Origin: Sipunculus nudus
Lineage: Eukaryota > Annelida > Sipuncula > Golfingiida > Sipunculidae
Assembly (NCBI GenBank): GCA_026874595.1
Contig: CM049307.1
Coordinates: forward strand, 30,109,079 to 30,173,078
DNA length: 64,000 bases
Direction: 5' to 3'
Shown here: positions 1 through 64,000 of the stretch, in pieces
Layout: the number at the start of each line of letters is the position of its first letter
Numbering within the stretch: position 1 is the stretch's first letter
Made by a program: the position numbers and the translations under genes
The notes under the pieces: generated by a model
What the model saw: the letters and a program-made list of their open reading frames with translations, nothing else
Told to the model about the DNA's origin: nothing
Database searches by the model: none

Positions 1-1262
1 GATCATGAAATGTTTCATCAGTTTCTGCATTCTGGTGGCGCCACCTGTATTTTTTTCAATTTTTAGCTCAGCTGACTGAAAGTCATCTGAGCTTTAGGGA
101 TCACCTTTTGTCCGTCGTCCGTCCGGCCATCCAGGCGTCTGTCTGTTAACAGGGCACAAATCGTAACCGCTAGACCGGGAATCTTCTTACTTGAAATCCT
201 GGGAGGTCTATGGAAATTCTCCTTGTAAACCTGAAATTAGGTCACTGTGACCTATATTCTTTGAGCTATGGGGTTCTGAAGTACCCCCCAGAATAATGCA
301 AAATTTAATACAAAAGCTCAAGTATCTGAACAACTAATGCATTAATCACCATGATTCTTTGCATGGATATTGATCATGGAGTGTTTCATCAATTTCTGGA
401 GATTGGTGGCGCCACCTATATTTTTTTTATTTTTTACGATTTTTTTTCTCTACTTTTGTGATCTTTAAACATTTGGTCATCTGTAAACAGGGCACAAATC
501 ATAATGACTGGACCTAGAATCTTCTGTCCTCACCTCCAGGGAAGCCCATAAAAGGTCTACCGTACATGGAAACCTGAAATAAGGTCCCTGTTACCCATAT
601 TCTGTGAGCTATGGGGCTCTGAAGTACCCCCCAGAATAAAGATTTGGTCATATATTAACAGGGCACAAATCATAATGACTGGACCTAGAATCTTCTGTCC
701 TCACCTCCAGGGAAGCCCATAAAAGGTCTACATGGAAACCCGAAATAAGGTCCCTGTTACCCATATCCTTCATGCTCTGGGGCTCCGAAGTACTCCCCAG
801 AATAAAGATTTGGTCATCTGTTAACAGAGCACAAATTATAATGACTTGACCTAGAATATCCTTTCTTGATATGCTGGGAGGCCCCTGAAAAGTCTCCTTG
901 TGCACCTGAAATTACATCTCTGTTACCCATATCCTTCATCCTATGCGGCTTTGAAATACCCCCCAGAATAAACATTTGGATTTGTTAACAGGGCACAAAT
1001 CATAATAACTGGACCTAGAATTTTATTTTTTGACATGCTGGGAGACCCCTGAAAAGTCATCTTGTAAACCTTGAAAATAGGTGTCTGTTACCCATATCCT
1101 TCATGCTACAGAGCTCCATAGTACCCCAATGAATATTGGATGATTTTATACAAAAGGTCAAGTTTGGAAAAAGTATTTCATTCAAATTTGACATTCAGAT
1201 GATAAAATTACTTTTGTCAATGTCTTCCTGGTCAGCTGAGCGTCATGAACCCTGGGTCACTT
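1..1262 (+). repeat. Family E repeat copy with internal tandem units
   Basis: A degenerate repeat built from units that each carry a segment like ACAGGGCACAAATC (near 148, 487, 659, 824 and 980). The first spacing is about 340 bp and the later ones 155-172 bp, so later units are shortened. An imperfect 29-bp hairpin at 65-93 looks like a 5' terminus. The 3' end is a CAGCTGAGCG-type motif near 1231 followed by CACTTGT. Bases 1-58 match the end of a unit (compare 371-432), so the window starts inside repeat DNA. A second copy lies at 43,376-44,612. No coding capacity was seen. Confidence 0.75.
65..93. repeat. Terminal hairpin of family E/B elements
   Basis: Arms AGCTCAGCTGACT and AGTCATCTGAGCT pair with one mismatch around a 3-base loop. 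The same 29-bp hairpin opens family B copies at 3202-3230 and 38,569-38,597, so it marks the left end of a group of related elements whose interiors differ. Confidence 0.7.
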
Positions 1263-3190
1263 GTATTTGTATATTGCTTGATTTTGATTTACCTTAAGAC
1301 CCTGCTTTATACTGTAAAGACCCATCTATTGGACATATAAATGATTTTTATAAGAGTGGGCATATATAGGACTCAAATAAAATATTTTTTTTAAGGAATG
1401 GTAAATGTACCAGGTGTCATCAAGCAAGTTTTAACATTTACTGCATTCCTTTAAGTAAAAAATCCTTAAAATTTCTTGCAAAGCCTTGAGAAATAGTTAT
1501 GCATTTTTCTAGCCTTAAAAATTATAGAATTAGCTAATTTCAAATTTCTTTGAAAAATTCTTTAATTTCATACTAATTATTCAATATAATTAACTCCATA
1601 ATCCTCTTTAGTGGGCATTGCAATAGTAAATAGCTTTTCAACAGATCTCTGGAAGATGAATCGTATAATATTTTTCATGTCTATATACAAGTACAAAAAA
1701 CTGTTTTGTTGATGAGAATATTGTACTGAAAATTTACATGCATAGAAAATGCAGCATTTTGTTTTGGCACAGAATCTTATTATTTTTGAAAGCTTGACTT
1801 ATGACTGAAAATGATGAAAGAGTAAACAAAAGGGTAAGAATCATTTTTCTGAAGGGATGAAGAATAATGACTAGCAAAAAAAATTTTAAAAAATTATATT
1901 ATTGAAAGTTTTGAAAAGACCTTGAAATTGAAACAAAAAACATCATTGGTGACAAAATTTGTTAATGTTTATTTGAGTTAATCCCCCACACATCTGAAAG
2001 ATGTTTGTGACCTTCCAAGATATCCCCCCCACACACACACACAATACAAGTATAATATGAATGATTGTAAGTTATCTCTCCAAAATTCTGATATTGTTAT
2101 AATTGCCCAATATCAAGGTACTTTTAAGTGTATGTTTAGCATGTTACACAAGTGTAATTATCCAGTCAAACCAAATTGTGACATATTTGATTGTGGTAAG
2201 GAGAATAAAATGTGCCATTTGTGACAGTTGTATCAGCATTCAAGGTGGTGGATTTGTACAAACTGGGTTCTGGATACAACAGGGAATGCTTCAATGAAAT
2301 TCATTGGCGAGCAGTCTTGCATTAAAAGGGTTTTGTAACTAGTCTTTACAACTCTATAAATATTGATGGGCTGCGTGCCGTTAAGAGGGTGCCCTGGAGT
2401 AAATAATGTGCTATTTGTCATGCACTTAATAACAGGAAATGCCTGCGGAATATGTCCAGTGATTGCTGCCTGTCTCCTGTAAACAAATAACACAATTTCA
2501 TCAGGTTTTCTTTAGATATCCCAGCTAACAGCCTGGATATCTTGATTATTCATGAAATTAAGTTTTTTTTTTTTAACTGAGAAAAGTGTTTTGAACTGTA
2601 AGAAATGTTGGTAGCCCTACATAATTAATGACATTCTCTTTTTGTTGAACTCATTTGTGGAGGTTGGGTTCCTGTACCCTTGTATCTATCTTCAAGGTAG
2701 GTCTGTGTTTACTACAGTGCAGACCAGTACATACATGACAATTACTGGCACCATGATTAAATACAAGCCAGTTGCCTGCCACCAGAAGGAACAATAAGAA
2801 AATTTCCCACAATAGTGGGTGTTTAATGAGTGAATGTCTGCAAAAAATGTACATTTACTGCTTGTGAAACTCAGTATGTTAAAAAAAATCATAAGCAAAA
2901 CAAATATTTCCGCCTTTCAAGGACTTTGTTTCATTTCAGTGAGTTTTCATATTCCTTTGTGATTGAGTGACTTGTTTTAATTAGGGCTGCCAAGGTCTGG
3001 GAATTTGATGATCCAAAGAGTTCAATTTAAAATATTTTTAAAAGTTAAGGGTACATATTCCTGATTTAATATGTATAACATACAGTTTGTCTTGTGTGTC
3101 AGTGAACACAATGTATGAAAACTTGTAAAGAGTACTGTTAAAATTATTGCCAATTTATTTGAATTTTTCATAAATTCTCGTATTTTCTTA
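1263..3190. other. AT-rich non-coding stretch
   Basis: Unique-looking AT-rich DNA with a short CA run at about 2030-2042. All open frames are under 90 codons and lack recognisable domains. I see no gene here. Confidence 0.5.
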
Positions 3191-3201
3191 TTATAATTAT
3201 A

Positions 3202-4058
3202 AGCTCAGCTGACTATAAGTCATCTGAGCTATAATGATGGTCCTTTCTTTGTCCAGCCGGCTGTCAATGTTTTGAAACCAGTGGACCTACAAATCCTAAA
3301 TTCTGTATTACCAGTTAGATGTCCAAAAGTTCTACCTAACCAAAAACTGGGTCACCCGGGCTTTGTTCCTTTCAAAAATTAAGGAAAAACCTTCATTTTC
3401 AAAACCTATTGTTAGTTTTTTTGTTACACTACAAAACTGCTCACTATGAGAACCACTTGTGTTAATGTATTCATGTTTGATATAACCATTCCTGCATTGG
3501 TTATTCCCTTTATATGTTTCCTATGTACATCCCAGAAAGTAGGTCAATATTGCATAAATTGTTGAAGTTATGGGCTGAAACATATTGCACTTATTAAAAT
3601 CAGGAAATATATTTACTCACCAAACAAGATAATTGTTGAAGCTAGCAAATTTTTTTTCTTAGGATATATCTTAATTTATTCGAGATTTTTGTACACTAGA
3701 AATCAGATCAGAATTTCTTAAATTAATAGCATAATTGCAAAATCAGTACCATAAATTTGGCCCAACTTTGACCATGACACTTTTTTCCCTATATGCACCA
3801 TGTATTTAATTTCACAGTATGTATAAATAAGGATTTAATCTTTTAAAATCTGATAATGAAAAAAAAGCTCCAAAATGGGCTAGAAATTGAATTTTTATTT
3901 GTGGCCCTATTCTATTGACTAATTTTGTCAATCCCCAGGCAGCCCACTTCTGGTCACTTCAGCTCTGCTTTGGTAACCTTATAAGTAATGCATCACTGGT
4001 TGAGCACCCTTGCTGTCTCAGGTGTACAGTAATTCTCAAATCACCCCCCCCCCCCCCA
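3202..4058 (+). repeat. Family B repeat copy (uninterrupted)
   Basis: Begins with the 29-bp hairpin, then a segment aligning over several hundred bases with 38,569-40,520 (shared phrases include TTAAGGAAAAAC and TTTGCCCAACTTTG-like blocks). Both copies run into a poly-C tract (4044-4058 here, 40,499-40,520 there). This copy has no insertion after the AAGGAAAAAC segment, so it serves as an empty-site reference for the 38.8 kb insertion. Confidence 0.75.
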
Positions 4059-4110
4059 CACACACACACACACCCACACACCTACCCCTGCCCACCCCTT
4101 CACACACAGC
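4044..4110. repeat. Poly-C and CA/CCA-rich simple repeat
   Basis: A run of 15 C followed by ACACAC and CCCACACACC-type sequence. It sits at the junction between the family B copy and a LINE fragment. Confidence 0.9.
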
Positions 4111-4175
4111 ATTAATTGTTATATTTGAACTGTATATATTCTTAATTGTTAAGCTGTTTTCACTCAAATGTACCC

Positions 4176-4506
4176 AATATAAAGAACTCCATTGGCTCCT
4201 GGTGCGGCAGCGCATTGATTTTGAAATTTTATTATTAGTATACAAGGCCTTAAATGGTCAGTAGCCTATTTACATTTTGAATGTCTTAACTTTTTATGTT
4301 CCAGTCAGGCAGCTTAGGTCATCTGACCAAGGGCTTTCAGTGATTACTAAAGCACGAAGTGAGATGTGTTGTTTGAGAGCTTTCTCAGCTGTGGCACCAA
4401 GGTTGTGGAATGAACATCTGCACTCAATCAGAGCTTCACCATCTTTAGTTTCATTTAAAAGAAATCTTAAAACTGACCATTTTATATTAGCTTTTGGTAG
4501 TTCTTA
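4176..4506 (+). pseudogene. Non-LTR retrotransposon (LINE) reverse-transcriptase C-terminal fragment
   Basis: Reads in one frame as the characteristic C-terminal tail of LINE reverse transcriptases of the CR1/Rex type: LHWLLVRQRIDFEILLLVYK, then ALNGQ, LRSS, RAFSAVAPRLWN, and a final S..SFKRNLKT motif. An in-frame TAG at 4262-4264 interrupts it after ALNGQ. The frame is otherwise continuous to TAG at 4505-4507. The finger, palm and endonuclease regions are absent, so this is a 5'-truncated dead copy. The following sequence to about 4640 (GCACTATATAAG-like) resembles a LINE 3' tail. The subfamily is not certain. Confidence 0.8.
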
Positions 4507-4792
4507 GAATTTAGGGTTTTCTTTTAGGAATCTTTGCGTTAGAAGGAATCTACATTTTATGTTTCAGTAAAATTGTGCTTTGTGTCTTGTCAAGTGCTTT
4601 TGATAACTATTTTGTAGAATTAGCACTATATAAGTTAAATATATTATATCATTTATTATATTATATTGCTTGAGATAGTAATTCAAGGACTAATCAAAAG
4701 CTTTTGTAGCATGTTTAAAGAAATTAATTTCCATTTAAATAATTTTAACAAATTAAATAGAATTAAACCCATCAGAATGTATTACTTGTATC

Positions 4793-6175
4793 TGCCACAA
4801 CGAACACCGTGTTCGTTTCCGGAGAACTCCTCTGAGACTACTGGACTGATTTTTCCGAAACTTACACCAATTATCGGATCACATGTTAACTTGTGCCTAA
4901 CCAATTGGGGTTGCCCTCTGACCTTTCCTCTGTGCCCAGCGTCCATTTGTACATGTTTCCACACACAAACCCACGTATTTCAGGAACCGTTTGACCAATC
5001 AGGAAAAATGTTTTTGTACAATTACAAATGTAGCCCTTGATAAGCTTTATAACATACAAAAAAAAAATGGTGGCGCCACCTGCAACCATGTTTTCGCAGT
5101 GTCCATCTGTTCGTCTGCCTTGGGTTAAAATCACTCATATCTCTGCAGTGATTTGACTAATTCACCTGAAATTCGGCATGTGTATACATCCTGGATAGCT
5201 TTCTTGATTTTATGACAGGTGGCACCACCAACATTCACGTTCACGCTACAGACATCCATGCTTATCTCTGGACTGGTTTGACGTATCTTCCTGAAAATTT
5301 GCATGTGTATAGATCTGACGTAGCTCTTTATCATACGCAAAACTGGTGGTGCCACCTGCAACCATTTTAGCACAGCGTCCGTCTGTTTGTCTGCCGTGAG
5401 ATAAAATCACTCCCATCTCGGCAGTGGTTTGACATATCTGCCTAAAATTTTGCAGGTTTATACATCCTGGATAGCTTTCTTGATTTAATGACAGGTGGCG
5501 CTACCTACATTCTAGTTTATCTGCAGACATCCAAGCTCATATCTCAGGAACCTTTTGACAGATTGGGACAAAATTTGCATGTGTATAGATCTCACATAGC
5601 TCTTTATCATACACAAAACTGGTGGGACCACCTGCAACAATTTTTGCACAGTGTCTGTCTGTTTGTCTGCAGTGGGCTAAAATCACTCAAATCTCAGTAG
5701 TGGTTTGACTATCTGCCTAAACTTTTGCGTGTTTATACATATTGGATAGCTATCTTGATTTTTTTGGAAGGTGGCCCCACCTACATTTATGTTAACGCTG
5801 CAGACAATCAGGCTTGTATCTCAGGACTGGTTTGACATATCCCCTTGAAATTTTGCATGTGTATAGATCTCACATGGCTCTTAATCATACACAAAATTGG
5901 TGGAGCCACCTGCCACCATTTTTGCACAAATCCTTCTGCTTGTCTGCTGTGGGATAAAATCACTCATATACATGTAGTGGTTTGACTTATCTGCCTAAAA
6001 TTATGCATATGTATACAACTTGGACAGCTTTCTGGATTTTATGGTAACACACCTCACTCTATATCCCCTTGCCACTCACTCCATGCCTCACTTCACTGGT
6101 TCCACTCTGATTTCGGCGGATACACATAGTCACTTGTCGACTACCTGTATTCTAGTTGATAACTGGATGAGCCAA
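4793..6175 (+). repeat. Family C repeat with about four ~277-bp tandem units
   Basis: Four units are marked by GGTGG(C)GCCACCTGC-like segments at about 5069, 5345, 5620 and 5899, a spacing of 276-279 bp. Each unit also carries phrases such as GTTTGACATATC and CATGTGTATAGATCT. The left flank (4793-4930) matches 38,513-38,565 joined to 41,213-41,300. The right flank (6045-6175) matches 41,627-41,745. It is therefore an uninterrupted copy of an element found nested at 38.5-41.7 kb. Confidence 0.8.
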
Positions 6176-7440
6176 ATTATCTTATTCTTAATAAAAGGTA
6201 TTTGTTCCCAATGTTCTCTGAAACCGCGTTGCATATGACACTGTGCCAAACCGCATTTTAAAGGTTATTGTTCCAGCAGTGACCTTGCAGATATGAGAAT
6301 AAATAATTTTTAATATACACATCATTTTGAGGGATTTTGCTTGTTTTATGATTTGCATAAAGGTTACCATCTTAAACCGCCAAATTGCCTTTGACAAAGA
6401 CCTGATTGCCTTTGTGGTCGCCTCTAGGACCGGATCAAGGACTATAAGTGCAAATGAATAATACCTGCATGGTCAAGTAAATGTGAAAACATGACTCTCA
6501 CTTTAAGAAAAGGATTGGTTCAATTAATAGGATTAATGACAAAACCTAATACAGGGTCTCTATTTCCTGAAAAGGGGTGGGGGTGGTGTGGGGGCAGGGG
6601 TTCAAAGCATCAAAATTGGTCTGTTACAATAAAAAAAAATGGCAGAGGCTGAAAGGAGGGTACGGGCCTCCTTGACTCCCCTTGGGTCCAGTCTGCTTCT
6701 GCTACTAACTAGGTATGCATATTTCTATTTCTTTCTTTCTTCAGGAACAGTTTCCTTGCGTTAAAACATACATTTAAAACATCTTTCATGTCTTCCTCAC
6801 ATCAATCTATTCTTTATCTGTCTAACAACAGTAACCAATCAAAGATCATCAAAAACCTGAATGCCCCCGCATCTAATGCCAGTTTTGCAAATGTAACCAT
6901 CATCACTGGCCAGGTCTTCAAGGTAAACATACCGGTATATGAATTTCTTGCCACGAGCACAGTTCCACAAAATAAATGTTAACAAACATTTGTACATATC
7001 TTTTTGAGACAGTATCCCACTGAAAATCTTTTTTTCTATAAACTTTTAGATTAAAAACAATGAGCTCCATTCTTCATCTCAGTTAATACAGTTCCCCAAC
7101 CCAGTAAAAAGCCCGGTACTCCAAGTTTATAAGAATTGTGAATTCTGAATCAGTTTTTATTTTCATATATCAATATTTATTGTTGCACATATTACTGTCA
7201 CATAGCTGAAATACTGATACTTGATACTTGATATTTAATCAAAGAGGCTCCTGCATCTTTGATATAGTTCATTAAAGTGTGCACAGTATTAGTTTGGCAA
7301 ACATATATTTAGTATTTGATAACACAGCTATTTCCTCTTATATTTTCAAGTGCTTATTTATATAAAACAATAGAAAATAATTATATTTTGCATTTGCTAA
7401 AATTTAAAAAAAATCAGCTGTATCTTGCATTTGCTACAAT
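6176..7440. other. Intergenic DNA, G-rich patch, no gene seen
   Basis: Mostly unique AT-rich sequence. A G-rich patch at about 6576-6602 followed by CTTGGGTCCAG near 6680 vaguely resembles the element at 62.33-62.56 kb. No exon with convincing splice sites or domain was recognised. Confidence 0.4.
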
Positions 7441-7486
7441 TTTTGAAAATTCAGCTGAGCGCCGTGACCCATGGGTCCCTTATTAT
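7441..7486 (+). repeat. Solo 3' end of a family B/E element
   Basis: Contains CAGCTGAGCG, the palindrome GACCCATGGGTC and CCTTAT, matching the right ends at 1231-1262, 41,180-41,212 and 44,581-44,612. The rest of the element cannot be delimited here. Confidence 0.6.
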
Positions 7487-7670
7487 TTGGTTGTCATTGG
7501 AGTTAGTTTCTTGTTGACATATGTGTTGAAACTCATGTTTATTGCTGATTTAAATCATCTCTCAGTAGCTCAGCTTTCACCTGAAGGAACCAGATGAATC
7601 CAGTCCTAACCAGTTTTGTGTACTCTCTAACACTGGCTTGTTCACACTTGACAACATAAGAAGCCACACG

Positions 7671-7671
<1 letters not shown>

Positions 7672-7742
<71 letters not shown>
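7672..7742. repeat. (TA)n microsatellite
   Basis: About 35 uninterrupted TA dinucleotides. The reading frames through it give Ile-Tyr polymers and are not genes. Confidence 0.97.
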
Positions 7743-7744
<2 letters not shown>

Positions 7745-10540
7745 AATGACGCACATATTCAAAAATTTGTTGAGGGCAAGACTCAGTGTTGACTGGACAG
7801 TTTGAAATTTTGTAATGTTTGGTTGCCATAAAGGGATGTGTACTATCAAATTTCAGACCTGTAAAAGTACAGATGGTTAAAAAACTGAGATTTTGCAATT
7901 CCTTTCAGATACATTATCTCAAGAACCATTTGAGGAACTTCTATGAATTTTTTGTCACAGGTCAGGAAATTCCAGACCTGTCACAAATCCAGTGACTGGC
8001 TGACATCAATCTCAAGGAATTTGGAATAGCGAGGCCCTAATTTTATACCTGTACAGTTCCAGTCATTTCTGGTTAATCTGGCCATCAGCAGAGTGATGCT
8101 CTGAGTCCATCCAGGATGTGTCAGTATAGTATAGTAACTGTTAATCATAATACAAGAAATGGGCTCTTTGTAACTTATACAAAATATGTATTTGTCATTG
8201 AACGTTCACCATCCATGTTGTATAATAATATCCATTGTGAGCTACATTTACCCATCTCATGTATGTGTCATTCATGGAATTGCTTGACCTGTACCTTTTT
8301 GCTATTACTTAATGCTTTTTGATAGGAAGCCTTGCTTTGTAATGGGTTTTGTTGCAAGTATCTGAGGCTTGGGCTTTAGAGAAAGCGTAATGCCTAAAAT
8401 ATTAGATAAGACTAACAAACCAGATCATTTTGCGTGATCATTGATAATTTTGCATGATGTTTAGTGCATTACATAATGTTCTACACATGATAGGTACCAT
8501 CATAGAGCACCAGTAATAATCTCCTTACTCCTGCTGTCAGTGGTTTTTATGGTGCCAGTTATTGATGATGTGTACCTGTTCTCTATATGTAATACAGTCC
8601 TATCAGCCAGTAGCCTTCAGCATCAGCAGCTAGGACAGTCAGGCTGATAGGCCATATGTTGTTACACATTGATACTGTCTTGCATGATCAATTCTTCTGT
8701 AGTCTGTTCCATCCCCTCATGGCCACTAGTTTTTTGCTACAGAAATTTTTATAAGTTGCTTTTCAAGAGAAATATAAGTAAAAGATATTAAAGGGCCTTA
8801 TTTTCTGCAAGGTAAATTATGAAACAGAATTATTTAAAAATGTGAGAAATCAGTCTACATTTATAACATATCGGCCTCAATTAAAGCAGTCATGGTCATT
8901 TTACTGGCATGCAAAAACAGCTTCAGTTGACAGCTGCTGATTGGATGATGTCATGTAAACACTAAAAAAAATATAACCAAATAAAACAAAATTCTGTCAG
9001 TTCATTGAAAAGAGTCCACAATTTTGTGACTTATAAACTGGTGATTTATTGTAAAATTGTTCATTTTACATATTAGGCCATCACTTCCATATGTAACTTT
9101 ATGGGGAAATTATTGAAAAATTTGAACTTTCCCACAAAAACAGATTGACACAGGTTGATGAAACAAAGTATAGGAAATGGAGGCTGGTGTATGATTTATG
9201 TATGAAAATAAACTGCCACGGTGAAGAAATATGTGCTTACCAATTATATCTATTTTGCCTTGTGCATATATACATGTACAGATGAAGCCTGTACACTCAG
9301 GTCTTAATCATGTCAAAATCTTTTAAATATGACCAGGTAGCAGTGTCAGTTGTCAGGATATGTTCAGGTGTCTCATATATATTAGAACTCTCTAGGAATA
9401 GCTTTCATCACCTGGCCTTATAGTTATTGGTGCTTTACTTTTGACTCTATTGCAGCAGATTATGTAACATTTACTATTTTAGCAATGTCCTTGTGATAAC
9501 AAAAGACTGAATATATCTTCAAAGATCATGAATCAGGCTTTGATCAGATGTATATTTGATCAGTTCTAGACAAACAAAGATGTTATGTCTTAAATTCTAA
9601 AATATTAATTTTTATATTCTTAAATGATATGTAGACAGAAGAGTATAGTGTTGGGACTTTTATCTCATTATCTCTTTTTTTTAAAACTTTGATGAACACA
9701 AAATAATGATGTTTATTTGTAATGTATATAGAGTACTTCATTATGCATAGCAGTTGTTTTGACCACACTTGTGTTTGAAGTGGTGGCTTAATTTGAGAAG
9801 TGATACTTGAACAAGGTTTGACTGTTTATGAATGAATGAATGAATGAATGAATAGAATGATTGAATAGAAATTTATTCTGAAATAAAAGGCCTCAGGCCC
9901 ATGGTTCCACAAATAGCATGTGTTAAGAATCATAAAAATTCAACAATAACAAAATGCAACAGCATAACATGAACTGACAAAACATGTGTTAACTGTTTAT
10001 CTGAATTATTGTCATAGGTCAGTGTTCAAAGTTATATGTTAAATCATAAACATGGGCTGATGTTATTTTTTCCTTTGGATAAATGCCTTCAGTGATGATA
10101 TTTTATTTTTCCTAAATCAGTGGCTGCGGAGTTGTGTGAGTTTTCTAAATTATAAGATGCTCAGTAATGTTGTCATTTTCTGAAATAGTAGTTTCTCAGT
10201 GGTTTAGTTTCATTTTCCAAAATAATTTGATGCTTAGTTATGTGACACTGCTACTTGAAATTGTCACCAGCAGCTCAGGTTCAGTTTTCCTTGAATTAGA
10301 GTCTGATGAATGATGTTATATTTGCTTCAATTGTTGTTTTTTTCTGTGACGCTATACATTGAAACTATGCATGATGGTACCATTAACTTCCAGAGGATCA
10401 GCTCTGTTGATCTGTCATTATTAGGTGTGTAACACAGAGTGCGGTATAGGAATATGAGACTGATTGATGTGCTGACGTAAACCAAGGAAGATCATTAGGA
10501 GGAGAGGTGTATACAGGTACGCTGTGTGTGGTCAGAATAG
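7743..10540. other. Upstream flank of the FAM13A gene, no exon identified
   Basis: AT-rich with short-period GAAT repeats at 9829-9862. A first non-coding exon or promoter of the FAM13A gene could lie here because the exon carrying the start codon appears to have a splice acceptor. I could not identify a convincing promoter or 5' UTR exon. Confidence 0.4.
9829..9862. repeat. (GAAT)n microsatellite
   Basis: Seven or more consecutive GAAT units followed by a degenerate copy. Confidence 0.9.
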
Positions 10541-10600
10541 ATGTGTCCTCTAATAGTCAACTGTCTGTTTCAGGTGCCGTGCGAAACCGGGAGCCCTTCC

Positions 10601-10659
10601 ATGGAACGGGTGAAGAAAATCCTGAGTTCTCCCCTCACACGCAAGAAGAACACAAATAA
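10601..10659 (+). CDS. FAM13A: FAM13A exon 1 (start codon)
   Basis: Residues 1-19 plus two bases: basic leader MERVKKILSSPLTRKKNTN. Donor GTAAGG at 10,660. A CTGTTTCAG acceptor-like site ends at 10,573 and the nine codons between it and the ATG are open, so the true exon probably starts at 10,574 with an unseen upstream 5' exon. Confidence 0.8.
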
Positions 10660-13600
10660 GTAAGGGTCATTATGAGTTTGTGGAATCACTGTAATAATGC
10701 CCTGCGATGGAAGACACACCCACCCTGCATAACCTTTTGTGTAACATAAAATGTTCATGGGAATCTGAGAAAATCAATGGTTGAGTAATGTTCTCAGCAT
10801 CTGATGGCTATCTGACAGAAGGTCAAAGTGTATCTACACATGAGAAGTTTTAGAGGAAATATGTACTTTTTCACATACAGCTCAAGTTTCATACTCTTTG
10901 GATTCACAGTTCTAACATTAACCACAAATACAGTAGAGTACAGTGAAACTCCTACTTGCGGACAATTCAGTAAGGCGGACAACTAACTAATGCGGACACT
11001 AAATCTCAGTCCCTTTAAATTTGCCTCTATATTATGTTTTACATAAACTTAGTAAAGAGGACGACTCACTATCCTGGACAATGGACAAAATTTCCCATCC
11101 CTCCCATAATCCAGTACATATTTCGACCCTCTAAAGTGGACAGACATCGCAAGCTCTTTTTTGTTCATATATCTGCCAGGAAATGGCGCTCCAAGGTTGT
11201 GATCTTGCATGACCCTTGTGGTCAAAGCCACAGCCTGAAGAAAAGTGTAATTTGGTGAACCATCATGATGTTACATGTGAATATTCAGTCAAAATTGTTG
11301 TTAATTTCTATAAAGGTGTAGATACGCAATTATTACTTTATTAAGGTTGACTGGTCAATCAGAAAAAAAACCATAGCTTTCACATCTTTACATTTAACAA
11401 GACTACCATCAAAGATTAAAAGTTCATGCATTGCGATCGGCGTCTGACCCTTGGAGCCTTAACTAGTTAACCACAGTTTGCACTTTGTTATTGTGAATGC
11501 ATGTGAAGGCTATTCTATATGAATACAAATAATCATGCTGTCTGGATTCTGTCAATAATCAGTCTTTAATATACCTAGTGCAGCCATCCATGAACTATAC
11601 TTAATTCGAAGATGCAGCACAGTACTTCGAAGTAAAACTGCCTAGATTAGTTAGTGAGGCCTAGTTGATGAAGTTGAAAGAGAGAAAGAAAGTGCTTGTC
11701 TTTTCCATTTTTAATAATAATATTTTATGAATTACAAATGCATATTTAAGATATTTTGCAAATTATTAAAATAAAGGTTATGTATTTCAAATTAAGCGTA
11801 AACAAAATCAAAATAGTGGATATCAGTAAAATTCAATGAAGAATTGATGCAATATTGCAAACTCCTCTAAACAGGACAACTCACTAATACGGACAAAATT
11901 GTATGGTCCCTTGGGTGTCTGGCTTAGAGGAGTTTCACTGTATGAACTTGAGCAGTATATATTCTTGTGGTCGAAAATGGTTATAAAATAATGTTAGATG
12001 ATTTAAAGAAAACAAATGACAAATAATCAATTATTTATTGATCATTTTATAAATGTCTATATTTCTGTGAAATTTGCTTCATAGAATCATACCTATAATA
12101 TAGACCCAGTGAATGCAGTAGAGTATGTCATGCTGAAAGATCAAGGTGATAGCCAAGTTGTTGACACTTGTTTGTTGGTCAAGGTTAAGTTTTCATGATG
12201 TGCTCTACATTGTGTCCCTTCTTTCTTATCTCACTGACTGGGTTAGGGTATTTCTTGCTTATTAGTATGGTTTCCTTGAATGTACATGCATAATCTTTAG
12301 TGATCAGTTATGCAAAATTGCAACAAATTTTATGGAATATGAAAGAAAAAGATAAATCATGGATATAATCAGTTAATTTTGAGCACCACTAATATGTTCA
12401 TGCTTGCTGGCCTACCTCAGTTGTTCTAGGTCTAGGTGAACATTTAAAAAAACTTCTTACATAAGGTGCATCATTCCCTAAGTCACTGCCTACTCATGAT
12501 TTTCTTTCAAATAATACAGATATATTCATATGAGACTTAAGTGCTTCTTTGCTTTAAGCTGACAGACGGCAGGTTAGTGACATGTTAAAGGGAGAACAGA
12601 TGAGCCTTCTAACAAGTCTGTTATAACACTAGGGTATTCTGCCACTGACGTGCCTTCATTATTATTTATGACACAGCTCTCATAAACATGTATAACCCAG
12701 CCTTGTTTACCAGTTGTCTGGGGCCAGGGACAGCACAGGAAGTGAACATCTCTCAGACCTTAGCATGCAGTGATAAGGCAAATGCATTTGGAAAGTGGAC
12801 TGACCAAATGCTTTGATGTTGAAAAATGGCATGGGATTTAATTGAATTGGATGACCTAGAAATAGTTCTGAAGCACAAATGGAATGTACACAAAATAGAA
12901 GGCACATGTAGTTTCCAGTGGACAGGTGAAGTTTGTGACATTACAAATATCTTGTATCTCCTGGAACTTGTCTTAGCATGCCTACAGAAAGGAAGTTCTA
13001 TTAAGTCATGATATCCTGGAGCTTCATAAATTTTGGCCCTAAGTATGCTCATTGCTGTTAGCTCTATAACAATGCATTGATTATTCAGACGGAATGAAAA
13101 GAATCAAAGCCAGGTATTAAAAGATTTTCTCCTTTTATTTTTATTAATTACAGTTAGGCCTTTTTCATCTTTAGCTAATGCTTACAGGTAAACACGACAC
13201 TTGATGTATTGAGTACTATTGTTTATCAAAGAAAATCACCTTAAATCCCACATTAGATTTTTGCATGGTAATAGGATCTGTCTGTTTTATATGCAGGATG
13301 AAATTTGTTGATTTAAACCAGATACCTATGACAGTTTTAGACAGCTTAAGTAATGATTGTTACATATGCAGTGGAATGGCGTTTTTTGTAGGTACTTTGG
13401 TGTGCACTTAGAAGAACTGGCCAAGAGAGAGAATGAAGCAGTCCCACTGCTGGTCAGGAGGGTGTGTCAGTATATAGAGAACAGTGGTGAGTTCAAAATC
13501 TTATCTTATCATGTGATTTAATGATTAACCTACTCTCCTCTCACAGCGATTATATACTGCACTCATTCTAAATCTCCATTTTAACCACTATTTTGTATGG

Positions 13601-16600
13601 AAAGATTCGCTGGGTTTTACCGCCGGGGCTGGCACAGAGCAAAGAACTGTATTCAGACCAATGACAATATGGTATCACATTGTGCTTCCAGCTCTTAGTT
13701 TTTAACCCTTGACACCAGCTCTTGTTCTTCTGATTCATGGCCCTATGCAAAAACAGTTTTGAAGCTTTCTCCGAGCAACACACATAACCTGCCTCCAGTA
13801 TCAAATGTAACCCTTTCTCTCTGAAAGGTTGTTTGTAATGTGTGGATAAAAGTTGGATACCTGTTACTCTTCATGCATATTTTAAAGAGATTAATTCCAT
13901 GCATCTGATATTGGTAATGTTTAGTATGTATTTATTTTGTATCCTGAAAACGATGGCTGAAAACACAATGTGGCATTTGTTCCTGAGATGTATAAAAGTA
14001 TATTACACAATTTGAAATAAAAATGTTTTGTGGTATGGGCACATTGTGAAACTTATAAAAAGATTGTTATTGACTTGGTCAGATTTTTTGTGGGAAATAC
14101 TAAAGGACAATGGATATGATTGTTTACTAATCATGACTATAGGTGTAGTATCTTTAAAATGTGTTCTGGTTATCAATGTAAGAGTCAGCATTTTCTCTTG
14201 TTCCCTTCTAAGTAGTATTTCTTATAACAACATACTCTCAAGGATAAATTGCTTGGCCATAAGCATGAAATAGACCAATCTGTTTATGTAACACTGCCAG
14301 GGAGTTGCTTCCTCAAACTGTGGCAGGTGAGCTTGATATATTACACAGCCTGTCAAGTAAGCTTAGTCAGGTACTGTGATTTAATAGCTCCCAGCCTTAA
14401 GGCAGGCTAGCTGGGCTCAGTGACCATCATTTATGCATGATAGAGCTTGTTTGTTGTAGACCTTGACTTTTGACATTTAATGCTGCACAAGACAACTAAT
14501 TTTTCAACAGTTACTAACTAACTGTGAGCATCTCTTAGTGTCTTGTCAATTTGATAGTTTCATACACACACGCATGCTCAATTATTCAAGCTATATATTT
14601 TAATTCCGTTATGTGTAATTTACTTTTTGTTGTTTATCTGGCTGTCTTCGTTTCATTTTATTTTGCAGCTTCAAATTTCCTTAAAATGACTAGTTTTATA
14701 ACCAAGTATTAAAAAATGGAGGCAGTAACATCCACTAACAAAAAGTTTTATAACCATAGAGTGTATTTAGTTGTGAGAAAACCAGATATTTTTCTTGCGA
14801 TGCTGTGACGTCTTTGTGGACACTCCGATAGCATATTGAAAATAATTCATTTTAATAATAGCAGATACTCATTAAATTTTTTAAGTTTAGATATTTTTAA
14901 AAATAAATCTGAAAGCCTTGAATGAGATAGTTCACACACCCCTATTAGTGCTCATTACAATGACTCCTGATGTATATGTTGGTGTCTGCCATATCAGAGA
15001 ACAATAATTCTGAGGCTAATACTAAGCTCAGCTTAGTTAAAATAAACCATCAGGGTATTTCCAGGGTTTGTACCCTTTAATTTAACAAAAAAATATATAT
15101 CTGTAAAATTATTTAATTTTAGAGTGTGTTGAAAAGCTCTGGAAGTGTTTTTTCAAAACAGTCTTTTGTCTTCATAAAATCAGAAGTAAATATGTTATGG
15201 CAGACAATATAAACAATAGCTGTGTGACTGAGGTAGGTCATTATGATACAGTATACTTTACAGGTAAATATTTATTTGCATTTGTAGCAAGTGGTCTTGA
15301 ACATGATTTTGTTTCAATATAGCCCAGATTTGAAAGCACAGATGGATCTCATAATAATGAAATTGTTTGAACTCTTGGCTAACTTAAAGATTCATTCATT
15401 TCAGGGTTTGACCATATTGGGTTATTTAGAGTGAATGGTAACGTGCGTGTGGTGGAACAACTTAAGACCTCATTTGACAAGTCTGGGAACGCCGATTTAG
15501 AAGCTTGTATGGATGTGATGGCAGCAGCGGGACTTCTCAAGTTGTTCTTAAGAGAACTTCCTGATGCAGTCATTCCAGAGAGCATGACGCAGCTGTTTGT
15601 TCATGCGCAGACAAGTAGGTGGCTCACTGACAGTTGAAAGTCAAGACCCCATAAATGTGTACTATGGTGATATCACACTTTGTCATCTGTTATGCAACAG
15701 AGGATAATATAATGCAGAGTACAATCATCTGATGTACCATCCACTAAATAATATCCAAATGCAGATTTCCTTCATGCACTGGTTTTTTGGGTCCTCATTT
15801 GCTCACATTATATAAAGAACTCCCAAATCCAGCAAACTACCAAAGATGGTACAATCATTGCCTGCAAATATTCTTTTTTTTTTCTCAGCTGACTGCTAGT
15901 CTACTATTTGTAAAGTTAAAAGGTGAAATCTGGCTTTTGCCTTTGGCTTTCCATACTCATTTTTGCACTGCAAGCCTTATTTTGTACAGTTGCATTATGG
16001 AATGGATATTTATAGCATTATGACATAAATTGTCATTAGACCTTAGAGGATATCTTCGTTTGAAAGTTCCATCATTCATCTGCAGGCTTGCCTGTCCTCT
16101 TTCTCCATACAGTTACAATGTTTTATGGTTTAATAGAAATATTCTAGATTTAAAAATATGTTCAAACATTGGTAGTCTAAGCTAAAATGATGTCAGAAAT
16201 CTGAAATCTAGAAAAAATCATGGAAAATATGCCTTCATTATTGTATCGTGATCTTCATTCTTGTACAGTAGACAGCACCATCTTCAAGCACTGAGTCTGT
16301 CATTTTCATAACTTAGGTCTTACTGCAGTTTGCTCTTGCCAGGACTTAATGGACTCTTTATATAATGCTGTGAGTCAGACTTGTTTGTATATTTTGACCT
16401 TGGTTTCAGGTAACAAGACTAACGATACAGAGTTTTTACATCAGACCCGCACCCTGTTGATGAAGCTTCCTGAGCCAAATTACAGCCTCCTCAAGTACCT
16501 GTGTCATTTTCTAGTCAAAGTCACTCTCCACGAGGAACTCAATAAGATGAACGCAACAGGACTCGGTATTGTGTTTGGACCAAATCTCTTCAGGTCAGTA

Positions 16601-19600
16601 GCAAACATACTGTGGCTTGTAAACCTTCTATTTAAGATATGATACATTAATATATAGGTATCACTGTTGGTAAGGAAATAACATTTTTTTCAAATTGCGA
16701 GAACAAATATACTGGCTAAATGTTTGAAGTGACTTATATTTCTCCTTTCTTAGCACAAAGTAAAGACACTGTAAAGCAACAGAAGAAAATTTGTCCAGCT
16801 CTTCATTTAATAATATTAGTTATTACCAAATAGATTTTCTCTTATTGATGTAAACATAATCACTAATAAGGCGTCCGTGCAAATTTTATTTTAATTTAAC
16901 CAACATAGTTACAGTGAACAATTTTTTGCTCAGCTATGTTGTATTCAATCTTAGTCAAGTTCAACATCATTGGACATAGAACATTTGTACTAAGATGATT
17001 AGAATGACAGACTATGTAAATCAGTCATGTGTATGAAAAGTCTGTAAATGAGAATCATACATCATCCAGATGTGATGTATTCCTTGTATTTCTAGTTTTT
17101 CTACATGATTGAGAAAAGAATAGTCATGTTAAAAAAAAGATAATTATGTAAATTTGATTTCTCTCTTGCGTTGATGAAGCAAGGTAAAATATCATTACTT
17201 CTTCATTATATACATGTTACCTCTATCAGCATTAATTCAGTTTCTAAGTGTGCTGTGTCAAAGTTAACTTAATTATAAATTAATTGTAAATTAATATGTG
17301 ACAGAATGATTCATGTGTTATTGCGATATAATTGAAACAGGAGAGAGTTATTATTAGTCTAAAATTTGTGGAATATTAGTTTTGATTGCTTCTTTTACAT
17401 AATTCATCATTCTTCATGATACATTAATGATCATCAGTATACATCATGTTTAGCACCAAACTTGCAAGGGATTTGATTGACATCTCCTGGGTTATTTATA
17501 GTCTGTCTGCTGGCTCTGATTAATACATATCCTGCTCATTATCTCATCATCTGGAACTAGCGGATTCTGGTCTACAGCATAAATAATATTATCACCTTGA
17601 GCAACTCAACAAAAGCAGCACCTAAAAGCTAGGGTCATGTAGCTCTGATGAGTGGATATTTAAATATTAATTAGGTCAAAATGCCTGTTGCACATCATGA
17701 TTTGACTAATACCATAAAGTTATGTTGTCATCACACCTTGAATTACTAGAATTAATCCAGTATTATGTCAGTAATATGTTGTTATTAAACTTTTTTGTGG
17801 TAACATAGATTTTGGTAAGATGAGACTAATTCTCTGCATCGTTTTGTTTGAATGAGTTACAATATTTGCACCTATGTTTGATTTTTCTTGAACTGCAGCC
17901 TCTCTGCTCCCGGTCAGCCAAGGTAATTATCGTTGTAACTAATTGTGCTAACACATTCATAGTAAACACTGTTGCCTTTTTGGTATACTATGGTATTTTG
18001 ACACAATTAGTACAAAACCATATCATGAGTTTCTTTGGAAAACTGCTTTGAAGCACAATTATTTGACACAAATAAAGTTCCTCAGCACTTACATACAATG
18101 CTTCCTGAGGTTAAACTGTCACTGTAACCACTTGGTACACACAGTCTGTCACTTGCATGTTGTTATTATGTTTCTCAGTATTATTAGGTCTGTTCATACC
18201 TGTTTACTTTCTGTTACTTTCTGCTACTTGTGTTCAGTATTCTTATGTATCCCTGCTTTTCAGTGTCTGTAAATTATGTGTCTGGCATTATGGTTCATAG
18301 CAGAAACCCCTAGAGAATTTAAGATAGTTGTGCTATAATTCATTGTCAAGAGAAGACAATTAAAAAAATAAAAGTATATTTTAACATTGATTTTGAGATA
18401 TAATGATACAAACACCTGCAAGTAAGATTTTTTAAAAATCGGCACCACAGATATGAAATGTAGTTGGAATTCTTAAAATTATAAAATTTAGTTTCCATGA
18501 TTATGCTATAACAAGATAAAAACTTCTCACATAAGAATCTAAAATTATGTTTCTTGGCAGAGGTATTGTGATTAAAGTCTGTCATATAAACACTGCACCT
18601 TAAGGACATCTGAAATATCTTTTCATGCCCCGGCCACAAAGTGGCCGGCGCTTATATTTTTATCCATGTCTGTCATTCCAAAATAAACAGTTGTATGGAC
18701 TTTTTTTCGCAATGCCTGCAGATATTGGCCTGATTTTTGGTGTGTGGGCAGATAATGACCAGTTACAGATCAAGTTGGTGTTTCTTCACGGTTGACCTAC
18801 TTTTGACCGTATGACGGCTCCGGAACAGAGAAAATTTCATGAAAAATAGAAATTTTCATGATAAGTGCACATGTACAGACTTTTTTTTCGCAATGCTTGC
18901 AGATATTGGCCTAATTTTTTATGTGTAGGCGCATAATGACCACTTACAGATCGAGTTTGCCTTTGTCCCGGCTGACCTACTTTTGACTGTATGATGGCTC
19001 TTGAACAAAGGAAATTTCATGAAAAATAGAAATTATTGTGACAAATGCACATTTACAGCATTTTTTTTCGCAGTGCTTGCAGATATTGGCCTACTTTTTG
19101 GTGTTTTGGCGCAAAATGACCACCTTCAGATCGAGTTCATGTTTTGTTCAAGTTGACCTTCTTTGACCATTTGACGGCTCCTGAACATAGAAAATTTCAT
19201 GAAAAATTGAAATTTTCATGATAAATGCACATGTACAGACTTTTTTTTCGCAATGCCTGCAGATACTAGCCTGAATTTTGGTGTTTCGGCAGATTATGAC
19301 ATGTTACAGATCGAGTTTGCGTTTTGTCTAGGTTGACCTACTTTTGACTGTATGACCACAGAAAATTTTACAAACTTTAACAAATATTTCTAATTTGCTC
19401 CAGGTGGGGGCATTCGGGGCGTTCCTACACATCCAGTTTTATGCTGATTTAATGCAGCCTAAAATCTGTGTCTGTCCTGGTGCTTTGCAAGAACATTTGT
19501 CTTGTTATTGGTGTATAAATTGAAGATTAAAGGAATTTGTTTGATAAAAATTTGTGTATGTACAAAATCTTTACTAACTTTGCAATTTTTATGTGGATTG

Positions 19601-22600
19601 AGACACATAGAATGATAAGTGGAGTATTCTAAGAATTACATATAAACATTAAAAAGTTGTTAATATAAAATGCTTGCTGCATTATACACTCCCTTAAATA
19701 GAAAACCTACATGTGAAATAAAATGATTGGTGCTCCAAGCAGTACAGGTACACTATTTACTAGCCAGGTATGACCTGGATGCTATACCTGGAGGCCTGTA
19801 AGTTACATAATTCATAATCATGGGAGCAGATAACCCTTAAAAGTTTTATTTTTTTACATATATTCATCCTGTGTTTGAATAAATAGAAAATTGCTACCCA
19901 TGAAATTACATGAAATTAAAATGATCCACAAATTCTTCTGAATCCTCAGTATTCAGCACACTTGATGGTTTAATTAACAGTTACATCACAAGGAGGCAAA
20001 ACAGATGTCTTCTTTATCTTTATATTCACCTCATACTTCACCATTTGGTTATGACTCAGTGTGGATTGTTCAAACACAGCATGGCTTATGTTTTTTGAAG
20101 CCCACTGTCTTTTCTTCATTTAAGTGGAACAGTTAGCATGTTTAAGTACTCTTGATCTTGTGTCTGTGGCAGCTTTATTGATTGTACAGACTTTTGCATG
20201 TAATGAATCTTATTGTCTGTGAGTACTGCTTCTGTATAAAGGGCATCATTATTAAAGTAAGATACTATAAATAATAATATAATGGTGAGTTGGTAAGACT
20301 AGATGACTCATGCATCAGTAACTTGTACTTTACATGTATGTACTGATAACTGTATGGTTATATATATGAAGGTCAGTTGTCACTACTACTGTCAGGCCAG
20401 TTTTGGTTATAAACCAGCATCCAGGGATAATTAAGACTCTAATTAGGATAACACATTTTAATCAAACCAGTTTCAAATTACCCGGCTATCAGTAGGAAAG
20501 CCTGAGCCTTAGAACAATAGTGAAAGAAATAGGGTGTACCACATGACATCTTTCTTAACAAATGCATCATAAAACACCTGTGAAGGTTGACAGGTATACC
20601 TACTTGATTTGGTTACAAAGTGTTGTATGTTATAAAATGATACAGGTTTATCATTAGTGCAAAAGAGATAATGCTTGCAAAAACCATGGTGATGGATATG
20701 TCATCTTTACTCATTAAACTTATCACTGAGACTCATTTTAGTTAACGATGGGGTGCTGGTTCATTATATCATGACACAACAAATTAATATTTCCTGCACA
20801 ATCATGCTAATAATCTTTCCTGATAACTGATCTGTTATCAATCAGTCTGTTACTAATGAATAACCTTGGTTCATAAGGAAATATGATTATACCTGTTCTT
20901 GGCCTGAGGATAAAAAAGTATTGCACCTGTTACATAACATAACTGGTCGTGATACGTATGATTGATCAAGATCTGCATGATTGATCAAAATGTGCAGGGA
21001 TTGGGCGGGTCAGGCTCCCAGGGATGCATGACTCAACAGGCCCCATGAACAAAAGCAGGCCCCAGCTGGTACTAGTTAATTATACATAAAGCTGTTCACA
21101 GGTAACTACAAATACAGGTAATACTGATGTATGCTGCACTACAGGTTTCAGGTATAGGTAATATAAACTCTGGTGTATGCAGAAGGATTTGAGTCCTCAG
21201 TGGTTGGTCTGCTCTGAAGGTTTATATTTATACCAGAGGAGTCTGGATATAATACTCTGTACCAGAAGCTGACAAGCTGGTGTCATCAATGGCAGTAGTG
21301 TAAGATAAAACATTTATTTGCACACTCTGAAATTCATTCAGTGGAGACCGCATGTACTGTTGTTTTAAAGGAATATTGTTATAAGAAGTAACCATTTAGA
21401 ATGGTTAAAATACATCTGCAAATATGCACATGCACACACTGTAACAATAAATGTCACAAGAAGACAAATACTAAGCACAACAGAAGTACACACACCACGA
21501 CCAGTAAGCTCCATTCACATGCACACCCATACACATTATGTATATGCTTATTACAGCAGGTTTATCATGTGCACACCCTCACTGAGATGATCTGTTTTTA
21601 TACAATATTTTGTTTGTTTGTAGGTGTGCTGCTGGATTAGCAGGTCTCTCAGACCAGGGGGTCACCAACCAAATAGTCAAAAGATTCATCACCGATTATA
21701 ATGCCCTGTTTCTGGAAGAGGGGGAAATCTCACCATATCCAGGCCAACAGAAACCGGTCAGTGTGGCATCTTACCCAGCACAAACATTAATATCTGTGTT
21801 TAGGGGTTGAAAATAGTCAGCTTGACAGATGAAGTTCCCTGGCTGATCCCTCCTGATAATCTATGGCATAACAATTGATTATTCTTAGTTGAAATGCAGA
21901 GGTAATGGGAAAGCTTTGTAAAGAAAACTTGTGAAGTTCTCAACTGCCCCATTATAAATTGCATGTTGCTTGCTTCATTTTTCACTGATGGCTGGATATT
22001 GAATTTGTTATCAAAGTACATAACATTATGCCATTTGAGTGGTAAATGTTCAGCTGTCTCAACTGGCAGCCCAGATTTGATCCCCGGCATGGCTATGACA
22101 GTGGATTGTAGTTACCCATCCAAGGTCGGTGGTTTTTCTCTGGATTCTCTGATTTCCTTCACATCTACTCTCTACAGAACACCACCATCGGAGCCATGGA
22201 GAGTGCCTTATATTAGTTATAATAACTATTTGTTCAATCCATGTAAATCTATAATGTTTAGCATGCTTGTTGTCACAGCTTTATATATGTTGCAGACTTG
22301 CATGTTACATGTGCAGTATTGTTGTCCAGGCTGATGCCTGGCAGTGATGGTTCAATGTACATCTGCATCCCCTGCTGTTATGTGGAACAGTGTATTGCAT
22401 GAAACATTGTAACCTCAACATTTTATCATTTAACATTACTATTGCTGATGCATGTTTTTAGTTTGCATTATTTAGCATGCTTTTAGAGGATTTAAATTGA
22501 TGTCTGTTACCAAATTATAAAGACCCTTAGACTAATTACTAAGAATTACAAAACTTTGCTGAATAACATCAAGTTAACATGTAAGGTCCTTACTGTTATT

Positions 22601-25600
22601 CAGAAAAAATTAAAGGGATCACCGCCCCCACCTAGACCACCGCCACCTGTGTTTCACGTTGAAACACCAGTACCAGCCCAGAGGAAGGTGAGAACTACAG
22701 CAACTACCCGTATATTTAACTGATTATACATAAAGTAGTAACAGCTGATCTATTGCCAAAATAGTAGAATAGCATTATAACCGTGCCAGAAATGGTTGAG
22801 TTTTTACCTAGAATACCTGCAATGGTAGAGTATGAGAATTGTGAGACAGATGTCATGCTTTTTGTTTACTTTTTGCTTTGGGCTGCATGGTTGGTATACT
22901 GTGGTTGGCTTCATAATTGTAGGGCTTGAAATTTTTGCAGTTTTAACTTTTCATTGTATCGCGAGGGTTCCATATTTTCAAATATACCATACAAAAGACC
23001 TGTGCAGAAAAAATCTGTTATTTTATGATTTAATTATATCAAATAATATGTGCAAAATTTTAACAATTGCACGGGGACCCAAGGGAACATTGATCAAGTG
23101 GAAATTGTTGTTCAACAAAAGCAGATAATTTAAAAGGTATATTAAATTTATATAAATTTTTTGAATATTCAAGATTATTATTATTCATAAAATCAATCTT
23201 TTTCTGTTCAGCTTGTCTTTGCGAACAAAAAGGTAACCACAGTGTGTTCTGGTGTTTTACTGACATATTGCATGCTGCATGGTTGGTATATATTCAGGTG
23301 TTTTACTGACTTGTTGCTTTTCGATGCATAGTTTGTATGTGTTTAATTTTGGTTGAAATTGTGAGTAAGGATGAAAGACACTCAAGTGAAAGTCCTGTGT
23401 CAAGCAGCTTGTGTTGTGGTGCTGCCTTGCATGATAAGATTTGGAGGTTAACCAATATGTTATAAATAGTGGTTAATCAAAGGGATTTTACACCTTGGTT
23501 GTCATATATATTTTCCCGACTGTAACAGTTGAAGTGGGTGCTTTTGTTAATTTCTACAGGTATTTTTTTAAATCTTTACTGATTTGAAATTGTGACATGT
23601 GGACTGAACTGCATATTATCCTGCAAGCCTCTCTAAAAAAAATAAAGAGTACCCTTTGATGATGGGTTATTGCTTTGGGAATAAAAACCTTGTCTATATG
23701 CCATGAAACTGACAGATGAAAATAATATCAACTTTTCACTTTATAGAACCTGAAGAAGGAAGATCTGACCAGAAACAAATCTAACAGTAATGGTACAGGT
23801 GAGGTAACACCGTCCCCCCGACTCAGTGATGAGGAAGCCATGGACACGCAGAGATCACAGTCACCATTTGTCCTCGACAGGTAGGAGTCCCATCATGGCT
23901 GTCTGCCTGTTCCTTCTCCATATCCCTGTGTGACCATACAACAGTTATACTGGATGCTTCTGTTATGAATTTTGAAGTTCCATTTTGGTTTTGTTTCATA
24001 ATTTGTGAGTCATCTCCAATGCTTTCTTTCTTCTGCAGGTTCCCATGCCCTTAAAAATTCATAATTTTTTTAATTTATAAAAATTCAGTACTTAAAAGGT
24101 CATGATGATGCATGTCATAGGTGTGAACGTTATTCAGCATTCTTGTTTAAGTATGTAATTATTTATAAATAGCAATTATTTCTCTGTTAGTCTGGAGATG
24201 TTTGATAAAAATGTAAAAGCTTTTCATTTAAAAAAGTTAATAAAAATGTTTATATTTGTCTTCAACAACTTGCTTTTTCATCTCACAGACCATTGACTTG
24301 GACTGTGTAGCTGTTGGTGTATTTAAAGGCATGTTGCATGTTGTAGTGATCGCAGTGAAGCGAGTGCTGTACCAACCCCGCGTGTATCAGCAGCTGTGGC
24401 AGAGTAAGTACACATGACATCAAAACCCCCATCCTTAGCTGTAATGCTACATTATCTCACATCTTAAATTTCCTACAATTCTTTGAACAATTATATCCAT
24501 TCATCCATTTTATTTTAGTTTACACTTGAATGTACATTAAAACCTCACCTAATGACACCTTTGTTTTGTGACCACCTCAGAGTAACTGCCACTCATGGTC
24601 CCAATTCTTTTCGCTTTTTAAACAAAATCTTGCTTAGAGGACCACCTTGAAATTTACTGTTTTTACAAGGACCCATTGGTGGTCCTAATTTTGAGGTTTT
24701 ACTGTGCTCTCTGGGTACAGTGATTGTTATTTCTAACCAGTTTAAGGTGTTACACCAGCTTGTAGTCATTGTTCATGGATTGGTTTTTGTAACCACACAA
24801 GAGTCCTAGTACCAATGATTCTTTTTCCTTGACACTGGAAGGCTGGCTTTCGTATTCCTAAGGTTTGGGCCAAATGAAATTTTTCTATATTTCTTTTATT
24901 CCAGTTGTAAAAAGCTTTTGAGGAAATGAAATATTGATTCTGTATACGCTATACCTGTCTATCATGTGTTTTATGGTTTTCATATTTTTTTATCACTTGG
25001 CCAATGTATTTGATATATACCATCCATGTTTATACTCCTTTATAATCATCAATAATTCTGACTGTGTATATGTACACCAGGTTCTCATCACCAAGGTAAG
25101 TTGATACAGAGTCTATCCATGGGAATGCAGCTAGTTAATCCAAGCATGGTTCACACCTGAAGGCTTCATGGTGGCTTAATTAAGGAAGGGGACACCTGCC
25201 TGCTCACGCATAGATTAGCATCTTATTAACCAGTCTAGTGGAGGGTGGATGGTCATTGGTCAGCCTGGCTCAGTTTCTGGTGAAGCTGGTACTGCTGCTC
25301 AGATGCATGAATACATCAGTTCTCTGCTGTTCTCTGACTCTAAACTTGAAAAATTTTAAGCAATTCTCTCAGAATGTTAGAAAAATAATGAACAGCATGC
25401 AGCTTGTTCAAATGAATTTGTATTACATGTCAGAGGGGATTATTAAAAGAAACCTCTACAAGGCTCGAAGACTTATATTTCCTGCTTTCCCCCATAAGTC
25501 TGCATTTGAAAAACAATTCTTATCTTTCCTATTTTTGGACAAAATTAACAAATCAGGTTTTGTCTCTTTTTTTTCCAACAAATGTACATGATTATATATT

Positions 25601-28600
25601 CTATATTTAAATACCAGAAATTCTTAAACACCATTTACAGTTTACCACAAATCTGGAAATTGATTTCAGTCAAGCAGGCCCTCCCTTGAAAAATGAACCA
25701 GCAATGGCTGTATTGAAATATAAGTTCACGTGAGATATTTAAACAAAAATGCTTAATAACAGCTGAGGTTTTTTTTGTGGGGGAAAATATGCTTAATAAC
25801 AGCTGAGTTTTTTTTGTGGGGAAAAATATGCTTAATAACAGCTGAGGGTTCATCATGTGTCTGAAATTGTTTTGTCCAAGGATCTGTGTTCATCATTCTT
25901 TACACAAAAACCTGATGTCATGTACATATAGATGAAATAATTAAGTACATGATATGATAGTTAAAGATTCTGATGTTAAAGTAATTTATTATTCAGGGTG
26001 ACATCCTAATAACTGTCATGAAAAAAAAGATTCACTTTTTGTGTGCATCATGTTTTATTACCAAAGAACATTTCATATCCTAAAAAGAATGAAAAACCTA
26101 TGCATGCATGAATTTGTAAAGAAATGAAAAAACAAGAAATGCAGCCTATTTCAGCATTTTGTTCTTGTGTTTCTTCAAGAAATGGATTGTCCTACTTATA
26201 TTTTTGTCAGGGTGCCTTAATTAACACTTTTTTGTTTGAGGGCTTGTGTGTTCTTTAAAAATCCTTGAAGTCATACAGTGTGTTATGTAATATTCCAAGT
26301 ACTGATTAATTCATGAAGATTTCAGAAAATTTTAAAAAAAGTCTTGACATTTTGTACTTAAAGAAGTGCATGAACCTGAAATTTCATGATATTTTACACT
26401 AATCTTTCCATGGTCATGGCTTCTTCCATGTTGCCGTCATTTTGACATAAAACATGATGACCACTTCCTGTCAGCATGTGTATCTACCTTATAAATAATT
26501 CTTCTTATTTATATTAATCTATAGATATGAAAACATAAATTTATCTATATTTATATGATATTCAAGAATATTTATTTTACCACTCTGTCATTGGTTATAT
26601 AAATATAATCCATTTGGCAGCCCTTTGCAGTATGATGTGATTGACCATATGTTTCATCTGTACATACATGATGACAGTCTGATGACAGATCAATAACATT
26701 AATTAATATTTTCACCTATATGTGACTGGGTCATTTCTAACTATTTAGCAGGATTGACCCTTAGACCCAGGCATAGCTTTTTCTGATGTAAACCAGTTTA
26801 GATAAATAATCTGACTAAATTCTCCAGAAAAATACTCAAAGATGACTACTCTGCTTTAATATGGCAGAGATTGACCATATACATTTATCAAAAGTTTCTT
26901 TCCTGTATAGTTCCATAAATCTTCTCCATGATACAGTGCTTCAGTAACAGTAGACATTGGTCCTGAAATACTCAGTTGCTAAGTTCCCTACTCTCTCAAT
27001 AAGCATAGCTTTGTCCCCAAACTCACTATGTAAACATAACTCTTAGGGTTTCAGAATCTCAGATTTATTTCTTGATGTTTTGTCCAGATTTTCCCTGTCC
27101 TGTTTATTGTGATATTATTGTTTTGTATATATCTTTTATTAATTTTGTTTGACTGCTATGTGTCAGGATGGTAGAGAAAGTGATCTCAAGTTCTGTGCAG
27201 GAGCATTTGTTTGGAGAATCTGAAGATGAAATCTCAGAAGAGGACAGCCCAGTCCATAATTATGGTAAACTAATTGTGTCTAAAAATAGTAACTTGTGCT
27301 GTGTGATCTTGTTAACTTTTCATATGAGTAACTTTTTCTCACATTATTCTGGACGTGACCACCTCTAATTAGATTGTCTCTAATTGTCACCTAAAGGTGA
27401 ATTTATTGACTTCATCTGAGAGTGGGTGCAAGATTAATCTTTTGATAATAAACTAGGAAAAGCTGCTTCCTGTGAAAATAAACATTGCATATTTTAGTTT
27501 TATCAGGTTTACAATAAAGTATGCTCTGCTCTGCTTTATACCACAAGGTGAACAAACGTTCCAGCAGTGGTAAATCAGGTTTTGACTAGTATTGATTCAG
27601 CAGCAAGAATTCTTGAGATACTGATTGAATGAGGAGCTGTATTTGTTTTACTGTTGTTCCAGTGAATGCTGTGAAGAATTACGAGACAGAGGGACATGGT
27701 GTCCAGAGAATGACCATTGATGACCAGTGAGTAACTTGCACCACATGTTGAAACAAATTGTTATTTACTGTGTGAACTTAGATATTAATACATTGTATAA
27801 ACAGAATTTTTTTTACAATGCTGTACATAACTTCAGTGTGTTTGAGGGCCACAAGCAAGATATAATTTCACCAGTGTGACCATAAGAAATGTGAAGTCGA
27901 CTGTAATATTCTTAGTAACTTTGTGACTTAGTAACAGAATACAGTGCAACTTCAGCTATATGTAATAACCCTTCCTTGGAGCAGTTGTTATCATGTTATT
28001 ACAAGGCCTGTTTCATGTCCTGTGTAAAAAACTTTTACAGGTGTTTGATTGTAACTTTATCTCTGTTTACTGATGTGTATAATTTTCAGGGGTTCTGTGG
28101 TTACTATGTCCTTAACTCATGAACCAGAACATGACACAGGAAGCAGTATCTCTAGACCTGTTCCAAAACCAAGATTGAAAAAGCCAACCACGCCCAAGGA
28201 ATTGTATGTACCAGTACATTTCTTAGTGATAGACTACATGTACAGCTTGTCAAGTTAATATCTTACCTTATGGACTGGCTAATTATATATTTAAGATATG
28301 TTGTTTATTATATTAGTGTCATAAATTGATTATATTCCACAATCTCATCATCATATATATTACTCTTTGTATATTTGTGATGTCTTAGACAGGTAGTATT
28401 CCTAAGTACATTCTGAAATGTATTTGTAAGCTAGTAATTAATAATAAGGGTTGTTATGCTGCACTTTTTCTTATAATTTTCTTTGGTTAAAAATGCTGTG
28501 CCTCTTATATAAGAATTTTTATCTTTCAGATCTGAATGTGATGAACCAGTATTGTCAGTGACTGAAACAGCCATGAGAACAGAAGCACATGATCAAGTGA

Positions 28601-31600
28601 GTGTGGGCATGTCTCTCAGTTTAAATCCCGCATTAAATCCTGATATTCAAACATTTATTCTTTATAATTAACCTTTGTTCATTAAGTTGATGATTTTGAT
28701 GCGACTCTTTTTGTGAGGGTAGGTCCTGCACAGTTGATCTGAATCATACTTATATGCCATACTTGTATGTTAAAATGTGTTTTGATATATTTCAATTCAT
28801 TATAATTTTCATTGATTGAATACAGGTTCAGAATGCAGCACCAAAACCTTTACCATCTCGACGTTCTCTGGGTGCTGAGTTTGCAGATCAGCCATCACAG
28901 GTTCCTGAAGTGAGCGGAGACGACAGTCTGCCGGAGATTGATGACTCAGAGGAAGACCAAGAAGACAGTGAGGTACAGGAAGATGAAAACCACAACGCTA
29001 CAAAACCCAGCATCAACTTCCTGAACATCCACCCCCACGCTAACGGTGAAGGCCGTCAGAAATCCCCCGAGAGATCTCCCGGAGCCTCAAGGAAGCCTTT
29101 TGTCCCGCCACTTGACCTTTCAATTCTCCACGAACATGGGGATGGCAGTGGTAGGTATTCAGCGTGACAGGGTGTCAGGAACTACCATTGATGTTTCATG
29201 AGTACATGTAAAAAAACATATACCTTTAATATGAACTGAAGCAACAAATCTTATGTTGGTGAATGCAATCTTGTTTTAATTTTTTTAATGAAGTCCATAT
29301 GTTTTCATGAAGTATACACACCTGGGTACACATGTATTCATTCTATAAGTAGTTACATAAGTTCTGTTCATAAGATTCCTTTTGGTTTCACGGTTTTACA
29401 TTGACAAATTGCTCATTTTGGCATTCATTGTCTACTTTATTGAGATGATATTGATACCTGCATATCACTGATTTTCATATGCATTTTCCATAAAATCCTG
29501 AGTGTCCAAACTGTAATGTATCAGATCAAATCCATCACTTCTGTGTGTGTTTATAGATCCTATACCAGCAGTTCAGGGACCGTCCCTGGCCGTTCAGAAA
29601 GTCATGTCCTACAAAGAAGACCCAGAGGAAGTCGTCCTGTCTCCAAGAACGTCCAAACTCAAGAAGAAACCAAAGTAAGTCACATCAGTAGTAGAGCTTG
29701 ATAGCCTTCAGACGTGTGGCAAAAAACACTAAGCCTGTTTATGCACATCTCTCAGTACAGCATTTGGATGCACCATAGATGAAATATATAACATGAATTT
29801 TGAGACATTTTAGGTGCAAGTCCTTCTTTTAGTGTAATGTAGGGAATATGTCACTTAAGATGTACAACTAATCTATTGTCTTGAGAATAATGTTAATGTA
29901 TTATGTTATCAGTTATCTTTCATTTGCATCACGTTGTCATAATTTGCATATTCTTTTGGTGAATGCCAGTTTGGTTGCACTTTTATCGCACTAAACAGTC
30001 AACAGTTGAAGTTCATTTCCCCCTGATTTCTCTCTTAGTAATCTTCTGTTAAACTGCATCATGAATTTATCTTTCACTGTTTTGTCTCTGTAATTTAAAT
30101 CTTTTATGTATATATATATATATATCCTAATATTAAATTTTTATCTCTGATAATAATCACCCAAGCCAAGTTTAGAAAACCCTTCACCTCTGATATATGT
30201 GGCATTACCACTTGTCATATGCTAGCAGATTTGTTAAGTAGAGGCTTAATTATTAATCCCTAAAACAAACATTTTCTGGTGGAAAGTAAAACAAAATAAA
30301 ATTTAATTGGAGTACATTGGGTAAAAAAATAAAAGTAAAGCAGTTCACTCTATACAACTGCAGTGTGTGGTGATAACTTGTTTTCTGGCAGGGATAATTG
30401 ACTGTGTGAAAGGAACATAAATTGGCAGGCTCTCAAAAGAGCTATTTGGACAAAACAGCAGAAATTCATTTAAGAAATATTGATAGTAAAATGGAACAAA
30501 ATGGATTATTGTTCATTAAATGTTTCAGAAATAATACTATTATTAATAAAAATGGTGGTTACACTTCACCATGACCCAACACATATGTGCATTTGTGTAC
30601 AGACCTACAGCTTTTTCCTGCCCAACAAGCAATTGAAACTTTGATTATCATCATTCAGGCAACTAAATATTTCCATTGATTCATGCCATGTATAACCAAA
30701 AGATGCTGTATATAACCAGTATTGTGTTACTTTATTATCTAATCCTACCTTGTTGTCTATTTACCCTGATCCCCTTATTGAAATATTTTATCACCCTAAC
30801 ATCTTGTTGAATGATTCCATATTTTACAAAGTTTGTGTAATGTTGCTCATGATCTAGTTGTATTTTATGTCTTTCCTTCCCTGATCCCAGATATATAATA
30901 TTTGATCACTATAACAACTGAATGATGCCATTATATATAACCATTATTGTGTAATGTTGCTGATGATTGTAACCTGGTCTCTCCTACCCAGACCCCTGAC
31001 TCTACCTGCGTGTGAGGACACACTGTCTCCGAGTGCATTTCGTGTTGTTGGATTCACGTTTAGGTGACAGCAGCTTTACTGGCTTGCATGATTTTTATGA
31101 TGGCATCAGGAGCATTTTGTTGCCTGTTCGCTTTCTTATACATTACTTTTCTCTTGTTTTCTGGTGACAGGATTGTGTTTCTCATTAAGTTTTCCTGCTG
31201 TCAGTAGTATCTTATGGGTCACAGTGGTATTGAACTGAATATAGGGAACAATATCAAGGGGGCAACAATTACATATATTGATTTCATCAATCAGCCTCTC
31301 CTTTTGAATACTTTTCTTTTGAATTTCAAGCCTTTTAACATCTTAATGCATTTTTAAAGTAGGAAACACCTTCTTTTACCCTAATATATAAATTATTTTA
31401 TATACATACTATCTATAATATCTATAATATCCTTGGTTTACTTTGAATTTTTTCCCCTTTTAAAGAATGTGCTGATATTTCCACATTATTAATATTGGCC
31501 TGTGAGCACTTTGTGCACCATAATAAGTCACATGTTCAGTTTTATGGGCTTTTATTTACTGTAAATCATAGGCATGTTCTGTTCACATGGAAAAGCACCC

Positions 31601-34600
31601 AAGAAAGGGCAGCTGCTTTTTTTGACACATTAATTGACATTATTATTTTTAGTGCTTCTGAAGTCAGGTTAATTAATTTGCATAAGCACAGTGTATGTTT
31701 AGTGCTGCTTCATGTCCCGGTACTGCACTGATACAGTTGTACAACTCACTCCCCGCCCTGCTTCTCTCCACCATCCTCCTCTCAGATATCCTTCTGTCAC
31801 TGAAAGGCCCACTGTCATTAAATGCCCGGTTTCACAAGCTGTTACGTCACTGTTTCATCCCACTATAATTTGAGGATGAGGCTGCGGTCATCCAGAGAGC
31901 ATTGCCTCAGCTCCTACTTGAAACATATGGGTCTCCTGCCCATCAGACTCTCTCTGCAGGTAGAGTTCTTCCTTGAAACTGTCCTCGGAGTACCTTCTTG
32001 TCATAAATCTGTGCCCTTTTAAAATTCTGACCTCACAACAATTTAAAAAAACACTCATGGTTACCGACATTTTGTGTACAGGAAAAAACATGTTGCAAGT
32101 CACATGCTGGAATTAATGATATACTGCTAGTAAATATGAGAAGGGAAGGAGAAGGCTTGGTATTATCTGTTCTCATAATCTGACACTTTGCATCAGTCAA
32201 ACTGCGTACTAGCATATTATGTCTGCCTAACAGCTGGGCATTTTAACAAATTTTTAATACCATAACAGACAAAATACATTTTCTAATGTTTTACATTCTT
32301 TGACTACTGATTATATCCACATGGCTATCTGAATAAACTATTCAAGAAAAAATAAATAAAAGCATACAGACTATATATCTGCTACTCACTGCATGATAAA
32401 TGATTGAGTAGAGGTCTGGCCAATGTTTGTTTTCTAAAACTGCATAAAAGTCATGTTGATCTTGTTTGTTAAAAGGAAATCATATATTTTTTCAGGGTGT
32501 ATACATGTCATTAGAAGGACAATTAGATAGTAGGAGCACATAGACATTCTTTGGTCGGCTTTATACTTGATGGATAGCTGGATTTTGTTTCATATTTTCT
32601 ATTGTGCTTTACTTGAGCCCAGGGAAATGATACAAGTTTTTTGCAAGGCATGACAGAATGCAGAGTTGTTAGTTTACATATGGCATACCATAATCAGAAG
32701 AAAGGTATACTGTGTATGTGTTTAGTGTAATACCCTGTGAGGTCTCCAGTAAAAAGCTTAGCAGATTTTGTACAGGACTGTTATGTAATGTTGACTTGTG
32801 AAGTTCAGTTATACTATTGTCAAGTACTGTCTGTGTATATAATATGTACTGTTGTGGTATGGACTGGTTAATACAGCTGTGCTTCATCAAGTATACAACA
32901 ACTGTTTCTTTGAGCTTTGTCCTTAATTAACTTGCTCTTAATTATAGCACAGCATTGTGATGTTGGTATCTTGTGCAAACACTCTATCAGCAGCATGTAA
33001 ATTATATATCCTTTACTTATAATCATGATATCTTTTATCATGGAAACTGGTGTACACTTGCACAGAGTGGAAGAGAGGTGATGGTTGATTATTGACTTGC
33101 ATATATATTCCTAGATAACAGATCATCATGAAATTACATGTATATTACATCATAAATACTGCATCATAAATACTGCAGCTTGCTTGATCTCAAGGCTGAT
33201 TGTATATTGTACATTTTAACATAACAATATCCTAAATTATAAGACATTGATCAGGTAGTATAAATCTAGCTGAAGATTCACTTATGATTTTCTCATTACT
33301 TACTGATCATGATGCATATATGATTATTAAATCATACAAAGTAATAATGATGAAACAATCAGGTTTAAGGGTTGTATGTATGTGATTTGTTCTAGCGCAC
33401 ACTGTAATACAGATGTTCCCCCGTCACCCCCCACAGACCAGCCAGTTTCATCCAAGAGGTCAGTCACATCTACAACGAAGAACTTAATGATCACCAAGAA
33501 ACATCACACAGGGTTCATACACCTTTAAAAGTCATTCAGAAGTAGGGGGAAAATGTGAAATTTAAGCACTTATAATTCATAATTTTTTCCAAAATAATCA
33601 GAAAGTCACAAAAAAGTCATGAAATCATATTTAATGACATTTTTACAGATTCTTTCACCAATGTATTTTTAAAATGTTTTTTAATAATAATTAAACTACG
33701 TGTTGAAGAATATATGAACAAAAGCTTTATGACTTTAATAGTAATAGACAGAATAGTGGACATTTACAGTATGTGGCCTTTATCATACCAGTAATTGTTC
33801 TTAAGTCATTTGCAGAGTTTACATATACATGTTTATGGACTGGTTCCCAGGAGGTCCTCAAACAATCATGAATTTGTTATCTTTTGGAAGTGTATGAACC
33901 CTGTGGTATCAGTTGTTATTAGTGGATCATTATGCATATGTACTGTCTTAAAATCATTCGATGGAGAAAAATGAATGTGGGAGACCCATGCTGTGAGCAT
34001 CAGCTGTATAAACTCTAATCACTGTTCATGTATTATTGTCCTCAGATTTATAATGATTATGCCTCCGAGACTTTCTTAATGATGATGGGAGGAGTTTGAA
34101 ACATCAGTAAGCCTTCTCATGACTAGAATTCAGCTTGTAATTTGTAGATTGTTCCTGGATGATGAAAGGTTTAAGTATATTCCATATAGTAATTTATCAT
34201 CACCCTGGGTCCTGATTATGACTGCAGTTGCACTGATTTTGATTGGACACTGTAGTGGTATATTATATGACTTTGTAAAAGATTATACACATTCAAAGCT
34301 TTACTTACCTTAAAACATAAACAGCAAACAATTAGTCTTACTCTTTTCTCCTGTGTTTCAGTGGACACAGAACATCAGCAGATGAACATACACTTCATCT
34401 AAAGATGCTGCACAAAAGATTACAGAGTAAGTTATCAACAGTTACCATGGATACCAACTTGATATAATGTGGCTTTTGTGTCAAAAATAGACTAACATCA
34501 GTGTCAGGCTACACAAAGGCTAGATTTTGTTAACTGGTCAGAAGGTTCCAATTTATCATAATTATCCTGGTCTTCCCTTTCACATCTCCTATGTCTAATA

Positions 34601-37600
34601 AGTGTGAAGGTTGGCTGATATACACATCCAGATATTGCCAGACTAAGGGGATATTTAGATGATGATTTATAATAAATATTCTTTTGTCACTGCTTGGTTG
34701 GATTAGTCAAGTCTCTTCATTGACTGTCCAAGTGAAATCAAGCAGCATATATAGAATATATAGGAAGAATACTCGGGAAAATTAAAACAAACTACATAAA
34801 ATTGTTCTTTCATCATTTGCCAGTTGAGCAAGGAAAAATTTAAATCCTTGCTCTGATGTATCAGTGTTAGTATGTTTTGTTCTGAGTATCTCCTGGAACT
34901 CATACTCTTACATCTCAAGAATATTGTGATCTTGTGACCAAAATTTTTGTTTTTCCTTAAATCTGCTCTAATTGCAGAACAGTTCTTTTCGGTTGGCAGG
35001 ACAGAGATTGTGCATCGAATGATCTCCTATCGTACCCAAAATATAAGTCCAACTTTTTAATAAAGAGGCTTATTTGTTTATTGTTAGTAATAAGGACCAT
35101 TTATGTTGTAGACAACCATCTCTTTTCTCAGCTTGCAATTGTCTATTAACATCTGTAACAGCTGTATCTTATGTCCTGTTCTTATTATATAAACTTTTTT
35201 TAATATAAATTACCTGTGTTATATATTCCTGGTGATATACATATGTAAATTTCTGTGATTCTGTATTGTTTTTCTCTTGAAAGTGCTCAAAAAGAAGATC
35301 AAACAGTTTGAAGAGAACTTTGAAGAACAACATGGGTACAAGGTAAGTTTTTACAAAAAAAAGTTGTTAAAGTGAATCTTATACTTTTATTTCTAAGAGA
35401 AACTAAGCTGAGAGGAGATCTTCTGAGTCCCTGTTTGTTTCATTAATGCATGTTATGGTATAGTTAATTAGTTAACTATAACAGGGCTGTTTGACAGTAT
35501 TGATTTAGGCAACTGGAGAGCCATAAAATATGTTGGTGAAATAATGTTAAATGAGGCTGTGACACCCTCACTTTGATTTGGAGCGCATGTTCCATCAGGT
35601 TTTATAGGCCTTTCAGTCAGTCAAATGTCATAGGTGGCTCAGCATTTTTTCCCCATCCCTCATGTACATGAATGTAGATCACTCGTTATGAAATAAGAAC
35701 ATATATTTTTCTGTGTAATTTTATTTGACAACTTTATTGCATTCAGTGTGTTGGATAAACATTAACCATGTCTAAGGTTTATGTTGCTAAGTATACTTTC
35801 ATTGACCTTTAGTATATGCGCTTTTTAATTTGTCTTTTTATTTTCTTTCAGCCATCTCATTCTGACAAAGTGGGCACTCCAGAGATCAGGAAAATCTTGC
35901 TAGATTTAACTAAAACAAGGAAAGAAATAAAGCGTGAGTATTACTTGTTGCCTGCAGGTCTTCAACGCTACAGGATTCATAAGAGACAAAAGTGTTAAAC
36001 TCTCAATTTTCAAAGAATTGACAATTGGTAATGAGGTTTAAATATTACTGGAAAAAAAATATTGAATGTTAAACTTTAATAGTCTGGGCCATTAACACTG
36101 CATTTTGTAGCCATTCTGTCAATTGTTAGTTATCAAAGTTTGGTAATTTTTGTTTAAATTTTTGGTATAACCTCATAATTTGTTCCAAAATTAAATATAA
36201 TATTCATGATATGGTTGGGATAAGAAGCCCAGTTTGTTATTTTGTAGAGCATCCACTCCTTAATGTGATTATGACACATTAAACATAATTTCAGCAAGAT
36301 CTTTAAATGAATATTTTTATTAAAATTGTATATTCATATAATATTAATATATTATTAAATATATTGTCCTTTGAGATGAAAGAAGAAAGTTGAAAATAAA
36401 TAAAATATATAGATGGCTTTTGAGATTTTTTAAGATTTCATGAATCTTTGCTACTCTTTTCTGACATTAATTTACATTGGCTGGAAAAATTATCTTTGTA
36501 GTTCTTATATTATTCCAGGCATTTTTGACATTTGTGGTTACACCAGTAGTGTTTTTGATCTATTTTTCAGAGTTGAAAGAAGAAGTGGAGGCTGAGAGAT
36601 ACATGCCTGATGCATTGACACCAAGTCAGCTGAGTGACGACCCAGAATTGTTACCGGCTGAGCACGGAAAATCCAGCATGGATCAAGCCCTACATAAGAT
36701 GCTGCATACATTGCAAGAAAAACGCCAAACCGCAGATCGACCCTATGACCTTATTGTGAGTATACAGGCATGATAGTCTCCAGCAGAACAGAACTTGTCA
36801 TATCACCAAGGCACTCACTAAACAAATATACTGATATCCTTGAAGGTGGAGGCGGGAATGATTAGGATTAGTAATTTGAAATAGCTTAATTTTATTTCCA
36901 TTAGACCATGCTCACTCTCCATCAACATTATCTGCACCAGCTTTTTAAATGTTTTAACTGAGAGCTGACTGCACAGAGGTGCACATTTAGCACTTAGTAA
37001 TAGAATAGTCATACAGTTTTTTTTTATGTTGGCTGTGGATCAGACCTGTAGGAAAAATAAAATCTATTGAATCAGTGCAAAACTTTCAGCATCAGTTGTC
37101 TACAAGTGAAGATATAATACTAGAAACTGAGAGCCTCTAAACAGCATTTGTAATCCAGCTAGTGATCAAGTGTCTTCAGATGTAAACCTGTGCTCATATT
37201 GTTAAAAAGTGTAGTTGATTCGTGTAATACTTGAATTTCCCCAACCTGTGGATGCATGGTGATTCAGCATCATGTATTACTAATGAATATTTTTGTTATT
37301 GTTGCAAATTCTCAGATATTGCTTAGGCTTGAGCATCTTAATAAATAACAATTTTAGCTCTAAAACAGCACTGCTAGCAAGCCAGTTTAATGTAACATAA
37401 CAGTTCATTTTATAAAAAGTAAATTTTCTGTAAACTGGCCACACTACACTTTCTGTATAAATAAATCAACACTTTGTGCATAAGTAAATTTTAAGTCTTA
37501 AGTCAGAGATGCATTTGTATAGCTGATTCAGTGCAAATAGCAACTAAAACAGAAATTATTAAATTTTGAAATACAAATTTTAGACATCTTTATCTAGTTT

Positions 37601-40600
37601 TCCTTGAATTTTGTTTGTTAAAGGAATGCTTTTGTTTTTATATTCAAATAATTGTTTTATCTTCCTTCACTTGAATTCTTCGTATGTTACAGACAGATGT
37701 ACCAAATTGATAAATTTAAATTATTTGAAAATTCTTGTTTTATCCTTTAAGTATGTTCAGATCTTTCAGTTATACAATACTAGAGTCAGTTCCTGATACA
37801 TAATCTTGATTAACAGGATGTATGAATCTATTTAATTTGTACAGACAACATTTTGCAGTTTTTGCGTTTTGTTTTGTTTAAATGTTGGTTTAATGTTTCA
37901 TATTGCTAAGGTTATTGGTCCAAGTGACCATTGGCCATTTTAAGTTGAATGAACACTTAGGCCTGGCATGCACGCTACTGGAGGTGTGTTTGTTTCCAGC
38001 TTATGAGCATGGAGCAAATCAAAGAAGAGAAATTAGCCGTGCAAAAGGCCTTGTTACACTTTGAAAGCATCCATGGTAGACCAGTAAGTACCATCAAGTG
38101 GTGGCGTGTGTGTCATGGCCGCGTGTGTGTCAGCGAGGGCTTTGTAATGTACCAGTGGTCTGTGATCACAGGGACTACTGTATGCTGTCTGCTGTCTTAG
38201 ATAGAGCATGCTTCATGTGTGGGATTGTATTGATTTTGTCTCCTGTTGCATACCTCATTTTTCAAGAATTCAAATTGACCTGTCCTGAGTATTCCTTGAT
38301 AAAGATCAGAGGTATCTGACCATATTCCTTATTATCCATTCATAGGTGAAAAAATTTACAAGCATGATTAAGTCTATTACATTTGTGTAATACTGTAGTA
38401 GGTATTCTGTTGTTAGTAGTTTGTACTTTTGGTGGTATCCTATTCCTAACACTCCTCTGCAGTATCATTGTATCCGCAAAAATTAAATTTTTGAAGATAC
38501 TATGTTTTTGACTGCCGCCACAGTGTTTATTTTTGGAGAACTCCTCTGAGACCGCTGGACCCATTTTTAGCTCAGCTGACTATAAGTCATCTGAGCTATA
38601 GTCGTGGTCCATTGTCCGTCGTCCGTCCGTCCGTCTGTCTGTCTGTCCGTCTTTCCGTAGATGTGGCACGTTTTGAAACCTTAAGACCAAGCAATCCAAA
38701 ATTCTGCATAATGGTAGACGTTCCCAAGATCTCTTACCAAGCTGAAAACTGTGTCTTTGCGACTTTGTTCCTTCGAGAAATTAAGGAAAAACTCAATTTT
38801 TTATTATTATGCCCCCGCCACAAAGTGGCCGGGGCATATAGTTTTACCCATGTCCGTCATTCCGTCCTTCCGTCATTCCAAAATCAAACAGTTGTACAGA
38901 CTTTTTTTCGCAATGCCTGCAGATATTGGCCTGATTTTTTGGTGTGTGGGCAGATATAGACCAGTTACAGATCGAGTTCGCGTTTCGTCCCAGTTGACCT
39001 ACTTTTGACCGTTTTATGGCTCCTAAACTTAGAAAATTTCATGAAAAATAGAAATATTCATGACAGGTACACATGTATGGACTTTTTTTCGCAATGCCTG
39101 CAGATATTGGCCTGATTTTTGGTGTGTAAGCAGATATAGACCAGTTACAGATTGAGTTTGCGTTTCGTCCCAGTTGACCTACTTTTGACCGTTTTACGGC
39201 TCCTGAACATAGAAAATTTCATGAAAAATATGAAATTTCATGACAAATACACATGTACGGACTTTTTTTCGCAATGCCTGCAGATATTGGCCTGATTTTT
39301 GGTGTGTCGGCAGATATTGACCAGTTACAGATGGAGTTCGCATTTCGTCCCGGTTGACCTACTTTTGACTGTTTTACGGCTCCTGAACATAGAAAATTTC
39401 ATGTAAAATATATATTATTATGTACTGACTTTTTTTCCTCAATGCCTGCAGATACCACCCTGATTTTTTTTGTGTGGGCAGATAATGACAGTTACAGATC
39501 GAGTTTGCATTTCATCCCGGTTGACCTACTTTTGATTGTTTTACGGCTCCTAAACATAGAAAATTTCATGAAAGACAGAAATTTTTATGGAAAATACACA
39601 TGTATGGACTTTTTTTCACAATGCCTGCATATACTGGCATGATTTTTGGTGTGTTGCTTGATAATGACCCGTTATAGATCGAGTTTGCATTTTGCCCTTG
39701 TTGACCTACTTTTGACCATACGACACCTCCTGAACTTAAAAAATTTTCCAAATTTTACAAATGTTTCTAATTTGCCCAAGGCGGGGGCATTTGTGTCGTT
39801 CCGACACATCTAGTTAAACACCTATTTTCACACTTCAGGACCGCCTAATATCAAAACCACTCATCTGTTTTTCCTCATATTTGCCATAAATATTCCTCTA
39901 TATAGTTCCTATGTACATGCCAGAAATTAGGTCTGTATTATATAATTTAAAAAAGTTATGGGCTCAAACATAATGCATTTTGTAAAAAATCAGGAAAAAT
40001 ATTTGATCGCTTGACACAAAACATGTAAAAGCTAAGGACTATTTTCCAGTAATATAACTTTAATTAAAATTAAATTGTATACCCAAAATAAGATCAAAAT
40101 CTTTTAAATTTTTCAAAATATTAGCAAAAATAAAAAATTGGTACCTTAAATTTTGCCCAACTTTGGCCTCGGCACGTTTTTTTCTTTTAAGTACTGTGGA
40201 TTTAATTTTCACAGCATGTGCACATAAGGATTCAAACTGTTAAAATCTGAAATTTGAAAATAAAAGCTGCAACATTAGGCTTGTTATTAAATTTTTTTTG
40301 AGGCTCTTGTTGTATTCCCTTACATTGTCAAGCAGTCCACTTTGGTCACTGTAGGTCATTCAGTGCAGCTCTCTATGCTCCCCAGGCTGTAGGCATAATG
40401 TTATGCAATCCCATCACTAGGGCAAGCCCTCTCTCCACTGAGTTGAGCTTGATCAGGCTGTTTGCAGTTAATACCATACCACAGGGAGCCTTTTTCTTCC
40501 CCCCCCCCCCCCCCCCCCCCCATTCTGTTGACAGACCTGTACTATGAACTAGATGAATCTTAAAATTAACATTTTTTCAGCAACGAGCAGTAACAACGAA

Positions 40601-43600
40601 GACCTCTCCCCTCACCCACCCCTTCAATACACAGGACTAATAAACAAGATGAATCTTATAATTTTAATGTTAAATAAATTCTTTTTTTATGAGACTTGGA
40701 CAATTTTGATTTTTTTAAAGAAAAAAATACAGGAATTTAATCCTAATATTCAAATGTGATAAAATATTAGGATCTAATGTAAGTGCTAACTGACAAGATT
40801 TAAGAAAATATAAATACTTTGTAGCATTTCATTCATATCTCTTAAAGTTGGTGGGGCCTAGGTGTGAATAACACTGTTAACTTAGTATTAAAATTAGGAA
40901 TATTGGTCAAACATATATTTAAGCCATATATTTAACTTTTGAAAACTTAATTACCTTCACACATTATTTGTTTATGAAATGTTACTTTTATATAACACTT
41001 ACCGTAGGCCAATTTGTTCCCTTGGTGCATCACTAAATGGTTTAGCACATGTTCATTATTCTATAATTTACAGAGTTTCATTTTAGCCGGGCCTTTTTCT
41101 CATAGGTTTTCTATTGATAATATACATGAAAAACCAAATGAAATAAAAATATTTTGCAGTCACTAATATTTTCCAAAATTCAGCTGAGCGATGTGACCCA
41201 TGTGTCCCTTGTTCTGAAAACTTGACCCAATTATCGGGTCACATGTAAACTGGTGCCTAACCATTTTACCTTACATCTGACCTTTCCTCTCTGCAGTATG
41301 CCACCTACATACATGTTTACACTGCATACATCCATGCTAATATCTATGGGAATGGTTTGACGAATCAGCCTCAAATTTAGCATGAGTATAGATCTTATAT
41401 AACACTACAGCTTATACAAATTTGGTGGCCCAACCTGCAACCATTTTTGCTTGGTGTCCATCTGTTCATCTGCCATGGGTAAAAGTTACTCATATCTCAG
41501 CAGTGGTTTGACTTATCCACCTAAAAATACACAAATATATACATCTTGGATAGCTTTCTCCTTCAAATAACAGGTGGTGCCACCTACAATTATGTTTACG
41601 TGGCAGACATCCATGCTAATGTGCAACACATCTCACTCTATTTTCCCTTGCCACTCAATTCATGCCTCACTTCGCCAGTCCCTCTCTGATTTTGGCAGAT
41701 ACACATAGTTGCTTGTTACTACCCATATTCTAGTTTATGGAAGTCTATTTCTGTGTAAGTGTTTACAGATTGGTTGTCACCGATTGCTGAAGGAACACAT
41801 TGAATTTCAAAAGGTATAGCAGCTTGCTAAATTAGCCATATAAGTGATTAGACCTGAGCATATTTCCCATGTTTTCAAACATAGGAACTTGCTGGGCTCT
41901 AAATCAGTTGGGTTCACTATAATCTATTATCTAAATGCATTTCTACCTGACGTGGGACTGTAGTAAGGAAGGATATTTAGATTTTAAAGGGCAAAGGATG
42001 AGACCCTTACCTATGGTTCTTTTGATCCAGGCATAATACCAGTAGAGACACATTTGTATTCCTCAGAAATGACATGTAATTCTTACAGAACTAATAAACC
42101 TTGAGTGTACAGGATTGCTTGACTGTCTGGAAATTATTAAGATCTTTACTTATAAAGTGAGCTCTTCAACTTTATTAGCCAGATTATACCTGTTAAGATG
42201 AGAACAGTATATTGGTTTATAAGTTCTCCTTTTTCCAAAATATTTTGTGTCATTTACAGCAGAATACACGTATGGTAGCCATGTTAATGACTGTGACTGA
42301 AAATTGTTTCCCAGTATGCAGTGTTACAGTTTTCTTTCAACATCCAGCAGAGTTTTTATATTTGAATCGTTCATTTTAATTTTGGCTCACTAATGGTATT
42401 TTAATGCTGAAATAATGGCAGTAAAATTTGCTTAGCACATGGGCTTGATACAGTCATGCTTGTTTTAATCTTTCATTTTAAACCTTGATTTTCTTTACAA
42501 AATTAACAGTTCTTACCTTTCTCAGGACATTAATACTGCATGAATGTCAAGTCATTTTATGCTGTATCTTGAACTGTTGTTATCTTTGGAAGTAGAGTTT
42601 TATATCTCATGATTTCTGTAAAAACTCCTTTTGTATGTTTACATTTATTGGGTTTTAGCACTTGTCCAGGTAGTGATAAATAAATCTATCAAATTATTTG
42701 TGAAATATCAGTTAATTTTATATTTGCTTGAAGGATTATCAGCAGTTGTAATCTGATAACATACCTATCATAATACTGTGTTCTCTCACACATTAAAACT
42801 CTTTGAAATATGTTGCAATTTGTATGTTTCAAATCTCTGACTAACCATTTATTAAAACTCCTTTTGTTTTCTAGAATAGATTTGTATATGTATAACCTTG
42901 TCATTACAGTCTAACAAGGCCGAGAAGGAACTGATGAAGCCTGTATATGACCGCTACAGAACAGTCAAGCGAATGCTGGCCAAACCCTGGGTGAGTCTGA
43001 CGGATACAGCTCTTCTGTTTTAAAGTGCTGCTTTGGTATTAAACCAAGCTTATGCAATTGTATAAAGTTCAAATTTGGTTCTTTAAATTTATGTAAAACT
43101 AATTAAGTCTATTTTTATAGTCTTTCCTGAGAGATATAAACCATTTAAATGGCATTATTTTATTTAACAAATAACCTCCTTTATGTTTACTGTCACATAT
43201 TCCTTCAGCAATTATAGGATTATTTTAACAGGCCCTGAAACAATACATAGTCCTCCTTCAATTGCTTTCATAAGATAACAGTTTGAGCTTAATGTTTTAG
43301 AAAACACTGGCTATGAATTAAGCTGATGTTTGCGGGTATTTTTCTTAGCAATCACTCTTTAGATAGCAATCACTCTTTGTCTGACCTCCGTCCGGCCATC
43401 CTGCCATCTGTCTGTTAACAGGGCACAAATCGTAACCGCTGGACCTGGAATCTTCCAACTTGACATCCAGGGAGGTCCATGAAAATTCTCCTTGAAAACC
43501 TGGAATAAGGTCTCTGTTACCCATATAATTCTTCGAGCTATGGGGCTCCGAAGTACCCCCCAGAATAATGGAAAATTAGATACAAAAGCTCAAATATCTG

Positions 43601-46600
43601 AACAACTAATCCATTGATCACAATGATTCTTTGCATGGATATTTGTCATATAATGTTTCATCAGTTTCTGCAGACTGGTGGCGCACCCTGTATTTGTTTT
43701 ATTTTTTACGATTTTTTTTCTCTATTTTTGAGACCTTAAAATATGCTGTCATCTGTTAACAGGGCACAAATCATCACAAATGGACCTAGAATCTTGTATC
43801 TTGACATGCAGGGAGGTCCATGAAAGTCTCCTTGGAAATCTAAATTTAGGTCTCTGTCACTTATATTGTTGGAGCTATGGGCTCAGAAGTACCGACCAGC
43901 ATAATGGAAAATTTGCTACAAAACCTCAAGTGTCTGAACAACTAATGCATTAATATCCATGATTATTTGCATAGATATTGGTCATGGAATGTTTTATCAG
44001 TTTCTGCAGACTGGTGTGCCATCTGTATTTTTCCAATTTTTTATGTTTTTTTGTCTCTCTGTTTTTTATATCTTTAAAGATGTGGTCGCCTGTTAACAGG
44101 GCGCAAATCGTAATGACTGGACCTAAAATTTTGTATCTTGACATGCAGGGAGGTCCATGAAAAGTCTCCTTGGAAACCTAAAATAAGGTCTTTTTTACCC
44201 ATATTCTCCAAGCAATGGAGCTTATGAATACCCCCCAGAATAATTGAAAATTTGATACCAAAGTAGTGCACAAATCATAACATTGGACCCAGAATCTTCA
44301 TACTTGACATCCTGAGAGTTCCTCCAAAGTTCTTCTCAGAAACCTGAAATTAAGTCACTGTGACCTATATTATCTGATTTATAGGCCATTATTGAACACC
44401 CCAGAAATAATGCAAAATACAAACAAATTGCTAGATTCCTCAGGAACAGCTGGATGGATTGTCATCAAATTTGGTGTGCTTAAGGGTCTTGATGAACTTG
44501 AGCTAATATGCATGAACTATGATGCCACCAACATTATCTTAATTAGCTGCCTGTGCAAGGACATGTTGTCAACATGCCAGTCGGCTGAGCATCATGACCC
44601 ATGGGTCACTTGTTTCTGTCAGTAATAATGCAGTTTTGCTGCTGTTTATTCATCTTTATGTATCAGTTATTTGTTTTGTTTATTTTAGCCACGTGATCGG
44701 ATGAAGGAGTTACAGCCAGTCCCCGAGGAACACACCATGGATTTCTCACCCAGCACAGCAAGCAGTGAAAAGAGTAACAAGGTATGACTGTAACCACTGA
44801 TTGAAAAATTAGAAATCAGTTCATCATGAAAGTCTGTTTAAGCAATTATTCATGACTTACAACTACAGGCTATGCAACATACAGCAATAAACAGTTAATA
44901 CCACTTTAACTTCGTTTTAATCAGTTAAAAATCTAAAAACTCCTTAATGATTTCAGTCCATTATTAATTTGACACAGTACTTTCAGGTCAGGTCTTTAAC
45001 ATTTTGTAGGAATCCTTTTAAAAGACATGAAAATACTATTTTACAAAAAAAATGACATCATTGTGAAATGTATGAACACTGAGACATGGTCTTTCAGAGC
45101 AAGGCTTCAGAATGATATAATTGCACTGGTTCATCTGCATACATGTTAGTAACACTCACTTGTACAGCTATACATTATTTAATTTCTTCCTTTCATTTCC
45201 ATTTTAAACATCTTTTGTACCTAGTAGATGTTCATGTAGAAATGTGAACTATGCAAAGGCTATAATTATATGAAAAAGCAGCATGAGAAATACCACAGAA
45301 AGATGTTCTATAAGTAAAATAATTTTCAGGAGCCAATTTGCATTCCATCTGGTCAGTTTGATGATGATGAAGCATTCCTAGTCACACGGGATGTTGGTGC
45401 TCTGCGGGACACGCTCAAAATGGGGTACCTGGGTTCTTCACCAAAGATAGCTGAACAAGTGATCAATGATGAGAACCAGGTGAACCTGGTCACCAACTCT
45501 AAAGAGTCCAGTCTGCATGAGATGAAAATGTATGTTGGGTTGACATCACTTTCTTTCTCTTTCTGTAAATATGATGTATGGTTTTTGTGTATCATGAAAC
45601 TGTGCAGAATACAGGCATCTAATTCATGGACTGCATATCCTTTGGGAATGATGATTTCCATATGTAAAGGTTTCATTGAAAAATGCTTGAAAATGTGTGG
45701 CAAACATTTGATTTTGATATATGCCTTTGAGTAACTTTAAATTTGTTTTACTAACATTTATTAATTTTATTTAAGAGTCTTAACATTAAAACCAAAAACA
45801 TAAACTGACTGCCTCAGAGAATCAGGTTTGGCAGTTTTAACAAAATGATACCATAGTTTGTATAGATAATATTTTATGATGGTTGTATATATAGAGATTC
45901 CCATGACCAATGACAGAGTAATAATTGTAACAAAAAATTTGTTTTCATAGGCCTCAGCTGCTTGAAGAGCAGTTTAAAGCAAAAGCTGAGAAGAAGCGAC
46001 TCCGGAGGGTGCTCAGAGATTTTGAAGATACCTTCTCGAAGCAGATGGGGAGGTAATAAAGTCCATAATATCATTAACCTTAAGTTTACATTCTCCATAC
46101 AGATAGGAAAATAGGAAAGTCGAAAAATTCATGAATCAAAGCTTACTTTGTATATTTAACAGCTAAATTTACTTCAGCTGAAAATTATTTTTTTAAGTTG
46201 TTCAATCTAGGCCATTTAATAGGTGATTGCCAATAAAGGATCAAATGTTTAAGGAATACTTATCAAATACCAAATGAGAATAGTTCTGATGTAAATTTCC
46301 TGCTTCAGTATTAACTGAAAAATAAACTGATATTAGCCAGTGACTGTGTTATCAGATCTGGCAGATTTCACTGCTTAACTGTGGATATATATTGCTAAAT
46401 TAGCCATTTTAAACTGATTTTACTGGCATATGTATATAGAAATAGGTTTAAAACTTCTGATACTGAATACAAGTAAAGTAATTTCCTTTGAAGGTTTTTC
46501 TGTGACACTTGGTTGTAACTTATACTTGATGCATATGTTAATATTGGATTTAGTTCAGTACTAATATACAATTTTGTGTTGTACAGACAAGTCATGAAGG

Positions 46601-47070
46601 AAGACAGGGCACCAATGGAAATAGAATATCAAGAATACAAGGTAAGTGGCCTGAACTGTATCATTACACTAGTGTATGTCAAAGCTACACTCCCTTAGAA
46701 AAAAATCATCTCAGTGACCACCCAATTGGTCATGTAACTCTCATGTTGAGCCCTCTATACATCTTCTTTAGGTTGTTTTATTGTTGCTATTGTGAAAGCT
46801 TTGATAATAAAAACATCAATAATTATAATGATTATTTACGTGATAGTAGTTGATGTATTGTATAATTTTCCTGACAGAGTCAAACCTTTCACAAATTTTT
46901 GTTTCTCACTGATTAGTTCTTTAAGACCTAGTTAATCTACGGTTTGAGTACAGCATTATTTTAAAGTGTATATATTGTACAATGTTTTAATTTCATTTCA
47001 GCAAATTAAGGCCAGAATAAAGCTCCTAGATGCCTTGATCTCCAAGCACGACACCACTATGGTCAACTGA
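10601..47070 (+). CDS. FAM13A: FAM13A-like RhoGAP protein, complete gene (28 coding exons)
   Basis: Predicted Rho-family GTPase-activating protein with a FAM13 C-terminus. Joining the 28 exons listed below gives an unbroken 1,004-residue frame, close to the length of vertebrate FAM13A (about 1,020). The RhoGAP domain spans about residues 20-220. The arginine finger is R60 in GLFRVNG, followed by K97 and R101 in LLKLFLRELP and N180 in FGPNLF, so catalysis looks possible. Then come a proline-rich SH3-ligand-like stretch (228-245), a conserved MVEKVI..HLFGE motif (327-345), an acidic region (about 468-500), an LDLSILHEH motif near 535, and three related FAM13-type repeats (669-715, 778-832, 938-1000) rich in predicted coiled coil. 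Introns carry many mobile elements. ATG 10601 is chosen because MERVKKI.SPL precedes the RhoGAP start much as in vertebrate long isoforms. However, the frame stays open upstream to a possible acceptor at 10,573, so further N-terminal coding sequence is not excluded. Family assignment is very secure; A versus B/C paralogy is not decidable here. Confidence 0.95.
10941..11940. mobile_element. 1,000-bp pogo/Tc1-mariner-like MITE in intron 1
   Basis: Perfect 13-bp terminal inverted repeats CAGTGAAACTCCT with related inner bases, flanked by TA on both sides (10,939-10,940 and 11,941-11,942). This is the target duplication of the Tc1/mariner/pogo group. Repeated GGACA-containing motifs occur just inside both ends. 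No transposase frame remains. The right-hand 82 bp (11,859-11,940) form an inverted repeat by themselves, so an alternative reading is a small foldback element plus a solo left end. Confidence 0.75.
11943..13391. other. Remainder of intron 1
   Basis: AT-rich intronic DNA with no recognised exon or repeat. It ends in the acceptor GTTTTTTGTAG. Confidence 0.5.
13392..13486 (+). CDS. FAM13A: FAM13A exon 2 (RhoGAP start)
   Basis: Residues 20-51, opening the RhoGAP domain with YFGVHLEELAKRE and VPLLVRRVCQYIE. Acceptor TTTTTTGTAG, donor GTGAGT, leaves phase 1. Confidence 0.93.
13487..15404. other. Intron 2
   Basis: AT-rich, with no exon-like or repeat structure that I can support. Confidence 0.6.
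15405..15614 (+). CDS. FAM13A: FAM13A exon 3 (arginine finger)
   Basis: Residues 52-121. Contains GLFRVNGNV with arginine finger R60, and GLLKLFLRELPDAVIP with conserved K97 and R101. Acceptor TCATTTCAG, donor GTAGGT, phase 1. Confidence 0.95.
16410..16593 (+). CDS. FAM13A: FAM13A exon 4 (RhoGAP core)
   Basis: Residues 122-182. Contains LPEPNYSLLKYLCHFLVKV and GIVFGPNLF, with the conserved RhoGAP asparagine N180. Acceptor TTGGTTTCAG, donor GTCAGT, phase 2. The open frame upstream of 16,410 is intron read-through. Confidence 0.95.
16594..21623. other. Intron 4 (5 kb)
   Basis: Apart from the Helitron-like element at 18.6-19.4 kb it holds AT-rich unique sequence. No additional exon with consistent phase was found. 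The acceptor is TTTGTTTGTAG. Confidence 0.6.
18625..19436 (+). mobile_element. Helitron-like non-autonomous element with ~180-bp tandem core (older copy)
   Basis: Starts at ATGCCCCGGCC, immediately followed by a hairpin GCCCCGGCCAC/GTGGCCGGCGC. It contains about four tandem units whose TTTTTTTTCGCAATGC-type starts fall near 18,702, 18,884, 19,063 and 19,243 (period about 180 bp). It ends with GGTGGGGGCAT and ATCCAG. Its terminal hairpin is decayed. It is the same family as 38,809-39,813. Confidence 0.75.
21624..21756 (+). CDS. FAM13A: FAM13A exon 5 (RhoGAP C-terminal part)
   Basis: Residues 183-227, CAAGLAGLSDQGVTNQIVKR then FITDYNALFLEEGE, closing the RhoGAP fold. Donor GTCAGT, phase 0. Confidence 0.92.
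22030..22200 (+). mobile_element. Degenerate tRNA-derived SINE
   Basis: TTTGAGTGGTAA resembles a pol III A box and GATTTGATCCCCGG a B box, about 35 bp apart. They are followed by GGTGGTTTTTCTCTGGATTC-like sequence that recalls a central domain common in marine-animal SINEs of the V-SINE/Nin type. The 3' tail is not delimited. This is called from motif memory only. Confidence 0.4.
22604..22687 (+). CDS. FAM13A: FAM13A exon 6 (proline-rich)
   Basis: Residues 228-255, with KGSPPPPRPPPPV, a likely SH3- or EVH1-domain ligand. Acceptor TTATTCAG, donor GTGAGA, phase 0 at both ends. Confidence 0.85.
23212..23232 (+). CDS. FAM13A: FAM13A exon 7 (21-nt microexon)
   Basis: Encodes LVFANKK. Strong acceptor (TTTTTCTGTTCAG), donor GTAACC, phase 0 on both sides, so it can be included or skipped without frame change. 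Support is from splice signals and phase only. Confidence 0.55.
23747..23880 (+). CDS. FAM13A: FAM13A exon 8
   Basis: Residues 263-306, polar and Ser/Thr-rich with SPRLSDEEAMDT and SQSPFVLD, a shape conserved in FAM13 proteins (SPF motif). Acceptor CTTTATAG, donor GTAGGA, phase 2. Confidence 0.88.
24347..24403 (+). CDS. FAM13A: FAM13A exon 9
   Basis: Residues 307-325, DRSEASAVPTPRVSAAVAE. The acceptor GTTGTAG is weak; the donor is consensus GTAAGT. Phase 2. Confidence 0.8.
24535..24704. mobile_element. 170-bp pogo-like MITE
   Basis: Inverted termini CATTAAAACCTC and GAGGTTTTACTG, with TA immediately left (24,533-24,534) and TG in place of TA on the right. The interior GAGGACCACC-type motifs resemble those of the 10.9 kb element. 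Confidence 0.55.
25081..25095 (+). CDS. FAM13A: Candidate FAM13A 15-nt microexon
   Basis: GTTCTCATCACCAAG lies between a TACACCAG acceptor and a perfect GTAAGT donor. It enters and leaves in the phase shared by exons 9 and 10, so inclusion would insert five residues (FSSPR in place of the junction) just before the conserved MVEKVI motif. It is not counted in the 1,004-residue model. Confidence 0.45.
25741..25848. repeat. Three-copy ~40-bp tandem repeat
   Basis: GCTTAATAACAGCTGAG recurs at 25,751, 25,791 and 25,830, separated by T-rich GTTTTTTTTGTGGGG blocks. Intronic. Its reverse frame gives a repetitive peptide that I do not regard as a gene. Confidence 0.9.
25849..27166. other. Intron 9, distal part
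   Basis: AT-rich intronic DNA with no recognised repeat or exon. Confidence 0.5.
27167..27264 (+). CDS. FAM13A: FAM13A exon 10 (HLF motif)
   Basis: Residues 326-358, MVEKVISSSVQEHLFGE followed by acidic SEDEISEEDS. The HLF-containing helix is a conserved FAM13 signature. Acceptor GTGTCAG, donor GTAAAC, phase 1. Confidence 0.92.
27663..27726 (+). CDS. FAM13A: FAM13A exon 11
   Basis: Residues 359-379, NAVKNYETEGHGVQRMTIDD. Acceptor TTGTTCCAG, donor GTGAGT, phase 2. Confidence 0.8.
28090..28203 (+). CDS. FAM13A: FAM13A exon 12
   Basis: Residues 380-417, with SISRPVPKPRLKKPTTPKE, a basic proline-rich PxPR segment that could bind an SH3 domain. Acceptor AATTTTCAG, donor GTATGT, phase 2. Confidence 0.85.
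28530..28596 (+). CDS. FAM13A: FAM13A exon 13
   Basis: Residues 418-440, a short polar acidic segment (SECDEPVLSVTETAM). Acceptor ATCTTTCAG, donor GTGAGT, phase 0. Confidence 0.82.
28826..29150 (+). CDS. FAM13A: FAM13A exon 14 (acidic, LDLS motif)
   Basis: Largest exon, residues 441-548. A PKPLPSRRS basic-proline segment is followed by a strongly acidic run (EIDDSEEDQEDSE) and then FVPPLDLSILHEH, a FAM13-conserved motif. Acceptor is ATACAG, donor GTAGGT, phase 1. Codon use is more GC-rich than the surrounding DNA. Confidence 0.92.
29557..29674 (+). CDS. FAM13A: FAM13A exon 15
   Basis: Residues 549-587, DPIPAVQGPSLAVQK then YKEDPEEVVLSPR, matching the FAM13 (D)P.LSPR pattern, with a lysine-rich end. 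Acceptor GTTTATAG, donor GTAAGT, phase 2. Confidence 0.9.
29675..30991. other. Intron 15
   Basis: AT-rich with a short TA run at about 30,110-30,126. No repeat family or exon recognised. Confidence 0.5.
30992..31063 (+). CDS. FAM13A: FAM13A exon 16 (72-nt cassette candidate)
   Basis: Residues 588-611, KPLTLPACEDTLSPSAFRVV then GFTFR. Acceptor CTCCTACCCAG, donor GTGACA, phase 2 in and out, so optional inclusion keeps the frame. Not conserved in any FAM13 that I recall. Confidence 0.55.
31064..33436. other. Intron 16
   Basis: AT-rich. A locally GC-richer patch at about 31,740-32,040 contains open frames on both strands but none with splice signals in a usable phase. Otherwise nothing seen. 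Confidence 0.5.
33437..33541 (+). CDS. FAM13A: FAM13A exon 17 (105-nt cassette candidate)
   Basis: Residues 612-646, PASFIQEVSHIYNEELNDHQ and onward. Pyrimidine-rich acceptor CCCCCCACAG, donor GTAGGG, phase 2 in and out. The donor is non-ideal. An alternative donor GTCAGT after FIQE would break the phase to the next exon. Confidence 0.5.
34362..34426 (+). CDS. FAM13A: FAM13A exon 18
   Basis: Residues 647-668, GHRTSADEHTLHLKMLHKRL, starting the coiled-coil region before FAM13 repeat 1. Acceptor TGTGTTTCAG, donor GTAAGT, phase 1. Confidence 0.9.
34978..35060 (+). CDS. FAM13A: Candidate alternative last exon of FAM13A
   Basis: After a strong pyrimidine-rich acceptor (ending CTAATTGCAG), a frame compatible with the exon 18 phase runs 27 codons to TAA at 35,058-35,060. 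Use of this exon would give a protein ending shortly after residue 668, keeping RhoGAP but losing the FAM13 repeats. The stop overlaps a poly(A) signal. The open frame is short enough to arise by chance. Confidence 0.3.
35059..35064 (+). terminator. Candidate intronic poly(A) signal
   Basis: AATAAA overlaps the stop codon of the candidate alternative last exon, with T/G-rich sequence about 15-25 bases downstream. Confidence 0.3.
35284..35342 (+). CDS. FAM13A: FAM13A exon 19 (FAM13 repeat 1)
   Basis: Residues 669-688, MLKKKIKQFEENFEEQHGYK, a hallmark FAM13 sequence. Acceptor TTGAAAG after a T-rich tract, donor GTAAGT, phase 0. Confidence 0.95.
35852..35933 (+). CDS. FAM13A: FAM13A exon 20 (FAM13 repeat 1, second half)
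   Basis: Residues 689-715, PSHSDKVGTPEIRKILLDLT then KTRKEIK; PSHSDK is nearly invariant in the family. Acceptor TTTCTTTCAG, donor GTGAGT, phase 1. Confidence 0.96.
36571..36755 (+). CDS. FAM13A: FAM13A exon 21
   Basis: Residues 716-777, QLKEEVEAERYMPDALTPSQ and then a helical MDQALHKMLHTLQEKRQ..RP segment matching the conserved L..LQ.KR....RP pattern. Acceptor TTTTTCAG, donor GTGAGT, phase 0. Confidence 0.94.
36756..37999. other. Intron 21
   Basis: AT-rich, nothing recognisable. Confidence 0.5.
38000..38083 (+). CDS. FAM13A: FAM13A exon 22 (FAM13 repeat 2)
   Basis: Residues 778-805, MSMEQIKEEKLAVQKALLHF then ESIHGRP, an almost diagnostic FAM13 sequence. Acceptor TTTCCAG, donor GTAAGT, phase 0. 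Confidence 0.96.
38809..39813 (+). mobile_element. Helitron-like non-autonomous element with five ~180-bp tandem units
   Basis: Perfect 11-bp inverted repeats ATGCCCCCGCC (38,809-38,819) and GGCGGGGGCAT (39,780-39,790), a left hairpin at 38,811-38,835, and a right hairpin TGTGTCG/CGACACA (39,792-39,808) followed by TCTAG and then T. The core has tandem units starting near 38,899, 39,080, 39,260, 39,429 and 39,609, each with CAATGCCTGCAGATA and TTGACCTACTTTTGA. No target duplication is evident. Subterminal inverted repeats, a CTAG end and a satellite-like core fit Helitron/Helentron-derived elements known in bivalves. The class is inference, since no helicase is present. Confidence 0.7.
40499..40520. 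repeat. Poly-C tract
   Basis: About 22 consecutive C within the family B copy, at the position equivalent to the 4044-4058 tract. Confidence 0.95.
42910..42990 (+). CDS. FAM13A: FAM13A exon 23 (FAM13 repeat 2, second half)
   Basis: Residues 806-832, SNKAEKELMKPVYDRYRTVK then RMLAKPW; MKP.YDRYR.VK is a family signature. Acceptor TCATTACAG, donor GTGAGT, phase 0. Confidence 0.96.
43376..44612 (+). repeat. Second family E repeat copy
   Basis: Units spaced about 340 bp (ACAGGGCACAAATC-type segments near 43,420, 43,760, 44,096, with a partial one at 44,267). The right end carries CATGACCCATGGGTCACTTGT-like sequence at 44,591-44,612. The left hairpin is missing. Lies in intron 23. Confidence 0.75.
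44689..44781 (+). CDS. FAM13A: FAM13A exon 24
   Basis: Residues 833-863, PRDRMKELQPVPEEHTMDFS and a Ser-rich end. Acceptor TTATTTTAG, donor GTATGA, phase 0. The segment corresponds to the variable linker after FAM13 repeat 2. Confidence 0.85.
45330..45529 (+). CDS. FAM13A: FAM13A exon 25
   Basis: Residues 864-929. Includes FDDDEAFLVTRD, similar in place to a conserved F.DD.D motif of vertebrate FAM13, and SSLHEMKMPQLLEEQF into the next exon. Acceptor ATTTTCAG, donor GTATGT, phase 2. Confidence 0.9.
45951..46052 (+). CDS. FAM13A: FAM13A exon 26 (FAM13 repeat 3)
   Basis: Residues 930-963, LLEEQFKAKAEKKRLRRVLR then DFEDTFSKQMG, strongly conserved in the family. Acceptor TTTTCATAG, donor GTAATA, phase 2. 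Confidence 0.95.
46587..46641 (+). CDS. FAM13A: FAM13A exon 27
   Basis: Residues 964-982, QVMKEDRAPMEIEYQEYK, matching the R.PM..EY.EYK family pattern. Acceptor GTTGTACAG, donor GTAAGT, phase 0. Confidence 0.95.
47002..47070 (+). CDS. FAM13A: FAM13A exon 28 (stop codon)
   Basis: Residues 983-1004, QIKARIKLLDALISKHDTTM then VN and TGA at 47,068-47,070. The I.ISK.D ending is where vertebrate FAM13A also ends. Acceptor TTCATTTCAG. Confidence 0.97.
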   Translation, partial: QIKARIKLLDALISKHDTTMVN

Positions 47071-47573
47071 CCAAGAAAATGTGTAGAATGAGATGTGTGA
47101 ATGTGTTAATTTTGATTACTGAGTCTTGTGTGGAACCAGATGTTGCTTTGTCTGTGTGTGTATGTTCCAGATGGGTTTGACTAATATAAGTAGCGAATAT
47201 AGGACACATGGTAGTTTCCTGATTAATCATAAGGCCCTGATCATACTGGATGTGGGTACACCATGTCACAGTGGGATTCATAATACAATTTTCTGACATA
47301 TGATCCTGTCAGTTATAAGTTATATGCCTGTATATAAAGAATGTGACAGATTTCACTGTCATTTTATTTTATTTTCTGTAAATTACTATTCATTTTATCA
47401 TCTTGAGCATCAATGATGAAAATAAGGGGAATTGCTATCCCGTCATGCACCAAGTTGATGTGTATATTGTGATTTTCTTATATGGAGAATGAGGCATGTG
47501 GTATCGTGTCATATTGGGCTGCATACAGTATGAGCAGCTCCTCATGTTGGGGGCTTATATTAAAACAGATACA

Positions 47574-47579
47574 AATAAA
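47574..47579 (+). terminator. First candidate poly(A) signal after the FAM13A stop
   Basis: AATAAA 504 bases after the stop codon. It would give the shortest 3' UTR; later signals would give longer ones. Confidence 0.4.
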
Positions 47580-48859
47580 CAAAGAATACTCGTTAGCCTT
47601 ATCATCACAAGCCATTTGATCAAGCACCTGTTTTTTTTTTCACTGTAATTGTGTTTATCATTACTATTTATTTAAATTGCTGTTACCTGCCATGCCTTCA
47701 TACAAATGTCACCATACATAAGGTTAAAGGGACTGTTATACTTCCAGTTGTTTGAAGTTTATGTTCTTATTTTATTGACTTTATAACGTCACTTTTCTGA
47801 AGTGTTATGTTTATCTAAGCACATTTTAAATGTACTTGACCACTGTGAAAGTAAAAGTGTGATAGATGCATGGGAGTGGATGTAGAGAAACATAATTGTT
47901 GTATCCCATGTATTGGGGATGAACTATTGATCATGTAAGTGCCATTGAAATACTTATCTGCGATGATTGTATATGAATAGAGTAAGTGCCGATGATGTAC
48001 AGCACAATCACTTTATTGGTTTCTTGTTCAGCTTGACGGATTATGATTGGATCCAGCGTTTAAGTGCAGAGCCTCAGTGACTCACTGTATTCATGTTATT
48101 ACTTGTTAATTTCACTAGTATCATCTTTGTTAATGGGCCTGTCTTTTTTCATTAATTGCAAATCTTTGCAGGAAACACCTGTGTTACACCTGGGTTGTCA
48201 TTTTCTTTCATACATTCCTGAGGTCACAGAGTACAATAAACATGTAGTACATAAAAATACAGTCATGGTGATAACAGATATTATAGGCATTTGCATTTAT
48301 ACTTGTTAGAGCTTGTGATACTTGTAAACAACAGGATCTGTATTCAGTATTATGTAGTGTATTATAAATGAAAATATATCTTGAATGAAAAGCACCATTT
48401 CATTCTTAGAAACATTTCAGTCCAGTATGTACAGAGGGTATAGATACAGTACATTTTTTTCACTGAGTAGAAAATTCACAATATAAAATATTTGGAACAT
48501 GTTTGTAAAATAATTTATCTGGATATTTTCTGATGTGCCAACTGTATGTAGCAGATGAAAAAAGTCATGTCATATACCACAGGATTGTACACTGAGCTCT
48601 GAAGGCTTATATAATGTACACTCTAAGACAAAACAAATTTACATAATATCTTAAATACCAATGTGCAGTGTATTCAGAGATACCATTCCTGATGAAAGTT
48701 TTACACATGCCTGACATCACACTGAAAACATTTAAAAACTTATTATCTCCTTGCATTACAAGTCAGCTGTATAAAATGCTCTTGCACATTCTGAGTATGT
48801 ATTACAAAATTTACCACCCTTAGTTTTAAAAAGAAATTGTAATATTGCTATTACATCAC

Positions 48860-49370
48860 GTTGTACATGATCCATACATTCTTATGGTCCAGTCTTCACA
48901 TCATTAGTATACCTAATCCATACATAAGTATATGTATCCATACATTATATGCGAAGTACACACTTTCCATACATGACATCATAAAGTACACATGATCCAT
49001 ACATCACTTGTTTTATATGCTTCATCCATACATGACAGTACACATCATCACATCTAAGTACCCATCCATATATCACATATGAAGTATATAGGACTCATCC
49101 ATCACACTAAGTACACATTTTTACATCACTCAACAGGTATATGATTCATAAACAGCATCATAAGTACATATGATCCATATGTCACGCCACAAGTATATGT
49201 ACACATGATCCATACATCACACTATATGTACATGTACACATAGTCCACACATCATACTGTATGTACATGTACACATGGTCCACCCATCATACTGTATGTA
49301 CATATGATCCATACATCATACTACATATAATCCATTCATCAAGTGATCAGTATACTAGATCCATAAGTAC
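48860..49370. repeat. Degenerate minisatellite (GATCCATACATCA-type units)
   Basis: Roughly a dozen imperfect copies of a 30-50 bp unit containing AAGTACACATGATCCATACA-like sequence. The pattern is visible as repeated CCATACAT and GTACACAT words. Spacing is irregular, so period and copy number are approximate. Confidence 0.7.
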
Positions 49371-51250
49371 ATATGGGCAAGAATGCCTGGTACATTACTG
49401 CTCATCTTTAGTACCGGTAATACTGCTTGCGACATGCACCCCAGTATAGGCAAGTTGTTGTACTCTTTTGCATCCTGATTGCAGATTGACAAAGCAGTGT
49501 GTCATAAATTGTACACTGGTAATTGTTTGTGACAACACAAGCACATTGTAGTTAAAGTGACATTAATGTCATAATAGATTTATTTTATTGTATAGCTGGC
49601 TGTATAACAGAAATAGGGTTGCTGTTTGCTTGTTATCTTGTATATTTCGATACCAGTCATATTATAATGTATAATCAACAGTATTTTAGTGATATTTGCT
49701 TGTTTATTGTGTATCTGTAATAGTTCATTTTGATAAAATAAAAGCATCCCAGGAAATGTCCTGCACAAATGTTTTTACCAAATTCACAGTACAAATATTC
49801 CTGTACAGCAGGGTGGGGCTTGGTTACATAAACTAGAAACCAAACTTCATGATGTATCTTGGTCAAGCTTCAGTCATGTTCCAAGAAAAGGGCATTTATA
49901 GCGGTGCTTGGTAGGAATGTACCATGCACTATTAACATTAGGTAACATTTATTCAATGTGTAGATTATAAAAACTTTGTGTCCTGACTTGACATGCAATA
50001 ATTGTCAGGGGATAACCATGATACTTTGTATCATAAATTGTATTTGTGCTCAATAGCTTTTACATTTTATTGTAACTATTATCATAATTTTTCTTACAAC
50101 TGAGATATTAACATGATAATTAAGTGATATAAAGCTCTGCTGTGTATTATATATTAGTTGTTTTATTTGAACGCCACACCCTTGTAAACAGCTTAATGGA
50201 AGAATCTGAAGCAATTTTTAAAGTGCTCATTCAGACAATTTCTTTTATATTTTACGTATGGTTGTGTATATGGAACAGCACTCTTGAGTATTTTGGCCAG
50301 ACATATTATCCTCTCTACCTGGAAATTAAATAATTTAAAGTTTTCTTTTAATGCTTCAAGTTGAGTGCATTACAAAGTTTATGATCATTTTTCAACATTT
50401 TGTCTAATATTCACGTATTGCTTTCTTATTTGCATTCAGGTAAAATCAAAACATGGGTAGATGTTTATGTCACATTAACAATACTAATTGTCTCAAGTTG
50501 AGTCATCAGTACGGTATAATCATAGATATAACAGTCATCTAATAATAAGGCTATGGACCAAAGATAAAAACACCAGTCTAGGGGATTGCAAATCACATCT
50601 TCACCTTACTTTTCCCCATATCATGAATCTGTGTTTGCACAAATATATAAACTATTCGCACCACGTCACATACACAACAGTTTTCATTGCATACAATAGG
50701 AAATTTATCACATTGCATGATATATACCATACATTGCATGTGATATAACATACATATTCACGTGATGTATTATGTCTGTTTTGGTATTTTTGTATGATGC
50801 CGTCCACTGTGTATATATAATGTGTATATTTATATTTTTTTAATCACCTTAGTGGTGATATGTACTCGTGCTTTACAAATGCACATTAACACACACACAC
50901 GTATGTATGAGGGTGTGGAACAGCTGTGTTTTGTAAGATCTTGTATTAATTAGAAGGTTAAATTAAGTCATGATGATGATCTTTCATATTATACACAAAG
51001 GGACAGGTAGCATCCCGTTGTTATTATGCCGCACTGTCTCGTGTTTTACTAGCTATCATAACCGCAGATGTTTTGTATATTATCGCTGTATATATGTTAA
51101 AACGAACCTGCAGATCATCAGTGTGTAACTGTGTATACTGTGTATAATATTTATAGATGGCTGGTGACACTGGCCCAGGTCACAGCTCATGTACAGAAAT
51201 ACCTGTCTGTAATGTAACATCCACACTTTAATAAATCAACTGGACCTTGT

Positions 51251-52904
51251 AAAGTCTTTCAGATGTTGGCATGAGTGAACCAGCTACATTGTCATTGGTT
51301 ATCTTTTTCCACCACTGAGGTCATTGTAGCAGACCACCCCCCGCATCTCATGGTAAAGATTCACCTGATAATGTATTTTATGGATGTAATGTTTAATAAA
51401 ATAAGAACAAGTGGTTCCCAGTTGTCTCTAAACTTTATTAAACGCTGCCTTTGCTGGAATCATGGTCAGTTCAGGATCATAGTACTTGCGGCTTTCAACA
51501 ATGCCTCTGCACGTCTGGCAGTGTCAAATGAGGACAGACGCCGGCAGCCATTAAAATTGATATTTCAATTTCCTGACTGTGCCAAATATATTACGTTGAA
51601 ACCAATTGTGTTAATATGTTCACAGATTATAAATATTTCCAAAGTATTTCCCGGCACTGCTTAATAAAGGTCTCAAGGGTTCGTCATGTGGATCTCAAAC
51701 TGACTTAACGTTCCTCACTCTTAACAATTTTTTTTATATTTACTGCATTTTAACCACACTATAACCGCCATTGGAAGGCCTGGCATATGATCAGATTGCT
51801 TTGTGTAGAACAAATTGTTTACCTTTGGTTAGTGTGTATGATCTTTTGGCAAACTTTATCTGGACATCATGTGACATATATTCACATATATACCAAGGGG
51901 GTCAAATCCCGGTATACCCTTATATGGTAAGCGTGATTTCTGTATCAATTATATAAAGATTATAAGAGAGGAATATCAGCAGTCGACCCACGTGGCACTG
52001 TTGCTATATGACATGTAAGGAGTTTTAAAGAGCGCCAAAATGTTTTGGAATTGTGTCCGAACACCGGATTCGATGACTTCCTTGTATCATAGTTACAGGG
52101 TCCGTGTTGTGTTCCACAGTAGACTCAAATGTTTAGTAATAAGTAGATCGCTTTGTACTGCTAGGGATAGCTGATGACGTAAGTTGGCTCTCCCCACGCC
52201 GGTGTATGGAGATATGTAATGTATACCACGCGGCCGTGCTTCCTGCGCGTATTGTATAACCATCAGATTTTCAGTTTGTTTCTGAACAGTTTGTAAATTA
52301 ATTGTTAATAAAATGTGAATGCAGTGATCCTGAGAGTTGTTAGATGACAGTGTGTCTTTTGGTGATGTCAGTGTGTATACAAAGCTGCCACAATGATTGG
52401 CTTGCTCGGTCAAATTTGTGGCCACTCCTATGTGACCCTTTATTTATAGCCAAGTTTATCAAGTATGCTCAGTGCACAATGCCCCCTCCCTATTAATTTG
52501 CCAAAGGAACATTCAGTACTCAAAGGCCTCCTTTTTAGATTGTCAGTTAGCTTCCATGGAGCTGGAGCAAAGGTATCGGTATTAACTTAAAAGATGAGCA
52601 ACCAGGTCTGAAGGACCAAAAATGGTCCATAGCAAGAAGCTGTCAGAAGATAATCTGTAAGACCGTTTCATGTAGGTATGTGTGGTAAATCCCATTAAAC
52701 GTTTCATGATGTGTGTGAGTGTGTGCGTGTGTTTGGGGGGGGGGGGGACAAGTTCCACTGGCTACAAATGTACGAATAGCTCTGCCTGCATGTGAATCAT
52801 CTCCGATGACCTGATATATTTATTTGCATAAAAATACGGCATCTATATAAGATCTTTAAAAAAAAAGATTTACTGAATTATTTTTAATATTACAATATAT
52901 ATTT
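51251..52904. other. Intergenic DNA between FAM13A and family D repeats
   Basis: No gene recognised. A GT-rich then poly-G simple repeat lies at about 52,709-52,748. Short frames on both strands lack domains or splice context. Confidence 0.5.
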
Positions 52905-55500
52905 TTAGCGAACCTGTGAGCTTATGCGACGGTGTGGCGTCGTCCGGCGTCCGTCGTCTGTACGTTAACCCATACTATCTTGAAAACGGCAAGAGTTAGC
53001 ATCACGAAATTTTATGCAAAAAATTAGTCATCTAAAAAACTATCGGATTTTGCTTATTTTTTTTGGCTAACTGCATTTTCTTAGATTTTATAGGGAAAAG
53101 GCTAAAAAAACTTTAAAAATCTTCTTCTCCGAAACTGTTCAGCCATATTGTCCAATATTTTACAGAAATGATTCCTGGAACAATCTCTCTCAAGTTTGTT
53201 CGAATGGTTTAAGTTCGATGATTTTTTGCAAAGTTACAGGAAGTTGAACTTAATCATCTGTCCAAAAAAGCATACTAAAATTACAGTCTCAGAACTGGCT
53301 TGAGCTATCATCACCAAATTTTATGCCAATGTTGGTCACATGAGTTATATCTGAAATTGAGGTATTGGTGGCGCCACCTGCATTGGCCTTTTTTTGTACG
53401 GGGGTCATCAGTGCCCGTATCATACTGACGGCTACAAAAAAAAAACTTCTTCTCTGAAACCATATGTCCAAATTGTTTAATATAGCACAGAAATGATCCT
53501 AGGGTAGTGCTTTCTGAAGTTTGTTCAAATGGTCTCAGTTCAGTGACTTTTGGCTATTATAAGTTATGGGAAGCTGAATTTAGTCATAGGCCATAACAGC
53601 CCATTTAACTCAGTGGCTACAAAGATCATCTTCTCAAAAACCACTGGGCCAAATTCTTAAATCTCACACATTAATTATCCTTAGATGTTGATAATTCAAG
53701 TTTGTTCAAATGGTTTTGGTTCAGTGATTTTTGGCTGAGTTATGGGAAACTTAACTCGGCCATTTTGCTGTATTTTCCCATATGAGTTATAAACCTGCAA
53801 AACTTTTTTTGACTGATGGCACTGAGGCCAATTTGTTTAATATTTTACAAGAATAATCCCCTGAATAATTCTTATTATAATTGTCTTTTATGGTTCCAAA
53901 GAATGAATTTTGGCTGAATTATAAAGATTGAATTGAGTCATTTTACCATATATGTTAGCTGTGTGAAGCAGAAACATCTAGCCTTGCACCAGTTTATCAG
54001 CACCCGTTATATTTAGACATTTAGACTTCAGGTTATCTATGGTTAATATTGACAAGAATGTTTTTTAAAGCTTTTAAAAAATGTAAATTTATGATTTTAG
54101 ATATGTATGATTTTAGGCAATGTATGTATATTAAGACGGCTGTACATGGATTATAAATAATTGGTTTCCATACTCAACTTAATTCAAGATTTTGCCATCA
54201 GTGAGATGTATCTGCATTCAATATGCATCTGTAGTAATTTTTAGCGAGCCTGTGAGCTAATGCGATGGTGTGGCGTCGTCCGTCGTCTGTACGTTAACCC
54301 ATACTATTTCGAAAACAACTGGAGCTAGCATCATGAAATTCAGCACAAAATTAGCCATCTCAAAAACTCTGCACTTTCTTAGATTTTACAGAGAAAAAGC
54401 TAAAAAAAACCTGTAAAAATCTTCGACGACGAATTGGTCAAGCCAAATTGTTCAATATTTCACAGAAATAATCTTTTATACCATTTCTCTCAAGTGTGTT
54501 CGAATGGTTCAAGTTCGGTGAATTTTTGCCGAGTTACAGGAAGTTGAACTTAGTCAACTGTCCAGAAAGCAGACTAAAATGACAATCCCAGAAACGGCCG
54601 GAGCTATCATCACCAAATTTTATGCCAGTGTTGGTCACATGAGTCATATATGATTCATATTGGAGGCGCCACCTGCATTGACCTTTTTTTGTACGGGGGT
54701 CATTGGTCATCTGTGCATTAACCCATAATTTCTCAGGAATAGCAGGAGCTACCATCCCCAGTTTTTATGCAATAATATGTCACATATCAAATGTTGTTGG
54801 ATTCAGCTTATTTTTTTTTGCTATCTGCATTTTCTTAGATTTTATAGGGAAAAAGCTGAAAAACCTTTAAAAGTCTTCTTCTTGTAGACGGTCCTGCCAT
54901 ATTGTTCAATATTTTACAGAAATGATCCCAGAGGCAAGCCCTCTCAAGTTTGTTCAAATGGTTTGCATTGATGAATTTTAGTGGTGTTACACAAATTTGA
55001 ACAGTCATTTGGACAATAAAGCATACTGACATAGTAATCTCAGAAATGACAGAAGCTAGCATTACCAAGTATTGTGCAAATGTTGGTCACATGACTCATA
55101 TTTGAAGTTGCAGATTTTGTGGTGCCACCTACATTGACCTGTTTTTATGGGCAAAAACCTCATAATTTGAGCCTCTTTCAGCTTAAAATTTTTATGATGA
55201 AACTGTCATGTTATATCGTTCAATTTTTCACAAGAATTATCCTAGGACATGGTTCTTTCAATCATATCAGAAATGCTTAAGTTGGTCTTTTGGCCATTAT
55301 TGTCTTTTTCAAACTGAGGACTTCAAAACTGTTCTTCTACAAAATTATTGTTTCAAGTAAAACTTCTGTAACATTGCACAAAAATTATTCTTAGGTGGCC
55401 TTTGTTCAAGTTATTGGACCTTTAACAATGAAAGAACTGCATCTTTTATTATTCCAGATATTTTGATAAAAACTTTATGAAAATGTCAGCTCGGAAAAAA
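52905..55500 (+). repeat. Family D repeats, three ~430-bp units in two blocks
   Basis: A left-end sequence TTTTAGCG(A)(A/G)CCTGTGAGCT with TGGCGTCGTCC occurs at 52,905 and 54,239. Each is followed by units that share ACGTTAACCCATACTAT, TTTCTTAGATTTTA, AGGAAGTTGAACTTA and GGCGCCACCTGCATTG (units about 52,965-53,395, 54,285-54,695 and a third variant 54,715-55,140). Open frames inside are chance. Confidence 0.75.
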
Positions 55501-55616
55501 GCATTTTAGCCAAAGGCTTTCGGTATGTGTAAACAGATTTACCAACAGGCCAAGATTGTGTCTGTATCTTTAAACTGGTTCAACAGATCAAGAGTTCTTT
55601 CAGTGCAGCCAGATAT

Positions 55617-55950
55617 AGGTCAAGAGTTCAGTCAGTGCAGCCAAGCACAAGGCATGTGATCACCTCATAGGTGACATGTGAACACCTCATGGGCACCATG
55701 TGATCACCTCATGGGTAACATGCCCCTCAGGGCTGCCTGTGGAGCCAATCTGTGAGCTTATGCAATGGTGTGGATTCTATTTCAGATTTGGCAACAGACC
55801 AAAGGTCAGTCTGGATCTATTATAGCTTTGGCAGACTGCCAACTGTGTCAGATTATGCAACAGGTCAAGAGTTTACTCAGTGCAGCCAGATACAGGTCAA
55901 AAGTTCACTCAGTCTAGCCAAGTGCAGGTCATGAGTTCACTCAGTGCAGT
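55617..55950. repeat. Short tandem repeats, including three 22-bp units
   Basis: CATGTGATCACCTCATGGGT-type units start at 55,653, 55,675 and 55,697 (period 22). Around them AGAGTTCACTCAGTGCAGCC recurs about four times. A family D left-end-like segment sits at 55,741-55,772. Confidence 0.75.
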
Positions 55951-55989
55951 AGCCTGAATCAGCAAATTTGTCACAGTTCACTCGGGGCA

Positions 55990-56410
55990 ACTGTCTTTCT
56001 CTCCTAAGCCTGGTCAGCCCCATGCATCAGACTCAAAGTAAGTTTGATGTATTGGCCTGATATTTTGACCTGTCTATGTGTCTTTGATGGCTTAATCGTT
56101 TACAAGACAGGTGTCGCCACCTTCAATGACTTTTGCACAGTGTATGTGCCTGCTTTTTTCTACAGAGGAATTTGATATATCAGCCTGAAATGGGGCATAT
56201 GTATGTATATCGAATAGCTTTGTCGTATACAAGACTGGTGTGGCACCTACAATAATTTTTGCACAGTGTCTGTCCCTGCTTATTTCTCAGGAGTGGTTTG
56301 ATATATCAGTCTGAAATTGGGCATATGTATATTTCTCTGTAAAGCTACGTTGTATACAAGACTGGTGGTGCCAGCTACAATCATTTTTGTGTTGGGTGCA
56401 CCCATGCCAG
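55990..56410. repeat. ~128-bp tandem repeat
   Basis: Three units marked by ACAAGAC.GGTG..GCCA motifs near 56,101, 56,230 and 56,358. Sequence words (TTTGATATATCAG, GGCATATGTAT) resemble family C units, suggesting a related origin. Confidence 0.6.
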
Positions 56411-56825
56411 AATTTCAGCAGTGATGTTTGTGAAATTGTTTCTTATTCAAAATGTTTAGTACCTGTATTGTTCATATACATGAGAAGTAATGGTCCAGCA
56501 TTGAAGAATTATACCTTGTGTATTTCCCAATGCACAGGTTCGCATTAGGCCTTTAGGCCTTGTTCAGTTTAATATGTTTGATCAAAACGTAATGCTTGTA
56601 TTTTGTCTTAACTTTTCGGCCAGTATTATCGCCCAAATTAATTCTATATACCCGTTAAAGATATCTTCCCTGAAAATGATTAGTTTTATTAGAAGAATCT
56701 TTTTCTTCCACAATCATTGGGACGAAATAACCGATGTAGGTCTGTTTCAAAAAGCATTTATCCTTGAATGTTTGTTATAAGAAAAATGAGTAATTCATTC
56801 AACAAATAGTGTTATGTTAACCAAA

Positions 56826-56831
56826 TTTATT
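56826..56831 (-). terminator. Candidate poly(A) signal of the GPx gene
   Basis: AATAAA on the minus strand 933 bases after the GPx stop codon. If used, the 3' UTR would be about 0.95 kb, ample for a SECIS element. Confidence 0.4.
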
Positions 56832-57763
56832 CAGAGCATGCAAAGGAGCTGCAACAAACCATTAACGACATACTATTAACAGTGGCGCCACCAAGCACAT
56901 CTAGCTGAATGCACAATCTCTAGAGGGCGTGGCGGTCACTCAGCAGGGTATCAAGGCAAGGCCTTTTCGATAAGCTGCGTCAATGAGCCAGAAAAAATAG
57001 CTTGTCAGTCACGGAATGTTAACAGGTACTGCATATTCTGTCATACATGTGGTTTCAATCAAACATTTTCTATCGTAAATAGGGCCTACAAAACATTGTG
57101 CCAGCTTTCTAAAATGTTCCTGCGCAATACAGAAACAAAACTGCATAGTGTACATTTACCTTAATATTTTGCTCCGCAATGGAGGTTATATTTTCACAAC
57201 TCTTTGTTTTTTGGGTGGAATGTCTTTTAGCAAGACTACGCAACAGTATGTAATCGATTTCTATGAAATGTAGGAAGTTGGTGAGACATGGGGAAAGAAC
57301 ACCCTCTGAATAAGATGTTGGTTCAGATAAAGCAGCGAATCCAGCCTGGTTGGTATACTTTTACGGAGGTAAGGGCGCAAATGATTGCCATTCTTGCAGA
57401 AAATCTAACATATCATTGATGCAGGAAACCTTGAATAGCAAACGTGGCATCAAGTTACACAAATGTCATCATTCCTGGTGGACTACGTACACATTACATG
57501 TGTAAGTCAACGAAACTGTTGGGACAAATGCCGAGCGCAGAGAAATATATACTAAGTATGTTTATACTGTTGAAAGTATCTATCGTTATCTGTCTTCGTG
57601 TGCTTTTCGTAAACCAACCTACAAAACATCGTATATGCCTATGTTGATACAACCACCGACTGCAGGGAATATCATAAATCTAATCATTATGTTACCAATC
57701 CCGACACAAATTTAGTAGACATTCTAGTAATGTCTGTTATCACGTAAGCCGCAGGACTTATGC

Positions 57764-57973
57764 CTACTCTTCTTTTCTCGCTTTGTTGATCAAAAGAGAG
57801 ATGATATATCTCAGTTTCTGTGGCGCGACACTAGGATGATAGCGACTGACCGGGTAACCATGGTGATCCACGAGGAACTTCTCGAAGTTCCACACGAGAT
57901 CATCCCGTGAGATCGGTTCCCAAAACATGTTTGCGGGATTCCCAAGCCTCGATGTGGTTCCAGGGCAGTGATT
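57764..57973 (-). CDS. GPX3: GPx exon 3 (stop codon)
   Basis: Residues 183-251 then TAG. Begins NHCPGTTSRLGNPANMFWEP and contains W210/N211 of the catalytic tetrad. Acceptor TTCCTTTTACAG, phase 0. Confidence 0.93.
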   Translation of the reverse strand, partial: NHCPGTTSRLGNPANMFWEPISRDDLVWNFEKFLVDHHGYPVSRYHPSVAPQKLRYIISLLINKARKEE

Positions 57974-59418
57974 CTGTAAAAGGAAAATCTTTTTTTACGG
58001 TATCGGAAATACACAATAACATATACTTTGCATGTCATACGATTACATTTGAATAAACTATTCAAAAAGGTACAATTAACAATGGGATATACGTTAATAT
58101 TATCTTAAATTAATCTTTATACATAATTTTAACTGTCACCAAGGGTAATTAATCGAAAGTTTTCAAATGGTTTAACTTAAGCCATTTTGTAAATTGCCAT
58201 TGCAATGGCCATTGCATATTTCAGACCATGTCATTATTACGTGATTCCAATAACTGTCTAGGTATATTTTTTAATAAAGTATCAAACCTTGAGAAATGTA
58301 TACAGCAGGTGCTGCCCCCTGCCGTTGACCTCGGTCTTTTTAGTGAGGTTAAAGTTTGGTCTGTAGCCGCGCCCAGGCCTCACGTGACGTATTCCAGCCA
58401 GTATCTCGCTGCCCCTCCCGGGCTCCTGTCGACCGAATTGGTTACACGGTACAGCCAGGATGTCCATGTGTCTGTGGTACCTGCGCTTTAGTGCATTCAG
58501 CTGCCGGTACTGATAGGACAGACCTGAAATATTATATATCCATGAGAATGTCACAGAATCAAGTTAATAAAAATAAAAGAGTAATTCCCACTTTAGACGA
58601 TAACGTTTATGTCACATGACAGCACGCAGAGAGCGCATCCCTCCGCCAACTCTTGTAATTTGTTATAGCTTTGATACTCAGTAACAGCGTTCTACTCGAT
58701 ACCATCGGGATTCTTTCGCCGATGACGGTCCAGTGTATTTACAACCATACAAGAAAAAAAGTCCAAAAGGTGTGTCCATGCTTAATCCATATGTACTTAA
58801 TAATTATTAATTTCCCAATTATGTCCACAATTTCCATAACATTTTACGGGGTTCCTGTAGGTTACATGTAAAAATATAAGGCTTATGTCATGTAGGCCTA
58901 TATCGTAAAAACGTCTTTTTTTCGTTATTTCTTTTAAAATAGTAAATTACCCCAAAAATAAAAAAATCGAGCAGCTTTTGGTTCTGTTCAAGTGTATTTA
59001 TTTATTACATTTATACCGTTACTTGCATCCCAGAACTTGTAAATCAATTCATAAAGAGTTCTTGAGTGCCATAAAGTTCAAGATTTTAAAAGAAAAATCT
59101 ATACTCACCTCAGTAAGTGGCGGTGTTAATGATGAGAAGGACTTTACCCTTGAAGTCCCCGAGGGTAATGTTCCGACCGTTGTCTAAGCTGGGTATACTG
59201 ATGTTGTACACCGGCTCGGGGGGCCGGGAACAGCGGGACGAGAGGAGACCCGCCCCCTCCCCAGGGGACGGGATGAACATGGCCGCGAGGGCCAGAAACA
59301 CTAGCATAGCACTCCAAGCTCTAATACAAGACAGAACCGAGGAGGATGCTCCGCTGGCTTTATGAGATGAGTTAGGGAAAGATAGCTTATCCAGCTGAAT
59401 GATGGATACAGGCTGCAT
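57764..59418 (-). CDS. GPX3: Selenocysteine glutathione peroxidase, GPx3-type (3 exons)
   Basis: Predicted to reduce hydrogen peroxide and lipid hydroperoxides with a thiol donor. Exons 59,418-59,109, 58,523-58,288 and 57,973-57,764 join to 252 codons (251 residues, TGA read as Sec). Sec103 lies in NTATYUGLSYQY; the remaining tetrad positions are Q136 (FGRQE), W210 and N211 (VWNFEKFLV). PCNQFG and VRPGRG.RPNF motifs are present. The short loop before the W-N motif fits the GPx3/5/6 type. A hydrophobic segment (38-49) and two glycosylation sequons (N72, N83) fit a secreted protein, with Met38 a plausible alternative start giving a clean signal peptide. Domain match is certain; Sec decoding is inferred from family alignment, and I could not identify the required SECIS element by eye in the 3' flank. 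Confidence 0.93.
58288..58523 (-). CDS. GPX3: GPx exon 2
   Basis: Completes residue 104 and runs to 182: GLSYQYRQLNALKRRY, DILAVPCNQFGRQEPG, then VRPGRGYRPNF and YTFLK. Acceptor ATTTCAG is good; donor GTTTGA is unusual but the frame and protein continuity to exon 3 require it. Confidence 0.92.
59109..59418 (-). CDS. GPX3: GPx exon 1 (start and Sec codon)
   Basis: Residues 1-103 plus one base. GDFKGKVLLIINTATY precedes TGA (59,110-59,112), and the donor GTGAGT follows one base later. The first ATG has G at -3. Met38 (59,305-59,307) also has G at -3. A conventional gene finder would call a premature stop here. Confidence 0.92.
59110..59112 (-). other. Selenocysteine UGA codon
   Basis: TGA at the exact position of the catalytic Sec in GPx proteins, followed by an intact homologous frame in the next exon. 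Confidence 0.88.
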
Positions 59419-59450
59419 GGCAAGGGTTCATAGACCTCGGTATAGGCCAT
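59301..59450 (-). other. Overlapping upstream ORF of the GPx gene
   Basis: An ATG at 59,448-59,450 lies 32 bases upstream of the GPx start in another frame and reads 49 codons past it. Whether it is in the mRNA depends on the start site. Confidence 0.35.
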
Positions 59451-59482
59451 AACCAGAAAGTATTTGTTTCGCACAAGGTTAC

Positions 59483-59493
59483 TTATATATAGG
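59483..59493 (-). promoter_or_regulatory. Candidate TATA box of the GPx gene
   Basis: CTATATATAAG on the minus strand about 65-75 bases before the start codon, a workable distance for transcription starting near 59,460. Confidence 0.45.
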
Positions 59494-59539
59494 GAAGCAA
59501 ACCTTGTTATTTCGGATAGATAAACAGTCATGCCGTATA

Positions 59540-61527
59540 TTATAATGTAATGAATTTAATGTGAAGTTTGCAGTTGACGAATACTGACAATAAATCAATC
59601 AAGTACGGTCATAATAAAGATATAAACATTTGTTTGAGATTTTTAATGGAGTGGATCTATCAAATATTCTCGAGGGCAGGTATTTTGTATCTGGATTCAT
59701 GCTTGTAGGTTTCCATTGAAACTTAACTGCTTGTGTAAAATAGTCAACTTCTGAGCAATTAACATAAAAATGAAAAAAACTATGAAAGAGTAGTAAAAAG
59801 AGTTTGTGTGACAGTCATTTTCGTATTTGTGGTAGCAATATAATATGCAGTATTTCTTACATATTTTGTTATGGGTTTATAATTTCGGAGCTCTGCAAGG
59901 TCCCCCGGTGTGTAATATTAACATTGTTTAATATAAATGTGGTGCAATCAGTTTATGGGGTGCCACCATGCAAGCAGTGTATATCAGGTGACAGCCGTAC
60001 TGTAACGGACCTGAGTATTTGTTAGTAAAATAAACAGATTGAAACGATATATTTCATAACAGCACTTAATTTCATGAAATTCTGCGGTTTAGAGCAAAAA
60101 CTGCGGGTCCTGAGGTAATAAGCGAAATAGCGGGGGTCACTGGCTTGACTACCAAGTGCCTGAAGTCCGACTGTCCATTTGTCCGACGGCTGTATGACCA
60201 ATGACCTGTTGGACCATAGACCAGGCCCTCCGCCGCACAATGAGTGTCAATAAGCCTCATGCATGATGAATTAAAAAAAACTTCGCGCACACGCATAAAT
60301 ACACACACACACACACAAACAATTATTTAATTATAAGCATGATTTTGTGTTCTTGTTTGTATAACCGTTGTTCGTTTTTTTATTATTATTTTGTTACCAA
60401 AATTGGTATTTCAAATTAGTTTTATTCTCACCATCTTTTCCTTGATCTGCATGGTGTAGGCCTAATGGATTCTTGAAAAATGTTTTTATCGAGTTTATCA
60501 AAGCTGGATAGAAATGATAATGAGGGATGACCATGAACAATAAACATGATTTCACAATAAACATCATTCCATCGATATAAATTGAAAAAAAAATCACCAT
60601 ACACGGGATGCATGCGGTCCCCCCCCCCCCCCAAAAAAAAAAAAACAACAAAAAAGGGCCATGGCAGTACAGTCAAAGCAATATATAACGTCAAAACACC
60701 CTGAACAACTTGTTTTATTGATTATAAATTAAACGGAAACTCGAGAACAATCAATATATAGGGCTCGTTGAAGAGTGATGTCAATTCTATTAATAGGTAT
60801 ATATATATATATTCTGCATGAAAACTAAATAAACATGTTAATTATATGTCATCACATTAAATACACCAACGTTTATGCAATTCGCAAGGGCAAAATTAAA
60901 GTTCATATTAAAAAAAAAATGCTCAACATAGAAAACTATTAACTTCCGAGTGTTAGCCTATATTGAGGCTTTAAATAGGCCTGTAATTTGATACTGGCCG
61001 AGACATGTGCTGGCATCTGTGGATTGTCTTATCACATGCACGGATCCTGTCTTACATGACGTGGCCGGGTCAGTTTCAACTTTGGTAGAAAAGGGACTCA
61101 AGCTATTTAATTAAAAGGTCAAATGTCAACAAAGCAACATGGAAATTTTGAAGAATTTCATTTTCAAAAAAGCATGGGGTGATAAACGAAGTTTGCTGAG
61201 TTACTGCAGTGTAGTTTTCATGCGAGGTCATGCCCACCCCTAACCAACAGCCCCCTCTATAATGTTATACTACTAGGCCTACATTCTAGTTTGTCCTTGA
61301 CATGACTGTTCGACCTTGCACATTTTAGAATGTTTACAAGGTTTATATTTAAAACAGTATCAACTTTCACCTTGTACGCCACATCTCTTACTGTTTTGGC
61401 ATTTTGGTAGCAGTTTTCTTGCGACATTGAGCAAAGGGTCATAAAACAAATTCTCAGATATGTGTCTTATGTGATAAGATATTAACAATATTGTTATGAA
61501 AACCTAAGCCTTTTTAAGGTTCAAACC
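59540..61527. other. Intergenic DNA upstream of the GPx gene
   Basis: AT-rich with CA repeats (60,300-60,319), a poly-C/poly-A patch (60,620-60,650) and a short TA run at 60,797. No gene or transposon recognised. Confidence 0.5.
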
Positions 61528-62025
61528 CAGGGATGTAGGCGAGGCCACACCATCATATAGTCCAAGTGCAAGTCCGAGTCCAGGCAATTCGAGTTACAGT
61601 CCGAGTCCTTGAGATTTGAGTCCAAGTCCGACTACGAGTCGGATTTAATTGGAACCAGAGCCAATTATGTTCGAGTCCGAGTGCAAAACTAATATCTCTT
61701 TATTAAAAGAAATATTAAACGAAAATTTGAGATCATCATGTGTAGGCCTAATTGTGTAACGTTAGTGTGCATATTCTGTTTACTTCAACTAAATGTTTAA
61801 TAACACTTAGCTCCGATGGAGAGCTGAAGCTTGGGTATATATATCGTATTTGTATCATTCTGTTAGTAATTCGCACATGCATAGAGTCGTGTAGAATGTG
61901 ACAGAGTTTTTTACAGGACTCAGGCTCCTGATGGCTTCATATCTCGTCATAACCTCCGAATTCGAGTCCGAGTCGATCGCCCCCTTCCCCCCGTCAAAAA
62001 AGTGGACTCGAGTCGTACATCACTG
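61528..62025. mobile_element. hAT-like MITE rich in GAGTCCGAG words
   Basis: Ends CAGGGATGTAGGCGA and TCGTACATCACTG form imperfect inverted repeats beginning CAG(G/T)GATGTA, the CAnnG start typical of hAT elements. The left interior (61,560-61,690) is a degenerate array of GAGTCCGAG/AAGTCCGAG words. No convincing 8-bp target duplication and no transposase, so the class is tentative. Confidence 0.5.
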
Positions 62026-62328
62026 TTCCGGACTCTCCTTTGTTAATTTGAAATGATTTATGATCATCCTTGAAGAAAAAGGCAGCTGTAATGTTTTTGA
62101 TCCCGCATGCGTATACGTGTGTTTTAGTCCATGCACTTTTCAGTCATATTTTTTATCTAAAAAGCGTAATATTCACTCTTAAATAATACAATAGATGCCG
62201 TGTTTACAACACCGGTTCAAGGTGACCGAAATAAAATGTATGCGCTGTTTTACCATCCTGCTCGGAGTCGGACTCGGAGTTCTTTTTGAGTTAAAACGAC
62301 CTCTTACGGAAGGGGTGTTTTCCCTTTG

Positions 62329-62562
62329 TAGGGGCGGATCCAGGATTTAGGAAAAAAATGGGGGGGGGGGGGGGGGCTAGGCCTATAATGAAAACCCTAA
62401 ATAAAAAGGTCCCCGGGCCCGGAAAGAGCAGGGGTTGGGGGTTCCAGGCCGCAAAACTTTGTCTGAAACCCTTAAAAAGTTGCGGTGGGTGAAAAAAAAA
62501 GGGGGGGGGGGGTCTGGAAGCCCTAGACCCCCCCCCCCCCCCCCCCCGATCCGCTTCTGCTT
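62329..62562. mobile_element. Short inverted-repeat element with G and C homopolymers
   Basis: Left end AGGGGCGGATCCAGGATT; right end ...CGATCCGCTTCTGC, whose complement resembles the left end. Poly-G runs at 62,361-62,377 and 62,501-62,512 and a poly-C run near 62,530-62,548 could fold together. It resembles a GGATCC-ended repeat common in invertebrate genomes. Confidence 0.55.
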
Positions 62563-62617
62563 TGAAACAGCATAGTAATCACGTTGCTGAGTGAAACTGC
62601 ACTCGGCAATAAGTGGT

Positions 62618-62639
62618 GGGCGTGGCCTCACTGACGTCA
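62618..62639 (+). promoter_or_regulatory. GC/KLF box plus perfect CRE
   Basis: GGGCGTGGCC at 62,618-62,627 and TGACGTCA at 62,632-62,639, a perfect CREB/ATF palindrome, 120 bases before a THAP-like frame. A TATATATATATAG run lies at about 62,720-62,733. Function is inferred from motif identity only. Confidence 0.4.
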
Positions 62640-62746
62640 CGCGTGACAGGGCTGAGAAAACACTTCCTGTCTGGCCCATTGTGTATCAGTGACTGCCGTA
62701 ACTTTTCTCAACAAACACTGTATATATATATAGTAACTTTATCAAA

Positions 62747-63000
62747 ATTACGAAACGATGTGTTGTTGGTGGATGCTGTAACACCAATAAGGATGGCGTG
62801 AGTGTCCATAATTGACCAAAAGACGTTCGTTTAGGCAAAAAGTGGGACTAATTTGTCAAGTTGGACGTGCCGATGGGCAAAAGCGTTATTTGTGGGGCAC
62901 ATTTCCGGATCCCTGACGATTTTAAAAATGATCAGCAATGGAAAGCGGGATACAAAAAAACAACTAGATCTGGTACAGGGGGCGATCCCCAGTAAAAAAT
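62747..63000 (+). pseudogene. Degenerate THAP zinc-finger domain
   Basis: The frame from about 62,747 reads TKRCVVGGCCNTNKDGVSVH, a stop, PKDVRLGKKWD, a stop, FVKLDVP, then VICGAHFRIPDDF. This is the THAP C2CH finger (Cys pair, KKW, CxxHF). Breaks are TGA at 62,813-62,815, TAA at 62,849-62,851 and one extra base in the A7 run at 62,954-62,960, after which the AVP-box equivalent (AIPSKK) is in the next frame. No ATG precedes the domain; ATT stands three codons before the first Cys, where a start is usual. THAP domains bind DNA and also occur in P-element-type transposases, so this may be a dead host gene or transposon relic. Confidence 0.8.
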
Positions 63001-63667
63001 CCACCACCTGCAAGGTCAGCTGACAATTAAAGGATCAAGAAAAGGCCGGCAAGAGCCCGAGGTTCTCCTTTTAATAAGAAAATTATTATAAATTGTTGAT
63101 TTCTCAGTGTTTTGAAATTGCCACCAAGTGGCTGAAACGATATCCCGTTTTCACCTTTTGCAGCTATTGGTCTTGTTACAGCAAAGTTCATCTGAAGCAA
63201 CCCCTAGGCTGGTGGTCAAGACCTCTTGTCCAAATAACCCATTTACTGAGCTGACTTTTGCGGCCGAGCCTACATCAGCAAGTGTCTCTACCGAGGAGAC
63301 GTTCCCCAGCCCAATTTTATATCCCACCTGAGCAGCATATATAGCGCTCGCCCAACCAAACATGATGAAGGCACACAGTGCAACAATCCAGGACCCACAA
63401 GCGCCGTAAAGGTTAATATTATACCTATTTTATTTCAAGTAATTACAGTTACTGCAGATGTGTATTCAGTAATCAAACACAATACTTTGATTATTGCTTA
63501 ATTAGAGTGCCATATCTTACACAAGTTTAAACACGTATAGTCGTTTTTTTTCTCACAAATTCAAATAGTTAACTTTTCATCTGCCTGAATATCATTGACC
63601 AGTGACATATATGTTTTCAGATTCAGGTTGCCAGGTGAATGTATCCACAAAACGTGTTGACGTTCAG
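63001..63667. other. Flank of the THAP remnant, possible degenerate exons
   Basis: A plus-strand frame at 63,128-63,331 and a minus-strand frame with a hydrophobic stretch (ALCAFIMFGWASAIYAA, about 63,330-63,400) overlap. Neither has solid splice sites or a recognisable family, so I do not call a gene. Confidence 0.25.
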
Positions 63668-63783
63668 TGATTAGTCAAGCTCAGGTTGGCAAAAATACAG
63701 AAGACATCATCAATATCTTCAGTGATGAAGAAGAAACAAATGATGATGATGATGATACACATGTTTATGCAGCTCCGGTGTAG
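63668..63783 (+). CDS. Candidate acidic 3' exon near the THAP remnant
   Basis: After a TTCAG acceptor-like site, a frame encodes ISQAQVGKNTEDIINIFSDE and then a Glu/Asp run, ending at TAG 63,781-63,783. IINIFSDEEE has the form of a SUMO-interacting motif (hydrophobic core followed by acids). It could be the tail of the neighbouring THAP gene or chance; the acidic run is partly a GAT microsatellite. Confidence 0.2.
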
Positions 63784-64000
63784 GGAAATAGGGATTGAAC
63801 ATTAACGTTTGGAGTATCCTATTAGAGCTATTTAATGTATATTGAATCGGCAGAGAAATTTTATGTTCACACTCAAAATGCAGTTTCAATGGCATGTTGT
63901 TGCCAAATATGCACAAGCTACCCTGAATATACCTAATAGGACAGCAACAATATAGTGTCATAGGTATTGTGTTGAAACAGCCGGTTCTAAATTTAAATGA

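Follow-up and report, generated by a model that had tools for sequence, protein, structure and literature searches.

The 64,000-nucleotide stretch of Sipunculus nudus DNA analysed here (hereafter the window) features RhoGAP exons at 15383-15637 and 16295-16642 (Pfam). A nest of mobile elements at 38469-41734 is flanked by two further translated segments, ESIHGRPV near 38.06 kb and KPVYDRYR near 42.95 kb, which resemble the conserved C-terminal region of FAM13 proteins. Based on the RhoGAP exons and these flanking translations, the gene is FAM13-like and the nest is intronic, in agreement with the intronic position given in a preliminary description of the window, where the gene is named FAM13A.

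Layout of the nest and further copies in the window

Window self-comparison and alignments of the joined parts revealed an element of family C that is split by an element of family B, which is itself split by an element of family H. The parts are as follows.

38469 to 38568, forward strand: C element, 5' part, with palindromic 5' end TGTATCCGCAAAAATTAAATTTTTGAAGATAC, terminating in the T-run pad CCCATTTTT
38569 to 38808, forward strand: B element, 5' part, with hairpin AGCTCAGCTGACTATAAGTCATCTGAGCT and a (TGTCCGTC)n microsatellite (38613-38658), terminating in the pad CTCAATTTTTTATTATT
38809 to 39814, forward strand: complete H element, with 5' hairpin ATGCCCCCGCCACAAAGTGGCCGGGGCAT, 3' inverted copy GGCGGGGGCAT, a 3' hairpin and the end CTAGT
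38893 to 39746: tandem array of H, 4.8 copies of a 180-bp repeat
39815 to 41212, forward strand: B element, 3' part, with subterminal TCAGCTGAGC and the end CTTGT
41213 to 41734, forward strand: C element, 3' part, with subterminal GGCAGATACAC and the end TTCTAGT

The nesting of B in C and of H in B, as previously claimed, was borne out, as the joined outer parts of B and C align straight through the junctions and both outer elements resume directly behind their inserts. The split points were refined to 38568/41213 and 38808/39815. The start of C was moved from 38513 to a position about 44 bp upstream (around 38469, TGTATCCGC), since other C copies start with TGTATCCGCC; the 5' part of C is thus delimited by a 5' end inferred from other genomic copies, by its hairpin and by a match to 4805-4854. 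When the 3' part of B was compared with the genome, 39 other copies were scored, most of them full length, with a top identity of 93%.

The further copies of each family that had been described elsewhere in the window were all matched, and one more probable B copy was found.

65 to about 1265, forward strand: probably one further B copy, with the B-family 5' end AGCTCAGCTGACTGAAAG at 65 after the pad CAATTTTT and a B-type 3' end near 1265
3201 to 4140, forward strand: B copy without H, 5' end intact
4788 to 6156, forward strand: unbroken C copy; tandem repeat of 276 bp at 5063-6043, empty pad ATTTTT at 4849-4854
18625 to 19437, forward strand: second H copy, located in non-B sequence

In the self-comparison, H matched 18625-19351 with 81% identity over 748 columns (E 0). 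B matched 3502-3958 (71%, E 8e-53) and 3196-3246 (88%, E 5e-11), and C matched 4805-4854 (82%, E 4e-6) and 4858-5265 (71%, E 1e-44). The known 3' end motif of B was not found shortly downstream of the B copy starting at 3201-3202, which is therefore probably truncated. A B-type 3' end (CAGCTGAGCGCCGTGACCCATGGGTCCCTTATT) was also observed at 7421-7484, with its 5' part absent nearby.

Anatomy of the three element families

All three families have a palindromic 5' end, and an inverted copy of its first arm is found 23-32 nt from the 3' end. These inverted copies are GGCGGGGGCAT in H, TCAGCTGAGC in B and GGCGGATACAC in C family copies, with GGCAGATACAC in the C element of the window. Folding of the 5' hairpins in the window yielded -12.9 (H), -10.4 (B) and -6.7 kcal/mol (C), values equalled by no shuffled sequence. 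The 5' hairpins of H and B share the same geometry (8 pairs, a 1x1 mismatch, 5 pairs and a 3-nt loop) despite unrelated sequences, and that of C differs from this geometry by a single bulge. A search of 289 kb for further families with the same geometry yielded no convincing candidates. The 3' hairpin is clear in H (z -3.8). That of B is moderate in another copy (z -2.2) and degraded or lost in the window copy, and that of C is degraded in the window copy and weak in other C copies.

The 3' termini are CTAGT or CTTGT, and comparison of empty with filled sites showed that the elements enter T-runs and that the target is not duplicated. Each family carries internal repeats (a 180-bp unit in H, a 276-bp unit in C and (TGTCCGTC)n in B), and no coding capacity was seen in H, B or C. 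The hallmarks of canonical Helitrons are a 5' TC, a 3' CTRR and an insertion site between A and T. In the three families the 5' ends are ATGCC, AGCTC and GTATC, the target is a T-run and the terminus of B is CTTGT, although H and C do carry CTAG ahead of the final T. Taken together, H, B and C all fit non-autonomous elements of the Helentron (HINE/Helitron2) type. The label 'Helitron-like', applied in the preliminary description to the innermost layer, is adequate for H, but B and C share its element class, so that the label extends to all three layers in the Helentron/Helitron2 rather than the canonical sense.

A large H insertion in B and a widely spaced pair of H junctions in B were encountered elsewhere in the genome. 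The insertion spans 20.8 kb (G000 C9:74718159-74739107; loci L006, L023, L079 and L080); its content includes an H in inverted orientation, a long minisatellite and an open reading frame matching a hAT dimerisation domain (Pfam E 2e-4). It was considered as a possible autonomous partner and rejected, the hAT match being a fragment, and no autonomous partner of the three families emerged from the analysis. At the second site (G000 C5:72915147-72958239; loci L010, L025, L081, L082 and L049), the 5' and 3' junctions of H in B lie about 43 kb apart, and the approximately 20 kb sampled inside consist entirely of the 180-bp H repeat, which suggests a single H array grown into satellite-like DNA.

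Recurrence and independence of the insertions

The nest is not unique, as the same arrangement recurs elsewhere in the genome. Dozens of B copies carry H at this same spot, where it uses two positions separated by 4 bp, TTTTT|H|TTATTAAAAACC (first) and TTTTTTATT|H|TAAAAACC (second), for which the empty site is CTCAATTTTTTATTAAAAACC. The junction in the window corresponds to the second position plus an extra ATT. The 3' junction of H in B is intact at about 38 other places (81-96% identity) and the 5' junction at about 15; exact patterns were counted at 21 places for the 5' junction and at 15 for the 3' junction. At one locus (L017), H is inserted in a diverged second B repeat unit. Both positions are also occupied by B copies (L005, L066). 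The pad of C holds B at no fewer than six exact loci with differing C variants, and the B copies in it carry at least three kinds of 3' end. At L066, C, B and B are nested at the same two junctions as the nest in the window.

Identical junctions at dozens of places would be expected if H had entered B once and B had entered C once, with the composites then copied throughout the genome and one of them entering the window in a single event. The outer flanks of B vary by locus, which is likewise expected if B moves as a whole with H inside. Such a composite family, had it held, would have overturned the order of insertion claimed for the nest. However, in a tree of the B 3' flanks, the 12 rows filled at the second position require 12 changes and the 5 rows filled at the first position require 5; of these changes, at least 8 and at least 5, respectively, are forced by branches with strong support. 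Constraining the filled copies to one clade was rejected for each position (p-AU 1e-39 for the second, 4e-5 for the first). The tree of the B 5' flanks is less resolved, and one clade was again rejected for each position. Filled and empty copies are intermixed on the trees, and the pad is empty in all 15 sampled B copies closest to the window B by its 5' part. There are also two separate insertion positions, plus others in a diverged B repeat unit, and the B copies in the C pad have different 3' ends.

The divergence of the layers points in the same direction. Relative to the nearest sampled copy, H diverged by 1.2% over its 3' 260 bp and the surrounding B by 5.7% over 352 bp of its 3' part, while the best genome match of C is 85%, i.e. 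a divergence of about 15%. Whole-length top matches of H and of the 3' part of B both lie at 92-93%, so that the age difference between these two depends on the copies sampled and on the portion of H outside its repeat array. The junctions alone give the order C, B, H, and the previously claimed order is supported by both lines of evidence. We conclude that many independent insertions took place instead of the spread of one composite. For the window copy, a composite of B with H is rejected by the trees, by the existence of two positions, by the empty pads of the closest copies and by the divergence values; composite spread is strongly disfavoured at this locus, and we consider it highly improbable as an explanation of the nest.

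Origin of the nest and comparison with known systems

In the explanation that we regard as very probable, H, B and C are three non-autonomous Helentron-type families that share a preference for T-runs and provide pads for one another, with insertion at this locus in the order C, B, H. It builds on four observations: how the elements are organised, the presence of the pads, the repeated use of these pads and the differing divergence of the three layers. The preference common to the three families would be for TTTTT before the element and T after it, with no target duplication. As T-runs occur at fixed places in each family, each would serve as a landing pad for the others; inserts would adopt the orientation of the pad because the T strand sets the direction, and the same nesting would have arisen repeatedly as the families landed in the T-runs carried by one another. 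At this locus, C would have been present first, followed by a B copy in the C pad CCCATTTTT and lastly by an H copy in the B pad CTCAATTTTTTATT. A Helentron-type Rep-helicase acting in trans may have moved all three by rolling-circle transposition.

The numbers of copies and targets bear on whether the pads are favoured beyond this shared preference. Exact 20-base 5' ends were matched at least 2,691 times for H and at least 14,547 times for B in a pattern search of the genome, both counts being undercounts because the pattern omitted sites with G at the first flank base. TTTTT directly precedes H in 77 and B in 83 of the first 100 flanks listed for each. The same 14-base flank (CCTATGGTATTTTT, TATTTGTAATTTTT) was observed upstream of both H and B copies, so that other repeated pads are probably common to the two families. 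With about 9.6 million T-runs in the genome, an estimate extrapolated from one window, and about 19,000 B pads, around 0.2% of insertions are expected in a B pad by chance. The observed use of the B pad is at least 0.78% for H (21/2,691) and 3 of the 100 listed flanks for B, which, on this rough estimate, suggests some extra preference for the pads.

It has somewhat less than an even chance of being correct that no such extra targeting exists, and that the T-run preference and the huge copy numbers make nesting inevitable. This alternative drops the extra targeting only and is otherwise compatible with the explanation preferred here. At a chance level of about 0.2%, thousands of H copies are expected to yield some hits in B pads; the observed values lie above that level, but the comparison is rough, and the roughly 4-fold excess could be explained by local sequence, by chromatin or by uncounted B copies. 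That recombination or gene conversion between repeat copies, instead of repeated transposition, distributed the pads plus their inserts appears very unlikely: exchange would be easy because B and H are so abundant, a scatter of filled sites on the tree could result from gene conversion between B copies, and flanks are rearranged at L004, L014, L015 and L087, but at most loci the element ends are precise on both sides and the flanking B is intact, and the trees do not show the tendency of B flanks to travel with H that exchange should produce.

At three or more loci (L004, L014 and L015), the T-run in front of the 5' end of H is not that of the B pad, yet B sequence is found past the 3' end of H, so that some composite movement or rearrangement also occurs. 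Only a few such cases were seen, and some of them are ambiguous. At L004, the outer B resumes with a delay of about 112 bp, chimeric movement is an ambiguous reading of L014, and L087 is better read as a deletion than as chimeric movement. For Helraiser, bypass of the 3' end has been documented (PMC4778049), and composite Helitrons arising by self-insertion are discussed for Fusarium (PMC5148889). A more speculative possibility, to which we give a low probability, is suggested by the hairpin geometry common to H and B: a single enzyme, recognising the shape of the hairpin and not its sequence, would serve all three families, which would make up a network of mutual landing pads. If so, transposition from an inner 5' end in a same-orientation nest could overrun the inner 3' end to the outer one and create new chimeric families, with L004 and L015 as candidates.

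The nest provides a well-resolved record, left by nature, of rolling-circle elements inserting again and again at the same few bases, including empty sites, two positions and relative ages. Such a record makes it possible to quantify target preference in a group for which the mechanism of insertion has been little tested. It also serves as a warning that the spread of a composite element does not necessarily follow from identical nested junctions, even if these occur at many loci.

A text search of the literature with the element ends found no paper. Helraiser and the canonical Helitrons belong to the rolling-circle class like H, B and C, but the canonical TC start, CTRR end and A/T insertion are not those of the three families (PMC4778049). 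Helitron2-type elements of Fusarium oxysporum share with them asymmetric terminal inverted repeats and hairpins, and nested elements are discussed for them; in contrast to H, B and C, they are fungal, protein-coding and have other target and end sequences (PMC5148889). Non-autonomous Helentrons of the HINE or DINE-1-like type carry subterminal inverted repeats of palindromic form close to either end, insert at TT in T-rich DNA, contain central tandem repeats or a microsatellite, and lack coding capacity (PMC4067079). H, B and C resemble them in the subterminal inverted repeats, T-rich insertion, central repeats and lack of coding capacity, with the 3' inverted copy at about 23-32 nt from the end compared to 38-60 bp in the HINE of mites (PMC4067079). 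Cg_HINE of Crassostrea gigas, compared here by its description, likewise has satellite-like arrays between two modules, oligo-T sites without duplication and insertions into other repeats; the repeated use of one pad, as observed here, does not feature in the description drawn on (PMC7492417). Based on these comparisons, the nest is not a new system but a well-documented new example of a known process, the recurrent nesting of Helentron-type elements in T-runs.
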